A stretch of 42,380 bases of DNA from a virus: positions 1 through 42,380 of the IMG/VR virus record IMGVR_UViG_3300045968_000157; one strand, given 5' to 3'. The notes under the pieces are model-generated. The model had not been told where the DNA came from and made no database searches. It worked only from the letters and a program-made list of their open reading frames with translations. A program made the translations under genes and the position numbers. This document shows, piece after piece, positions 1 through 42,380 of this stretch (within the stretch, counting starts at the first letter, position 1; each line of letters starts with the position of its first letter).

Positions 1-90
1 TTTATGCGGAAAGGCACCATGTGGTTTCTAGAATCAGCAACTTACGAGATCCGACCCACCCTCCCCCTCCTGCGTGTAAATGCTTAAATC
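1..90 (-). other. left edge, G-rich tract downstream of the HNH gene
   Basis: Read on the minus strand, this stretch follows the HNH gene directly. It holds a G-rich tract at 55-70 made of four G runs (2, 5, 3 and 3) separated by single bases. A 30-codon open frame (94 to 2) overlaps the HNH stop by four bases, but its glycine run is simply the translated G tract, so I do not call it a gene. In many HK97-like phages the HNH gene lies next to cos and the terminase genes, so a packaging site could be near. Nothing here proves that. Confidence 0.25.
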
Positions 91-570
91 TCATCGATTT
101 TGAGACGACGCGACCGCCATATCCTCAGCTGTTTTGATCGCGTGGCATGGCCTGCAGAGGCCTTGATGATTGGAATGTTTCCAAAATCCCGGGTCGCTGG
201 CTGAGTGCACGGGAATGATGTGATCGGTCAATTCACTCGGCTCAATACGACCATTGAGCTGACCTCTCTCGCACAGCGTGTGATTGCGACCACATCGACA
301 TGTGGCCTGACTTAGAAACCATTGCGAGTAGCGGGCCCATCGTGAGGTGTAGCCACGCTGATGAGCAGAGCCTCGATCATGATCAGCCTGCCTTCTCTGT
401 TCCTGCTGCCTGTCTGCGTCTACCTGTGGTGGCTTGTGCATGGATGTGAGTGAAGGCTGAAGGGGAGGGGGCGTCGCTTCGCTGCTCTCGCAGCTTCTGG
501 CTCCACAAGCGGTACTGCCGTGCGTCCTGACACGGATCGTCAGATTATCCCCAAGCATGTCAACTTGCAT
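91..570 (-). CDS. HNH endonuclease
   Basis: Small HNH nuclease of the phage type that acts with terminase in cos cutting in HK97-like phages (known for the family). The C-terminal half shows the expected order: RGYTSRWARYSQWFLSQ, a CRC pair and a later C, then DHIIPVHSAS, a conserved W, HQGLCRPCH and a final KT. The histidine-aspartate pair and the CxxC zinc ligands are intact. The first 43 residues are low complexity, and a second methionine at 441 is an equally good start, giving about 116 residues. It is the last gene before the left edge on the minus strand, which fits a position just upstream of terminase genes lying outside the window. Confidence 0.85.
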   Translation of the reverse strand: MQVDMLGDNLTIRVRTHGSTACGARSCESSEATPPPLQPSLTSMHKPPQVDADRQQEQRRQADHDRGSAHQRGYTSRWARYSQWFLSQATCRCGRNHTLCERGQLNGRIEPSELTDHIIPVHSASDPGFWKHSNHQGLCRPCHAIKTAEDMAVASSQNR

Positions 571-595
571 GGCAGGCGTAGACTACTTTGCCCGG

Positions 596-889
596 TTACG
601 ATCGCACCTCGCCTGGTCGAAACAGATCACCGTTGGACGGAGATGATGCGCTCCAGTTGATGCACTTGCGCTGCGATGCCCAGTAATCACGGGCAGCCTT
701 TGTTTCACGCCTGAAGTTGCGCAGCGAATGAATGAAGAATAGACCAGTCTCGCCTGGTAGCCCGCCTTCTTTCATTACCGCAAGCTTCTGCTCTACAAAC
801 TTCTTGGCGTTCTCTTCACTGGTGAACTGCGCCTCACCAGGCAGACGGTTGAGTATGCGAACTTTGATGCCGCTTTTCTTTTTCTTCAA
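596..889 (-). CDS. hypothetical basic protein, 97 aa
   Basis: I recognise no family. The frame is open from a TAA just upstream and has no ATG. The start used here is TTG, giving a lysine-rich N-terminus (MKKKKSGIKV). The body contains a helical segment with many charged residues and a C-terminal RNFRRETKAARDYW stretch. It sits 25 bases upstream of the HNH gene. The start is uncertain because no good ribosome binding site precedes it, and 125 bases without a convincing gene separate it from the next gene upstream. Confidence 0.5.
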   Translation of the reverse strand: MKKKKSGIKVRILNRLPGEAQFTSEENAKKFVEQKLAVMKEGGLPGETGLFFIHSLRNFRRETKAARDYWASQRKCINWSASSPSNGDLFRPGEVRS

Positions 890-1014
890 TTTCTTTTTTC
901 GGGGAAAGGTTTAGTGTGTGAGGTCTTTCTCCTCATCACCTAAAGGTGGGCCGGGCGCTACTCCGGGCAACAAGCTCAGTCGCTGTTTCTTCAGTTCCAG
1001 TCTACGTTCTCAGG

Positions 1015-1368
1015 TCAAGCGGGTTTGTCGCTGATCCTGAAATAGATCCGCTCGGAACCATCGCCGCCAAAAACGGCGCCATCATCGTTCTCGCTCGAGG
1101 TCACGATAATCTCGACGCGATACATCTTTTTCGGAAGCGCCGCGATCGCCGCTTTTTCGTCCGTCGTGAGATCGCCAGGGTTAATCGTAAGAATTCCCGT
1201 GGTGGTACTCAGCGCGACGCCGTCTTCCGATTCGGCGCGGGTAATCGTGACGCCGCCGAAGCAAATGTCCAGCTGCGTCCATTCACCCGAAACTGCGGCG
1301 CCGTCCTCCAGCAGTTGCAGCCGAATCTGATTGTCGCTGTCACGGACGAATTGCTCGGTCTGCGACAT
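1015..1368 (-). CDS. hypothetical virion-accessory-like protein, 117 aa
   Basis: Unrecognised acidic protein of beta-rich composition. It has no signal peptide or membrane segment. It starts at an ATG overlapping the stop of the upstream gene (TGATG), so it is translationally coupled to it. It belongs to a run of four small, tightly spaced genes (2417 to 1015) downstream of a repeat protein that shares its leader peptide with the tail hub, so a minor structural role is possible but only inferred from position. Confidence 0.6.
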   Translation of the reverse strand: MSQTEQFVRDSDNQIRLQLLEDGAAVSGEWTQLDICFGGVTITRAESEDGVALSTTTGILTINPGDLTTDEKAAIAALPKKMYRVEIIVTSSENDDGAVFGGDGSERIYFRISDKPA

Positions 1369-1658
1369 CAGGCACCCGGAAAAAAAACGGATTTTCTGTC
1401 GACGCTCATGACTGCCTGAAGTTCCTCGGCGTTCTCTGGCTGAAGGTCGGCGAAAACGGTCAGCTTCAGGCTGTTGTCGCCCGCGGCCTTCTTTGCCAGC
1501 CGGCCAGCATGACGAAGAAACACCGACAGCTTAATCGCCGTTTCGTAGTCCATAGTGACGTTGGCGTTGCCGAGCGTCATCACGACGGTCGTGCCTTCAA
1601 CGCGCGTGCCGAACCTCGTGTGCCGCAGGATTTTCTCGCCGACAGTCCGACTTTGCAT
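1368..1658 (-). CDS. hypothetical protein, 96 aa
   Basis: Unrecognised. The start is the ATG at 1658, which overlaps the upstream stop as TGATG; the frame is open further upstream, but that would overlap the neighbour. The protein has a central TTVVMTLGNANVTMDYETA beta-type stretch and then a helix with SVFLRHAGRLAKKA. A fold with a beta sheet and one long helix is likely. Function unknown. Confidence 0.55.
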   Translation of the reverse strand: MQSRTVGEKILRHTRFGTRVEGTTVVMTLGNANVTMDYETAIKLSVFLRHAGRLAKKAAGDNSLKLTVFADLQPENAEELQAVMSVDRKSVFFPGA

Positions 1659-1954
1659 CAGGGAACAACCACGCTGGGAATCATCTTCAGGCCACACTTT
1701 GTCATGGCTGCAGCCGCGATGGCCTGTACGGATTCCTTATTGCCTGGCGTGACATGGTTTTCTTGCAGGACCGATACGCCCGAAACGGCGCGCATGACAT
1801 AAACCCGGGTCAGCAATCCGCTCTTGTGGCGCGTGATGCGGACAATCTCGGTCTCGCTGTCGTTGAACTTTTTCTCGTTAACGACCGCAGACCAATCGTT
1901 GTCATTGATGTCGACGGTATTGCCGTCAGCCAGTTTCACCTTTCGATTTTTCAT
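1658..1954 (-). CDS. hypothetical protein, 98 aa
   Basis: Unrecognised. I chose the ATG at 1954 because a strong GGGAGG ribosome binding site lies seven bases before it; a longer frame upstream lacks one. The N-terminus (MKNRKVKLADGNTVDIND) looks like a short beta domain. No cysteine cluster, membrane segment or signal peptide is visible. Coupled to the next gene by a TGATG overlap. Confidence 0.55.
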   Translation of the reverse strand: MKNRKVKLADGNTVDINDNDWSAVVNEKKFNDSETEIVRITRHKSGLLTRVYVMRAVSGVSVLQENHVTPGNKESVQAIAAAAMTKCGLKMIPSVVVP

Positions 1955-1973
1955 TGAACCGCCTCCCGGGGTC

Positions 1974-2417
1974 TCAGTCGACGTTGATATCGAGTGCGCC
2001 AATCGCGAATTGTGGATTGATGCCGTTATTGATCACAAGGTCGGCATCCAGGTCCGCGTGGATCCGCAGGACGTCGCCTGTCGCAATCAGGCCGACACCG
2101 AGATGAACAACGGTGTCGGGCCCGCCGGCCGACATTTCGCCGAACTGAACCAGCGCGGCATTGCTCGCGTTGTTCCCTGACACGGTCCAGCCGCTGCCGT
2201 TTCTGGTCTGCGTCGGCCGCGCGTAACCGGTATAGGCGACTTCGTTCGACGTCAGCACCGTGCTGGTGTCATCGAGTGCAGACGTGTGCAGGGAAAGTTG
2301 AGAACTGCCCGCGCCTGAAGAGCCCGGCAAGCCTGTCGCGTCTCCAATATTGGCAATGCCGGTGTTATTGAAGAGCAAAAGCAGTAACTTATTCTCGAGA
2401 TCGTTAACAAGACTCAT
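1974..2417 (-). CDS. phage tail-associated protein, 147 aa
   Basis: It resembles a family of small phage proteins, often found with tail or fibre genes, that start with a short helix (LLLLLFNNTG), continue with a serine and threonine-rich beta region containing a YTGYARP motif, and end with strands of the type VHLGVGLIATGDVLRIHADL. The C-terminal half matches that pattern well. A GGAG ribosome binding site precedes the ATG. It follows the 273-residue repeat protein on the same strand. A minor virion role is likely by family resemblance, but I cannot place it precisely. Confidence 0.55.
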   Translation of the reverse strand: MSLVNDLENKLLLLLFNNTGIANIGDATGLPGSSGAGSSQLSLHTSALDDTSTVLTSNEVAYTGYARPTQTRNGSGWTVSGNNASNAALVQFGEMSAGGPDTVVHLGVGLIATGDVLRIHADLDADLVINNGINPQFAIGALDINVD

Positions 2418-2428
2418 GAGTCAAGCTC

Positions 2429-3250
2429 CTATTCTGTCAAGACTACCGACCGGCCAACGGTTAGCGAATCAACCCGGCGAACCTTCGATTCGGATTCAAT
2501 ATCCGCACCTCCGGCGACGAGCTCGGCTTCCCAGGGCGATCGCAGGAAAACAATCGATCGAATTGGCGTGAGCGAGAGAATTCCTGGCTTATCGATCCTC
2601 GGAAATATTCCGACGTTCGCATCGGTGAGTTTGCCTTCAGCATCAACTACGATGTTAACAACCGCACGCAAGACCCCCGGCGCGCGCAGAATGGCCGATC
2701 CGGTGAACGCAAGAGCCGCCGTCGATCGAAGAACGCCGGCCAGTTCTCCGTCCGCGCTGGTGGTAAAGGCAATACCTGCCGCAGCGGCGAGCCTTCCAAC
2801 TGCGGAGATATCTGCAAGTGGCGCGAAGGTCACATTCGCTGCCGCGGTGATCCGACCAGGCGCGTTTATGTCCGCCACGGTCGAAACGAAAATCTGCGCC
2901 GCTGCCGACATATCCTCGTTGCTGGCGCCCGTCAGATTCGCAGCGTTGCTGAAAATGACGCTGGCAGCCGCGCTGAGTTCCCCGGGCGCGTTGACGTCTG
3001 CGCTGGTCGAAAACGCCGCGGCCGCGGCCGCTGAAAGCTTCCCGGGCGCGTTTATATCCGCTATCGGCGAGAACGTAATTGATGCGGTGCCTGTCAGGCG
3101 GCCTGGTGCATTGACATCAGCGGCAGGAGAAAAGATGATCGTTGCGGTTGCCGACATATCGCCGCCGCCGGCTTCAGCGATCGGAACTTCCGGCTGCTGC
3201 TGCCCTAACGGCCCGCCCTGAATGTCTTCAGGGTTGATCTGGTGTGACAT
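2429..3250 (-). CDS. repeat fibre-like protein with MSHQINPED leader
   Basis: A 273-residue protein with three parts. Residues 1-19 (MSHQINPEDIQGGPLGQQQ) are identical to the start of the 839-residue tail hub at 32549-35068. Residues about 32-200 are roughly eight repeats of about 20 residues with the pattern L-x-A-x-A-x-I-x-F-S-x-x-A-D-I-x-A-P-G-R, an alternating pattern typical of a beta-stranded fibre stalk; the hub has the same repeats. The last 70 residues form a different end domain. It lacks the hub's C-terminal 550 residues, so it looks like a second, shorter protein built on the same leader and stalk. The start follows AAGGTGGTGA. Confidence 0.7.
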   Translation of the reverse strand: MSHQINPEDIQGGPLGQQQPEVPIAEAGGGDMSATATIIFSPAADVNAPGRLTGTASITFSPIADINAPGKLSAAAAAAFSTSADVNAPGELSAAASVIFSNAANLTGASNEDMSAAAQIFVSTVADINAPGRITAAANVTFAPLADISAVGRLAAAAGIAFTTSADGELAGVLRSTAALAFTGSAILRAPGVLRAVVNIVVDAEGKLTDANVGIFPRIDKPGILSLTPIRSIVFLRSPWEAELVAGGADIESESKVRRVDSLTVGRSVVLTE

Positions 3251-3258
3251 TCACCACC

Positions 3259-3432
3259 TTAAAACGACGATATGCCGTCGGAGTCGAAACCATCTGAGTG
3301 AAAGCACTTCTCACACACGATATGCCCGCAATACTCTATTTTCTTGGAATTAGGCTCTTGCGTCTGCCCACAGTACGCACAAATCCACTCCTCTTTCTGG
3401 ACCACATCTTCGGGGTTGATCTGGTGGCTCAT
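3259..3432 (-). CDS. 57-aa zinc-finger protein with MSHQINPED leader
   Basis: A short gene starting at the ATG at 3432, which overlaps the end of the upstream gene, and ending at TAA 3259. It begins MSHQINPED, the same nine residues as the tail hub and the 273-residue repeat protein, then changes to an unrelated body with C18-x2-C21, C35-G-H37, C40-x2-C43 and H45, a compact zinc-ribbon pattern. The leader codons differ from those in the other two genes. No known family is recognised. The shared leader suggests that all three proteins are sent to, or docked at, the same partner. Confidence 0.7.
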   Translation of the reverse strand: MSHQINPEDVVQKEEWICAYCGQTQEPNSKKIEYCGHIVCEKCFHSDGFDSDGISSF

Positions 3433-3656
3433 TGCGAGAGAATGCCTTTAGGTGGCGGACTGCAGTCGCCGATGAATAGGAGCTCATCGCACGCAACGGT
3501 AAAACGGTAAGTGGTCGAGCCGTCCGGGTTGTCGGTCTTGCTTAACATGCGGACTTTTCCGACAACCTCCAGACCGCAACGACCGCATATCATCGGCGTG
3601 TCAAGGCCATCCTGAAATTTGACCCTCCGAATTTCGAACTGATGTTTCTTGCTCAT
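3429..3656 (-). CDS. hypothetical zinc protein, 75 aa
   Basis: Unrecognised. It starts at an ATG overlapping the upstream stop (ATGA) and ends inside the start of the next gene, so translation is coupled on both sides. C24-x2-C27 and two later cysteines (ACDELLF and GDC) may bind zinc. The beta-type stretch between them (TTYRFTVACDELLF) suggests a small folded domain. Confidence 0.55.
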   Translation of the reverse strand: MSKKHQFEIRRVKFQDGLDTPMICGRCGLEVVGKVRMLSKTDNPDGSTTYRFTVACDELLFIGDCSPPPKGILSQ

Positions 3657-3874
3657 GCCGCCTGTGCCGGCGCCCAGCGATTCACGAACTCAGCGGACGC
3701 CTGGAAATCTCCTGTCAATCGAAAGAGAGCCTTAATGAGCTGGCCTTTGGTGATGCCGCCTAAGATCATCGAGATGCGCAGCATTTTCTCGCGCGCCTGC
3801 AGTTCGACATCTTTGCCGGCGCGCCATAATTCGAGCATTTCGTGAAGTCGAGTATCGAGTTTGTCATCCGACAA
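3653..3874 (-). CDS. hypothetical helical protein, 73 aa
   Basis: Unrecognised, mainly helical. I use the TTG at 3874, just past the stop of the 576-residue fibre-like gene; a longer frame reaching 3931 would overlap that gene. The body has a helix-rich stretch with WRAGKDVELQAREKMLRISM. No signal peptide or cysteine cluster. The start codon is uncertain. Confidence 0.5.
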   Translation of the reverse strand: MSDDKLDTRLHEMLELWRAGKDVELQAREKMLRISMILGGITKGQLIKALFRLTGDFQASAEFVNRWAPAQAA

Positions 3875-3876
3875 AA

Positions 3877-5607
3877 TTACTCTTGAAACTCCAAGTGAAT
3901 CGCGGCCGTGCGCATGCTCGTGCCAACACACACGATGTTGGCCTGATTCGCGTTGGTCTCTGCCTGCGTGAGATCGAAAGACCAGGTCGACGCATCAGAG
4001 CCAAACTCGTTTTCTGTTGGGGAATCGGTGACAGCGGCTTCTGTTCCTCCATCAAGAGAGATCGTGCAGGATACCGACGAGGCGCCGGTTGTGAACTGTC
4101 CGTTCGTGCCCACCGAGAAGAACGAGATACGATTCCCAGACGTTGCCGTGTTCTTCGGGAGCGTGATTGTTTTCGGGATATCCCCGATCTTCTTTCCGAA
4201 AGATCCGCTGACCGTGTGATCGGCTGTTAAGGCATCCCAGAAAACGTCCGAGGTGTTTTCCGCGCTGCTCAACTCAAGAGCGATGATGGCGAAGTTGTCC
4301 GTGGTCGCCGGAGTAATTGGCAGCGTCCTGTCCAGCGTCGCTAAACTCGAAGAACCGACGAAGTCCTCAATGTAGGCGAAGTACGCGCGATCGCTGTCGG
4401 AGACGTCGTAAACGATGATCGGCTTATTGTTGAAATAATCGTTGGCGTAGATGCCGTCAACGTCCAGGTGCACATGTGTCGTGTCGTTGCCGGTACCACC
4501 AACGCTGCCGTCGAGTAGGAACAAGTCTGAACCGCCACCACTGGTTGATAGATCGGCCAACTTTTTTCCAGAAGTTCCTGCCGTCGTCCGTCCGCTCAGC
4601 AGGTCTTCCCAGACAATATCGCCGACCTCAGATGAAGAAACCGTACAGACAAACGGCACGATCTGATAGACCGAGCCGCTATTCGGATTTTGCGCCCAAT
4701 CCGAATCTACCGTTGCGGTGTCGGTCGAGTTCACATAGTCGATGATGATTTTGTTTTGCCCTTTACCCTGACCGGACAGGATATGGACCAATGAACAATT
4801 TATTCTGTCGTCACCCGTGAAGTCCTCGGCGGACGCCAATTGAATCTGATTATTCCCAGTTCCAGCTCCCTGCGCCGTCCCGGTAGTCAACGGCTTCATG
4901 ACGTTGGCGGTGATTTCGGTGGTCACATCTGCCGCGATCTTAGCCGCGGTGAGTGCATCTGAAGCGATCGCGCCAGCGTCGATCGCACCGTCAGCAACCT
5001 CTGAGGCGCCGATCGCATTGGCCGCTAACTCTGATGCACCGATGGCGTCGGCCGCGAGCTCGTCAGCGCCAATGGCGTCCGTGGCAATTTTGGCGGCCGT
5101 GATCGCATCGCTGCCGATCTCAGCAGCGTCAAGAGTGCCGTTGACGTTCGAGAAATCAACGCCGGCTTCACCAGTCGAAGCGACGTCGAGAGTCCTGCCG
5201 GCCGTTGTCGGTGAAAGCCAGTTTGGGCGAATAATGAACCGTGTGCAGTGTGACTGCTCGACGCTGGAAACCGTAACCGCCCAATAAAAGCAATACGACT
5301 TGCCGTTCTCGTAGCCGTTCGCCGCGGAAAATGTGATCTGCTGTTGATAGAGACCATTCGTGTTCGTCGAGTCGAGAATGGTCATCGTGCCATTTGTAAT
5401 GGCCGTGCTTGTGGTCTCTTCGTAGATGCGGTATGTCGGCGCGGTGTCGCTCACACCGCCCGTTGTCGGATCCAGGACGGTCGCGTAGAACGTACCGACT
5501 TCGTCGATCTGATAGACGCCTGAGAAACTCTGGCTTAGTAAACTTACAGGCAGCGTTGCGACCAGGAGCGCGAGAAGTAAAAGTCTTTTCATCATAAGTC
5601 CTCTCAT
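3877..5607 (-). CDS. secreted fibre or collar-like protein, 576 aa
   Basis: The N-terminus is a Sec signal peptide: a short basic end, a leucine-rich core (LLLLALLVATLPVSLL) and then SQS. A beta domain follows (about 25-130, with VGTFYATVLDPTTGG) of a kind common in uncultured phage fibre or baseplate proteins. Residues about 150-220 are short decapeptide-like repeats of the type DAIGADELAA. The rest contains two copies of a W-E/D-x-L-x(9)-G-x-x-G-K-K motif. The ATG at 5607 overlaps the upstream stop; MM at 5595 has an AGAGGA site before it and may be the real start. The likely role is a surface-exposed fibre, but the signal peptide is odd for a protein assembled in the cytoplasm. Confidence 0.65.
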   Translation of the reverse strand: MRGLMMKRLLLLALLVATLPVSLLSQSFSGVYQIDEVGTFYATVLDPTTGGVSDTAPTYRIYEETTSTAITNGTMTILDSTNTNGLYQQQITFSAANGYENGKSYCFYWAVTVSSVEQSHCTRFIIRPNWLSPTTAGRTLDVASTGEAGVDFSNVNGTLDAAEIGSDAITAAKIATDAIGADELAADAIGASELAANAIGASEVADGAIDAGAIASDALTAAKIAADVTTEITANVMKPLTTGTAQGAGTGNNQIQLASAEDFTGDDRINCSLVHILSGQGKGQNKIIIDYVNSTDTATVDSDWAQNPNSGSVYQIVPFVCTVSSSEVGDIVWEDLLSGRTTAGTSGKKLADLSTSGGGSDLFLLDGSVGGTGNDTTHVHLDVDGIYANDYFNNKPIIVYDVSDSDRAYFAYIEDFVGSSSLATLDRTLPITPATTDNFAIIALELSSAENTSDVFWDALTADHTVSGSFGKKIGDIPKTITLPKNTATSGNRISFFSVGTNGQFTTGASSVSCTISLDGGTEAAVTDSPTENEFGSDASTWSFDLTQAETNANQANIVCVGTSMRTAAIHLEFQE

Positions 5608-6380
5608 TCTTCAACCTGCCAGAGACGGAATGCCGGGGAGACGCTGGTCGGCTTCAGTGAGAGCACGATGCCTCCTGCGCCAACAGGGTTCGCTGTATCC
5701 CAATCGGCCGAGATTGTTCCTGTGGATCCTGCCGCTGTCCTGGTTGCTTCAGAAAACGTTGTCAATCCGTCGCCGCCAGTCATGGACTCGTCGTAATGCT
5801 CTGTGTAGGCAGACGGATTCGTGCCGGTGAGTGTGACAGCGCCGTTGTTGTTGTCTTCCCCGGCGATGCAAACGATAACCAGCGCATTCGCGGACACTGT
5901 GCTGATTGCCGTGATACTGATCGGATCCGAGGTCGATGTGAATGGAGTTCCGATAGTCTCAAACGGATTGCCTGTCGCGATCGCGCCGCTGTAACAGGCA
6001 AGCATCGCGAATGTATCGCCGGTCGCTCCACTCTTGTTGAAAACCGGATTGGTCGCAGAGCCATCATGCCGAGACCAGAAAAACCAGTAGGACGCCGTTG
6101 TCGATCTCTCAACATTGGGATCGCAGGCGCTGGTGCATCCGGTCGTGATCTGCGTCCAGGTATCGCCAGACGCGTCGATAGTCGCCGTGTCATCGACGTC
6201 GCGAACGATCGCTTGGTAGATGAGAATGTCATTCGCGACGCAGCCGCCGGGGATCGTGATCGCGGAAAGGTCGGCACCTGTTGATGCCTGAATCGCGCTC
6301 GCAGCACGGAATGCCGGCGCCGCATAGACGGCCGGGACAAGCATTAGGAATGCGATCGCGGCGAATAAGAGTTTCTTCAT
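5604..6380 (-). CDS. secreted jelly-roll-like protein, 258 aa
   Basis: Sec signal peptide (MKKLLFAAIAFLMLVPAVYA, cleavage after A-x-A). The mature part starts with an ASTGADLSAITIPGGCVAND stretch and continues with TWTQ, ASYWFFWS and YSGAIATGNPFE blocks. This order is common in phage and bacterial surface domains with a jelly-roll fold, where a GWT-type core is followed by a YSGV-type strand. Six cysteines are present. It overlaps both neighbours by four bases, so it is part of one translationally coupled secreted set. A carbohydrate-binding or fibre role is inferred from the fold type only. Confidence 0.65.
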   Translation of the reverse strand: MKKLLFAAIAFLMLVPAVYAAPAFRAASAIQASTGADLSAITIPGGCVANDILIYQAIVRDVDDTATIDASGDTWTQITTGCTSACDPNVERSTTASYWFFWSRHDGSATNPVFNKSGATGDTFAMLACYSGAIATGNPFETIGTPFTSTSDPISITAISTVSANALVIVCIAGEDNNNGAVTLTGTNPSAYTEHYDESMTGGDGLTTFSEATRTAAGSTGTISADWDTANPVGAGGIVLSLKPTSVSPAFRLWQVEE

Positions 6381-6634
6381 GGTTTCCTCGGCTTCAGTTT
6401 TCCCCGCAGTAAGGCGAGGCGAATCTGGGCATCTGTCGAAAGCTTGAGCAGCTTCTGCTTTTCAATCTCCGGAAGGTTCGGCATTGCCCTGATTTTCATA
6501 TCGGCGAACGTCTGAATCTCGTTCAGCATTCGAATTTCCTGATCGCGCAGTGGATCTGAAGGCCGCGAGACCATCGCCCACATCAAAGCTATCAGCACAA
6601 CTAAGACGATCAGCGCGACTACCGTCCGTGTCAT
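6377..6634 (-). CDS. single-span membrane protein, 85 aa
   Basis: The N-terminal membrane segment (VVALIVLVVLIALMWAMV, about residues 5-22) is followed by a charged helical tail with KIRAMPNLPEIEKQKLLKLS and a basic C-terminus. It is embedded in a run of signal-peptide genes and overlaps both neighbours by four bases. It may be an inner-membrane partner of the exported proteins or a spanin-like protein. No family is recognised. Confidence 0.6.
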   Translation of the reverse strand: MTRTVVALIVLVVLIALMWAMVSRPSDPLRDQEIRMLNEIQTFADMKIRAMPNLPEIEKQKLLKLSTDAQIRLALLRGKLKPRKP

Positions 6635-8346
6635 GGCCTCACAAATAGCCTCAGCTTCGGATTGCCATTGCCTCCGGTCTCGCCAGGCTGACTGTTTTCG
6701 ATTAAGGGATGCGGGAACTCAAACGGGATATAGTCGGCCGTCATCGGCCAGGCATCGCCGGCACAGATGAACAACTGGCCATCGCTTGAGTCTTCGTTGT
6801 CCGATCCGTCGAGGTTCTTTAATTTCCAATTTGGGCCCGTGTCGGTTTCCCAATACGCCGTGCCTGACGTGCAGGTGCTCGGGCGGTTCGCGTGTGTGCC
6901 GAATCCGGTTCCCGTTGTCCCATCGAAAGGCGTGTCATCGTCGGATTGCGCAGTGCCTTCTTGCTCGTAATACTCCACATCCTTTCTAACATAGTCTTCT
7001 GCACTGTCCATCTGAAGGCCCATGCAACCATCTGGACTAAAATTACTTACAGAAGTGTTGATATAGGAGGGGGCTGTACCTGTATTCGCAAAGACATAGA
7101 TAGGCTCAAGGTCCATGTCTCTTGAGGTATTACCAGCAGGCACGGCCCCAGTAGTCCAACCCCACCCGGCCTGTGAGGGAATAGGCATGCCAGTGTAGCC
7201 CTGACTGTTAGCCGCTGTGCCCCAGCAACCGTAGTCGGTAACCCCCGGAGTCGCTGCTCTATGCAGGTTCCACTGCTCGTAGGACATAGCTGCTTTATTG
7301 GGTGTTTCTCCACACTCATTACCCCAAGCGGCAGTGTCGTAACACGGGATGATGTTGTTGTGGATCCGTGAGGTGCCGCCGTGAATCGAGATGAACCCTT
7401 GACCGTTCATGTCCTGGCTGCCGGTTCCTTCACCGACATATCCAGTCATCGTGCAGATCAGGATGTTGTCTCTTATAAATTCATTGCCATAAATCTCTGA
7501 GGATCTCGCGGCCCAAGGCTCGGTGTCTGACCCGTGGTGAATGAAGCCAGAATTGATAACGGTGTTGTATCGAAAGACGAGCCGGCCGCTCTCCTTGACG
7601 TCGATCATTTCGTTGAAGCGATTAAGCGTATTGCCTTCAACGAACAGACTCTGGGTGCCGTCAGCGTCTGCGTCTCCGAAGTTGGAAGCGGAAGTCCAAC
7701 TACCGGCAACATCAGCAGCCGCCATTCGTATGAACGACTGATTGTTCTGGCAAGGGCCAGAGTCGGAGATGTGCCCGACCATGTTGAAGCCGGTAATAAC
7801 GCCTCTATTCGGTGCGTGAATCAGCGCGCCAATGAATCCATTCGGCGGCGGGCCCAGCGACTTCATGCCCTTCAGCACAATAGGCACTCCATCAGGCTCC
7901 GGGTACATGAAAATCACAGCCGCGGGATTCGCGTGCGTTGTATCTCCAGTGTGGTTCCAGAGAAACGTATTACTTCCGTGCCCGTCTCCGCCAAAATGAA
8001 CCGCACCATTCGCGTTTTCGTGGATGACGATCGTCGATTCCGCATCCCCACCATCAACCAGCCCAGAGAACGCGTCGTCCTTGATCTCAACGGTTCCGCT
8101 CGGAACAATCCAGACGTGCTTGGTGATGACAAACTGCGTGTCCATCGACATCACGCCAGCACTGGTGACGGTTATTACGGCGGGAGTAGAGTCGTCGGCG
8201 GCGAAGTTGTCATGGCAATCGATGAGTGCCGCCCATGTGTCCGCCGCCATGGTGTGCGAATCCGTAACGGAGCAATCGTTGCTCTGCGCGAACGCCGGAA
8301 CGGCAAATAAAATTAACCAAATGGTTAAAAATATTTTCCGTTTCAC
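6631..8346 (-). CDS. secreted parallel beta-helix protein, 571 aa
   Basis: Sec signal peptide (MKRKIFLTIWLILFAVPAFA). The mature part has the periodic short strands of a right-handed beta-helix, of the kind found in pectate lyases and tailspikes. It is a clear paralogue of the 546-residue protein at 30871-32511: both share a TWAxLxxCH start, VINSGFIHHGSD against VVNSGLILHGTD, and GGTSRIHNNIIP against GGTALIHHNEIP. It lacks the Pro-Thr linker and Ig-like domain found at the end of that paralogue. A glycan-binding or depolymerising surface protein is the best guess. It overlaps the genes on both sides by four bases. Confidence 0.7.
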   Translation of the reverse strand: MKRKIFLTIWLILFAVPAFAQSNDCSVTDSHTMAADTWAALIDCHDNFAADDSTPAVITVTSAGVMSMDTQFVITKHVWIVPSGTVEIKDDAFSGLVDGGDAESTIVIHENANGAVHFGGDGHGSNTFLWNHTGDTTHANPAAVIFMYPEPDGVPIVLKGMKSLGPPPNGFIGALIHAPNRGVITGFNMVGHISDSGPCQNNQSFIRMAAADVAGSWTSASNFGDADADGTQSLFVEGNTLNRFNEMIDVKESGRLVFRYNTVINSGFIHHGSDTEPWAARSSEIYGNEFIRDNILICTMTGYVGEGTGSQDMNGQGFISIHGGTSRIHNNIIPCYDTAAWGNECGETPNKAAMSYEQWNLHRAATPGVTDYGCWGTAANSQGYTGMPIPSQAGWGWTTGAVPAGNTSRDMDLEPIYVFANTGTAPSYINTSVSNFSPDGCMGLQMDSAEDYVRKDVEYYEQEGTAQSDDDTPFDGTTGTGFGTHANRPSTCTSGTAYWETDTGPNWKLKNLDGSDNEDSSDGQLFICAGDAWPMTADYIPFEFPHPLIENSQPGETGGNGNPKLRLFVRP

Positions 8347-8969
8347 TGCCGGATGATTCCTCGAGGTGTGGTGTAGCCTGTTCCCCCGCCGCCGCCTGCC
8401 GCCGTGTAGTTCACCTTGATATAGGTTTGCGTGACCCGGATTTCATCGCCAGAACCGACGTTGTCCGACAGAACGAAGAATCTCTCGATTGGGTTTGATC
8501 CCGTGCCTTCAACATCTGCCTCCGTCCACGCCGAACTGGTGTCAGGGTTTGTCGTCCACGTGTTGCAAATTTGAGTGTAGGAGCCTGTGATGCTATTGAT
8601 TTGGGCAGAGTCATAGTTCGAACCATTGATTCGAAGGCTGAGGTACATGCTCGCTTCCGCAATCTCCTTCACGACAACGCACACTTCAACCGATGTGATA
8701 GCTGAAGAAGTGATACTGAAAGCCGTGTAGGTCCAGTCCTGAACATCAAAACTCGAAGCGGACTGGATATAGTCTGTGTCTCCGTCGTCGCTTATACCGG
8801 AACAATCGCTGGCAATAGTGTCGGTGACTGCGCTCACCTTCGTGGAGCCAGCGCCCAAGGTCCATCCATCGAACGGACCCACAGCCGCAGGGCTTCTGCA
8901 TTGAGAATCGGCAAATGCCGGAGTAACGAACAAAACCGCGAGAATCACCAGTAAGGGAATTTTTCTCAT
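8343..8969 (-). CDS. secreted hypothetical protein, 208 aa
   Basis: Sec signal peptide (MRKIPLLVILAVLFVTPAFA). The mature part is serine and threonine-rich and beta-type, with blocks such as WTYTAFSITSSAITSVEVCV and a late ETYIKV-like strand (RVTQTYIKVNYTA), resembling small jelly-roll domains on phage and bacterial surface proteins. It ends with a glycine-rich segment and TTPRGIIRQ. Overlaps both neighbours by four bases. Confidence 0.6.
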   Translation of the reverse strand: MRKIPLLVILAVLFVTPAFADSQCRSPAAVGPFDGWTLGAGSTKVSAVTDTIASDCSGISDDGDTDYIQSASSFDVQDWTYTAFSITSSAITSVEVCVVVKEIAEASMYLSLRINGSNYDSAQINSITGSYTQICNTWTTNPDTSSAWTEADVEGTGSNPIERFFVLSDNVGSGDEIRVTQTYIKVNYTAAGGGGGTGYTTPRGIIRQ

Positions 8970-9064
8970 GAAACCAGAGTAAGACTGCAGGTCAAGTGGG
9001 GTTGCGCCGAGGTCGCCAGAGCGACAAGCACAGGCGTCAAGACAATCCGCGTTATTTTTCTCAC
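8966..9064 (-). CDS. 32-aa secreted peptide
   Basis: A tiny gene with a GTG start at 9064 that overlaps the stop of the upstream zinc-finger gene (GTGA). Its stop overlaps the next ATG (ATGA at 8966-8969). The product has a basic start (MRKITR), a hydrophobic core (IVLTPVLVALA) and then TSAQ, so it looks like a signal peptide with a 13-residue remainder. It could be a real exported peptide, or a leader that couples translation into the secreted gene set. The double four-base overlap is the main support. Confidence 0.45.
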   Translation of the reverse strand: MRKITRIVLTPVLVALATSAQPHLTCSLTLVS

Positions 9065-9561
9065 GGCGCCAAGGATGATCCCGAAAGGCTCTGGCTGCCG
9101 AAGTGTTTCTGGCTCTTGTGAATTCCGAGATCGCGTAGATTTGTAAATGTTTCAGGACACGACGGACATCGGTGGCTGATCTTTTGCTCGACAGAACTCG
9201 TGGGCTTTTTTAGTGGTGTTGGTCCTATCTCTTCCCTTACGGCAGCCGCAGATTTCTTTTCGGCCCTGGTGCTGTTCTGCTTTACCCGGCGACAGTTCTT
9301 GCAGTGGTTGTCCAGGCCATCAGCAAACGCGGAGTGCTTATAAAACGTGGCGCCCTCTGCGGCGAACTTCCCACATTTCTTGCACCGCTTTCCGCTGCGC
9401 CGGCTCGGAGTTCTCGCGTCGATCACAATCGGCTCCGGATTTGGGCGTTTCATGATCCCGAGGACTTTACGAATCGCGTCGCATTCCTCAGTGAGCGAGG
9501 CGATCAACTTCTCTCGCCGGTCCAGTTCGTTTTGGAGTTCAATTCCGAGATCTGTGGTCAT
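9061..9561 (-). CDS. zinc-finger protein, coiled coil plus two zinc modules
   Basis: 166 residues in three parts. Residues about 5-40 form a coiled coil (LQNELDRREKLIASLTEEC). About 59-92 hold CxxC, a YKHSAFADGL stretch and CxxCRR, the pattern of short zinc-binding modules found in phage HNH-type proteins, but without the HNH residues. About 131-152 is a classical C2H2 finger (CPSC, then H-K-S-Q-K-H). Nucleic-acid binding is likely; no nuclease site is visible. It overlaps the upstream gene by four bases and lies between the replication genes and the secreted set. Confidence 0.6.
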   Translation of the reverse strand: MTTDLGIELQNELDRREKLIASLTEECDAIRKVLGIMKRPNPEPIVIDARTPSRRSGKRCKKCGKFAAEGATFYKHSAFADGLDNHCKNCRRVKQNSTRAEKKSAAAVREEIGPTPLKKPTSSVEQKISHRCPSCPETFTNLRDLGIHKSQKHFGSQSLSGSSLAP

Positions 9562-9860
9562 TCAACACCTTCGATGTTTTGAAATAGCGGTAGTCGATTG
9601 TTCTGTTGAATCTGGTTGTAGCAATCCGTACAGCGCTTCCCGTCTGGTGAAATCTTGCCGTGGATCTCGGGACATCGGTCGCATTTGCGCCCGTCGATCG
9701 CGATGCCGCAACGCTTGCAGCGCTTCACATCCTGCGCCTGGCCACTGCCAGCCTTACGCGCAATGCTGGAAAGTATCGGCCGTTCCTGTGAGGCGAATGC
9801 CAGAAGGGTGCCCAGGTCGATCCAGGAGTGCTCGCATTCAAAACCCATGGCGTCTCTCAT
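9558..9860 (-). CDS. zinc-ribbon protein, 100 aa
   Basis: The start is the ATG at 9860, overlapping the stop of the VRR-NUC gene. The second half carries three CxxC pairs (CKRC, CDRC, CTDC), enough for one or two zinc sites. The N-terminal half is a plain helical domain. Its position directly after the nuclease suggests a DNA-related role. No family recognised. Confidence 0.6.
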   Translation of the reverse strand: MRDAMGFECEHSWIDLGTLLAFASQERPILSSIARKAGSGQAQDVKRCKRCGIAIDGRKCDRCPEIHGKISPDGKRCTDCYNQIQQNNRLPLFQNIEGVE

Positions 9861-10261
9861 GACACCTCCCAGGACTTTCGCCACTCGAGTCCGCGAGCGA
9901 GAAATGCTGCGCGCATCTTGGTGACGCAGTCGTAGAGCGAATCAAACCAGAAAGCGATGCCGCCGTGGTCGTTGATGAACTGCATCCAGGTCTGCTGATC
10001 GAGAGACGGGTATTCACCCGGGCGTTTTGCTTCGATCTCCATCCGCACGCCGCCTGGCCCTATGCCGGTGATGTCCCCTTGACCGTTCTCGCCGAATCTG
10101 ATCATCCGTTTCGTCGTGACGCTGTCGCGTTTCCGTGTATACGTCTGCAAGAATTTTCCGGTGTTCTGACGCCACACCTTAACGCCGGGCAAAGTGTTCA
10201 TCCAGTCGACGCAGGCCGCCTGAATATTCTTTTCTGTCGAAACGGTCGCGGCGCGAGTCAT
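9857..10261 (-). CDS. VRR-NUC domain nuclease
   Basis: 134 residues matching the stand-alone VRR-NUC family, PD-(D/E)XK nucleases common in phage replication modules and related to FAN1. Visible signatures: an early E10 with IQAACVDW, the strand VKVWRQNTGKF, G62-D63 in GQGDITGIGPGG, the E77-A-K79 core in RMEIEAKRPGE, and a later DQQ helix. All catalytic positions are present. It likely cuts branched or structured DNA during replication or recombination. It overlaps the small gene upstream by four bases and sits in the replication cluster. Confidence 0.85.
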   Translation of the reverse strand: MTRAATVSTEKNIQAACVDWMNTLPGVKVWRQNTGKFLQTYTRKRDSVTTKRMIRFGENGQGDITGIGPGGVRMEIEAKRPGEYPSLDQQTWMQFINDHGGIAFWFDSLYDCVTKMRAAFLARGLEWRKSWEVS

Positions 10262-10416
10262 CGGCCCTTCGCTTTCTTTTGCTGCGCAGCGTGATAGCCG
10301 CGGCGCCAGGCTTCGTCCTTCGCCTTGTCGGCATAACGAATCGCATTGAGCGAACGGCCGGCGTCGTAGTCGCGCTTGCCCTGATTGAACGCCGCGAGGA
10401 TTTCTTCCTGTTTCAT
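10258..10416 (-). CDS. hypothetical protein, 52 aa
   Basis: Small basic helical protein (MKQEEILAAFNQGKRDYDAG at its start, QQKKAKGR at its end). The start overlaps the DnaC-like stop by four bases and its own stop overlaps the VRR-NUC start, so it lies inside a coupled string. Function unknown. Confidence 0.6.
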   Translation of the reverse strand: MKQEEILAAFNQGKRDYDAGRSLNAIRYADKAKDEAWRRGYHAAQQKKAKGR

Positions 10417-11114
10417 ACTTCGATCACCCTGCAGATGTCATCGATCCGACGAATGATTGCCGGATGCAGACTCTGCGCCTGCTGGAGCTCCTCGAGGCTG
10501 AAGTTGCTCGTCACGGTCAAGCCGAGTTCGCGCTTGTAGATCGTGTCGAACAAATCGAACAGTGCCTCGGTTTTGAATTCCGTGGCTTTGAACTTGTCGA
10601 TATCGTCGATGAACAAGTGAAACGGTTCGGCGTGTCGTACGCGCTGGCGCACAACGCAGAAATAATCCGAGTCGAGCTCCGATCGACGGAGCTCAAACAC
10701 GAGCTCGGCCATGGTCAGGAACAGACACGGCCGCTCCAGCTTCACGAGCTCGATGTATTGCGCCGTCGCCAGGTGGGTCTTGCCGCGCGCATAGTTGCCC
10801 CATAGAAAAAAACTTCCCGTCAATTTCGCATGGATCGCGGTGACCGCCTTCTCCTGGTCGCCGTCAACCGGCACGTAGCTGGCGAGCGTGGAGTTACGAA
10901 AGCGCGCAGGGATCTCGCCGATTTTCTGCTCAAGAATCTTCCGGCGTTGACACTCACAGCGAACGACGCCGGCGGGGCAACGGGCGTACCCGGTTCCACC
11001 GCAGAAAGCGCACTTATCGCTGCTTTGGGGTGTAAGGCTTCGGCCCGATGCGCGATCCATCTCCGCTTCGAGTCGCTGCCTGACCTCCGGTGCCGTTTTG
11101 CCGATGTGTTCCAT
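10413..11114 (-). CDS. dnaC: DnaC-like helicase loader
   Basis: 233 residues. A cysteine-rich N-terminal part (C35, C38, C46, C53, C55) is followed by an AAA+ ATPase. The Walker A motif is G106-N-Y-A-R-G-K-T113, with an unusual Y-A-R in place of the common variants; Walker B is HLFIDDID at 166-173; TSN at 202-204 and a late RR fit sensor positions. The family loads the replicative helicase onto DNA. I use the ATG at 11114 because GGGAGAG precedes it. That makes the gene overlap the initiator gene by 101 bases, which is long. The pair initiator then loader is the usual order in phage replication modules. Confidence 0.85.
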   Translation of the reverse strand: MEHIGKTAPEVRQRLEAEMDRASGRSLTPQSSDKCAFCGGTGYARCPAGVVRCECQRRKILEQKIGEIPARFRNSTLASYVPVDGDQEKAVTAIHAKLTGSFFLWGNYARGKTHLATAQYIELVKLERPCLFLTMAELVFELRRSELDSDYFCVVRQRVRHAEPFHLFIDDIDKFKATEFKTEALFDLFDTIYKRELGLTVTSNFSLEELQQAQSLHPAIIRRIDDICRVIEV

Positions 11115-11790
11115 TGATCTCTCCCATAAACGCGTTGATGTTGCTTGCGAAATAGCGAAGCGGATGCCCCTGCCTTTGGTGAAACGGATCCTGGCTACGG
11201 ATGAATCGAGCGCCAGCGTCGCGGAGTTTTTCGAGTGCAAAAGCCTGGTCGCCGGCAGTGGCCTTCAGGACGCGATCGAGAGCGGCAAAGTCAGAGCCTT
11301 CGGCAATCAGCTTCCGCCCCTTGACCGATTGCCATTCGGCGAAGAAAAATTCCACGAACGGGCCGCGGCGTTCCTCAGCCGCGGGTTTCTTTTCTGTCTC
11401 TGTTTTCTGTCTCTGTATTTCTGTCTCTGTCTCTCCGCCCGCGCGCGAGGGATAGCTGTCTGCTAGCGGCAGTGCTAGCGGCTCGCCAGCGATTTCATGC
11501 TTGCTAGCATCCTGCTCCAGTGGCTCTATCCAGCCTGTATCTACGAATCTTTGCAACGGGATGGCCTTGGACGTGAGCAGCTTTGCCTTAAGCCAGGACT
11601 GGCTCGTGGACACCCTGTTGTCATGTTGTGACGCAAGGACGAAAATTCCGATCAGGAGGTATCTTTCGGATTCTTGGAGTTCAAAAAACCGCGGCTCGTC
11701 CCATAAATCTCGGTAAAGTTTGATCCACGGAGGGCGCCTGTCGTGGTAGTGCTGGAAGCGTTCGAAGTTGCGGACTCTGAAAAATTTCAC
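11014..11790 (-). CDS. replication initiator-like protein (organiser type)
   Basis: 258 residues. The N-terminal 90 residues match the winged-helix part of phage replication organisers: FQHYHDRRPPWIKLYRDLWD, then an ERYLLIGIFVLAS helix and a QSWLKAKL helix. A charged linker with several TETE and EK repeats follows. The C-terminal part (FFAEWQSVKGRKLI, then LRYFASNINAFMG) resembles the end of many such proteins. It should bind the phage origin and recruit the DnaC-like loader encoded next. A structured non-coding stretch lies just upstream. Confidence 0.7.
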   Translation of the reverse strand: MKFFRVRNFERFQHYHDRRPPWIKLYRDLWDEPRFFELQESERYLLIGIFVLASQHDNRVSTSQSWLKAKLLTSKAIPLQRFVDTGWIEPLEQDASKHEIAGEPLALPLADSYPSRAGGETETEIQRQKTETEKKPAAEERRGPFVEFFFAEWQSVKGRKLIAEGSDFAALDRVLKATAGDQAFALEKLRDAGARFIRSQDPFHQRQGHPLRYFASNINAFMGEINGTHRQNGTGGQAATRSGDGSRIGPKPYTPKQR

Positions 11791-11835
11791 TCAGCGAGCT
11801 CCAAAGGTCAGCGAACTTGGTTTCACACGGTTCTA

Positions 11836-11859
11836 CCCGGGCCTTCAGGCCAGCCCGGG
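11836..11859 (-). other. GC hairpin upstream of the replication initiator
   Basis: Inverted repeat of CCCGGGC and GCCCGGG, seven perfect base pairs around a ten-base loop, 46 bases before the initiator start. A competing inner stem (GGCC, four-base loop, GGCC) is also possible. No T run follows, so it is not a simple terminator. It would lie in the leader of the initiator mRNA. Confidence 0.45.
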
Positions 11860-11911
11860 CGTCTCTTCCCACTATGTCGGCTTAGCGTTTCATAAGGCAC
11901 CTCCAACTGTA

Positions 11912-11987
11912 ATTGGGAGCGTGTTTCATGACCTGCTACACGATAAAAGGCCTCCGCGGATCTCCCGCGGCAGCATGCGCTCCCAAT
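11912..11987 (-). other. nested inverted repeats between a zinc gene and the initiator
   Basis: A perfect 10-base inverted repeat (ATTGGGAGCG at 11912-11921 and CGCTCCCAAT at 11978-11987) encloses a second hairpin (CCGCGG at 11954-11959 and 11965-11970, five-base loop). On the minus strand the inner hairpin is followed closely by a short T run, so it may act as a weak terminator after the gene ending at 11993. Together with the hairpin at 11836-11859 this fills the only sizeable gap in the replication operon. A leader RNA or an origin is equally possible. Confidence 0.45.
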
Positions 11988-11992
11988 CTCTT

Positions 11993-12214
11993 TCAGGCGG
12001 CAGCGATCAGCCCAACCAGCTTCAGCCGGCGGAACTGATACGGTCCGTTGTGGACGAGCTCGTAATTCCGAGTGTCTGCAACGTCGATCCGATAGCGCTT
12101 AACAATCTCGAGCTCCTTGGCTGTCTTTGCGCGGCCGATGCACGCCTGGCACTTCCCTTCGCAGAACATGCAGCCGCAGTGGTTGGTGTCAGCGCAGTGC
12201 CAGCACGGGTTCAT
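11993..12214 (-). CDS. cysteine-rich protein, 73 aa
   Basis: The first 27 residues hold seven cysteines and two histidines (C-W-H-C, then CGCMFC, CQAC), enough for two zinc ions. The rest is a short basic domain (IVKRYRIDVAD, then FRRLKLVG). It overlaps the upstream gene by four bases. Function unknown. Confidence 0.55.
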   Translation of the reverse strand: MNPCWHCADTNHCGCMFCEGKCQACIGRAKTAKELEIVKRYRIDVADTRNYELVHNGPYQFRRLKLVGLIAAA

Positions 12215-12432
12215 CCGATGTTTCTCCTGATCCCAGTTCTTCGCAGCGACCGCTTGCTCGGTGCGAACATTCCAAGGATCGTTCGTCGGCCCGGCCAGTA
12301 TGTCGGACCGTCGAACGCGACAGTTCGCGGCCGCTGCGATTCCCTTGTCAGGCGCTTAGGTATCGCAGGTATGTCGTGTAGCGGACGGAAAGAATCCGCG
12401 AGTGTTGATAGTCGGTTACGCATCGCCGTCAT
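12211..12432 (-). CDS. hypothetical basic protein, 73 aa
   Basis: Unrecognised, strongly basic and arginine-rich, without cysteines. The case for it being real is the four-base ATGA overlap at both ends with neighbouring genes, as in the rest of this operon. Confidence 0.45.
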   Translation of the reverse strand: MTAMRNRLSTLADSFRPLHDIPAIPKRLTRESQRPRTVAFDGPTYWPGRRTILGMFAPSKRSLRRTGIRRNIG

Positions 12433-12836
12433 TCGTCGTCATAGTCAGGGTCTTGTTCGTCCTCGATTGCTCCCGCCGTGATGAGTGCGCCGGCCGGGAC
12501 GCTTAGCACCTTCACCGGCACGGGAATCATTCGCTCAATGGCAAGGCGTGCCGTTTCTTCAGTGCACGGCGTCATTCTGAAGATCGACGACGGACCGACG
12601 AAGGAAGTCTTCGCTGGCAGAGCTTCGCGTTTTACTACGGTCCCTGCCGGCCTGTAATCGCCATCGATGTATTGCGGGCGCTCCAACGTCCATTCGCGTT
12701 CAGGCAACTCGGGCTGATCGACACGAAACAACGCCGGGCCGCCGAAGTACTCCGTTGTGACGTAGCCGATCTCTTTGTTGTGGCCCATGATCTCCACGAT
12801 GGCCCATCCGGAAAATTTTGATTGCTCTAAGTCCAT
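12429..12836 (-). CDS. conserved phage protein of unknown function, 135 aa
   Basis: Starts MDLEQSKFSGWAIVEIMGHN, then GYVTTEYFGGPALFRVD. This FxGWAIVEIMGHxxxxGxVTE pattern marks a family of unknown function that is frequent in phages and plasmids. A later segment (YRPAGTVVKREALPAK, MTPCTEETARL) also fits. The C-terminus is very acidic. No catalytic residues are known. It lies upstream of the replication genes on the same strand. Confidence 0.65.
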   Translation of the reverse strand: MDLEQSKFSGWAIVEIMGHNKEIGYVTTEYFGGPALFRVDQPELPEREWTLERPQYIDGDYRPAGTVVKREALPAKTSFVGPSSIFRMTPCTEETARLAIERMIPVPVKVLSVPAGALITAGAIEDEQDPDYDDE

Positions 12837-12847
12837 TCGTTGCGCTC

Positions 12848-13093
12848 CTATTCCGCGTCGTACCCGTTGTCGTGATCATCGCGTACGTAATCTCGATTCT
12901 GGAGCGCGAGGCCGAGCCGAAGATTTCGCTCCAGCCTGTCCTGTATCCAATAGAACAAGAACACTGGCAAGCCAGCTAGTAGACAAAGCGCTAAGAGTGG
13001 CGCAACGACAATCACCATTAGCGCGATTAAGATGCCCTGAATAATTCGCAACAACAATCGCTTCATAGCCTCCAGCAGTTGCGCTTTGGTCAT
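12848..13093 (-). CDS. membrane protein, 81 aa
   Basis: One long hydrophobic stretch (IIQGILIALMVIVVAPLLAL then LLAGLPVFLFYW), enough for two membrane spans, followed by an acidic C-terminus. I use the ATG at 13093; a second ATG at 13066 has a GGAGG just before it and may be used instead. Unknown function. Small membrane proteins at the start of a phage early operon sometimes exclude other phages, but nothing here shows that. Confidence 0.5.
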   Translation of the reverse strand: MTKAQLLEAMKRLLLRIIQGILIALMVIVVAPLLALCLLAGLPVFLFYWIQDRLERNLRLGLALQNRDYVRDDHDNGYDAE

Positions 13094-13109
13094 CTCGTTA
13101 ATTGCCGCT

Positions 13110-13295
13110 TCATTTAGGGCACTCCTGCTCACGACAGATGTAGACCTTGTGAAAGCACTTCGTCTCAATGGACGGAAAGATCTCTCTGCACTTCTTGCAC
13201 TTCGATCTTTGGGACATGACTGCGATGAGTCCGCCGATGGAAGGGAGAAGGCAGAGGATCAGCAGACAAAGAATGATGAAGACATCGCTGCTCAC
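13110..13295 (-). CDS. membrane-anchored zinc protein, 61 aa
   Basis: GTG start. The N-terminal membrane segment (VFIILCLLILCLLPSIGGLI) is followed by a small zinc-type domain with C33-x2-C36, C47 with H49, and C54 near a final C59. It is the first gene of the leftward run. Function unknown. Confidence 0.5.
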   Translation of the reverse strand: MSSDVFIILCLLILCLLPSIGGLIAVMSQRSKCKKCREIFPSIETKCFHKVYICREQECPK

Positions 13296-13644
13296 CTAGG
13301 CGCATCCAGAGCGAAAAACATCCGCCAGAACGTGTAAAAAGTAACGTTGGAGAATCGGTGACGGTCGAATCCCACACGCCAACAATTACCGGTACGAAAA
13401 ACACCAAAGTGGAACGTGCGAGATCGTAAACGGCCACTCCAATGCAATCTGCCTATGCGCCAAAAACTCATACCGTCCTCGCTTTCTTGAATCCCGCGCC
13501 GGTCGTGGCAGTTGAAACACTCTCAAGGGGCCCGTGGGGCTCAGTGTTTCTCAGCTCGCGGCGCGGGAAACTTGATGTAAAGTTCCGTTCCCGCGATGCC
13601 GGATCCCACCAAGGAAAAACCGGCGCCGCGTTTGGAGGAACGGA
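13296..13644. promoter_or_regulatory. non-coding gap between the leftward early genes and the integrase
   Basis: About 350 bases without a convincing gene, between divergent transcription units, so promoters for both should lie here. I could not pick a convincing -35/-10 pair by eye. The clearest structure is an 8-base inverted repeat (CGCGGGAA at 13562-13569, TTCCCGCG at 13588-13595) with an inner ACTT/AAGT stem, about 50 bases before the integrase start. It could be a regulator site or an RNA hairpin. A strong GGAGGA precedes the integrase ATG. Confidence 0.4.
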
Positions 13645-14706
13645 ATGGCAAGTCTCGTACTGCGCCGTAACACCTGGCATCTCGCCTGGCGTTGGCGCGG
13701 AAAGCAAAAATCCCAATCGACGAAAGTCAAACACGATGGCAGGAGCAAAGATGGCGTTCCGATCCCGCCGGCCGCAGCGAAGCGCGAGCTCCGGCGACTC
13801 GAGGAGTCGATCGATCGCGGCCGAAGCTTCGAAACCAAAACGCTGTCGCAGCTGCTGGAGCTCGTCGAGAAGGAATACGCGACGGCAGGCTATGCGTCGG
13901 CCGGCTCGTTGAAATCGCGGATGGTCCACCTGCGTGAATTCTTTGGCACGCTGCGCGCGGATCGCCTGAACGAGACCGATTTTGCCGAGTACGCGGAGCA
14001 TCGAAAGAAGCCGCACGACGGCAAGGAAGGTGCCTCGAATGGATCGATTAACCGCGAGCTCGAAATGGCGATGAAGGCTTTGCGTATCGGAAAGATTTTT
14101 CCGCTGCCTGTCTTCAAGAAACTTCCCGAGTCGGCGCCGCGTCAGGGATTCTTTGACGACGCTATGATCAGCAAGGTCGTTGATGCCCTGCCCGAGTATC
14201 TGCGCCCGCCGTTTCTGTTTGGCTACTACACCGGATGGCGACGCGAGGAAGTGTTCGGACTCGAATGGACCGCGGTAGACTTTACGGCCGGCGAGGTTCG
14301 ACTTTGGGACAGCAAGAATGATCGGCCGAGAGTCTTTCCGATTGATGCGGTTGCCGGACTGCGGGACCTGCTTTTGGCGCAGCAGCCGAGGGAAGGCGAC
14401 GTTACGTCGACGTTTGTTTTTGCACGCCGACTCAAGAAGCGTAAAATCGCCCGGCGGATCACCGAATTCCGAAAGGCTCTCACCCGAGCCTGCGACGCTG
14501 CCGGATGCCCAGGGATGACGTTCCACGATCTGCGCCGAAGCGCGGCGCGTAATCTTGAGCTCGCCGGATGGCCGCGATCGCTTGTCATGTCGTGGATGGG
14601 ACACGAGACGGAAGCCATGTTTCACCGCTACAGGATTGTGAGCGCCGCGGATCGCGAGGTTGTTGTGCAGATGTTGGAAAAGCGAAAGGCGGTAGCGGGT
14701 AAGTGA
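13645..14706 (+). CDS. int: tyrosine integrase
   Basis: 353 residues, the usual length. A short N-terminal arm-binding part is followed by a core-binding helical domain (about 65-155) and the catalytic domain. The catalytic set is complete: R199 in TGWRREEV, K224 in DSKNDRP, H294 and R297 in FHDLRRSA, H320 in WMGHE and Y329 in FHRYR. It integrates the phage into the chromosome; the attP core lies 35 bases after its stop. The start follows GGAGGA. It lies opposite to the leftward operon and is the only plus-strand gene left of the repressor. Confidence 0.93.
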   Translation: MASLVLRRNTWHLAWRWRGKQKSQSTKVKHDGRSKDGVPIPPAAAKRELRRLEESIDRGRSFETKTLSQLLELVEKEYATAGYASAGSLKSRMVHLREFFGTLRADRLNETDFAEYAEHRKKPHDGKEGASNGSINRELEMAMKALRIGKIFPLPVFKKLPESAPRQGFFDDAMISKVVDALPEYLRPPFLFGYYTGWRREEVFGLEWTAVDFTAGEVRLWDSKNDRPRVFPIDAVAGLRDLLLAQQPREGDVTSTFVFARRLKKRKIARRITEFRKALTRACDAAGCPGMTFHDLRRSAARNLELAGWPRSLVMSWMGHETEAMFHRYRIVSAADREVVVQMLEKRKAVAGK

Positions 14707-14741
14707 TTGTGAAGATTGAAACTTTCTCAGAAGACCGCGAC

Positions 14742-14784
14742 GCTCATAACCCAAAGGTCGGAGGTTCAAATCCTCCCCCCGCAA
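14742..14784 (+). other. attP: attP core carrying the 3' half of an initiator tRNA-fMet gene
   Basis: The stretch begins with the CTCATAA anticodon loop (anticodon CAT) and CCC, followed by the variable region, a perfect T stem (GGAGG, TTCAAAT, CCTCC) and CCCCGCAA. The three Cs after the anticodon loop and the A at position 72 are hallmarks of bacterial initiator tRNA. The bases before the anticodon loop do not pair with the 3' anticodon stem, so only half a tRNA is present and it is not a working tRNA gene. This is the standard attP layout: recombination restores the host tRNA 3' end. It lies right after the integrase. Confidence 0.85.
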
Positions 14785-14823
14785 TATCTTACAAAGATCC
14801 ACTGTCCAAATGCTGACGCGAAT

Positions 14824-14842
14824 TCCCGCACAATCCCGCACA
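14824..14842 (+). repeat. tandem direct repeat near attP
   Basis: TCCCGCACA occurs twice with a 10-base period, about 40 bases past the attP core and before the excisionase-like gene. Direct repeats spaced by one helical turn beside attP are typical arm-type integrase or excisionase binding sites. Assignment is by position and spacing only. Confidence 0.45.
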
Positions 14843-14877
14843 GTGCCGCGCTCCGTGTTGGCAAACTGGTTGTACAT

Positions 14878-15093
14878 TTAGGCGTCCTTCGCTCTCTCGC
14901 GAATGAACGCGTCCAGGGCTTCACGCGGGATCAGATTCTTTCTCAGGAATTCGTTTTTCTTTGTTGGGTGAGGCAGGCGCTTTAAGGGAAACGCTCCCTG
15001 GGCGATGTAACCTTCCATCGTGCGTTTCGAAACGCCGATGTAATCCGCGCTTGCTTGCGTGTCGAGCAGCCGCGGCTGGATCGCCTCCCTCAC
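14878..15093 (-). CDS. excisionase-like helix-turn-helix protein
   Basis: 71 residues with the layout of MerR-like/excisionase DNA-binding domains: LLDTQASADYIGVSKRTMEG (helix-turn-helix), then YIAQGAFPLKRLPHP, the wing-like FLRKN segment and IPREALDAFIRE. GTG start overlapping the upstream stop. Position next to attP and the repeats supports a role as recombination directionality factor. A small regulator of other function is possible. Confidence 0.65.
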   Translation of the reverse strand: MREAIQPRLLDTQASADYIGVSKRTMEGYIAQGAFPLKRLPHPTKKNEFLRKNLIPREALDAFIRERAKDA

Positions 15094-15335
15094 AGCCGCA
15101 CCGTCCTGTCGAAAATTGAATCGATGAGATCCTTCGTGCCGTTCAGGTGATCGAGCGTCACATCGCCAGGAATAGCTTCGGTCTTGATGTCATTGCAGCG
15201 TTTGCAGATTCGAGTGACGAGCGTGAGAGATTCAACGGGAACGGAGCTGTAGAAGAGCTGACCGACTGCAGGCTGGCTCTTGACGGCATTCAGCCATCGC
15301 CAGGTGTGGCCTAATTTTTCGCAACAAAACAACAC
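15090..15335 (-). CDS. hypothetical protein, 81 aa
   Basis: GTG start with GAGGA before it. It has an early C-C-E-K-L-G-H-T-W-R stretch and a central RICKRCND pair, so it may bind zinc. The rest is unremarkable. It is coupled to the excisionase-like gene by a four-base overlap. Confidence 0.5.
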   Translation of the reverse strand: MLFCCEKLGHTWRWLNAVKSQPAVGQLFYSSVPVESLTLVTRICKRCNDIKTEAIPGDVTLDHLNGTKDLIDSIFDRTVRL

Positions 15336-15427
15336 GCTGTCCTCATCTTTCGAGAGCAGCGTGAATTCGGATTTTCAGAAGCGGCTTCGCAGGCCGAGCG
15401 CAGAATGAACCTGTCAGGGGAATTCTG

Positions 15428-15847
15428 TCAACGAAAATCTTGCTTCTCCTCTGCAGTGACCTCCCAATTCGTATTTGCCGAGTTGATTGTGAGGTAATAA
15501 CGGCCAGGAGCACCACGAACGTAAGACACATCGGAGCCCGCCGCCGTGCTGTTGGCAGCGAGCGCGACGAGTTTATTATTCGCGTCATAGACCATGATCT
15601 GCAAAATCCCGTCTGACGCGGACTTCCAGTTGATCCGCCATTCCGCGCCCTTCGTCGCGAACGACTCGGTTGTCTTAGTGCCTGTTCCCTTCCAGGATCC
15701 GACCGTATTCCATCCGGACGGCGCGGGCTTGGTCGTGGCGAGATTGGTTTCAAGGACTTTTACCTGCGCTTCGAGCTCTGCGATCCGCGCGCGTAGAGCA
15801 GCCTCGTTTCCCTGAAGCAAAAGAGCGAACACCAAAAGTAGCTTCAT
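15428..15847 (-). CDS. exported coiled-coil protein, 139 aa
   Basis: The N-terminus looks like a short signal peptide (MKLLLVFALLLQGNEA), followed by a coiled coil (LRARIAELEAQVKVLETNL, about 18-38), a TTKPAPSG linker and a compact beta domain (about 45-135: GSWKGTGTKTTESF, WRINWKS, RYYLTINSANTNWEVT). That domain resembles small secreted beta-sandwich proteins. Encoded downstream of the repressor, so it may be expressed from the prophage and act at the cell envelope. That role is inferred. Confidence 0.55.
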   Translation of the reverse strand: MKLLLVFALLLQGNEAALRARIAELEAQVKVLETNLATTKPAPSGWNTVGSWKGTGTKTTESFATKGAEWRINWKSASDGILQIMVYDANNKLVALAANSTAAGSDVSYVRGAPGRYYLTINSANTNWEVTAEEKQDFR

Positions 15848-15948
15848 TCTCCGGTTCCTTTCAATGCGTCGATTCGTTTCGCGACTTCTTCAGCATTGTC
15901 GCGAATCGCGCGACAACTCTCGCAGGCTTCGACGATACGTTCAGTCAT
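15844..15948 (-). CDS. hypothetical protein, 34 aa
   Basis: Small helical protein (MTERIVEACESCRAIRD then a KRIDAL helix) whose stop overlaps the next ATG by four bases. An in-frame ATG at 15984 could add 12 residues. Function unknown; support is the tight coupling. Confidence 0.4.
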   Translation of the reverse strand: MTERIVEACESCRAIRDNAEEVAKRIDALKGTGE

Positions 15949-16061
15949 TTTGTTTCGCTCGCCCGCAGCAACCTTGACCACCATGGCCTCGAACGAGTAA
16001 TGCTGATGTTGCTTGCGTCCTGCGCCAGTAACGATGCCCTTCCTGGGTCGCGCGGGCCGAG

Positions 16062-16406
16062 CTAATGCTCGCCAGCGGCCCTCCTGGGTCCACGGAGGTC
16101 CTGAACCTGGAGCCGAATGTATCGCTCAACTTCATCTTTCCGCGAATCATCAGCGAGTAATTTATCAAGAGCATCATGCAAATCCGAGTTTCGTTTCCGA
16201 TCTTCTGGAAGCATGAAACATTGCTTCATTGTGAGTGTGGGCCTGACTAGCCCCACCATCTTTTCGAGCTGTTCAAATTTCGGTGCCTGCCTGTCGTTTT
16301 CCCACTCACTCACGGTTACAGGGTGAACTCCAATCTTTTTCGAAAACTGCTCCTGATTGACTCCAATTCGTTCGCGGATTCTTGTTACCAGCCAGCCCCA
16401 GCCCAC
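16062..16406 (-). CDS. CI-like repressor, XRE-type helix-turn-helix
   Basis: 114 residues. The N-terminal helix-turn-helix is clear (RIRERIGVNQEQFSKKIGVH, then VTVSEWENDRQAPKFEQLEK). The C-terminal part is a charged helix (DDSRKDEVERYIRLQ) without the LexA-type self-cleavage domain, so it cannot be inactivated by RecA-driven autocleavage. The start is uncertain: GTG at 16406 fits the domain, while the frame is open to 16490. It diverges from the Cro-like gene, which is the usual immunity arrangement. Confidence 0.75.
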   Translation of the reverse strand: MGWGWLVTRIRERIGVNQEQFSKKIGVHPVTVSEWENDRQAPKFEQLEKMVGLVRPTLTMKQCFMLPEDRKRNSDLHDALDKLLADDSRKDEVERYIRLQVQDLRGPRRAAGEH

Positions 16407-16464
16407 GCAAACATTGATATCCCAGCAACTTAACTGATGGAAGAAAAATGTTCGAAATAAATAG

Positions 16465-16504
16465 TTGACGCAGTGTAATCTACTGTGCAACAGTGTGCCG
16501 CACT
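16465..16504. promoter_or_regulatory. immunity operator/promoter region
   Basis: Between the repressor and the Cro-like gene lie a TTGACG (16465-16470) that could be a rightward -35 and two inverted repeats: CAGT-N7-ACTG (16471-16485) and AGTG-N5-CACT (16492-16504). The second ends directly at the Cro-like ATG. The half sites resemble each other, so they may be operators for one or both regulators. No clear -10 box is visible on either strand. Confidence 0.45.
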
Positions 16505-16741
16505 ATGAAACAGCGTGTCGTAAATCAGGTCGACACTGAAAAATTGGTAGCCATTCGGACTCGCAGGATGACACGGGCCGAGCTTGTCGTTGCCGTGAAA
16601 TATTGGGGCCACAAAAGTATCGAGAATCTTGAGACGGGCAGGACGCGCGTCAGTGATCGTTTGATCGCTCGCGTATGTGAAGTTTTGGAAATCGATCCAT
16701 CGGAGATCGAGCCTCGCGAGAGAAAACGCCGTGCGTCGTGA
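16505..16741 (+). CDS. Cro-like regulator, XRE-type helix-turn-helix
   Basis: 78 residues. MTRAELVVAVKYWGHKSIEN is a helix-turn-helix followed by LETGRTRVSDRLIARVCEVL, the usual XRE pattern, and a short basic C-terminus. It is the first gene of the rightward early operon and diverges from the repressor. The ATG at 16505 has no clear ribosome binding site and abuts an inverted repeat; a GTG at 16493 is an alternative. It probably shuts off the repressor promoter in lytic growth. Confidence 0.7.
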   Translation: MKQRVVNQVDTEKLVAIRTRRMTRAELVVAVKYWGHKSIENLETGRTRVSDRLIARVCEVLEIDPSEIEPRERKRRAS

Positions 16742-16941
16742 TCGAGCGGACTGTTCTCGCATGCAAGCGTCCGAAGTGTCGGAACCTTGCGAAGAAAGAC
16801 AAGCGTGGGCTTTGCGGCACTTGCTACAACGCCGCAATGCGGGCCATCAAACAGGGTCGAGCTGAGGATGAGTTGGTAAGAGAAGGAAAGCTGAATCCGA
16901 AGCGTGAGAAGGCTATTGATTGGTTTATGAATACGGCGTGA
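16738..16941 (+). CDS. zinc-finger protein, 67 aa
   Basis: GTG start overlapping the Cro-like stop. C9-x4-C14 and C26-x2-C29 (CKRPKC, CGTC) form a small zinc site, followed by a helix with many charges. Resembles the short DNA-binding finger proteins found in early phage operons. Function unknown. Confidence 0.55.
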   Translation: MIERTVLACKRPKCRNLAKKDKRGLCGTCYNAAMRAIKQGRAEDELVREGKLNPKREKAIDWFMNTA

Positions 16942-17014
16942 ATCTGGACTGATCGACTTCGCAGGCCGATCCCAGACAAACACTAACGAAGAACTGAACG
17001 GGAAAGGTGCATCT

Positions 17015-17255
17015 ATGGCCGACAAAGTGAAATGCAATTTCTGCTCAAAAGGTTTTTGCTGACGCAGAACTCTGCGCCAAACACAAAGAAGCATCCAAAG
17101 GGCTACATCCCGACAGAAAAGGGAACTGGACGACAAGGCGAAGACGGCGCTGTGGGCTTTCTTCAACAGCGACGGCACCGACAAAAGGGTTACTGAACGC
17201 CGCAAAACAAGCCAACGCCTACAGGTCGACCGAGGCGCAGGGCCAGGCGAAGTAA
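17015..17255 (+). pseudogene. small zinc-type gene with a frameshift
   Basis: The ATG at 17015 (MADKVKCNFCSKGF) meets a stop after 15 codons. Shifting by one base at the run of five Ts (17053-17057) continues as ADAELCAKHKEASK and stays open to TAA at 17255, ending AAKQANAYRSTEAQGQAK. The middle (about 17100-17180) reads more naturally in yet another frame (KTALWAFFNSDGTD), which hints at further compensating shifts. CxxC and a later C-x2-H suggest a zinc finger. It may be a decayed gene or sequence error at homopolymers. Confidence 0.45.
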
Positions 17256-17274
17256 CCAAAATCAGGAGGGACAC

Positions 17275-17451
17275 GTGTCTCTACGCTGGACTGACAACGA
17301 TCAATCGATAACGCCTAACGATCTCGCTGAAGACTACAAGAAGAGACTGACGCGCGGCCAGTACGTCACGGCGGTCTTTATCGGCGGCACGTTTCTCGGC
17401 GCAATTCTGGTGCTGCTGTTCTTCGCATCCCCGTTCTGGAGCCAGCGATGA
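17275..17451 (+). CDS. single-span membrane protein, 58 aa
   Basis: GTG start with AGGAGG just before it. A hydrophilic N-terminus (WTDNDQSITPNDLAEDYKKR) precedes one membrane segment (AVFIGGTFLGAILVLLFFA). It overlaps the next gene by four bases. Function unknown. Confidence 0.6.
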   Translation: MSLRWTDNDQSITPNDLAEDYKKRLTRGQYVTAVFIGGTFLGAILVLLFFASPFWSQR

Positions 17452-17750
17452 GCAAGCACACGTCGGGGCCTTGGGACGTTGATCCGAACGACAAATTCGC
17501 AGTCACCGCAGATTGTGATGGCCTTCAAGTGTGCGGAACGGAGTACGAAGATCGCGCCGACGATGAGAACGCCGCGAACGCCCGCCTGATCGCCGCAGCG
17601 CCGGAGCTGCTGGACGTCTGCAAAGTCGCACGCGGGGCATTGATTGATCGATTTAATCCCGACTGGTCACCCTACATACGTGAAAGCGTCGAGAAAGTTC
17701 TGGGCCGGCTGGAAGCAGTGATCGAGAAAGCCGAGGGCGTTGCTCAATGA
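17448..17750 (+). CDS. conserved phage protein of unknown function, 100 aa
   Basis: Matches a very common phage family by its start (SKHTSGPWDVD) and its signature NARLIAAAPELLDVCK, followed by a helix. The function of the family is unknown. GGAG six bases before the start; overlaps both neighbours by four bases. Confidence 0.75.
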   Translation: MSKHTSGPWDVDPNDKFAVTADCDGLQVCGTEYEDRADDENAANARLIAAAPELLDVCKVARGALIDRFNPDWSPYIRESVEKVLGRLEAVIEKAEGVAQ

Positions 17751-17992
17751 GTCGCCCTGACCCGCGCATCAACCTCGAACTGATCCGAAACCTGACGGCA
17801 GCAGCGAGCGACAACCAAGTGGACGAGGTTCAGGCTCGAATCGCGGAACTCGCAAGAAAGCATGCCTGGACACCGGAAGAAATGATGGACGTCATTCATC
17901 TGGTCTTCGATTCATCAAAAAGAGCCAGGCTGGACGCGTTCGAGACCGCTGGTATTGCATTGCGCGACACGCTCGGCAAGGTGCTGCGGTGA
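17747..17992 (+). CDS. hypothetical helical protein, 81 aa
   Basis: All-helical by appearance, with VDEVQARIAELARKHAWTPE and a second helix at the C-terminus. No family recognised. Coupled by four-base overlaps on both sides. Confidence 0.55.
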   Translation: MSRPDPRINLELIRNLTAAASDNQVDEVQARIAELARKHAWTPEEMMDVIHLVFDSSKRARLDAFETAGIALRDTLGKVLR

Positions 17993-18162
17993 TCGAAATC
18001 ACGATCGTCTTTAATGGCGACCGCAAGTTGCAGATTCACCCGCCCGAGGAACGCGACGTTCGTCTGCTCGATTTGATGCTGCGCGATGTGAAAACACTGT
18101 CGGTGACGAAGGTCGGCAATGACTATCACCTGGTGCCGATCGACGAAAAGGAAAAGCGATGA
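17989..18162 (+). CDS. hypothetical protein, 57 aa
   Basis: GTG start overlapping the upstream stop; the stop overlaps the next ATG. Short alternating beta and helix segments (IEITIVFNGDRKLQ, VRLLDLMLRDVKTL). Function unknown. Confidence 0.5.
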   Translation: MIEITIVFNGDRKLQIHPPEERDVRLLDLMLRDVKTLSVTKVGNDYHLVPIDEKEKR

Positions 18163-18293
18163 ATATGTGCGAGGCCTGCGAGCGCGGCGACCATCAGAAC
18201 TGCGGCATGCAGACGTGGTGTGAATGCGAGTGCGAAGGCGACGACCGTAGAGATATCGACGCCCACCTGGGTTATGTCGGAGAAGGAGAATAA
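18159..18293 (+). CDS. cysteine-rich acidic protein, 44 aa
   Basis: Six cysteines and a histidine in the first 25 residues (MCEACERGDHQNC, WCECEC), then an acidic tail. Looks like a tiny zinc protein. Overlaps the upstream gene by four bases. Function unknown. Confidence 0.5.
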   Translation: MNMCEACERGDHQNCGMQTWCECECEGDDRRDIDAHLGYVGEGE

Positions 18294-18294
18294 T

Positions 18295-19179
18295 TTGAAA
18301 AACGAAGCTGAGGCTGTAGAGCCCGAGATCATCGAAGGCGAAGAGCGTAGCGTGACACTGCGCCGGCCGAATATTCCTACAACCATCAACGAGCTCGCGG
18401 CCCTTGATCAGAACCGCGGCAAGGCGATCATCGAACATCGCGCCGAGATCCTGCAGACGCTGCGATCCTTCTCGATCCAGCTGACCACGCCGCGAGACTG
18501 GACACTCTACAAAACTCCTGACGGTGTGATCACCGGTTTTCTCGATGATGCCGGATGCGATCGCATCAAGAAGCTTTGGGGAATTCAGATCAGCAACATC
18601 GGACAGATGACTCGAATCCCTGCCGAAGGACTCGCGGCAGACGGTGCCTTCGCCTATCAGATCACCGGCGACGGTCAGTGCGCGATGACCGGTGAATCCG
18701 TCTTTGAAATGGAAGGTGTCCGCTACAGCAACGAAAGATACGCGATGGAGAAGGACGAAGGCATCCAGCGCGAGGTTGCTGTCCGCAAAGCTGCGCGCGC
18801 CAACCTGGACGGCGGCATTGTGCGCGAGCTCGCAGGCCTGAAGTCTGTTCCGATCGAGGAGCTTGAGAACGCCTGGAAGGGCACATGGAAGAAAACGGAG
18901 GCCTGCAACAAGGGTCGCGGCTTCGGATCGCGCACGGAGCGCCTCGGAAGCGGCTCCGAATCCAGCCATGGTATCGATCCTGCCGACATTCCGGAATGCG
19001 ATGTCTGCCGAATTCAGCTTGTATGGCGCGAGGGAAAGGGCGGCAAAGAGGGTTTCTTTGGTTGCAGGAACTGGGAGAAACACAAAGAGACCAAGGTGAT
19101 TATTCCGCTCGGAAAAGCAAAGGAACTCGCGGAAAAGAAACGGTCCACGGCGGTGCGCGAAGCAGGTCAGGAGGGGTGA
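18295..19179 (+). CDS. zinc-ribbon protein, possible single-strand annealing protein
   Basis: 294 residues from a TTG start at 18295, chosen because AAGGAG lies six bases before it. The middle (about 50-200) is a mixed alpha/beta domain with PRDWTLYKTPDG, EREVAVRKAARANLDGGIVR-type and GLKSVPIEELENAW segments; the C-terminus holds a topoisomerase-type ribbon (CDVC, then GFFGCRNW). No family is recognised with confidence. Its place one gene before a Cas4-like nuclease fits the common pairing of annealing protein and exonuclease, so a recombination role is possible, at low confidence. Confidence 0.45.
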   Translation: MKNEAEAVEPEIIEGEERSVTLRRPNIPTTINELAALDQNRGKAIIEHRAEILQTLRSFSIQLTTPRDWTLYKTPDGVITGFLDDAGCDRIKKLWGIQISNIGQMTRIPAEGLAADGAFAYQITGDGQCAMTGESVFEMEGVRYSNERYAMEKDEGIQREVAVRKAARANLDGGIVRELAGLKSVPIEELENAWKGTWKKTEACNKGRGFGSRTERLGSGSESSHGIDPADIPECDVCRIQLVWREGKGGKEGFFGCRNWEKHKETKVIIPLGKAKELAEKKRSTAVREAGQEG

Positions 19180-19643
19180 TGATGCACTACTGCCCGCAGT
19201 GCGGGTCTCGTTGCTGTGAATGGTGTGGCTCTCGTCTGTTGATGGGCAGGCGCCGCTTTTGCTCCGTTAAATGTCTCAATGAATCACAAACTAAAACGCT
19301 GCGCGATCACGTGTTTTCGCGAATCCCTATTCTCGGTAAAACCGAATGCTGGCCATGGACCGGGCAGGTAAAGAGCCCCGCTGGATATGGGGTACTCCAT
19401 CTCATGCAGTCGCAGAAGCACAGGAAGCGGCGGACCGTTTTTGGTCATCGCGCAATTTATGAGCTCCTGAACGGCCCGATAGCGCCTGGAGTTGAGGTCC
19501 TTCACACGTGCGACAACCCGCCATGCTGCAATCCTGCTCATTTAAGGCTCGGCACGCACAGAGACAACATGCTGGATATGATTCAGAAAGGGCGGAATCC
19601 AGTGATAGGGCGACGTCTGGAAACCGAGGTGCGTGCAGTATGA
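19179..19643 (+). CDS. HNH endonuclease (HNH_3 type)
   Basis: 154 residues. The N-terminal 35 residues hold four CxxC-type pairs (CPQC, CCEWC, CSVKC). The C-terminal half is a typical HNH_3 domain: ECWPWTG, GYGVL, RAIYELLNGPI, then VLHTCDNPPCCNPAHLRLGT and a final NMLDMIQKGR. The catalytic His and zinc-binding Cys are intact. Such genes are often free-standing homing-type endonucleases. Here it separates the putative annealing protein from the Cas4-like nuclease, which suggests an insertion. It overlaps both neighbours by one to four bases. Confidence 0.85.
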   Translation: MMHYCPQCGSRCCEWCGSRLLMGRRRFCSVKCLNESQTKTLRDHVFSRIPILGKTECWPWTGQVKSPAGYGVLHLMQSQKHRKRRTVFGHRAIYELLNGPIAPGVEVLHTCDNPPCCNPAHLRLGTHRDNMLDMIQKGRNPVIGRRLETEVRAV

Positions 19644-20689
19644 GCGCTGCCGTTCTGACTCCTACTGAAATCGCCGAAGGCATCGCGAAGGGGTTTCAAG
19701 ACTTCATCGAGGCCGAGGAGCGCCGCAGCCGCAGCGGGTCATCCCGCGAATACGTCTGGGCCTCCAGCTGGCGAGCGTGTACGCGCCAGATGACTCTGGA
19801 GATGATCGAACCGGGCAAGCTCCCTGAATTCTCCACAGATACGCTTGCCAACTTCCGCCGCGGCAAGGATCGTGAGCGCGATCTGCTGGCCGACCTGACG
19901 CGCGCCGGCCGCAACGCCAATCCATCCTTCGAAGTGGTGGGCCGCGAGGAACGCTTCGAACTGCGAGATCACAAAGGCCGGGTGGTGATCGTGGGCAAAG
20001 TCGACGCCCGGCTAAAGATCGGACGTGCGTCGCATCCCCTGGAAGTGAAATCCTGGAATCCGAATCTGGTTGCCCGCGTTGAAGAGTTTGGCGACTTGTT
20101 CGAGAACCGGTGGACGCGATCCGGCGCGCATCAGATCCTGGCGTACCTGCTGGCTACGAATGAGTCCCTGGGGTTTTTTCTGCTAGATCGTAATGGTCTG
20201 CCGCGGTTGTTGCCAGTGGAACTCTACAAATATCTTGATCGCATTGAAGACTTTCTGGCCCGGGCAGAGATCGCGCTGGATGCAAAAGAACGGTTTGCAG
20301 CGTCCGGCGCCGATCGCGATCTGCCTCCGTTCATCGACGATCCCATGGAGTGCAAGTACTGCGGGTTCTATGGATCAAGCTGCAATCCTCCGTCATACAG
20401 CGACGGCGCGGGCCTGATCGTGGATCCGGAATGGATCCAGAAGATCGAGCGCTGGGCGAATCTGGAAGGCGCGGGCGAGGAGTACGCGACGCTGGACAAA
20501 GAGATCAAGGCGAAGTTCCGCGGTACGGAGCTCGCGCTTGCCGGCAGCTACCTTCTGTCCGGCCGATGGCAAAAGGACACCAAGTACGACATTCCGCCGG
20601 CGGTGAAGGCGCAAATCGACGCGCTAAAACAGCCGTATTCAAAGAAGGTCGACAAGGGGAAATTCTTCCTGTCTGTGTCCAAAGTTTAA
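19640..20689 (+). CDS. Cas4/RecB-like PD-(D/E)XK nuclease with an Fe-S cysteine set
   Basis: 349 residues. The nuclease core shows D122 in GKVDARL, E135 and K137 in PLEVKSW, and a QILAYLLATN helix. C47 in the N-terminal part plus C238, C241 and C248 (CKYCGFYGSSC) form the one-plus-three cysteine arrangement that holds a 4Fe-4S cluster in Cas4 and AddB-type nucleases. Likely a 5'-3' or end-processing exonuclease used in phage recombination or replication. No cas1 or CRISPR is present, so a CRISPR role is unlikely. Confidence 0.8.
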   Translation: MSAAVLTPTEIAEGIAKGFQDFIEAEERRSRSGSSREYVWASSWRACTRQMTLEMIEPGKLPEFSTDTLANFRRGKDRERDLLADLTRAGRNANPSFEVVGREERFELRDHKGRVVIVGKVDARLKIGRASHPLEVKSWNPNLVARVEEFGDLFENRWTRSGAHQILAYLLATNESLGFFLLDRNGLPRLLPVELYKYLDRIEDFLARAEIALDAKERFAASGADRDLPPFIDDPMECKYCGFYGSSCNPPSYSDGAGLIVDPEWIQKIERWANLEGAGEEYATLDKEIKAKFRGTELALAGSYLLSGRWQKDTKYDIPPAVKAQIDALKQPYSKKVDKGKFFLSVSKV

Positions 20690-20747
20690 CCGACATCCCT
20701 CTCCGGGGATCCCGAGCCGCCGGGCGCGCGGCAACCAGGAACCCGAA

Positions 20748-20784
20748 ATCCGGTGCTGTTTTTGAGCTGAGGACGGCGCCGGAT
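20748..20784 (+). other. hairpin after the Cas4-like gene
   Basis: In a 136-base gap, ATCCGGTGC (20748-20756) can pair with GCGCCGGAT (20776-20784) over nine positions with one G-U pair, around a 19-base loop containing a T run. It is not followed by a T run, so it is not a standard terminator. It may shape processing or translation of the following gene. Confidence 0.35.
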
Positions 20785-20825
20785 GCGGGAGGGCGGTAGG
20801 CTCAGCGACAGATGGAGCTATTCAC

Positions 20826-20990
20826 GTGAAGTACCTCATCAGAGTTATCCGCAAGGACGACGGCTATACCAGGGAAATTGCGGAACAAGAGTGGGATGCG
20901 AACGAAGAGCTTGCCGATGAGATCGGCGAGCAAGCCGGATCGATGATCGCAGAAGCGATCCAATGTGATGTTGCGAAGGAGAAAGCATGA
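20826..20990 (+). CDS. hypothetical protein, 54 aa
   Basis: GTG start. An amphipathic beta segment (KYLIRVIRKDDGY) is followed by an acidic helix. The stop overlaps the next start by four bases. Function unknown. Confidence 0.5.
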   Translation: MKYLIRVIRKDDGYTREIAEQEWDANEELADEIGEQAGSMIAEAIQCDVAKEKA

Positions 20991-21232
20991 ATAGGCGGAG
21001 ACCAAAAAGGCGGAAAGAGACGATTAAGTTTGTGCAGATGCTAAATGTCGGGACGGCGGCGACCATTGTAGTAGCGGGACTGGATCAGCGCGGCCGCGTT
21101 TGGTACTGGTGCCGGCGAAACGATGGAAGCATGACATGGGTGCTGACGGAGTTTTCTGACAGATGTTACTTCGAGTTCGAAGATCCATCGATTGCTGCCG
21201 CGCATGACCTGGGAGCAAATGAGCCCGCATGA
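20987..21232 (+). CDS. hypothetical protein, 81 aa
   Basis: A basic N-terminus (MNRRRPKRRKETIKF) precedes a small beta domain (TAATIVVAGLDQRGRVWYWC). Overlaps both neighbours by four bases. No family recognised. Confidence 0.5.
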   Translation: MNRRRPKRRKETIKFVQMLNVGTAATIVVAGLDQRGRVWYWCRRNDGSMTWVLTEFSDRCYFEFEDPSIAAAHDLGANEPA

Positions 21233-21420
21233 GAACCATCATGGCGAAGTTCGACTCGTGGTGTCCGGTGTGTCGCCAGAAGGTGCTCGGCGGTACCGAA
21301 GTTCGATACGACGACGCGGCAAGAAAAGCCTACCACATGAAATGCGCACCGGCGGAACAGCAGGACCTGCTGCCGAGCGCAGACTCGGAAAAGCTCGCTG
21401 ACGAGCTGGGGTTTAAATGA
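21229..21420 (+). CDS. zinc-finger protein, 63 aa
   Basis: FDSWCPVCRQKVLGG, then AYHMKCAP: a CxxC ... H-x2-C zinc site like those in small phage and LIM-like fingers. Four-base overlaps on both sides. Confidence 0.55.
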   Translation: MRTIMAKFDSWCPVCRQKVLGGTEVRYDDAARKAYHMKCAPAEQQDLLPSADSEKLADELGFK

Positions 21421-21749
21421 AGCTCTCCGATTTGAGACCGTGCGACAGCTGCGCTGGACCCGTTAACGGAATGTTCTACGTGCTGCGTTACAGCATCGCG
21501 TTAATCAATCCAGGAGAAGGCAACGCCGTTCTTGGCATGATGCAAATGTTCGGAGGCAGCCTGAAACTCGCGGAGGCTATGGCGCCACGTGCCGATTGCG
21601 TGAAGGTCGCGATGGACGACCCGGAGCATAAAGAACTGATGACCGAGCTTTTCATTTGCAGTCGCTGCTTATTGAAGCCGCTTCTCTTACCGCTGCTATC
21701 CGAAAAGCGCCAGCACAAGGAGTCCGATGAAGCTGCAGATCGCGGATAA
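21417..21749 (+). CDS. zinc-binding hypothetical protein, 110 aa
   Basis: C9-x2-C12 near the start (RPCDSCAGP) and a second pair late in the protein (ICSRC) probably share one zinc ion. Between them a hydrophobic helical region (AVLGMMQMFGGSLKLAEAM). It ends inside the start of the ATPase gene (23-base overlap), so the two are coupled. Confidence 0.55.
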   Translation: MKLSDLRPCDSCAGPVNGMFYVLRYSIALINPGEGNAVLGMMQMFGGSLKLAEAMAPRADCVKVAMDDPEHKELMTELFICSRCLLKPLLLPLLSEKRQHKESDEAADRG

Positions 21750-23451
21750 CCTTGCCCTTCCGATTAAAGCTGTCACCGAGAAGATGGCGATGCTCGGTCG
21801 AACAGGCAGTGGTAAGACCTATGCCGCGATGAAGCTGGCAGAGTTGATGCTCGACGCCGGCGCGCAGATTGTCGCCATGGATCCAGTCGGCGCCTGGTCC
21901 GGCTTGCGCATCGGCGGGCACTGGAACGTTTACATCTTTGGAGGCCTGCGAGGCGACTTCCCTCTCGAGCCTACAGGCGGAAAGCTGATGGCAGATCTCA
22001 TCGCAGACCGCGGCATCTGTGCCGTGCTCGACGTCTCGCAGTTCATCCGATCCGATCAGGTGAGATTCGCTTCCGATTTTATCGAGCGATTTTTCAACCG
22101 TAAGAAGGCGGCGCCGTCTGCTGTGCATCTATTTCTTGAGGAATGCCAGGAGTTTGCCCCGCAGAATTCCGGGCCCAGTGAAGCGCACATGCTGCATCAC
22201 TTCGAACGAATGTGGAAACTCGGCCGCGGATTCGGCATCGGCGGGACTCTTTTGAGTCAGAGACCTCAGGAAGTGAATAAGAAGGTGCTGAATCAATCGG
22301 GAACCTTGTTCGTCTTTCAGATGACTGGACCTCAGGAACGCAAGGCGATCGGCGACTGGACAAACGAACACGGCATCACCGATGACATTCAATCGCTGCT
22401 GCCGCGGCTGAAAGTCGGAGAGCCGCACGTATGGAGCCCAACGTTTCTTGAGACGTCGAAGACTGTTCGTATTCTTCCGAAAATCACCACAGACGTTTCG
22501 AGTACTCCGGAAGTTGGAGCCCGCATCAAAGAACGGCCACTGTCCTCGATCGACGTCGAAACGCTGAAGTCCGACATGGCTGCCACGGTTGAGCGTTCGA
22601 AGGCTGACGATCCAAGGGAGCTCCGCAAGCAGATCGCGGCGCTCAACAAGGAAATCGTTGCGTTAAAGCAACAACAGCCGAAGACGGAGACAAAGGAAGT
22701 GCCGGTGATTACCGATCACGATAAGCAGCTCCTGTCGTCCAGCGTTCAGTCGATTCAGGAGTCCGTCAACAAGTGTTATGACAGCGTGCGGGCGTGGTTC
22801 AGCGGAACTCAGGCTGCGATCAATGACATTTCCGAGATCGTCAAAGGCGTCGGCGCAACCGTGCGATGGCGGCCAGCTCCTGAGGTCCCATTTGACTATC
22901 GCAAGCCTGTACGCGAGACGCAGCAGCGGGTAGTGGTGCATAAAACACCGGCCGTCCTGCATAAAACGGTCAGACCTGCGCATGATTCCGAGCTCGGCAA
23001 ATGCGAGATTGCGATCCTGCGCGTACTCGCCCAGTTTCCTGAAGGATGCGAGGCGGGGAAGCTTGCTCTCCTGGCGGGCTATCGCTTCAGTGGTGGCTTC
23101 CGAAATGCCCTGTCTACACTGCGGCAAGCCGGACTGATGGAAGGCGCCAATTCCGAAGTGATGCGCATCACTGCCGCCGGCGAGGCCCGTGGGCCGTTCG
23201 AACCGTTACCCGTCGGCCAGGAACTCCAAAGCTACTGGCTGAACCATGCCTCGTTTGGTCTCTGTGAAAAGAAGATTCTGGAGAAGTTGTTTGAAAACCC
23301 TCAAGGGCTGACCGCCCAGCAGCTGTGCAAGCTGACGGGGTATGAATTCAGCGGTGGCTTTCGTAATTCCCTGTCGACTCTCCGCACGGCTGGCGTGTTG
23401 GTTGGTCGCAACGGCGACGTGATGCGTGCCAGCGATGAACTGTTTGATTAA
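21727..23451 (+). CDS. HerA/FtsK-type ATPase with duplicated winged-helix domain
   Basis: 574 residues. Walker A GRTGSGKT at 24-31, Walker B VHLFLEE at 133-139 and LLSQRP at 175-180 fit the HerA (DUF87) branch of the FtsK/HerA DNA-pumping ATPases. A coiled coil (about 295-330) follows. The C-terminus holds two copies of one winged-helix-like unit, marked by GYRFSGGFRNALSTLRQAGL and GYEFSGGFRNSLSTLRTAGV. HerA works with a nuclease (NurA) in archaea; here a Cas4-like nuclease is encoded nearby. AAGGAG lies five bases before the start. The role may be DNA end processing, segregation or defence. Confidence 0.75.
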   Translation: MKLQIADNLALPIKAVTEKMAMLGRTGSGKTYAAMKLAELMLDAGAQIVAMDPVGAWSGLRIGGHWNVYIFGGLRGDFPLEPTGGKLMADLIADRGICAVLDVSQFIRSDQVRFASDFIERFFNRKKAAPSAVHLFLEECQEFAPQNSGPSEAHMLHHFERMWKLGRGFGIGGTLLSQRPQEVNKKVLNQSGTLFVFQMTGPQERKAIGDWTNEHGITDDIQSLLPRLKVGEPHVWSPTFLETSKTVRILPKITTDVSSTPEVGARIKERPLSSIDVETLKSDMAATVERSKADDPRELRKQIAALNKEIVALKQQQPKTETKEVPVITDHDKQLLSSSVQSIQESVNKCYDSVRAWFSGTQAAINDISEIVKGVGATVRWRPAPEVPFDYRKPVRETQQRVVVHKTPAVLHKTVRPAHDSELGKCEIAILRVLAQFPEGCEAGKLALLAGYRFSGGFRNALSTLRQAGLMEGANSEVMRITAAGEARGPFEPLPVGQELQSYWLNHASFGLCEKKILEKLFENPQGLTAQQLCKLTGYEFSGGFRNSLSTLRTAGVLVGRNGDVMRASDELFD

Positions 23452-23471
23452 CCAACGAAAGGAAATGTCAG

Positions 23472-24221
23472 ATGATCAAGACTGAGAACGTCAAGGCCTA
23501 CCTGAAGTCCATCCTCATCAAGACGGAAGAAGAAAAAAGGATCGCTACGGTCCGCTGGTTTCTAACGCCGATCTCCCACGAGCTCGCCCTCGAGGCGCAC
23601 GAATCGATCGCCGATCGCTTGTTCAAAAAGAACGGCAAGGGCTACGTGCCGGTGCAGGAGCTCGGGCGCACCGAGTTCGTCATCAATGTGCCCTCACAAT
23701 CGCTGTCTTATAAGCGGCACCCTGAGTACGTTGGCCATGACGTTCTGATTCCTGAAGTGAAGATCAGCGGGATCTGCGCGCAAAAGGTAATCCCGGGCGA
23801 TCCGAATTTCTCGCTCATGTTCAACACGTCTTTCGAAATAAATGACAAGGCTGTCATTCCGGACCTCGTGGATCTCCTGCACGAAAACGTTTACCTGACG
23901 TTTGCACCAATGCAGCCGTCGCTGTTCCCCGACAAGGAGAATTACGACGACGTTCTGTGCCGGCTGTGCGATGCGCCAAATGTCGAGTTCATTGTGGCGC
24001 GTTCCAAGCCTGTCCTCGGATACTGCGCGAAGCATTCCTTGCAGAAGCAGGACGACGAGACGCTTGTGCGGGTTCGCAATGCGGAAGAAGCCCGCGCGGC
24101 CGTGAAGGACATGCAGAGCCATGAGGCTCAGCAGGAAGCACCGGCCGGCGGCGACCCCCTGGCAGAGGAAGGCGACTTCATCAATAAGCGTAATCGCAAC
24201 CGCAGCAAGCGAGGTAGGTGA
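23472..24221 (+). CDS. hypothetical protein next to the ATPase, 249 aa
   Basis: Unrecognised alpha/beta protein. The last third has CRLC and YCAKH, a possible zinc site, and ends in a low-complexity acidic stretch followed by a basic tail (NKRNRNRSKRGR). It follows the HerA-like ATPase by 20 bases and may be its partner. That link is inferred from position alone. Confidence 0.5.
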   Translation: MIKTENVKAYLKSILIKTEEEKRIATVRWFLTPISHELALEAHESIADRLFKKNGKGYVPVQELGRTEFVINVPSQSLSYKRHPEYVGHDVLIPEVKISGICAQKVIPGDPNFSLMFNTSFEINDKAVIPDLVDLLHENVYLTFAPMQPSLFPDKENYDDVLCRLCDAPNVEFIVARSKPVLGYCAKHSLQKQDDETLVRVRNAEEARAAVKDMQSHEAQQEAPAGGDPLAEEGDFINKRNRNRSKRGR

Positions 24222-24224
24222 TCA

Positions 24225-24461
24225 ATGCAAACTGACGAGCTCGTAATGGAAATCACGAAGGCACTTGTCGACAAGCCGGACCAGGTGGTCGTCACTCAGA
24301 TCCTTGGACGCGAGAGCACGATCCTCGAGGTGTCGGTGGATCCTTCCGACCTGGGCAAGATCATCGGCAAGGAAGGACGAAACGCGAGATGCATCCGCAC
24401 CCTGTTGAATGCGGTTGGCATGAAAGAAAAGCGCCGGTTCACGCTGGAGATCCTCGAATGA
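24225..24461 (+). CDS. KhpA-like KH-domain RNA-binding protein
   Basis: 78 residues, the length of bacterial KhpA (YlqC). The KH core is typical: VSVDPSDLGKIIGKEGRNAR with the GKEG loop at 48-51 that grips RNA, then CIRTLLNAVGMKEKRRFTLE. In bacteria KhpA binds many RNAs and, often with KhpB, affects cell growth and division. A phage copy could bind host or phage mRNA. It lies in the early operon just before a coupled small gene. KhpB is not present here. Confidence 0.8.
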   Translation: MQTDELVMEITKALVDKPDQVVVTQILGRESTILEVSVDPSDLGKIIGKEGRNARCIRTLLNAVGMKEKRRFTLEILE

Positions 24462-24637
24462 AACCGAAAACCACGCAGGCCTGGGCGTTGAAGAAAAAGA
24501 ACGGCCGCTTCGCACAGTTCCACGACTCCAGCCTGATCCTGGCTTATCTCGACGAGGAAGAAGCCCGCGCCGATGCCTTCAACAACGGCAACGGAGACAA
24601 GGTTGTTGAGCTTGAAATCCGCGAGGTTAAACGCTGA
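24458..24637 (+). CDS. hypothetical protein, 59 aa
   Basis: Overlaps the KH gene by four bases and the DUF5131 gene by one. Short beta and helical elements (AWALKKKNGRFAQF, LAYLDEEEARADAFN, VVELEIREV). Function unknown; the layout recalls small single-domain proteins of phage early operons. Confidence 0.5.
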   Translation: MKPKTTQAWALKKKNGRFAQFHDSSLILAYLDEEEARADAFNNGNGDKVVELEIREVKR

Positions 24638-25623
24638 TGCAAGAATCCCCTATCGAATGGACCCACTTCACGGCGAATCCGATCCGTTACAGAGACCCGG
24701 ACGGAAACGTAGTACACGCGTGCATTCACAAGTCCGCCGGGTGCTTGCATTGTTATGCCGAACTGTTGGCGCGACGCTGGGGCCGCAAGGGTTTGCCGTT
24801 TACAGCGGAGAACATGAAGCGGTTGACGCCATTCCTCGACGAACCGGAAATGAAACGAATGCGGTCGCGATCGGCAGAGGGAAAGCGTGTCTTCGTCGGT
24901 GACATGACCGACATTTTTGGCGAGTGGATCCCCGAGGATCTGCTGAATCGGCTGTTCTCTGAAGTGTTGGAAATGAGTGACAGCATTCAATGGCAGATCC
25001 TGACGAAGCGCGCGGATCGGATGCAGGAGTATCTATCCTGGCGTTGGGGTGAAGGACGAATCCCGAAGCGGAATATCTGGCTTGGCGTCAGCGTCGAAGA
25101 CCAGAAGACGGCCGACGAACGAATCCCGCTTCTGCTGCAGACGCCGGCCGCGGTTCGGTTCGTGAGTTACGAGCCTGCGCTGGCGGCAGTGGATTTCCGT
25201 CGACTCAAGATGAAGCCCGGTTTGTTTTTAGATGCAATGACCGGAGCACATTCCGCCATGGCAAGCAGTGAGCACATTCCTTTGCCACCGATGCTGCCTG
25301 GCCTGGACTGGCTGATAGTTGGTGGTGAAAGCGGGCCGGGCGCTCGCGAATTTGAAGTGGCTTGGGCGCAGTACGCAAAGCGTCAATGTTCGATTCTCAC
25401 AAAACTGTTCATCAAACAAATGGGCAGCTTCCCGATCGTCCGAAATGACCAGGTTGCCGATGTCTGGTACTACGCCGACGGAAGCGACATGGACACTGAA
25501 ACGCTCGACGGAGATTCGTACCGCTATCAGGGCGCGCCAGTACGGCTGAAGCTTAAAGACCGCAAAGGTGGAGACATGGCGGAATGGGAAGAATCGCTGC
25601 GCGTACGGGAGTTTCCAAAATGA
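24637..25623 (+). CDS. DUF5131 (phage Gp37/Gp68) family protein
   Basis: 328 residues matching a family frequent in phages and actinobacteria: IEWTHFTANPIRY, a GCLHCYAELLARR segment, VGDMTDIFGEWIP, WQILTKRADRM, NIWLGVSVEDQKTADERIP, RFVSYEPAL and WLIVGGESGPGAR. The CxxC and the SYEPAL and GGESG motifs recall radical-SAM-type folds, but no full CxxxCxxC motif is seen. Function unknown. The C-terminus (SLRVREFPK) is repeated at the end of the next gene. Confidence 0.8.
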   Translation: MQESPIEWTHFTANPIRYRDPDGNVVHACIHKSAGCLHCYAELLARRWGRKGLPFTAENMKRLTPFLDEPEMKRMRSRSAEGKRVFVGDMTDIFGEWIPEDLLNRLFSEVLEMSDSIQWQILTKRADRMQEYLSWRWGEGRIPKRNIWLGVSVEDQKTADERIPLLLQTPAAVRFVSYEPALAAVDFRRLKMKPGLFLDAMTGAHSAMASSEHIPLPPMLPGLDWLIVGGESGPGAREFEVAWAQYAKRQCSILTKLFIKQMGSFPIVRNDQVADVWYYADGSDMDTETLDGDSYRYQGAPVRLKLKDRKGGDMAEWEESLRVREFPK

Positions 25624-26186
25624 ACGAGATCTGGTTGCCAGTCATAAAGTTCGAGGGGTTCTATGAAGTTTCGAACCTAGGACGGGTCCGTAGCGCCAGG
25701 AATAAAACAAACAGTAAAGTGGGACGAGTACTGTCACTGAAGCCGCCGACTCGTCTCTCAGACTATGTCCGCGTGGAACTCTGCAAGCAGGATAGAAAAC
25801 GGTCATACGGCGTTCATGTGTTGGTTGCGGAAGCATTCCATGGCAAAAGACCGCGGAACAAGTTCCCGAACCATAAAGACCTGAACAAGGCTAACAATCG
25901 GGCCGACAACCTCGAATGGCTGACGCGTCGCCAGAATCAACGCCACGCGATTGCAAATGGGAGACGCCCTGGCAGGCCGATGAATGGACGCAGTAATGGG
26001 AGAGCAAAACTCTCTGAGTTGCAGGTGCGAGAAATCATCGCACAAAAGGGAAAGATTGGACAGCGAGTCCTGGCCGCACTTTGCGGCGTATGCAAATCCA
26101 CAATCCAGTTCATTCATCAAGGTAAGCACTGGAAGTCCGAATGGCCTGCCGATCTCCGCGTCCGCGAATTCCCAAGAGCGAGGTGA
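25620..26186 (+). CDS. NUMOD4-HNH homing-type endonuclease
   Basis: 188 residues. The NUMOD4 motif (WLPVIKFEGFYEVSNLGRVR) is followed by an HNH core (VLVAEAFHG, NHKDLNKANNRADNLEWLT) and a C-terminal DNA-binding helix-turn-helix-like stretch (ALCGVCKSTIQFIHQGKHWK). The last residues, DLRVREFPRAR, nearly repeat the end of the DUF5131 gene (SLRVREFPK), with different codons. This suggests that the endonuclease inserted near the 3' end of such a gene and carried a tail from it. Overlaps the upstream stop by four bases. Confidence 0.85.
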   Translation: MNEIWLPVIKFEGFYEVSNLGRVRSARNKTNSKVGRVLSLKPPTRLSDYVRVELCKQDRKRSYGVHVLVAEAFHGKRPRNKFPNHKDLNKANNRADNLEWLTRRQNQRHAIANGRRPGRPMNGRSNGRAKLSELQVREIIAQKGKIGQRVLAALCGVCKSTIQFIHQGKHWKSEWPADLRVREFPRAR

Positions 26187-26187
26187 G

Positions 26188-26400
26188 ATGAAAACTGTGA
26201 AGGCGTGGGCGATTGAACTTTGTCCTAGCTGTAAGGGAAGCGGGAAACGGTACTTCAACTTGAGCTACAAAGAAACAAAGACGGCATATGGTCAGGCTGG
26301 CAGTTCGCCGTGCAAAACGTGCAATGGCACAGGACAACTCACGCGATCAAAGAGGAATCCAAATGACCAGATGAAGTCCATACAGGCACGCGAGGGTTAG
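26188..26400 (+). CDS. DnaJ-type zinc protein, 70 aa
   Basis: Two CxxCxGxG units (CPSCKGSGKR and CKTCNGTGQL) as in the zinc part of DnaJ, without a J domain. Such mini zinc proteins are common in phages and plasmids and may bind proteins or nucleic acid. One base separates it from the upstream stop. Confidence 0.6.
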   Translation: MKTVKAWAIELCPSCKGSGKRYFNLSYKETKTAYGQAGSSPCKTCNGTGQLTRSKRNPNDQMKSIQAREG

Positions 26401-26402
26401 CG

Positions 26403-26618
26403 ATGAAACTAAGGGCTGTCGTTAATGTGAGGACCAAGAAAGTCGCATGCGTTCTACTTCAGGCAGCCCTCGGTGGTAGCGTTACCGTTGCTCGCATGTT
26501 CGACACCGAAAATTGGGAACTTGCGACTAGCAGTGACTTTCGCATGGTCGAAGGAACGCGGGAAGAGTGGCTTGCCCACGCTGATCGAATGAACAAGAAG
26601 CGAGGCCGCTCGAAATGA
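26403..26618 (+). CDS. hypothetical protein ending in KKRGRSK, 71 aa
   Basis: A beta-type N-terminus (VVNVRTKKVACVLLQ) and a C-terminal helix ending in KKRGRSK. The coding sequence of that end holds a GCGAGG that can serve as ribosome binding site for the next gene. The same end is found in the two following genes. Confidence 0.5.
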   Translation: MKLRAVVNVRTKKVACVLLQAALGGSVTVARMFDTENWELATSSDFRMVEGTREEWLAHADRMNKKRGRSK

Positions 26619-26800
26619 CAACTGCGTGGTCAGAATCAACGAAACAGGCGATGAAACGGAGTCGGCGCTGTGCAATCTGCGGACAGCACACGGGTGCAAT
26701 TTCCGCACATTCTCTCGCGCTGAAGGCTCTTGGTTATGATTACCGGCTCAATGCTTATGCCCACATTCGCTGTATTGCCAAGAAGCGAGGCCGGAAGTGA
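26615..26800 (+). CDS. zinc protein ending in KKRGRK, 61 aa
   Basis: C19-x2-C22 (CAICGQHTG), a later H and C54 (AHIRCIA) suggest a zinc site like those of small HNH-related proteins, without a catalytic pattern. The start overlaps the upstream stop by four bases, and the end repeats the KKRGRK tail of its neighbours. Confidence 0.5.
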   Translation: MTTAWSESTKQAMKRSRRCAICGQHTGAISAHSLALKALGYDYRLNAYAHIRCIAKKRGRK

Positions 26801-27000
26801 TTACAGCGAAGCGCGTCACTGACTTTCGAATTGATACTGTCGAAATTGCTCATGCCGATTACGTCGGGCTGTCTCAGGAAACCAAAAAACTCATCGACGC
26901 TTACGGAACATGGCTTCAACGCGGCGCGATCATGAAGTTTGAACTTCCGATTCATCGATGGGACGACATTCCGGAACTAAAGAAGCGAGGTCTGAAGTGA
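26797..27000 (+). CDS. hypothetical protein ending in KKRGLK, 67 aa
   Basis: GTG start overlapping the upstream stop. Contains DTVEIAHADYVGLSQETKKL and a C-terminal KKRGLK that is the third copy of the shared end. Function unknown. Confidence 0.5.
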   Translation: MITAKRVTDFRIDTVEIAHADYVGLSQETKKLIDAYGTWLQRGAIMKFELPIHRWDDIPELKKRGLK

Positions 27001-27167
27001 GCGATAACGAAAGAATGATGGAATTGTTATTGTTACGAATGGCTGCGTTCCTAAGGATCGTGATGATGAAGAACGTTCTGGACAAGTACGACAGGAAGGA
27101 AGCAGAGGAGATCACCGAGAAGATTGGCAAGGCCTTAACAGATAGAGACGAGGCCAGCCATGACTAA
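26997..27167 (+). CDS. hypothetical helical protein, 56 aa
   Basis: GTG start at 26997 overlapping the upstream stop and directly after the third repeated end. All helical, with RMMELLLLRMAAFLRIVMMK and a charged C-terminus. A longer frame upstream would overlap the neighbour. Function unknown. Confidence 0.45.
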   Translation: MSDNERMMELLLLRMAAFLRIVMMKNVLDKYDRKEAEEITEKIGKALTDRDEASHD

Positions 27168-27501
27168 CCAGACGGACAACTGGAAGTGCCGAGAGCGTGG
27201 CTGTGGTGCTGAGCACGTTGTTTACAAAGACCACGTTGACCACCTTGTTAAGGTCCACGGTCTTTTAGGCGGCCGAGTCACGTCGCCGCCGAAGATTAGC
27301 TTTCATTGCCGAGTTTGCGGGAAGGTGTGCGATTGCGCTGGCCCAGACGGTGCGATTTGTCCAGAGTGCTGTGGACCTTCAGAGGATGGGCACGAATACG
27401 TTTATTCGCGTGACGAGCGTACTCACTACTGCACGCATTGCGGCCAGAATCCGCCGTCCGACTGGTATGACGATATTGAGTTAGACAGCCTTGAGAGGTA
27501 G
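27160..27501 (+). CDS. multi-zinc protein with MTNQTD start, 113 aa
   Basis: Ten cysteines and several histidines form perhaps three zinc sites: a C-x4-C with a late H-x5-H (C2H2-like, about 9-34), CRVCGKVCDC with CPECC, and YCTHC near the end. It begins MTNQTD, close to the starts of the next two genes. Nucleic-acid or protein binding is likely; no enzyme motif. Confidence 0.55.
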   Translation: MTNQTDNWKCRERGCGAEHVVYKDHVDHLVKVHGLLGGRVTSPPKISFHCRVCGKVCDCAGPDGAICPECCGPSEDGHEYVYSRDERTHYCTHCGQNPPSDWYDDIELDSLER

Positions 27502-27504
27502 TGA

Positions 27505-27687
27505 ATGACTAACCCGACGGACGCGGAGAAGCTAAGGAAGCTGGCGGACGCATTCGCCAGCGAGGATGACGGTTTGAATCCTTGGAGTGATCCACAGGCC
27601 GCCGCTCATGACCTTTACATGATCGCGGATCGGCTGGAGGTGCTGGACAAGGCTTTTGAAGAGGGAAGGCTGGTGTGGCATGAGTAG
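27505..27687 (+). CDS. hypothetical protein with MTNPTDAE start, 60 aa
   Basis: Helical protein starting MTNPTDAEKLRKLADAF, followed by DGLNPWSDPQAAAHDLYMIA. Paired with the next gene, whose start is nearly the same at both protein and DNA level. Function unknown. Confidence 0.5.
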   Translation: MTNPTDAEKLRKLADAFASEDDGLNPWSDPQAAAHDLYMIADRLEVLDKAFEEGRLVWHE

Positions 27688-27871
27688 CCCGACGGACGCG
27701 GAGTTCCTGCGAAACTTAGCCAGAGACCTTACGCCTTTGACGCCGTTCGCGCAGGGCGCAGGTGATGAACTTGAGCGGCTTCGCCGGATCGCGCGAAACC
27801 TTGAACGACTCGAAGAGGATGAAGAGGACCGTAGGCACCCCGGATTGTCATGGAAAGAGGCAACGGAATGA
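27680..27871 (+). CDS. hypothetical protein with MSSPTDAE start, 63 aa
   Basis: ATG at 27680 inside the end of the upstream gene. Starts MSSPTDAEFLRNLARDL and continues as a charged helix. A paralogue of the preceding gene at the N-terminus, different afterwards. Function unknown. Confidence 0.5.
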   Translation: MSSPTDAEFLRNLARDLTPLTPFAQGAGDELERLRRIARNLERLEEDEEDRRHPGLSWKEATE

Positions 27872-28071
27872 CTAGCAAGGTGAACGAGGCAATTTCGGAA
27901 TTCGGATATCCGTCTGTAAATTTCGGAATTCAAAATCGACACAGCGCGGGAGGGGTAAATATGGAACCTGGACATCCACCACATACACATTGTTTTTGTC
28001 AATCGGCAGGCGGTACTGGAGACGTTCGCTGCTGTGGATGCGGCAAGATCAAGAAAGCGCGGGAGGGGTGA
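27868..28071 (+). CDS. small cysteine-rich protein, 67 aa (internal start possible)
   Basis: The start overlaps the upstream stop by four bases. The second half (HTHCFCQS, RCCGCGKIKK) may bind zinc. An in-frame ATG at 27961 has a very strong GGGAGGGG five bases before it, so a 36-residue form may be the main or a second product. That ribosome binding site belongs to a 14-base sequence that recurs before the next gene. Confidence 0.45.
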   Translation: MTSKVNEAISEFGYPSVNFGIQNRHSAGGVNMEPGHPPHTHCFCQSAGGTGDVRCCGCGKIKKAREG

Positions 28072-28637
28072 TGAACCACGAAGACTGCTTGGACAATGAG
28101 AGACTAGCCGCCGCAATGATGGCGAAGAGAAAGAAGCAAGCCCCAATGAGCGAACTGAAGCTGCTGCTGGATGCGCTGATATCCTGCGCGGAACTATCTA
28201 TCCTCGATGAATCGCCGGAACGCACTCGTGAAAAAGACGCCGCCCGAGCCGCAGTCGAGGAGCACGTGGCAGGGCTGGAATCACAGGCTGTTTTCCTACG
28301 GGGAGCACTGTCCGAAGTCAGGACCGTTACCGAACAAGAGATCCAGTCACTCACCGCCGCCCGCAATGAATGCGAACGGCAGTATCAGGAAAAGGTTGCT
28401 GACCTAGGCAGGTTGATAGATCAGAACGCCGCCCTCACCGCCGAGGTGGCGCGGAAAGATGCGGCGTTGGTCAGGACGGGCATTGTCGTTCTGGAACGCG
28501 CTGAGTTGATAGAGCAAGTCGCGGCACTGCGGAAGGCGTTGGACAAGTACCACGCAATTCTGCACGGCATCAGCTTTTGCGGCGATGACTGCGAGGTCCG
28601 AAAGCTGCTGCTATTTGACAGAAATACAGCCGGATAG
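28071..28637 (+). CDS. coiled-coil protein, 188 aa
   Basis: Long heptad-type helices (about 25-165) with ECERQYQEKVADLGRLIDQN and ARKDAALVRTGIVVL stretches. The C-terminal part has FCGDDCEVRKLL. Probably an oligomeric or scaffold-like protein; phage early regions often hold such proteins of unknown role. It starts right after the second copy of the repeated ribosome binding site. Confidence 0.6.
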   Translation: MNHEDCLDNERLAAAMMAKRKKQAPMSELKLLLDALISCAELSILDESPERTREKDAARAAVEEHVAGLESQAVFLRGALSEVRTVTEQEIQSLTAARNECERQYQEKVADLGRLIDQNAALTAEVARKDAALVRTGIVVLERAELIEQVAALRKALDKYHAILHGISFCGDDCEVRKLLLFDRNTAG

Positions 28638-28663
28638 TAAATAGACCGCACACGAGGATTCAC

Positions 28664-28795
28664 ATGGACAAAAACGCACTCAAAGCCAGCTTGGACGCGC
28701 TATTCGCCGAGCCGGGGTCACCTTACAACGGATACTGGGTCGGGATTCGCTTCGCCGTTCTTGTCGGCGTGCTGTACCTGATCTTTGGAAGATGA
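28664..28795 (+). CDS. membrane protein, 43 aa
   Basis: A short helical N-terminus (DKNALKASLDALFA) and one membrane segment near the end (FAVLVGVLYLIFG). GAGG lies before the ATG. Overlaps the next tiny gene by four bases. Confidence 0.45.
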   Translation: MDKNALKASLDALFAEPGSPYNGYWVGIRFAVLVGVLYLIFGR

Positions 28796-28887
28796 GATCG
28801 ACGAAGCCTGACCTTGGGGGCTACTCCATCCTCACCGCCATCGTAGGCGGACTGTTGCTCTTCGTCTGGATCTTCCTTATCGACTAG
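28792..28887 (+). CDS. membrane peptide, 31 aa
   Basis: ATG overlaps the upstream stop. One membrane segment (ILTAIVGGLLLFVWIFL) fills most of the peptide. Support is the overlap and the clear hydrophobic stretch. Confidence 0.4.
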   Translation: MRSTKPDLGGYSILTAIVGGLLLFVWIFLID

Positions 28888-28894
28888 GAGGCAT

Positions 28895-28969
28895 ATGCTC
28901 CGCGCAATCCTGCGGCATAACATCTTGGATGGGATGAAAGTCTCGATGGTTCTTGCCAGCCAAGACTAG
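28895..28969 (+). CDS. 24-aa peptide, last gene of the rightward operon
   Basis: A perfect AGGAGG precedes the ATG at 28895. The basic product (MLRAILRHNILDGMKVSMVL and four more residues) has no known relative. Its stop overlaps the stop of the convergent gene by four bases, leaving no room for a terminator between the two operons. Confidence 0.3.
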   Translation: MLRAILRHNILDGMKVSMVLASQD

Positions 28970-29145
28970 TGCGCAGAAAGCCACTCGCGAGCCTTGTTGA
29001 TATTGTCATCAAATTTTGCGTCGGCTTCGTCGAGTAGCGCCGCAACTGTAACGGTCCCGTCCTTCCTTCGGATGATCATTACTAGAGTCGCAATGCCAGG
29101 TGTTGCTGCGTTCAATAATTCAACGATCTTCAGAGCTTGATCCAT
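28966..29145 (-). CDS. hypothetical protein, 59 aa
   Basis: Start after AGGAG. A mixed sheet and helix protein (VMIIRRKDGTVTVAALLDEA, then NINKAREWL). It is the last gene of the late leftward run and follows the lipoprotein by two bases. Function unknown. Confidence 0.5.
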   Translation of the reverse strand: MDQALKIVELLNAATPGIATLVMIIRRKDGTVTVAALLDEADAKFDDNINKAREWLSAH

Positions 29146-29147
29146 GG

Positions 29148-29564
29148 TTACTCCTGTGCGGCGATGATGATCCGCGCCGAGTTAAGTGCCGTTTGAACCA
29201 GCAAGAGTCCAGCCTCGACTTCGTGCCGAGCGGTTTCGCTTTTAATATTCAAAGTACTCTGTAGCTGCCGGAGTTGATCCGCAACAATCCCAATGGCATC
29301 GAGAGCTTTCGTCCGGCTGGACGGATCGTTGTTATGGATAGCCTTGATGGCGGTTGCCGCAACCTTACCCGCCTCGCTGATCCTCAATGTTGCAGTGACT
29401 AGCGTCTTCGCTTCGGCGGCCGTGACGACGCCCTTAGCTTCAGCGTCAATGGCGAACTGCTGAACAATGCCGATCGCATGAGCAGCTTCGACCATGTGCC
29501 TCGCCGCGTCTTTGTTGCAACCGAGAAACAGCAGCAATATTGGAATTAGGATTAAACGTTTCAC
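29148..29564 (-). CDS. lipoprotein, spanin candidate, 138 aa
   Basis: GTG start after AAGGAG. Signal sequence with a lipobox (LLFLGC, cysteine 16), so it should be lipid-anchored after cleavage. The mature part is helical (AARHMVEAAHAIGIVQQFAI and a long second helix). Located after the endolysin and holin candidates, where outer-membrane spanins are usually encoded. It is longer than a typical Rz1, so this is a guess by position. Confidence 0.55.
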   Translation of the reverse strand: MKRLILIPILLLFLGCNKDAARHMVEAAHAIGIVQQFAIDAEAKGVVTAAEAKTLVTATLRISEAGKVAATAIKAIHNNDPSSRTKALDAIGIVADQLRQLQSTLNIKSETARHEVEAGLLLVQTALNSARIIIAAQE

Positions 29565-29570
29565 GTGGAA

Positions 29571-29927
29571 CTACTCCTTGGGCGGTGTTGTGGATTGCGT
29601 GGGTGTTACGGTTCCAGGCTTCGGTTCGATGTTGACGTCTGGCGGTTTCGGGCCTGCCGTGGTCGCTTCAACAATGGTCGATGATTCCGGCGATGGCCTG
29701 TCGCGGCGAGTCTTATTACTTCCAGCGGATTTCAAAAGAATGAGGAGTGCCGTAAACGCCCCGATAAACAATTCGTCGGCCTTCGGCATCTCAACTTGAA
29801 GCCCCAGCATCCCCAGCCAAACCATGATGGCTAGCAGCAGAATGTGACCGCCGTCGGTGTTCAATGAATCCAGGGCGTCCTGCCAGAATCGCATGACCGT
29901 ACAAGCAAAAGCGTTGAGGAGTTTCAT
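29571..29927 (-). CDS. holin candidate, 118 aa
   Basis: Start at 29927 with GAAAGGAC before it. Two hydrophobic segments (HILLLAIMVWLGMLGLQV and ELFIGAFTALLILLKSAG) are joined by a short charged loop, followed by a Pro-Thr-rich tail of about 50 residues. Size and position between a lytic transglycosylase and a lipoprotein fit a two-span holin. No family is recognised. Confidence 0.55.
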   Translation of the reverse strand: MKLLNAFACTVMRFWQDALDSLNTDGGHILLLAIMVWLGMLGLQVEMPKADELFIGAFTALLILLKSAGSNKTRRDRPSPESSTIVEATTAGPKPPDVNIEPKPGTVTPTQSTTPPKE

Positions 29928-29937
29928 CGCAGTCCTT

Positions 29938-30393
29938 TCAGAGGTAGTCGTTGTAATGCTTGAGCACCTTCGACGGATAAGCCGGATCTCCGCCGCCGTT
30001 GTAGCCGAGGAGTCCGCTGTGCACATCACCGTGCGCCAGGTCGAGACGGCGCTTTAATTCACGGCAGCCGTATTCGATTCCGACTTCGGGATTGGTAAGT
30101 TCGGTAAGCCATTCTCCAGTAAATCCGCGCTCTCTGGCGACCTGTCCCATCACCTGCATCAGCCCGAAACTTGTCGCGCGCCATCGGCGTTCCGTGGTTT
30201 CGGATATCGTTACGCCGAATCGTTTCACGGTGAGAGGTTCAATGTATTTCTTGTAGAACCCGGGCTCCTCCCGTCCAGCGTAGGTCTGCCAGTTAGCGGA
30301 CTCGTGATGACAGACGGCGCATACCAGGGCAGGATCGAGTCCTTTACTGATCGCAATCGATTTGGCGAGAGCGATCATTTCATCGCGGGTCAT
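29938..30393 (-). CDS. endolysin, lytic transglycosylase (SLT) type
   Basis: 151 residues. E31 in CHHESANWQTYAG is the catalytic glutamate of the SLT lysozyme-like fold; ATSFGLMQVMG and LLGYNGGGDPAYPSKVLKHY are the further family motifs. It cleaves the glycan strands of peptidoglycan. No signal peptide is present, so it needs the holin to cross the membrane. It sits between two membrane-anchored proteins and the holin candidate. Confidence 0.85.
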   Translation of the reverse strand: MTRDEMIALAKSIAISKGLDPALVCAVCHHESANWQTYAGREEPGFYKKYIEPLTVKRFGVTISETTERRWRATSFGLMQVMGQVARERGFTGEWLTELTNPEVGIEYGCRELKRRLDLAHGDVHSGLLGYNGGGDPAYPSKVLKHYNDYL

Positions 30394-30630
30394 CTACCGC
30401 CTTCCAATCTTTCCGTCTATACCGTCAAGGCGGTCCATCAGGTACTTCCACCGCTCATTGTTCAGGGCTTCGGTGACGCGGCGATATTCCTGCGCTTCCC
30501 TATCCAGGCGCGCACGATCGCTGAATGTGCGAACGTCCACAGTTCGCTGTGCTTTGCTGGTGGCAATGACTGCGAAAAGATTCATTAAACTCAGAACAAT
30601 GATGAGGGTCAGCTTCCGGTCAATGCTCAT
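30394..30630 (-). CDS. membrane-anchored coiled-coil protein, 78 aa (copy B)
   Basis: One N-terminal membrane segment (LTLIIVLSLMNLFAVIA), then a charged helix ending LMDRLDGIDGKIGRR. It has the same layout as the gene just upstream, whose end is LVKRLDRIEDKIDEH. In a lysis cassette such proteins may be inner-membrane spanins or holin regulators. Confidence 0.55.
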   Translation of the reverse strand: MSIDRKLTLIIVLSLMNLFAVIATSKAQRTVDVRTFSDRARLDREAQEYRRVTEALNNERWKYLMDRLDGIDGKIGRR

Positions 30631-30865
30631 CGATTTTGTCCTCGATTCTGTCTAGTCGCTTGACGAGGTCGGCCCATCGGCGTTCATCGCGCTCAGTATC
30701 CACATGACGAGACGTATCCTGTTCGTGGGCGCGAAGGCGAGCATCGGTGTCGCGGGCGAGTGCCGCGGTCTGCTGAAAGCCGGCCCATTGAATCGACATC
30801 AGAACGATCAACGTCACGACCGTTACGATGAGGCTGGCGTTCCGTCGGGCCCAGGTTTCGTTCAC
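30620..30865 (-). CDS. membrane-anchored coiled-coil protein, 81 aa (copy A)
   Basis: A membrane segment (ASLIVTVVTLIVLMSIQWAG) and a coiled-coil tail (about 35-81). Overlaps its likely paralogue (copy B) by 11 bases. Together they resemble spanin or holin-type pairs. Confidence 0.55.
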   Translation of the reverse strand: MNETWARRNASLIVTVVTLIVLMSIQWAGFQQTAALARDTDARLRAHEQDTSRHVDTERDERRWADLVKRLDRIEDKIDEH

Positions 30866-30870
30866 TGGCC

Positions 30871-32511
30871 TTACTTCTTCACCGTTACGGTGACCGATTG
30901 GCTCGCGGTCAAGCCTTCTGCATCCTTGGCGACTGCGCGAATCGTCACCAGTCCTTTACCTTTGTAAGGCGCCGTGTTCCACGAGTAGGTCATCGTGGAG
31001 AAGGCGCCAGCTTTGACAACTTGGTTGTTAACAGAGAGCTCCAGCCAAGCAACGCCGGTATCGTCAGAAGCCGCCACTGAAATCGTGAAAGTCTTCGTTG
31101 TGATCAATTGCCCTGAGGCTGGGGCCTTTAGGGTCACAGTTGGCGCTGCATTAGGAATTGGCTCCGGTGTCGGAGTCGGTGTCGGTACGGGCGCCGGAAC
31201 TGGCGTCGGCGTAGATCCATTCACCAGCGGGTGCGGGTACACATAGGACGAGAAGTTCGCTGGTGCCGACAGATAGTACTCGCGATTCGGCTTGATGTAA
31301 TCGACGACGCTCGGCGCTCCAGATCCGCACTCGTTGGGATATTCCATGATCGCCGGCGAGTCGTGATTCCCTGTTCCCGTGTTTCCCCACAACCGAATCG
31401 GTTCGAGATCCTGCAGGACGTTTGAGCCGAGACCGCCTGGGTTGGTACCGCCTGCCGTGAATCCCCAGCCCGGAATGTGAGGGGCCGGATAGCCCGCTCC
31501 GGGAGCCGTCGTTGTAGACCAGCAGGGATAGCCGCCAGCTCGCCGACGGATGTTCTCATACCAGAACGCTACCTCTGCCTTATCCCCCCACCAGCCATCT
31601 TGAACGTTGGGGATTTCGTTGTGGTGGATTAAGGCCGTACCGCCGCGAATCCCGATAAAGCCATTCATGTTGACCGGCATTTGCGGATCGCTGCACGTGC
31701 CGGTTGGTGTCAAATCGCGCACGAAGGTGACGTAAGAGATCTGCGTCAATCGGGCTCCGATAATTCCGCTCGTATCGGTGCCGTGCAGGATCAATCCAGA
31801 ATTGACGACTGTTCCATGGCGTAAGACTGTGCGGGCGTTGTCATCACCATCGTAAGCTTCCAGCATGTTTCTGATGATGAAGTCTTCAACGTAGAGAGCC
31901 TGATCCCCGTTGACGTCCGCTGAGCCGTACACGCCTGGGGTTTTCCACGCGTCAATCCCGCCGCCCGTCCACTTGTGCCGAAGGTAAGAGGAATTGTTGA
32001 AGCACTGCGGCCCTTCAACGACACCGTAACCATTGTTGCCCGAGAGTAAGCCGCGGTTGGTTCGAACGTAGAAGAAGTTTCCGCCCGTGCCTGCCATGTG
32101 GTAGTTGACGCCAGTGATGATGACAGGCTTACCGTTAGGCGCGTAATCGATGCCGATGACGCCGAAAGTGTTCTGATGAACACCGGTCCCCTGCCGGACG
32201 GTGAGTCCGTTCAAGCGAATGGAGCCCGCAGTCGACTCCGTGAACGTGATCATCTCGCCAGCTAGGCCGTTGGTGTTATCCGTGACGGTGACGCCGTCCG
32301 CAGCAATGGAAACGTTCTTCGTGATCGAGGTTGACGTGGTCACGATGTAACTGCCTGGCGAGACCGTGATCCTGTCGCCCTGTGCGGCGATCGCATGACA
32401 GGCCGCGAGATCCGCCCAGGTTGACGCCGTCAGATTTGGCGACGCACCGGAACAGGCGGCATACGCGCGTGCGGACAACAACAAGAAAACGATGGCAATT
32501 CTGTATTTCAT
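30871..32511 (-). CDS. secreted beta-helix protein with Ig-like end, tailspike-like
   Basis: 546 residues: a Sec signal peptide (MKYRIAIVFLLLSARAYA), a right-handed beta-helix body (about 25-430), a Pro-Thr linker (PTPVPAPVPTPTPTPEPIP) and an Ig-like domain at the end (about 460-546: AASDDTGVAWLELSVNNQVV). It is the paralogue of the 571-residue protein at 6631-8346. It lies between the tail hub and the lysis genes, where tailspikes usually are. The signal peptide suggests export, perhaps to modify the host surface, rather than assembly into virions. Confidence 0.7.
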   Translation of the reverse strand: MKYRIAIVFLLLSARAYAACSGASPNLTASTWADLAACHAIAAQGDRITVSPGSYIVTTSTSITKNVSIAADGVTVTDNTNGLAGEMITFTESTAGSIRLNGLTVRQGTGVHQNTFGVIGIDYAPNGKPVIITGVNYHMAGTGGNFFYVRTNRGLLSGNNGYGVVEGPQCFNNSSYLRHKWTGGGIDAWKTPGVYGSADVNGDQALYVEDFIIRNMLEAYDGDDNARTVLRHGTVVNSGLILHGTDTSGIIGARLTQISYVTFVRDLTPTGTCSDPQMPVNMNGFIGIRGGTALIHHNEIPNVQDGWWGDKAEVAFWYENIRRRAGGYPCWSTTTAPGAGYPAPHIPGWGFTAGGTNPGGLGSNVLQDLEPIRLWGNTGTGNHDSPAIMEYPNECGSGAPSVVDYIKPNREYYLSAPANFSSYVYPHPLVNGSTPTPVPAPVPTPTPTPEPIPNAAPTVTLKAPASGQLITTKTFTISVAASDDTGVAWLELSVNNQVVKAGAFSTMTYSWNTAPYKGKGLVTIRAVAKDAEGLTASQSVTVTVKK

Positions 32512-32548
32512 TTAGATTTCTCTCTCATTTCCTTTGTAGCACCCACGG

Positions 32549-35068
32549 TCAAGCCGACAGCTTGATCAGGGTGAGGCGCAGCCCTTTCTTCTTTGGCATC
32601 ACTTCCGCCTCGGTTTTTATGATCCGGAACACCGCGTTGCTGTAGCCGCCCGTACTGGAGATCCCCTGCCGGTGGGTCACGCCCACGTAGCGATTGAGAT
32701 CTGCCGCGGCGTTCAAGAGGTACTCTGCAGGCAATTCGAATTCACAAAACTGGACATGCTCGGAAGCCAACATCGCGTTGACGGTCGCAATGCTGATGGC
32801 CGTGTCTTCATCCGCCACATACTTCAGGGGAACAACTTTCCCGGGCGCATCTGGAGTGTCTTCGTCGCCGAGCTCAAGCGTTGCTGTGCCGCCGGCGTCG
32901 TAGGCCAGCCCGAACGTTCGTGAAGTGTGCGGCAGCGGGAAGGTCCGCGAGATGTGCTCGATTGGAAATGTCCGCTGAACAGGAATGGATGCCGAGCCGT
33001 TCGAGGTAACCGCAAATTTCTCCAGCGTGTAGTTGAAAATTCGCTGGTAGTCGATCGAGGACCAAACATCGCGATTGCCGTACACGTTGAAAGAATTGCG
33101 AACGATCTCACGCTCGCTGACTTCAAAGGCCGGCGCGCCAGGGTTTGCGGCGATTGAGAGCGTCAAGAGGAATGACCCGATCTTATTTTCCGTGGTCATC
33201 CAGATGTAATGCAGGTGAGACTTGGTGATCTCGTTCAGGATATCGAGAACTCGCTGATTGATGTCGCCGGTGATGCACCAGGCGCCTTTGTAGGGCGCCG
33301 AGACGCCTTCAAGCATGTTCGCGTCTGCCGCGTCGACCGACGCCGTCCACAGAGCCGCGTCGAAATCACCCGAGACCCAGCTGCCGCCGTAGTTCAAGAT
33401 GAAGTGCTGTGCCTGCTCGACGAGGTTTTCAATCAGCGTGCCGCCGGAGGTTCCGTCATCGGTGATCCCCTTCGCGAGCACCGTCACTTCGACTTCGTTC
33501 GGGCGATCTGCGTCGCGCGGATCGGCATCGAAGTCGATCACCTGCATCGTGATGCCTGTGTAGATCGCCGTGGTCACCGTGAAGCCAGATGACTGCACGA
33601 CGCCATACTTGTAGACCGTGTGCACCTGCTTGCACACGTGGCCGGCGACCAGGTACCGCCATTTGCCGCCGGCGTCGGCGTCGATCAGCGTGCACGGAAT
33701 CGGTCCGGCGCCAGGCATGTTGCCGCCGTTGGTGGCCATGTCGCCGTAGATGACGTTGATGAGCGTTTCCGCCTGACCTGAGGGAAGATCGGGGAACGTG
33801 ATCGGATTCACGCTGCCGATGGTCTCGCGCAGTGTCTTCTTGAATCGATCGATGCCGGCGTCTTTATGTTGGAACGTGACACGGCCGCGCGAGTCGATAT
33901 TCCAATCCTCGAGGGAGCCGACAAACAACTGGCGAGCCTGGGCGAGGCCGTCCGCGATCCTCGCAAACCGGAGATACCGCTTTCGTCCACGGAACCGATA
34001 ACTGTATTTCAGGATCGAATACTGCCCGTCAAGGTTGTACTCCTCGCACTCCCAGGCGCCGACGCTGTAGGGTTCAGAACCAGGACCGATGGAACGAACG
34101 ACGCGTCCTGCATTGAGCAGCCCTTGCTCGTAATCGATCTCCGGCGTGCGAAGACCTTCGAAGCTTTTATAGATGCGGAGTAGTTCTTCACCGTTCGCCT
34201 CGAGTGCGAACTCGGTCAGCGTGGTGAATTCCTCCGGACCCGCAGCGACTGCATTCCCCGCAGTGAACGCACCGGTTGAAAGTGTGATTTGCGCCGTTGC
34301 GGCCAGGCGGCCGGGCGCGCTGACGTCGGCTGCCGGCGAAAAGACGATGATCGCCGTCGCGGTGAGATTGTCATTGTCTTCTGCGGAACTAAGATCTGCG
34401 GCCGTGGTGAACGCGATCGACGAGGTTGTTGCCAGCCTTCCAATCGCAGAGACGTCCGCAGAAGTTGAGAACGTGACACTGGACGTGCAGGACAGCTTGC
34501 CTGTGGCAGAAACGTCGGCCGAGGTGGTAAACGCAACCGCGCCTGCTGCTGAAAGTTTTCCAGGAGCATTGATATCTGCGGCCGTCGTGAAGGTGACGCT
34601 GGCTGTCGTCGTAAGCTTGCCAGGCGCATTGATGTCTCCTGATGCGGAGAACACGATCGACGCAGTCGCCGAGATGTCATCGTCGGCCGGCGATACCAGA
34701 TTCGCGGCAGTCGAGAATGTGACCTGTGCCGTCGTGGTGAGACGACCAGCCGCATTGATATCCGCTGTCGTCGAAAAAGATACGTTGGCCGTTGCGGCGA
34801 GTGTGCCGGCGGCGTTGATGTCGGCGGCGGTCGAGAATGCCGCCGCGGCCGCGGCGGTCAGTTTTCCTTGAGCGGAGATATCCGCGAGCGGAGAGAAAGT
34901 GGCGAGTGCGGTGGCGGAGAGCTTGCCTGGGGCATTGATGTCCGCAGCCGGCGAGAAAACAATCGACGCCGTTGCGGACATTGAACCGTCTTCGGTGAAA
35001 GGCGGTTCAAACTGCTGCTGACCGAGTGGACCCCCTTGGATATCCTCCGGGTTGATTTGATGACTCAT
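32549..35068 (-). CDS. tail hub/baseplate-like protein with stalk repeats and MSHQINPED leader
   Basis: 839 residues. Residues 1-19 are the shared leader (MSHQINPEDIQGGPLGQQQ). About 30-275 is an array of some 12 repeats of about 20 residues (pattern L-x-A-T-A-x-I-x-F-S-x-x-A-D-I-N-A-P-G-K), also present in the 273-residue protein. The rest is a tail-hub-like domain with YRFRGRKRYLRFARI, LFVGSLEDWNIDSRGRVTFQ and DILNEITKSHLHYIWMTTEN. Position downstream of the tape measure fits a tail-tip protein. GAAGGG five bases before the start. Confidence 0.65.
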   Translation of the reverse strand: MSHQINPEDIQGGPLGQQQFEPPFTEDGSMSATASIVFSPAADINAPGKLSATALATFSPLADISAQGKLTAAAAAAFSTAADINAAGTLAATANVSFSTTADINAAGRLTTTAQVTFSTAANLVSPADDDISATASIVFSASGDINAPGKLTTTASVTFTTAADINAPGKLSAAGAVAFTTSADVSATGKLSCTSSVTFSTSADVSAIGRLATTSSIAFTTAADLSSAEDNDNLTATAIIVFSPAADVSAPGRLAATAQITLSTGAFTAGNAVAAGPEEFTTLTEFALEANGEELLRIYKSFEGLRTPEIDYEQGLLNAGRVVRSIGPGSEPYSVGAWECEEYNLDGQYSILKYSYRFRGRKRYLRFARIADGLAQARQLFVGSLEDWNIDSRGRVTFQHKDAGIDRFKKTLRETIGSVNPITFPDLPSGQAETLINVIYGDMATNGGNMPGAGPIPCTLIDADAGGKWRYLVAGHVCKQVHTVYKYGVVQSSGFTVTTAIYTGITMQVIDFDADPRDADRPNEVEVTVLAKGITDDGTSGGTLIENLVEQAQHFILNYGGSWVSGDFDAALWTASVDAADANMLEGVSAPYKGAWCITGDINQRVLDILNEITKSHLHYIWMTTENKIGSFLLTLSIAANPGAPAFEVSEREIVRNSFNVYGNRDVWSSIDYQRIFNYTLEKFAVTSNGSASIPVQRTFPIEHISRTFPLPHTSRTFGLAYDAGGTATLELGDEDTPDAPGKVVPLKYVADEDTAISIATVNAMLASEHVQFCEFELPAEYLLNAAADLNRYVGVTHRQGISSTGGYSNAVFRIIKTEAEVMPKKKGLRLTLIKLSA

Positions 35069-35090
35069 CTAACCCTTCAGCTCAAGGAGA

Positions 35091-35378
35091 TCAGGCTGTC
35101 GGTTCCTTCGGTATCGTGGAGCTGTGAATGAACCGATTGCCTGCCTCGATGTCGAACAGGTAATCGTTTTTGCCGACAGGTATTCCCAGGGTCTTGCCGA
35201 ATTCTGCCGCGAGAAGACCCAGGGCTTCTCGTGCTTTTAACGCTGCCTGCTCCGCCTTTTGGAAATTCAGCAGCGCGCCCAGGTAAGCCTTATGCGCGGA
35301 GTCGACCATGATCAGCTGGTTCTTCGTCAGAGGAACCGGTGGATGCTCGAGTTTCTTTTTCCGGCTGGCTTGTCCCAT
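35091..35378 (-). CDS. hypothetical tail-region protein, 95 aa
   Basis: A helical protein with a lysine-rich start (MGQASRKKKLEHPPVPLTKN) and an alanine-rich helix, followed by a short beta end (NDYLFDIEAGNRFIHS). Directly between the small paralogue pair and the hub. Function unknown. Confidence 0.5.
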   Translation of the reverse strand: MGQASRKKKLEHPPVPLTKNQLIMVDSAHKAYLGALLNFQKAEQAALKAREALGLLAAEFGKTLGIPVGKNDYLFDIEAGNRFIHSSTIPKEPTA

Positions 35379-35624
35379 CTACTTCGAATCCTTCTCAATC
35401 AGTACCAGCTTCAGCGTTTGTGGATCGGAGCCTGGCTTGATTTCGTAGTCGGCGAGATTGATGGAGTGATGCTGTTCCAGACGTTGATGGACCCTCGAAA
35501 GTACGGCTTCGTCAGCGTCAGCGACCTTGTCCATTTCAATCGCTGCAGCTCTGGAGTTTGCTGCCTTCTGCATCCAGGTTTTCAGTTCGTGACTCTCGCT
35601 TCGATCCAGAATTATTTCTGCCAC
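35379..35624 (-). CDS. small tail-region protein, paralogue pair member 2, 81 aa
   Basis: Starts MAEIILDRSESHELKTWMQK and contains HHSINLADYEI then TLKLVLIEK. The upstream gene has the same plan (MAEIILD, FSINIADYEV, TLKLVEK), so the two arose by tandem duplication. A helix separates the two beta parts. Possibly tail accessory proteins. Confidence 0.55.
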   Translation of the reverse strand: MAEIILDRSESHELKTWMQKAANSRAAAIEMDKVADADEAVLSRVHQRLEQHHSINLADYEIKPGSDPQTLKLVLIEKDSK

Positions 35625-35638
35625 TTTGTTTCCTCCGT

Positions 35639-35869
35639 TTACACCTTCTCCACAAGCTTCAGCGTATTTTGGTCAACAACTCTGACTTCGTAATCGGCGA
35701 TGTTTATGGAGAACTGGATACCAAGTCGCTGTAAGAACCGATTGCGGGCAGCAGCATCCTTTGTCGATCGTGATGCTGCTTCGGCGCTGGACCGCTGGGA
35801 TAGCGTCGCGTCGGCCATGAGTTTTCTGAGTGTGTAGCTGTCGATGTTATCGAGAATGATTTCCGCCAT
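35639..35869 (-). CDS. small tail-region protein, paralogue pair member 1, 76 aa
   Basis: MAEIILDNIDSYTLRKLMAD at the start, IQFSINIADYEV and NTLKLVEKV at the end. Paralogue of the next gene downstream. Located just after the large fibre gene. Confidence 0.55.
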   Translation of the reverse strand: MAEIILDNIDSYTLRKLMADATLSQRSSAEAASRSTKDAAARNRFLQRLGIQFSINIADYEVRVVDQNTLKLVEKV

Positions 35870-35888
35870 TTGTTACTCGCTTTCCTTT

Positions 35889-37256
35889 TTAAACGACCTG
35901 CCAAACATCGATGGACTGAGGCGACGAACTGTGGTCGAGATAGTTCAAGGTGACCGGATTGAAGGCCTGGCCGCCCTGGCTCAGTGACCCGCTAATGCTG
36001 CCGCCAGCCACACTGCTGGCAGTCAGGCTACCGCATTCAATGTCGGTGTCCGCGTTGTCGGCAGCGTTGCGGAACTTCGTAACGCCAGCGGTGCTGATGT
36101 TCAGCTTCACACCGTTGCCACTCAAAAAGACTGCGGAACTGACATCGAGTTCGGCAAGGAATGCCTTGTTTGCGGTGACGTCGCCCGAAAGGTTGAGAGA
36201 TGTTCCTGACGCCGCGCCAATGTTGGGCGTGACCAGTGCGGGCGATGTTGCAAAGACAAGCGCGCCGCTGCCGGTCTCACCAGTAACGGCTGCTGCAAGA
36301 TTCGCACTGGACGGCGTTGCCAAAAACGTCGCTACTCCTGAACCGAGACCGGACACACCCGTTGAGATTGGCAGGCTCGTGCAATTGGTGAGTACTCCTG
36401 CCGACGGTGTTCCCAAGTTTGGAGTGACGAGCGTAGGAGAATCCGCAAACACTGCGGCGCCGGAACCGGTTTCGTCGGTCAAGGCACTGCGCAGATTCGC
36501 GCTGCTCGGTGTCGCAAGGAATGTTGCGACGTTCGAACCCAGGCCGCTTATGCCTGTTGATACCGGCAGCCCTGTGCAATTCGTCAGGACGCCCGCCGAC
36601 GGCGTTCCGATGTTCGGTGTGACCAACGTCGGCGAATTCGAGAATACGACGTTGGCGGAACCCGTAGCGCCCGATGATGTGACGCCTTCAACGGTGAGGT
36701 GCCGTATGGCGAGATCTGCGAGTCCGCCGCCGCCTGCCTGATTGATCGAGAGAACCAGACCGCTACGTGAAACGCTGACGTGGGAGTTTGTTCGTCCGCC
36801 GAAGTAAGCCAGATCGCCGAGCAGCTCCAGTTTCTGGATTGTCATCACGCGGCTGGCATCGAATACCGGCACCTCTTCGTAGGTGACGTTTACCGCGTAG
36901 GATTTATCGACTGTGTCGTTATTGGTGACCTTGAGATGCAGTTCCCCGGTTGCGTCCTCATCCTCGTAGACGGAGACAAATATCGCAGCCGGGCCTTCCG
37001 CCGGCGTGCCCGAGGAAAAGTCCATCGGCTCATACACGTTGCCGAGTACGGATTTCCACTTGCCACGCAGGTCGGACCCTGAGAGCGAGTCTTTGCTGAA
37101 AATCTCGGCGTTCGATTGGCCGCTGCCGGCAGAAGGAACGACCTTCAGCTTCGTAATGTTGAAGGCATTCGGAAGGCCGGTGATGTGAAGACTCGCAGTG
37201 CCGCCTGATGCCGTCGCTGATCCCGTGCTGCCGCTTGCGGTAAGTCCTCGTGCCAT
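35889..37256 (-). CDS. tail fibre protein with 65-residue repeats
   Basis: 455 residues. A glycine and serine-rich N-terminal beta domain (about 1-140) is followed by two repeats of 65 residues and a partial third, marked by SPTLVTPNIGTPSAGVLTNC, GLGSNVATFLATPSSANL and ETGSGAAVFA. This repeat is well known from phage tail fibres. A short C-terminal end domain follows. Encoded directly after a tail-tip protein, so it should be part of the virion tail. Confidence 0.75.
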   Translation of the reverse strand: MARGLTASGSTGSATASGGTASLHITGLPNAFNITKLKVVPSAGSGQSNAEIFSKDSLSGSDLRGKWKSVLGNVYEPMDFSSGTPAEGPAAIFVSVYEDEDATGELHLKVTNNDTVDKSYAVNVTYEEVPVFDASRVMTIQKLELLGDLAYFGGRTNSHVSVSRSGLVLSINQAGGGGLADLAIRHLTVEGVTSSGATGSANVVFSNSPTLVTPNIGTPSAGVLTNCTGLPVSTGISGLGSNVATFLATPSSANLRSALTDETGSGAAVFADSPTLVTPNLGTPSAGVLTNCTSLPISTGVSGLGSGVATFLATPSSANLAAAVTGETGSGALVFATSPALVTPNIGAASGTSLNLSGDVTANKAFLAELDVSSAVFLSGNGVKLNISTAGVTKFRNAADNADTDIECGSLTASSVAGGSISGSLSQGGQAFNPVTLNYLDHSSSPQSIDVWQVV

Positions 37257-38024
37257 TTATGCCGCCATCCTTTTCCCGCCGGGCTCCTCGAGGAATACCA
37301 GGCTAACACTTCGATAGAGTTGCTTCCGATCACCGGGCGTACTCACAAGGCGCATGTACCAACCGTCGTAACGGTCGTGTCGTGGAATCACAAAGACAGG
37401 GTTTGTTTCTTCCTTCAGCGCGGAAGTGAACGACATCAGCGTGTCGCCCTCCGTGTCTGTCATCGCTGTAAACGTCACGCTGATGCGCTTCATGTCGACG
37501 ATGAAGTCCGCGAAGATCGCGCCGCCGTCGGTGGTCTCCACGTTTACGTCCGAAATGTGATCTATCAAGAGCCCGGGCTCGTAGGCGATGCCGCGTGGAG
37601 TGGTCTCGACCAGGCCCAGCAGCAGATAGCCAACCTCTAGGAACCCGTCTGCATTCGATGGGTCATTGATGCGGATTCTCCAATACCGGTAGCTCTGAGA
37701 CGGCGAGAGCAGCTTGAAGGACGTGAATTGGCGCCAGGTCATCGTCGTGCTGAAATCCAAGACGCTCGTCGTTGTTCCGGCATCGATCTGCACAGTTGCA
37801 CTTGCCGAGAAGTTGTTATTGGCAAGGCCGATGATGTCGACTTCCCGCGCGTTGATCAGGTCAATGGTGATGTCGACGTTTGTGACAACGGCAGTATCGG
37901 ATCTCCAGACCCTCGACAATCGCTGATTCTGGATGTTCGCAATCGGATAGGTCGCGTGCGAGGACGTTGCAGCGACCGTATAAATTGCGCCGTAGTTCGC
38001 TGTGTGCGCGAGGTACTTAAACAT
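37257..38024 (-). CDS. tail-tip protein, discoidin-like, 255 aa
   Basis: The middle (IDLINAREVDIIGLANNNFS, FKLLSPSQSYRYWRIRINDP, then VGYLLLG) has the pattern of a discoidin-like jelly-roll; the C-terminus (RISVTFTAMTDTEGDTLMSF, VFVIPRHDRYDGWYMRLV) is typical of phage minor tail proteins encoded after the tape measure. The start overlaps the tape-measure stop (TAATG). Confidence 0.65.
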   Translation of the reverse strand: MFKYLAHTANYGAIYTVAATSSHATYPIANIQNQRLSRVWRSDTAVVTNVDITIDLINAREVDIIGLANNNFSASATVQIDAGTTTSVLDFSTTMTWRQFTSFKLLSPSQSYRYWRIRINDPSNADGFLEVGYLLLGLVETTPRGIAYEPGLLIDHISDVNVETTDGGAIFADFIVDMKRISVTFTAMTDTEGDTLMSFTSALKEETNPVFVIPRHDRYDGWYMRLVSTPGDRKQLYRSVSLVFLEEPGGKRMAA

Positions 38025-40849
38025 TACGGAAGGGCTTCACCGAATCGACGAGCAGCAAAAGCATTGGATTCGAGGTAGCGCGTGATCTCTTGAACTAGCA
38101 GGCTCGTGTCCTGGGATTCCTTTTGATAGATCTGAATGTAAATGTTGTTGCCGCCGCCAACCATTGCGGTCTCGTTCTCGTTGGCGCCTTCCTTGGTCAG
38201 ATCGCGGCGAACATTCGAAAGCCAAGGTATGAGCGTCGAAAATGCCTGGTTCACAACCTTGGCGTTGTTGGGATCCACCGCAGCGAAGGACGCGGCGTTG
38301 TCTTGGAACTCTTCAAACAGGTTGTTGATCAGCTTGAGCCGGTTCGTCGGCGAGAGAACCTTGTCTTCGAAAACTCCGCTGATTGCGGAAACCAGGGCGT
38401 TCTGCGCCTTAACGATTTCGTCAGCTGCTTTGTGACCCGCGCCGATGCTTCCGAAAATGCTCTTGAAAAGACTGACGGCGCCGTTTGCGATATCCAGGCC
38501 CATGCTGACAGGGTTCAGTTTCGCGGCGATACCCGTAGGCGTTCCAGAAGCTCCGCCGCCTCCACCGAAGATCCCGGGCAGGCCGCCGCCAGACCCGCCG
38601 CTACCGCCACCGATGCCCAGTGAACTGAGAACGCCACCGAAGGCGCCGCCAAGATCTCCCTTGATCAGCTTGCCGATGTCGATGCTTCCGATCAGATCGG
38701 TGAGCGCGCCCTTCCAATCCGTAACGAATTTCTTTCCTGTCTCAAGGAGAGATCCGAAGGTAACGGAGACCTGGTCTGCAGCCTTCTGCGCTGGATCGAC
38801 CATGATTTCCGGCAGTCGGCCGAATTCTCCTTTGATGCCTTCCATCAGGTCCGGTACATAGGAATGGCCTACGACTCGCTCATACATTCCGAGGAACGAG
38901 TCCTCGATCGCCTTGGCAAATCCGCCAACGCTGTCGCGGATCGCCTTCAGTGGCGCCGTGACGATCGTCTTAATAGCCTCCCACATCCCGCCCCAGATGG
39001 TTTTTATTCCGTCGGCAAACTTCGACCAATCGCCAGTCAGAAGACCGGTCCAGACCTTAAACGTTCCTTCTAAAGTCTTGAAGGCTGCCGACAGTACGGC
39101 GCCGACGATTTCAAACGCGGCGCGGACGTAAGGTCCAAACGTGTTCACGGCAACCCGGAACTGCGTGAGGATCGTTTCCCAGTAGATACCGAGAATCCGG
39201 GTGATCGATGGGCCCCACTCTCGCCAGATGTCCATGATGGAGTCCGCAGCTGTGCCGACCAGCTCGACAAGCGATTCCCATACCTGCATTGCCGTGGTCT
39301 TTATGGAGTTCCAGATCGGCAGTAGTGCGTCGCGGACATCTTTGTTCTTTAGCGCGAAATAGGTAATGGCGCCGACCGCTGCCGTGATTGCTGCGATGAT
39401 TCCGACCGGTCCGGTCAGTACGGCACCGACGGTTCCGAGAGCTGCCGTCAGTCCTGCAGATCCGCCCAGCCAGGTGATGAGCGTTCCTATCGGCGCGATC
39501 AGCCCGGTGATGCCGGTCACGAGGGTGCCCACACCAATGAGTACCGGACCAATCGCAGCAGCAGCGGCGGCCAGTGCGACCGTAATGGCCTGTACTGGCT
39601 TTGGCATATCGGCGAACCGCTGCGCCGCCTGAGCTAGGACGTCGATCAATGGCTTTGCCGCCTCGAGGACGTTCAGCAGGATCGGTAGCAGCGCCGTTCC
39701 CAAGGTGATCGCGACATCGCCTACGCGATTTTTCAGTAGCTGAATCTGGCTTTCGAATGTGCCGTAACGTATTTTTGCTTCATCGACGAGGGCCTTGTTG
39801 GCTTCCCAGGCCTGATTGCCGAGCGCCAGCGTGTCTGCCATCAGCTGGCCGGCGCCGGATGCGCGCAACAGTGTGTCCTTGATGATGATGCTTTTGCCGA
39901 TCGTGTCTTCAATTACTCCGTTGACGTCTTTGCCTTCCGCCTTTATCCGACTCAAGCCGCTGATGAACGCAATCGTCGCGCCTGCAGCGTCGGTCTGAAA
40001 TTTCTGACGGAATTCTTCGGCGCTCATTCCGGCAGCTTTTGCGAAATCGGAGATGATGAACTTGCCGCTCTCCAGTTCCTTCTTCGTCAGATTGAGCGAA
40101 CCCATCACCGCGTCCTGCATCTTGAGGAACACGCGGGAGATTGCCGAGCCGCCCGCTTCTGCATTGATGCCGAGAGATGAAAGGGCTGACGCGAAGGAGA
40201 GCACCTGCGCTTGAGATAGCCCTACCAGGTGGCCCGTGCCGGCGATCCGTTGGGCCATCATGATGATATCTTTTTCCGTAGACGCGCCGGCGTTCCCCAG
40301 AGCAACCAATGTGGCGCCGAATCGATCGACATCCTTGCCGGCTGCACCGAAAACGTTCTGAATCGTTGCCGTTGCCGTCGCTGCTTCGCCTGACGTCAGG
40401 TTTGTCGTGACGCCGAGGTCAGCCATGACCTTTGCGAATGCTGCAATGTCGTCCTTCTTGATGCCCAACTGGCCAGCCGCTTCACCGATTTTATTGAGCT
40501 CGTTGACGGAGATCGGGATCGTCTTCGACATCGACCTGAAAGTTGCCTCGAGTTGCTTGAATTCCGGCTCGGTCGCTTCCACGGTCTTTCGCACGCCGGC
40601 GAAGCTGCTCTCAAAATCAGCTGCTGCCTTGACAGCTAGAACACCGACTGCCACGATCGGCGCCGTTACAGCAGCGGTCAGGCCTTTGCCTGCCGTGATC
40701 GCGGCCTTGCCGAGATCGTTCATCAGGGTGATCGACGGTTTGACAACCTTCTCGAACTCCTTGAAGTCGTTCCTCGCCTGAATTATGGACTTGTTGAGAT
40801 CGCCCGTCCGGAGGCTCAGCGAGACGTAGAGGCTTCTAACTGTCGCCAT
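38024..40849 (-). CDS. tail tape measure protein (TP901 type)
   Basis: 941 residues. The N-terminal third has the TP901 core: ADFESSFAGVRKTVEAT, a helix-rich region with GEAATATATIQNVFGAAGKD, and SALSSLGINAEAGGSAISRV. Two long hydrophobic stretches follow (about 425-500, with ITVALAAAAAAIGPVLIGVG). The C-terminal part is glycine-rich in one place and ends in a helical domain. It sets tail length; by the usual 0.15 nm per residue the tail would be near 140 nm. The start overlaps the end of the gp10-like gene by 14 bases. Confidence 0.9.
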   Translation of the reverse strand: MATVRSLYVSLSLRTGDLNKSIIQARNDFKEFEKVVKPSITLMNDLGKAAITAGKGLTAAVTAPIVAVGVLAVKAAADFESSFAGVRKTVEATEPEFKQLEATFRSMSKTIPISVNELNKIGEAAGQLGIKKDDIAAFAKVMADLGVTTNLTSGEAATATATIQNVFGAAGKDVDRFGATLVALGNAGASTEKDIIMMAQRIAGTGHLVGLSQAQVLSFASALSSLGINAEAGGSAISRVFLKMQDAVMGSLNLTKKELESGKFIISDFAKAAGMSAEEFRQKFQTDAAGATIAFISGLSRIKAEGKDVNGVIEDTIGKSIIIKDTLLRASGAGQLMADTLALGNQAWEANKALVDEAKIRYGTFESQIQLLKNRVGDVAITLGTALLPILLNVLEAAKPLIDVLAQAAQRFADMPKPVQAITVALAAAAAAIGPVLIGVGTLVTGITGLIAPIGTLITWLGGSAGLTAALGTVGAVLTGPVGIIAAITAAVGAITYFALKNKDVRDALLPIWNSIKTTAMQVWESLVELVGTAADSIMDIWREWGPSITRILGIYWETILTQFRVAVNTFGPYVRAAFEIVGAVLSAAFKTLEGTFKVWTGLLTGDWSKFADGIKTIWGGMWEAIKTIVTAPLKAIRDSVGGFAKAIEDSFLGMYERVVGHSYVPDLMEGIKGEFGRLPEIMVDPAQKAADQVSVTFGSLLETGKKFVTDWKGALTDLIGSIDIGKLIKGDLGGAFGGVLSSLGIGGGSGGSGGGLPGIFGGGGGASGTPTGIAAKLNPVSMGLDIANGAVSLFKSIFGSIGAGHKAADEIVKAQNALVSAISGVFEDKVLSPTNRLKLINNLFEEFQDNAASFAAVDPNNAKVVNQAFSTLIPWLSNVRRDLTKEGANENETAMVGGGNNIYIQIYQKESQDTSLLVQEITRYLESNAFAARRFGEALP

Positions 40850-41246
40850 TCCACGCCTCCTCGATGCCGTCGCCTAGTTCTTTGCCGATCAAGTCGATGG
40901 CCTCCTCCACGCGTGCGTCATAGGCTGGGCCCATCCACGGACGCGCGGTCTGGTCGGTCGTTCCCCACTCAGCGAAACGACCTACGAATCCCCATTTCTT
41001 CGATCCAACCCGACCCTCGGCTCCCGACGCCGATTGCTCGACGACCGAGATACCCAGGTTGTCCCGGATGCGCGATCCGCCAGTTTCTGGATCATCCGGT
41101 GCCCGATGTTGCTGCTCCTCGAGCAGCGGAGCACACCCGCGACGCAGCGCCCGCGCATTGATTTGCCGTTTTTCTCCGAGGCTTGCAGGAATGTCCTGTA
41201 GGGTGTCGATCAGTTCCTGCAAACCTTCGACGGTGAATTCAGCCAT
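40836..41246 (-). CDS. HK97 gp10-like protein
   Basis: 136 residues with the family layout: an early helix (FTVEGLQELIDTLQDIP), an R-RGCAPLLEEQQHRAPDDPE segment, a central VGSKKWGFVGRFAEWGTTDQ and RPWMGPAYDARVEEAID near the end. Gp10-like proteins usually act at the head-tail joint and are encoded before the tail tube. Here the gene sits between the chaperones and the tape measure, which is unusual. Confidence 0.75.
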   Translation of the reverse strand: MAEFTVEGLQELIDTLQDIPASLGEKRQINARALRRGCAPLLEEQQHRAPDDPETGGSRIRDNLGISVVEQSASGAEGRVGSKKWGFVGRFAEWGTTDQTARPWMGPAYDARVEEAIDLIGKELGDGIEEAWNGDS

Positions 41247-41249
41247 GCC

Positions 41250-41450
41250 TTAGGCGTCCAACATTGCAAAGATCTCGTCAGGGGTTTGTTGACGGGTCAG
41301 ATTTTCGGCGGGATTCTCTTTTTCTTTTAGAGCAGCATCCGCTTCGTCGTTCTTTAATTTTCTCAATGCGTAGATTTCTTGAATTTCGCGGCCATCCCAG
41401 CGTGCGAGGAGTTCATGCTTCGGAACTCCATACTCATCGGCAAGCGTCAC
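41250..41450 (-). CDS. tail assembly chaperone, downstream frame (gpT-like)
   Basis: 66 residues from a GTG, but it is probably made mainly as the second half of a frameshift fusion with the upstream chaperone (about 202 residues in total). The region just before the GTG (ERPFYRFCVTLADEYGVPKH, then ELLARWDGREIQEIYALRK) matches gpT-like chaperone ends, which shows that the conserved part starts upstream of the GTG. Confidence 0.75.
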   Translation of the reverse strand: MTLADEYGVPKHELLARWDGREIQEIYALRKLKNDEADAALKEKENPAENLTRQQTPDEIFAMLDA

Positions 41451-41476
41451 GCAAAACCGATAGAACGGCCGCTCTT

Positions 41477-41857
41477 TTAGTTTTTTATGAGTTCCTCAAC
41501 AGAGCCTTCATGGATACCGGAGATTCTGGCGATGATCGTGAACAGCTTGTTCACAGGCTTGTGACTCTTGGATGTGATCACGGCGACAAGCGCATCCCTG
41601 TCCGACGTCAGAGGAGCTCCGGACTCGTTGCACATGCCCATCGCTACCAATAACGCTTCTAGCTTCGCATCGGCGTTTTTGTCCATGTGGAATTCGGGCT
41701 TGCCGTCGACCACGGTTACCTTCGTTCGTGCAGCTGCCTGCCATTCCAGGACGTCTCCAGCAGACAGCGGCCGCACCCAAACGTCGATGCCCCATTCCTT
41801 CATGGGCACCTTCAGCGGTTTGCGGTCTTCGATCTGCTGGAGTTGTTCAAAGTTCAT
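41477..41857 (-). CDS. tail assembly chaperone (gpG-like)
   Basis: 126 residues: an N-terminal beta part (PLKVPMKEWGIDVWVRPLSA) and a helical C-terminus (DALVAVITSKSHKPVNKLFT) of the type seen in tail chaperones upstream of the tape measure. Its last codons contain the slippery A AAA AAC, so some ribosomes shift into the gpT-like frame. It keeps the tape measure folded during tail assembly. Confidence 0.8.
   Translation of the reverse strand: MNFEQLQQIEDRKPLKVPMKEWGIDVWVRPLSAGDVLEWQAAARTKVTVVDGKPEFHMDKNADAKLEALLVAMGMCNESGAPLTSDRDALVAVITSKSHKPVNKLFTIIARISGIHEGSVEELIKN
41480..41486 (-). promoter_or_regulatory. -1 programmed frameshift site (A AAA AAC)
   Basis: On the minus strand the chaperone ends ATA AAA AAC TAA. 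The heptamer A AAA AAC is in the correct phase (X XXY YYZ) and is a well-known slippery sequence. A one-base step back reads LKERPFYRFCVTLADEYG and continues into the gpT-like frame, whose conserved part begins before its own GTG. This is the classic lambda G/GT arrangement. The stop directly after the site should favour pausing. I did not find a strong downstream hairpin by eye. Confidence 0.85.
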
Positions 41858-41868
41858 TCGCTACTCCT

Positions 41869-42380
41869 TTATGCGTGCGGATCAGTGGGGCTGGGATTTC
41901 CGCCGGTGATACGCGTCTTGAAGTTGATTTCCAGCAATCCCTGGGGCGAGATCGTGCCCTCGTCATAATCCAGCGACAGCACAGAGAAATACCGTACGTT
42001 GCTTGAAGGCGCCGGCTTGGTGACTCTCACGTCGAGAACGGCCTTTGCAGCGATCCACGCCTCAACCAGCAAGAGGTTTGCCGCGTTGTTCACCATGACG
42101 ATCGTGACTTCCTTACCGTCCGAGAGACCGCCGATACGCTCAACGCCGGGACTGTCGAGCGTCGTGGAATCCACTTCCGGATTCATCGCGCCGATACCAG
42201 CCACGGTGCGGATGTTACCGATTGTCGTGTACGCGTCGGGACTTTGCGTTACGTCCCAGTAGGCTACCGCGACGCCCGCTCCAATCTGGGCCTCCGTGGA
42301 GTCAGCGCCGCCGGCGATGCGCGGCGCGAAATACCACAGGCCGTCGGAGCCTCGCTGCCATACTCGTTTGGGTTTCCGGC
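41869..42380 (-). CDS. major tail (tube) protein, 5'-truncated by the window edge
   Basis: The frame is open to the right edge without any start codon before it, so the beginning of the gene lies outside. The visible 170 residues include DSTEAQIGAGVAVAYWDVTQ, TTIGNIRTVAGIGAMNPEVD, TTLDSPGVERIGGLSDGKEV and a late LLEINFKTRITGGNP. This is the pattern of siphovirus tail tube proteins (a VT-LDS-x-GGL-DG type core). It is followed by the chaperones, the normal order. Confidence 0.8.
   Translation of the reverse strand, partial: RKPKRVWQRGSDGLWYFAPRIAGGADSTEAQIGAGVAVAYWDVTQSPDAYTTIGNIRTVAGIGAMNPEVDSTTLDSPGVERIGGLSDGKEVTIVMVNNAANLLLVEAWIAAKAVLDVRVTKPAPSSNVRYFSVLSLDYDEGTISPQGLLEINFKTRITGGNPSPTDPHA

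Follow-up and report, generated by a model that had tools for sequence, protein, structure and literature searches.

A nine-residue N-terminal peptide on three proteins of an HK97-type siphovirus, conserved by selection in a paralogous pair and possibly used for docking

Why would a virus open three of its genes with the same nine residues? Within a 42,380-base virus record (hereafter the window, meaning this whole stretch of DNA), a first-pass annotation had pointed to the peptide MSHQINPED at the start of proteins of 839, 273 and 57 amino acids and proposed that selection keeps it as a docking or sorting tag on different cargo. The occurrence itself was confirmed: the peptide is found exactly three times in the six frames of the window, at 35068(-), 3250(-) and 3432(-), and each time it occupies the first possible start of its open reading frame (Table 1). 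All three N-termini are certain, because in-frame stops lie just upstream (TAG directly before the ATG at 35068, TGA directly before the ATG at 3250, and a stop five codons upstream at 3432). The further observation that the leaders of the 839- and 273-aa proteins agree over 19 residues (MSHQINPEDIQGGPLGQQQ) was likewise borne out, and when the 1,725 possible starts in the window were compared, no unrelated pair approached the leader match. All three reading frames read as coding when codon usage was compared with shifted frames, with a weaker signal for the 57-aa gene (0.14 per codon, versus -0.36 and -0.61 in the shifted frames). The shared MSHQINPED start is real and not a product of chance. 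One additional candidate relative, the stretch HSINLADYE in an 81-aa protein, agrees at 4 of 9 positions, is one among many six-frame matches of this kind, and was taken as chance.

Table 1. Features of the leader-bearing genes and their immediate neighbours, in window coordinates.
Feature	Position	Strand	Basis
19-residue leader MSHQINPEDIQGGPLGQQQ of the 839-aa protein	35012..35068	(-)	six-frame motif scan, codon comparison
Ala/Thr/Ser-rich 20-residue beta repeats (SATASIVFSPAADINAPGKL type) of the 839-aa protein, in blocks of five with acidic linkers	34277..34981	(-)	translation; homology to the 273-aa protein
C-terminal ~570 aa of the 839-aa protein, candidate tail-tip or hub part by position after the tape measure	32549..34276	(-)	no homologue found
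Identical 19-residue leader on the 273-aa protein	3194..3250	(-)	six-frame motif scan, codon comparison
20-residue beta repeats of the 273-aa protein	2618..3157	(-)	low-confidence all-beta model
Non-repeat C-terminus of the 273-aa protein	2429..2617	(-)	translation
Nine-residue leader MSHQINPED on the 57-aa protein	3406..3432	(-)	ATGA overlap of its start codon with the TGA stop of the 75-aa gene
Zinc-finger-like body of the 57-aa protein, C18-x2-C21 ... C35-G-H-x2-C40-x2-C43	3259..3405	(-)	RING-like profiles under curated cut-off
CxxC-containing 75-aa protein, whose gene lies immediately upstream of the 57-aa gene and overlaps it	3429..3656	(-)	ORF, profile and codon-usage analysis
Gp80 family member of 147 aa (podophage GP4 fibre I), encoded immediately downstream of the 273-aa gene	1974..2417	(-)	PF23140

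The two longer proteins provide the clearest view of what is being conserved. Their leaders are identical at 19/19 residues, with 13 of the 18 informative codons differing, all silently. The silent-to-replacement count that had been proposed as a check on the leader thereby stands at 13 to 0 in this pair, whereas the 190 remaining codons of the alignment show 57 silent and 88 replacement differences (Fisher p = 1.3e-5, with the leader boundary set where 839/273 identity ends and the repeat units perhaps aligned out of register). Identical codons occupy 5 of 18 positions, against 8.1 expected from independent codon choice, so that silent sites in the leader are saturated. Under random change ~23% of differences would be silent, and 14/14 silent has a probability of ~1e-9; at the mean identity of the alignment, 19 consecutive matches would arise with a probability of 3e-5. 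At the nucleotide level, 16 of 57 positions differ, nearly all of them third positions, and the 40 nt upstream are unrelated; from this silent divergence and the dissimilar upstream DNA it follows that amino acids rather than nucleotides are conserved. Strong purifying selection on the leader peptide is well supported in the 839/273 pair, for which the earlier statements about widely differing codons and a selected peptide both hold.

The first-pass description of three different proteins carrying different cargo is accurate for the 57-aa zinc protein, whose body is unrelated, but not for the 839- and 273-aa proteins, which are paralogues with the same repeat domain. These two are homologous over ~210 aligned residues (E 2.7e-52), a region that comprises the identical leader, a short linker and tandem 20-residue beta repeats of the SATASIVFSPAADINAPGKL type, which are ~54% identical between the proteins and grouped in blocks separated by acidic linkers. 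A single-sequence AlphaFold model of the 839-aa body was uninformative and discarded (pLDDT 33); the model of the 273-aa protein (pLDDT 54) has all-beta repeats at ~55-67 and a leader below 50, and a Foldseek search with it returned no match at E <= 0.001. The name 'tail hub' that had been given to the 839-aa protein is supported by gene order, after the tape measure, and by no profile, PDB or fold match: profile and PDB searches gave no hit to known hubs, and the pLDDT 33 model is too weak for a fold comparison. Distant hub relatives were also sought with the motif WRYLVAGH, but the match fell in a chance frame and was set aside. Profile searches identified no receptor-binding protein or depolymerase family in the 839-, 273- or 57-aa proteins.

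The window is an incomplete record, and same-virus contigs extend it at both ends. One of them, L027, overlaps its first 7,083 bases at 99.9% and adds 11.4 kb to the left, encoding small and large terminase (the latter a clear match to phrog_9, E 1e-123), portal, head maturation protease (phrog_80, E 5e-44) and major head protein; a second, L009, adds 3.5 kb to the right, with ORFs at the positions expected for connector and tail-tube genes. The tape measure gene lies within the window, ~3 kb upstream of the 839-aa gene. On the basis of the L027 head genes, the L009 ORF placement and this tape measure, the virus is an HK97-type siphovirus. There are six differences between the window and L027, four of them in the Gp80-like gene (2250-2336), and the leader-bearing genes are identical.

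At the other locus, the 57- and 273-aa genes stand directly before that Gp80-family gene, which matches its family at E 5.5e-10 and 40.1 bits, above the curated cut-off of 27. The GP4 member of the family is a fibril that links the adhesin to the tail nozzle collar (PMC13243795). In several other phages (L031 and L034 included) a Gp80-like gene is also followed by repeat-rich or fibre-like proteins, although no leader and no clearly related repeats were seen there. A tail or collar appendage role for the 273-aa protein is therefore plausible, given its neighbour, the known role of the GP4 fibril and the repeat or fibre genes found beside such genes elsewhere. The Gp80/GP4 fibre-I-like genes in L030-L034 come from records of spring-water, Pseudanabaena and Microcystis phages that carry podo-, sipho- and myovirus labels; several of these genes precede long repeat-rich or fibre-like proteins, and they perhaps represent an exchangeable appendage module.

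The 57-aa protein has the nine leader residues in common with the other two proteins and nothing beyond them. Its body scored under the curated cut-offs of RING families (Prok-RING_4 at 23.1 bits versus 27), and a PDB search returned only LIM and RING fingers with weak E values. Compared with the 273-aa gene, its leader is identical at 22 of 27 nt, including a 20-nt block with one mismatch (CACCAGATCAACCC(C/T)GAAGA), and differs at codon 2 (AGC/TCA), codon 7 (CCC/CCT) and codon 9 (GAT/GAC). The first of these differences is imposed by the overlap of the ATG with the TGA stop of the upstream 75-aa gene (CAATGAGC, ATGA), because codon 2 must then start with A, leaving only AGY for serine; two free silent differences remain, and the probability that both would be silent by chance is 0.02-0.05. 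Five silent differences separate the 57-aa leader from that of the 839-aa gene (probability ~1e-4), and all of this change can be on the 839 branch. The 57- and 273-aa genes are adjacent, with starts 182 nt apart, and their similarity begins exactly at the ATG and ends after D9, with none upstream. Selection on this copy of the leader is weakly supported, and the claim of widely differing codons was overstated here. Similarly, the assertion that the leader is not a recent DNA copy stands for the 839/273 pair, but for the 57-aa gene a local copy of the 273 start is possible, because of the two free silent differences and the 20-nt match with one mismatch.

Our preferred reading, held tentatively and at somewhat below even probability, is that the leader serves tail or appendage repeat proteins as an N-terminal docking (anchor) peptide. 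An ancestral gene encoding the leader and the 20-residue beta repeats would have been duplicated, or a homologue acquired from a related phage; one copy, located where the tail-gene cluster ends, would have acquired a large body by fusion and become the 839-aa protein, and the other would have become the free repeat protein next to the GP4 fibre-I-like gene. Both copies have kept the leader unchanged while their repeats drifted, which would reflect binding to one common partner or to one kind of particle site. The 57-aa zinc-finger-like protein, encoded directly upstream of the 273-aa gene, may then have borrowed the opening nine residues of this leader and occupy the same site, whether as a small constituent of the virion or as an assembly factor. 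We infer that the leader-bearing proteins are virion proteins, that the leader binds something, and that the zinc protein uses it.

Support for the docking reading comes from the silent-only divergence of the leader, the unambiguous starts, the conservation of peptide rather than DNA, the structural gene context, and the short docking peptides known on phage spikes. It is weakened by the restriction of homologues to this virus, which precludes a cross-genome comparison, by the possibility that the 839/273 leader serves folding or capping of the repeat domain instead, by the small number (two) of free silent differences that separate the 57-aa copy from the 273 start, and by AlphaFold models too weak to show the state of the leader. 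Docking, as one half of the original proposal, is thus plausible and has described precedents, but a sorting tag for unrelated cargo was not demonstrated.

These precedents qualify the earlier remark that no described phage tag has this sequence: the sequence is indeed absent from the literature examined, but the kind of peptide is known. In K1E, K1-5 and SP6, conserved 7- and 11-residue N-terminal peptides dock two spikes, and receptor-binding proteins of many Klebsiella phages carry similar 'conserved peptides' of down to seven residues; such peptides dock spikes to an adaptor or to the first spike (PMC6872550). The internal proteins of T4, otherwise diverse, have a common conserved N-terminal capsid targeting sequence for entry into the prohead core (PMC3012670). 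Like the spike peptides, the leader is a very short N-terminal peptide that stays constant in front of varying bodies, although the 57-aa protein alone fits this description in full, as the 839- and 273-aa proteins also have their repeats in common. Unlike them, it belongs to a siphovirus, where it precedes two repeat paralogues and a zinc mini-protein rather than spikes or depolymerases, and has no sequence relation to them, and no adaptor or T4 gp10-like partner was recognised among the proteins scanned, which were part of the gene set. Because the bodies behind the leader cannot be recognised as receptor-binding proteins, we make no claim that it belongs to the spike-peptide class. The T4 sequence resembles the leader as a single N-terminal sequence on several diverse proteins of one phage; it differs in serving prohead entry, whereas the genes considered here are tail or appendage associated. 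Neither the MSHQINPED sequence nor its presence on a zinc mini-protein is described in the literature examined.

A close rival to the docking reading is plain paralogy combined with a local copy, a serious possibility that we nonetheless place clearly under even. Here the leader would cap the repeat fold of the 839- and 273-aa proteins, which are homologous well past it, and the nine residues of the 57-aa protein would be a comparatively recent copy of the 273 start with no tag function. The adjacency of the 57- and 273-aa genes, the 20-nt match with its single mismatch, the forced AGC serine codon and the two silent differences are all consistent with this account. Against it, the two genes are unrelated upstream and after codon 9, such that the limits of a copy would have to fall precisely on the coding start and on D9, and silent differences in two of seven free codons are also compatible with an old divergence. 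A stronger form of the docking reading, in which the leader is an address peptide on structurally unrelated proteins and the zinc mini-protein competes for or completes the same tail docking site, we consider unlikely.

We regard as quite improbable that the leader is a T4-like signal for capsid targeting, or a propeptide of that type, bringing proteins into the prohead and then being removed by the head protease. The diverse internal proteins of T4 have only their N-terminal targeting sequence in common (PMC3012670), and a head maturation protease is encoded on L027. However, the leader has no recognisable cleavage site, and one carrier follows tail genes while another lies beside a fibre gene. 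Moreover, the family that the protease matches is that of the head-maturation proteases of HK97-like phages, which act on the major head protein. Highly improbable, too, is that the leader targets a host protein (for stability, membrane association or host takeover, for example) rather than the virion; such a role would suit a zinc mini-protein without a recognisable structural family, and the virion location of all three proteins is one that we infer, but the 839-aa gene follows the tape measure within the run of tail genes, and the 273-aa gene has a fibre-family gene as its neighbour. A DNA- or RNA-level element at the gene starts, such as a translation control or recombination site with the peptide incidental, is barely conceivable: the exact placement of the match on three start codons speaks for it, but the silent divergence of the 839/273 leaders and their unrelated upstream sequences contradict it.

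The distribution of the peptide says little for or against a selected tag. IMG/VR was searched with degenerate DNA patterns for HQINPED, M-x-x-QINPED and NPEDIQGG, which besides fragments of the same virus returned chance-level matches only, mostly internal or out of context; in GTDB genomes five motif matches were found, approximately the chance number estimated from codon degeneracy and collection size. A motif confined to one genome had been named as evidence against a selected tag, and in IMG/VR and GTDB it is limited to this virus, but the result says little because the carrier proteins have no relatives in the same collections. For the 839-aa protein, the tape measure and a 255-aa protein, searches of IMG/VR for relatives yielded same-virus fragments only (99.97-100% identical), and tblastn of the 839-aa protein, its body, the 273-aa protein and the leader against 50,697 phage records gave nothing, the body and leader even at E 10, with a low-complexity filter that may hide Ala-rich repeats.

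Short N-terminal docking peptides are a way for phages to plug new parts into an old particle, and a siphovirus docking peptide that is also carried by a small zinc protein would extend this principle beyond spikes; if the stronger form is true, one tail docking site would be filled by alternative partners during assembly. The 839/273 pair is a clean example of selection fixing a leader rather than the body behind it. A sober view is that these observations concern one orphan virus and one paralogue pair.

Several other features of this genome were recorded. Besides the separate phrog_9 large terminase, a 574-aa protein at 21727-23451 (+) matches a terminase large-subunit family (phrog_2666, E 4.6e-20), and glycosyltransferase-like and endonuclease VII-like genes (L027:2920-4365 and 2358-2849 (-)) are located in the head-tail region, past the gene for the major head protein. 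Signal-peptide-like N-termini, which are unusual for tail proteins, occur in the structural part at 3877-5607, 5604-6380, 8343-8969 and 30871-32511 (-), with starts such as MKRLLLLALLVATLPVSLLSQ, MKKLLFAAIAFLMLVPAVYAA and MKYRIAIVFLLLSARAYAA, and one of the structural-region proteins with such a start contains a bacterial Ig domain. A 455-aa fibre-like protein at 35889-37256 (-) has repeats (GSGAAVFADSPTLVTPNLGTPSAGVLTNCT) of a type common in tail fibres. Between its gene and a 95-aa gene that precedes the 839-aa gene lie adjacent paralogues of 76 and 81 aa (35639-35869 and 35379-35624 (-)), both starting with MAEIILD and without a family match. A second adjacent pair of tiny paralogous ORFs is found at 27505-27687 and 27680-27871 (+) (MTNPTDAEKLRKLA / MSSPTDAEFLRNLA).
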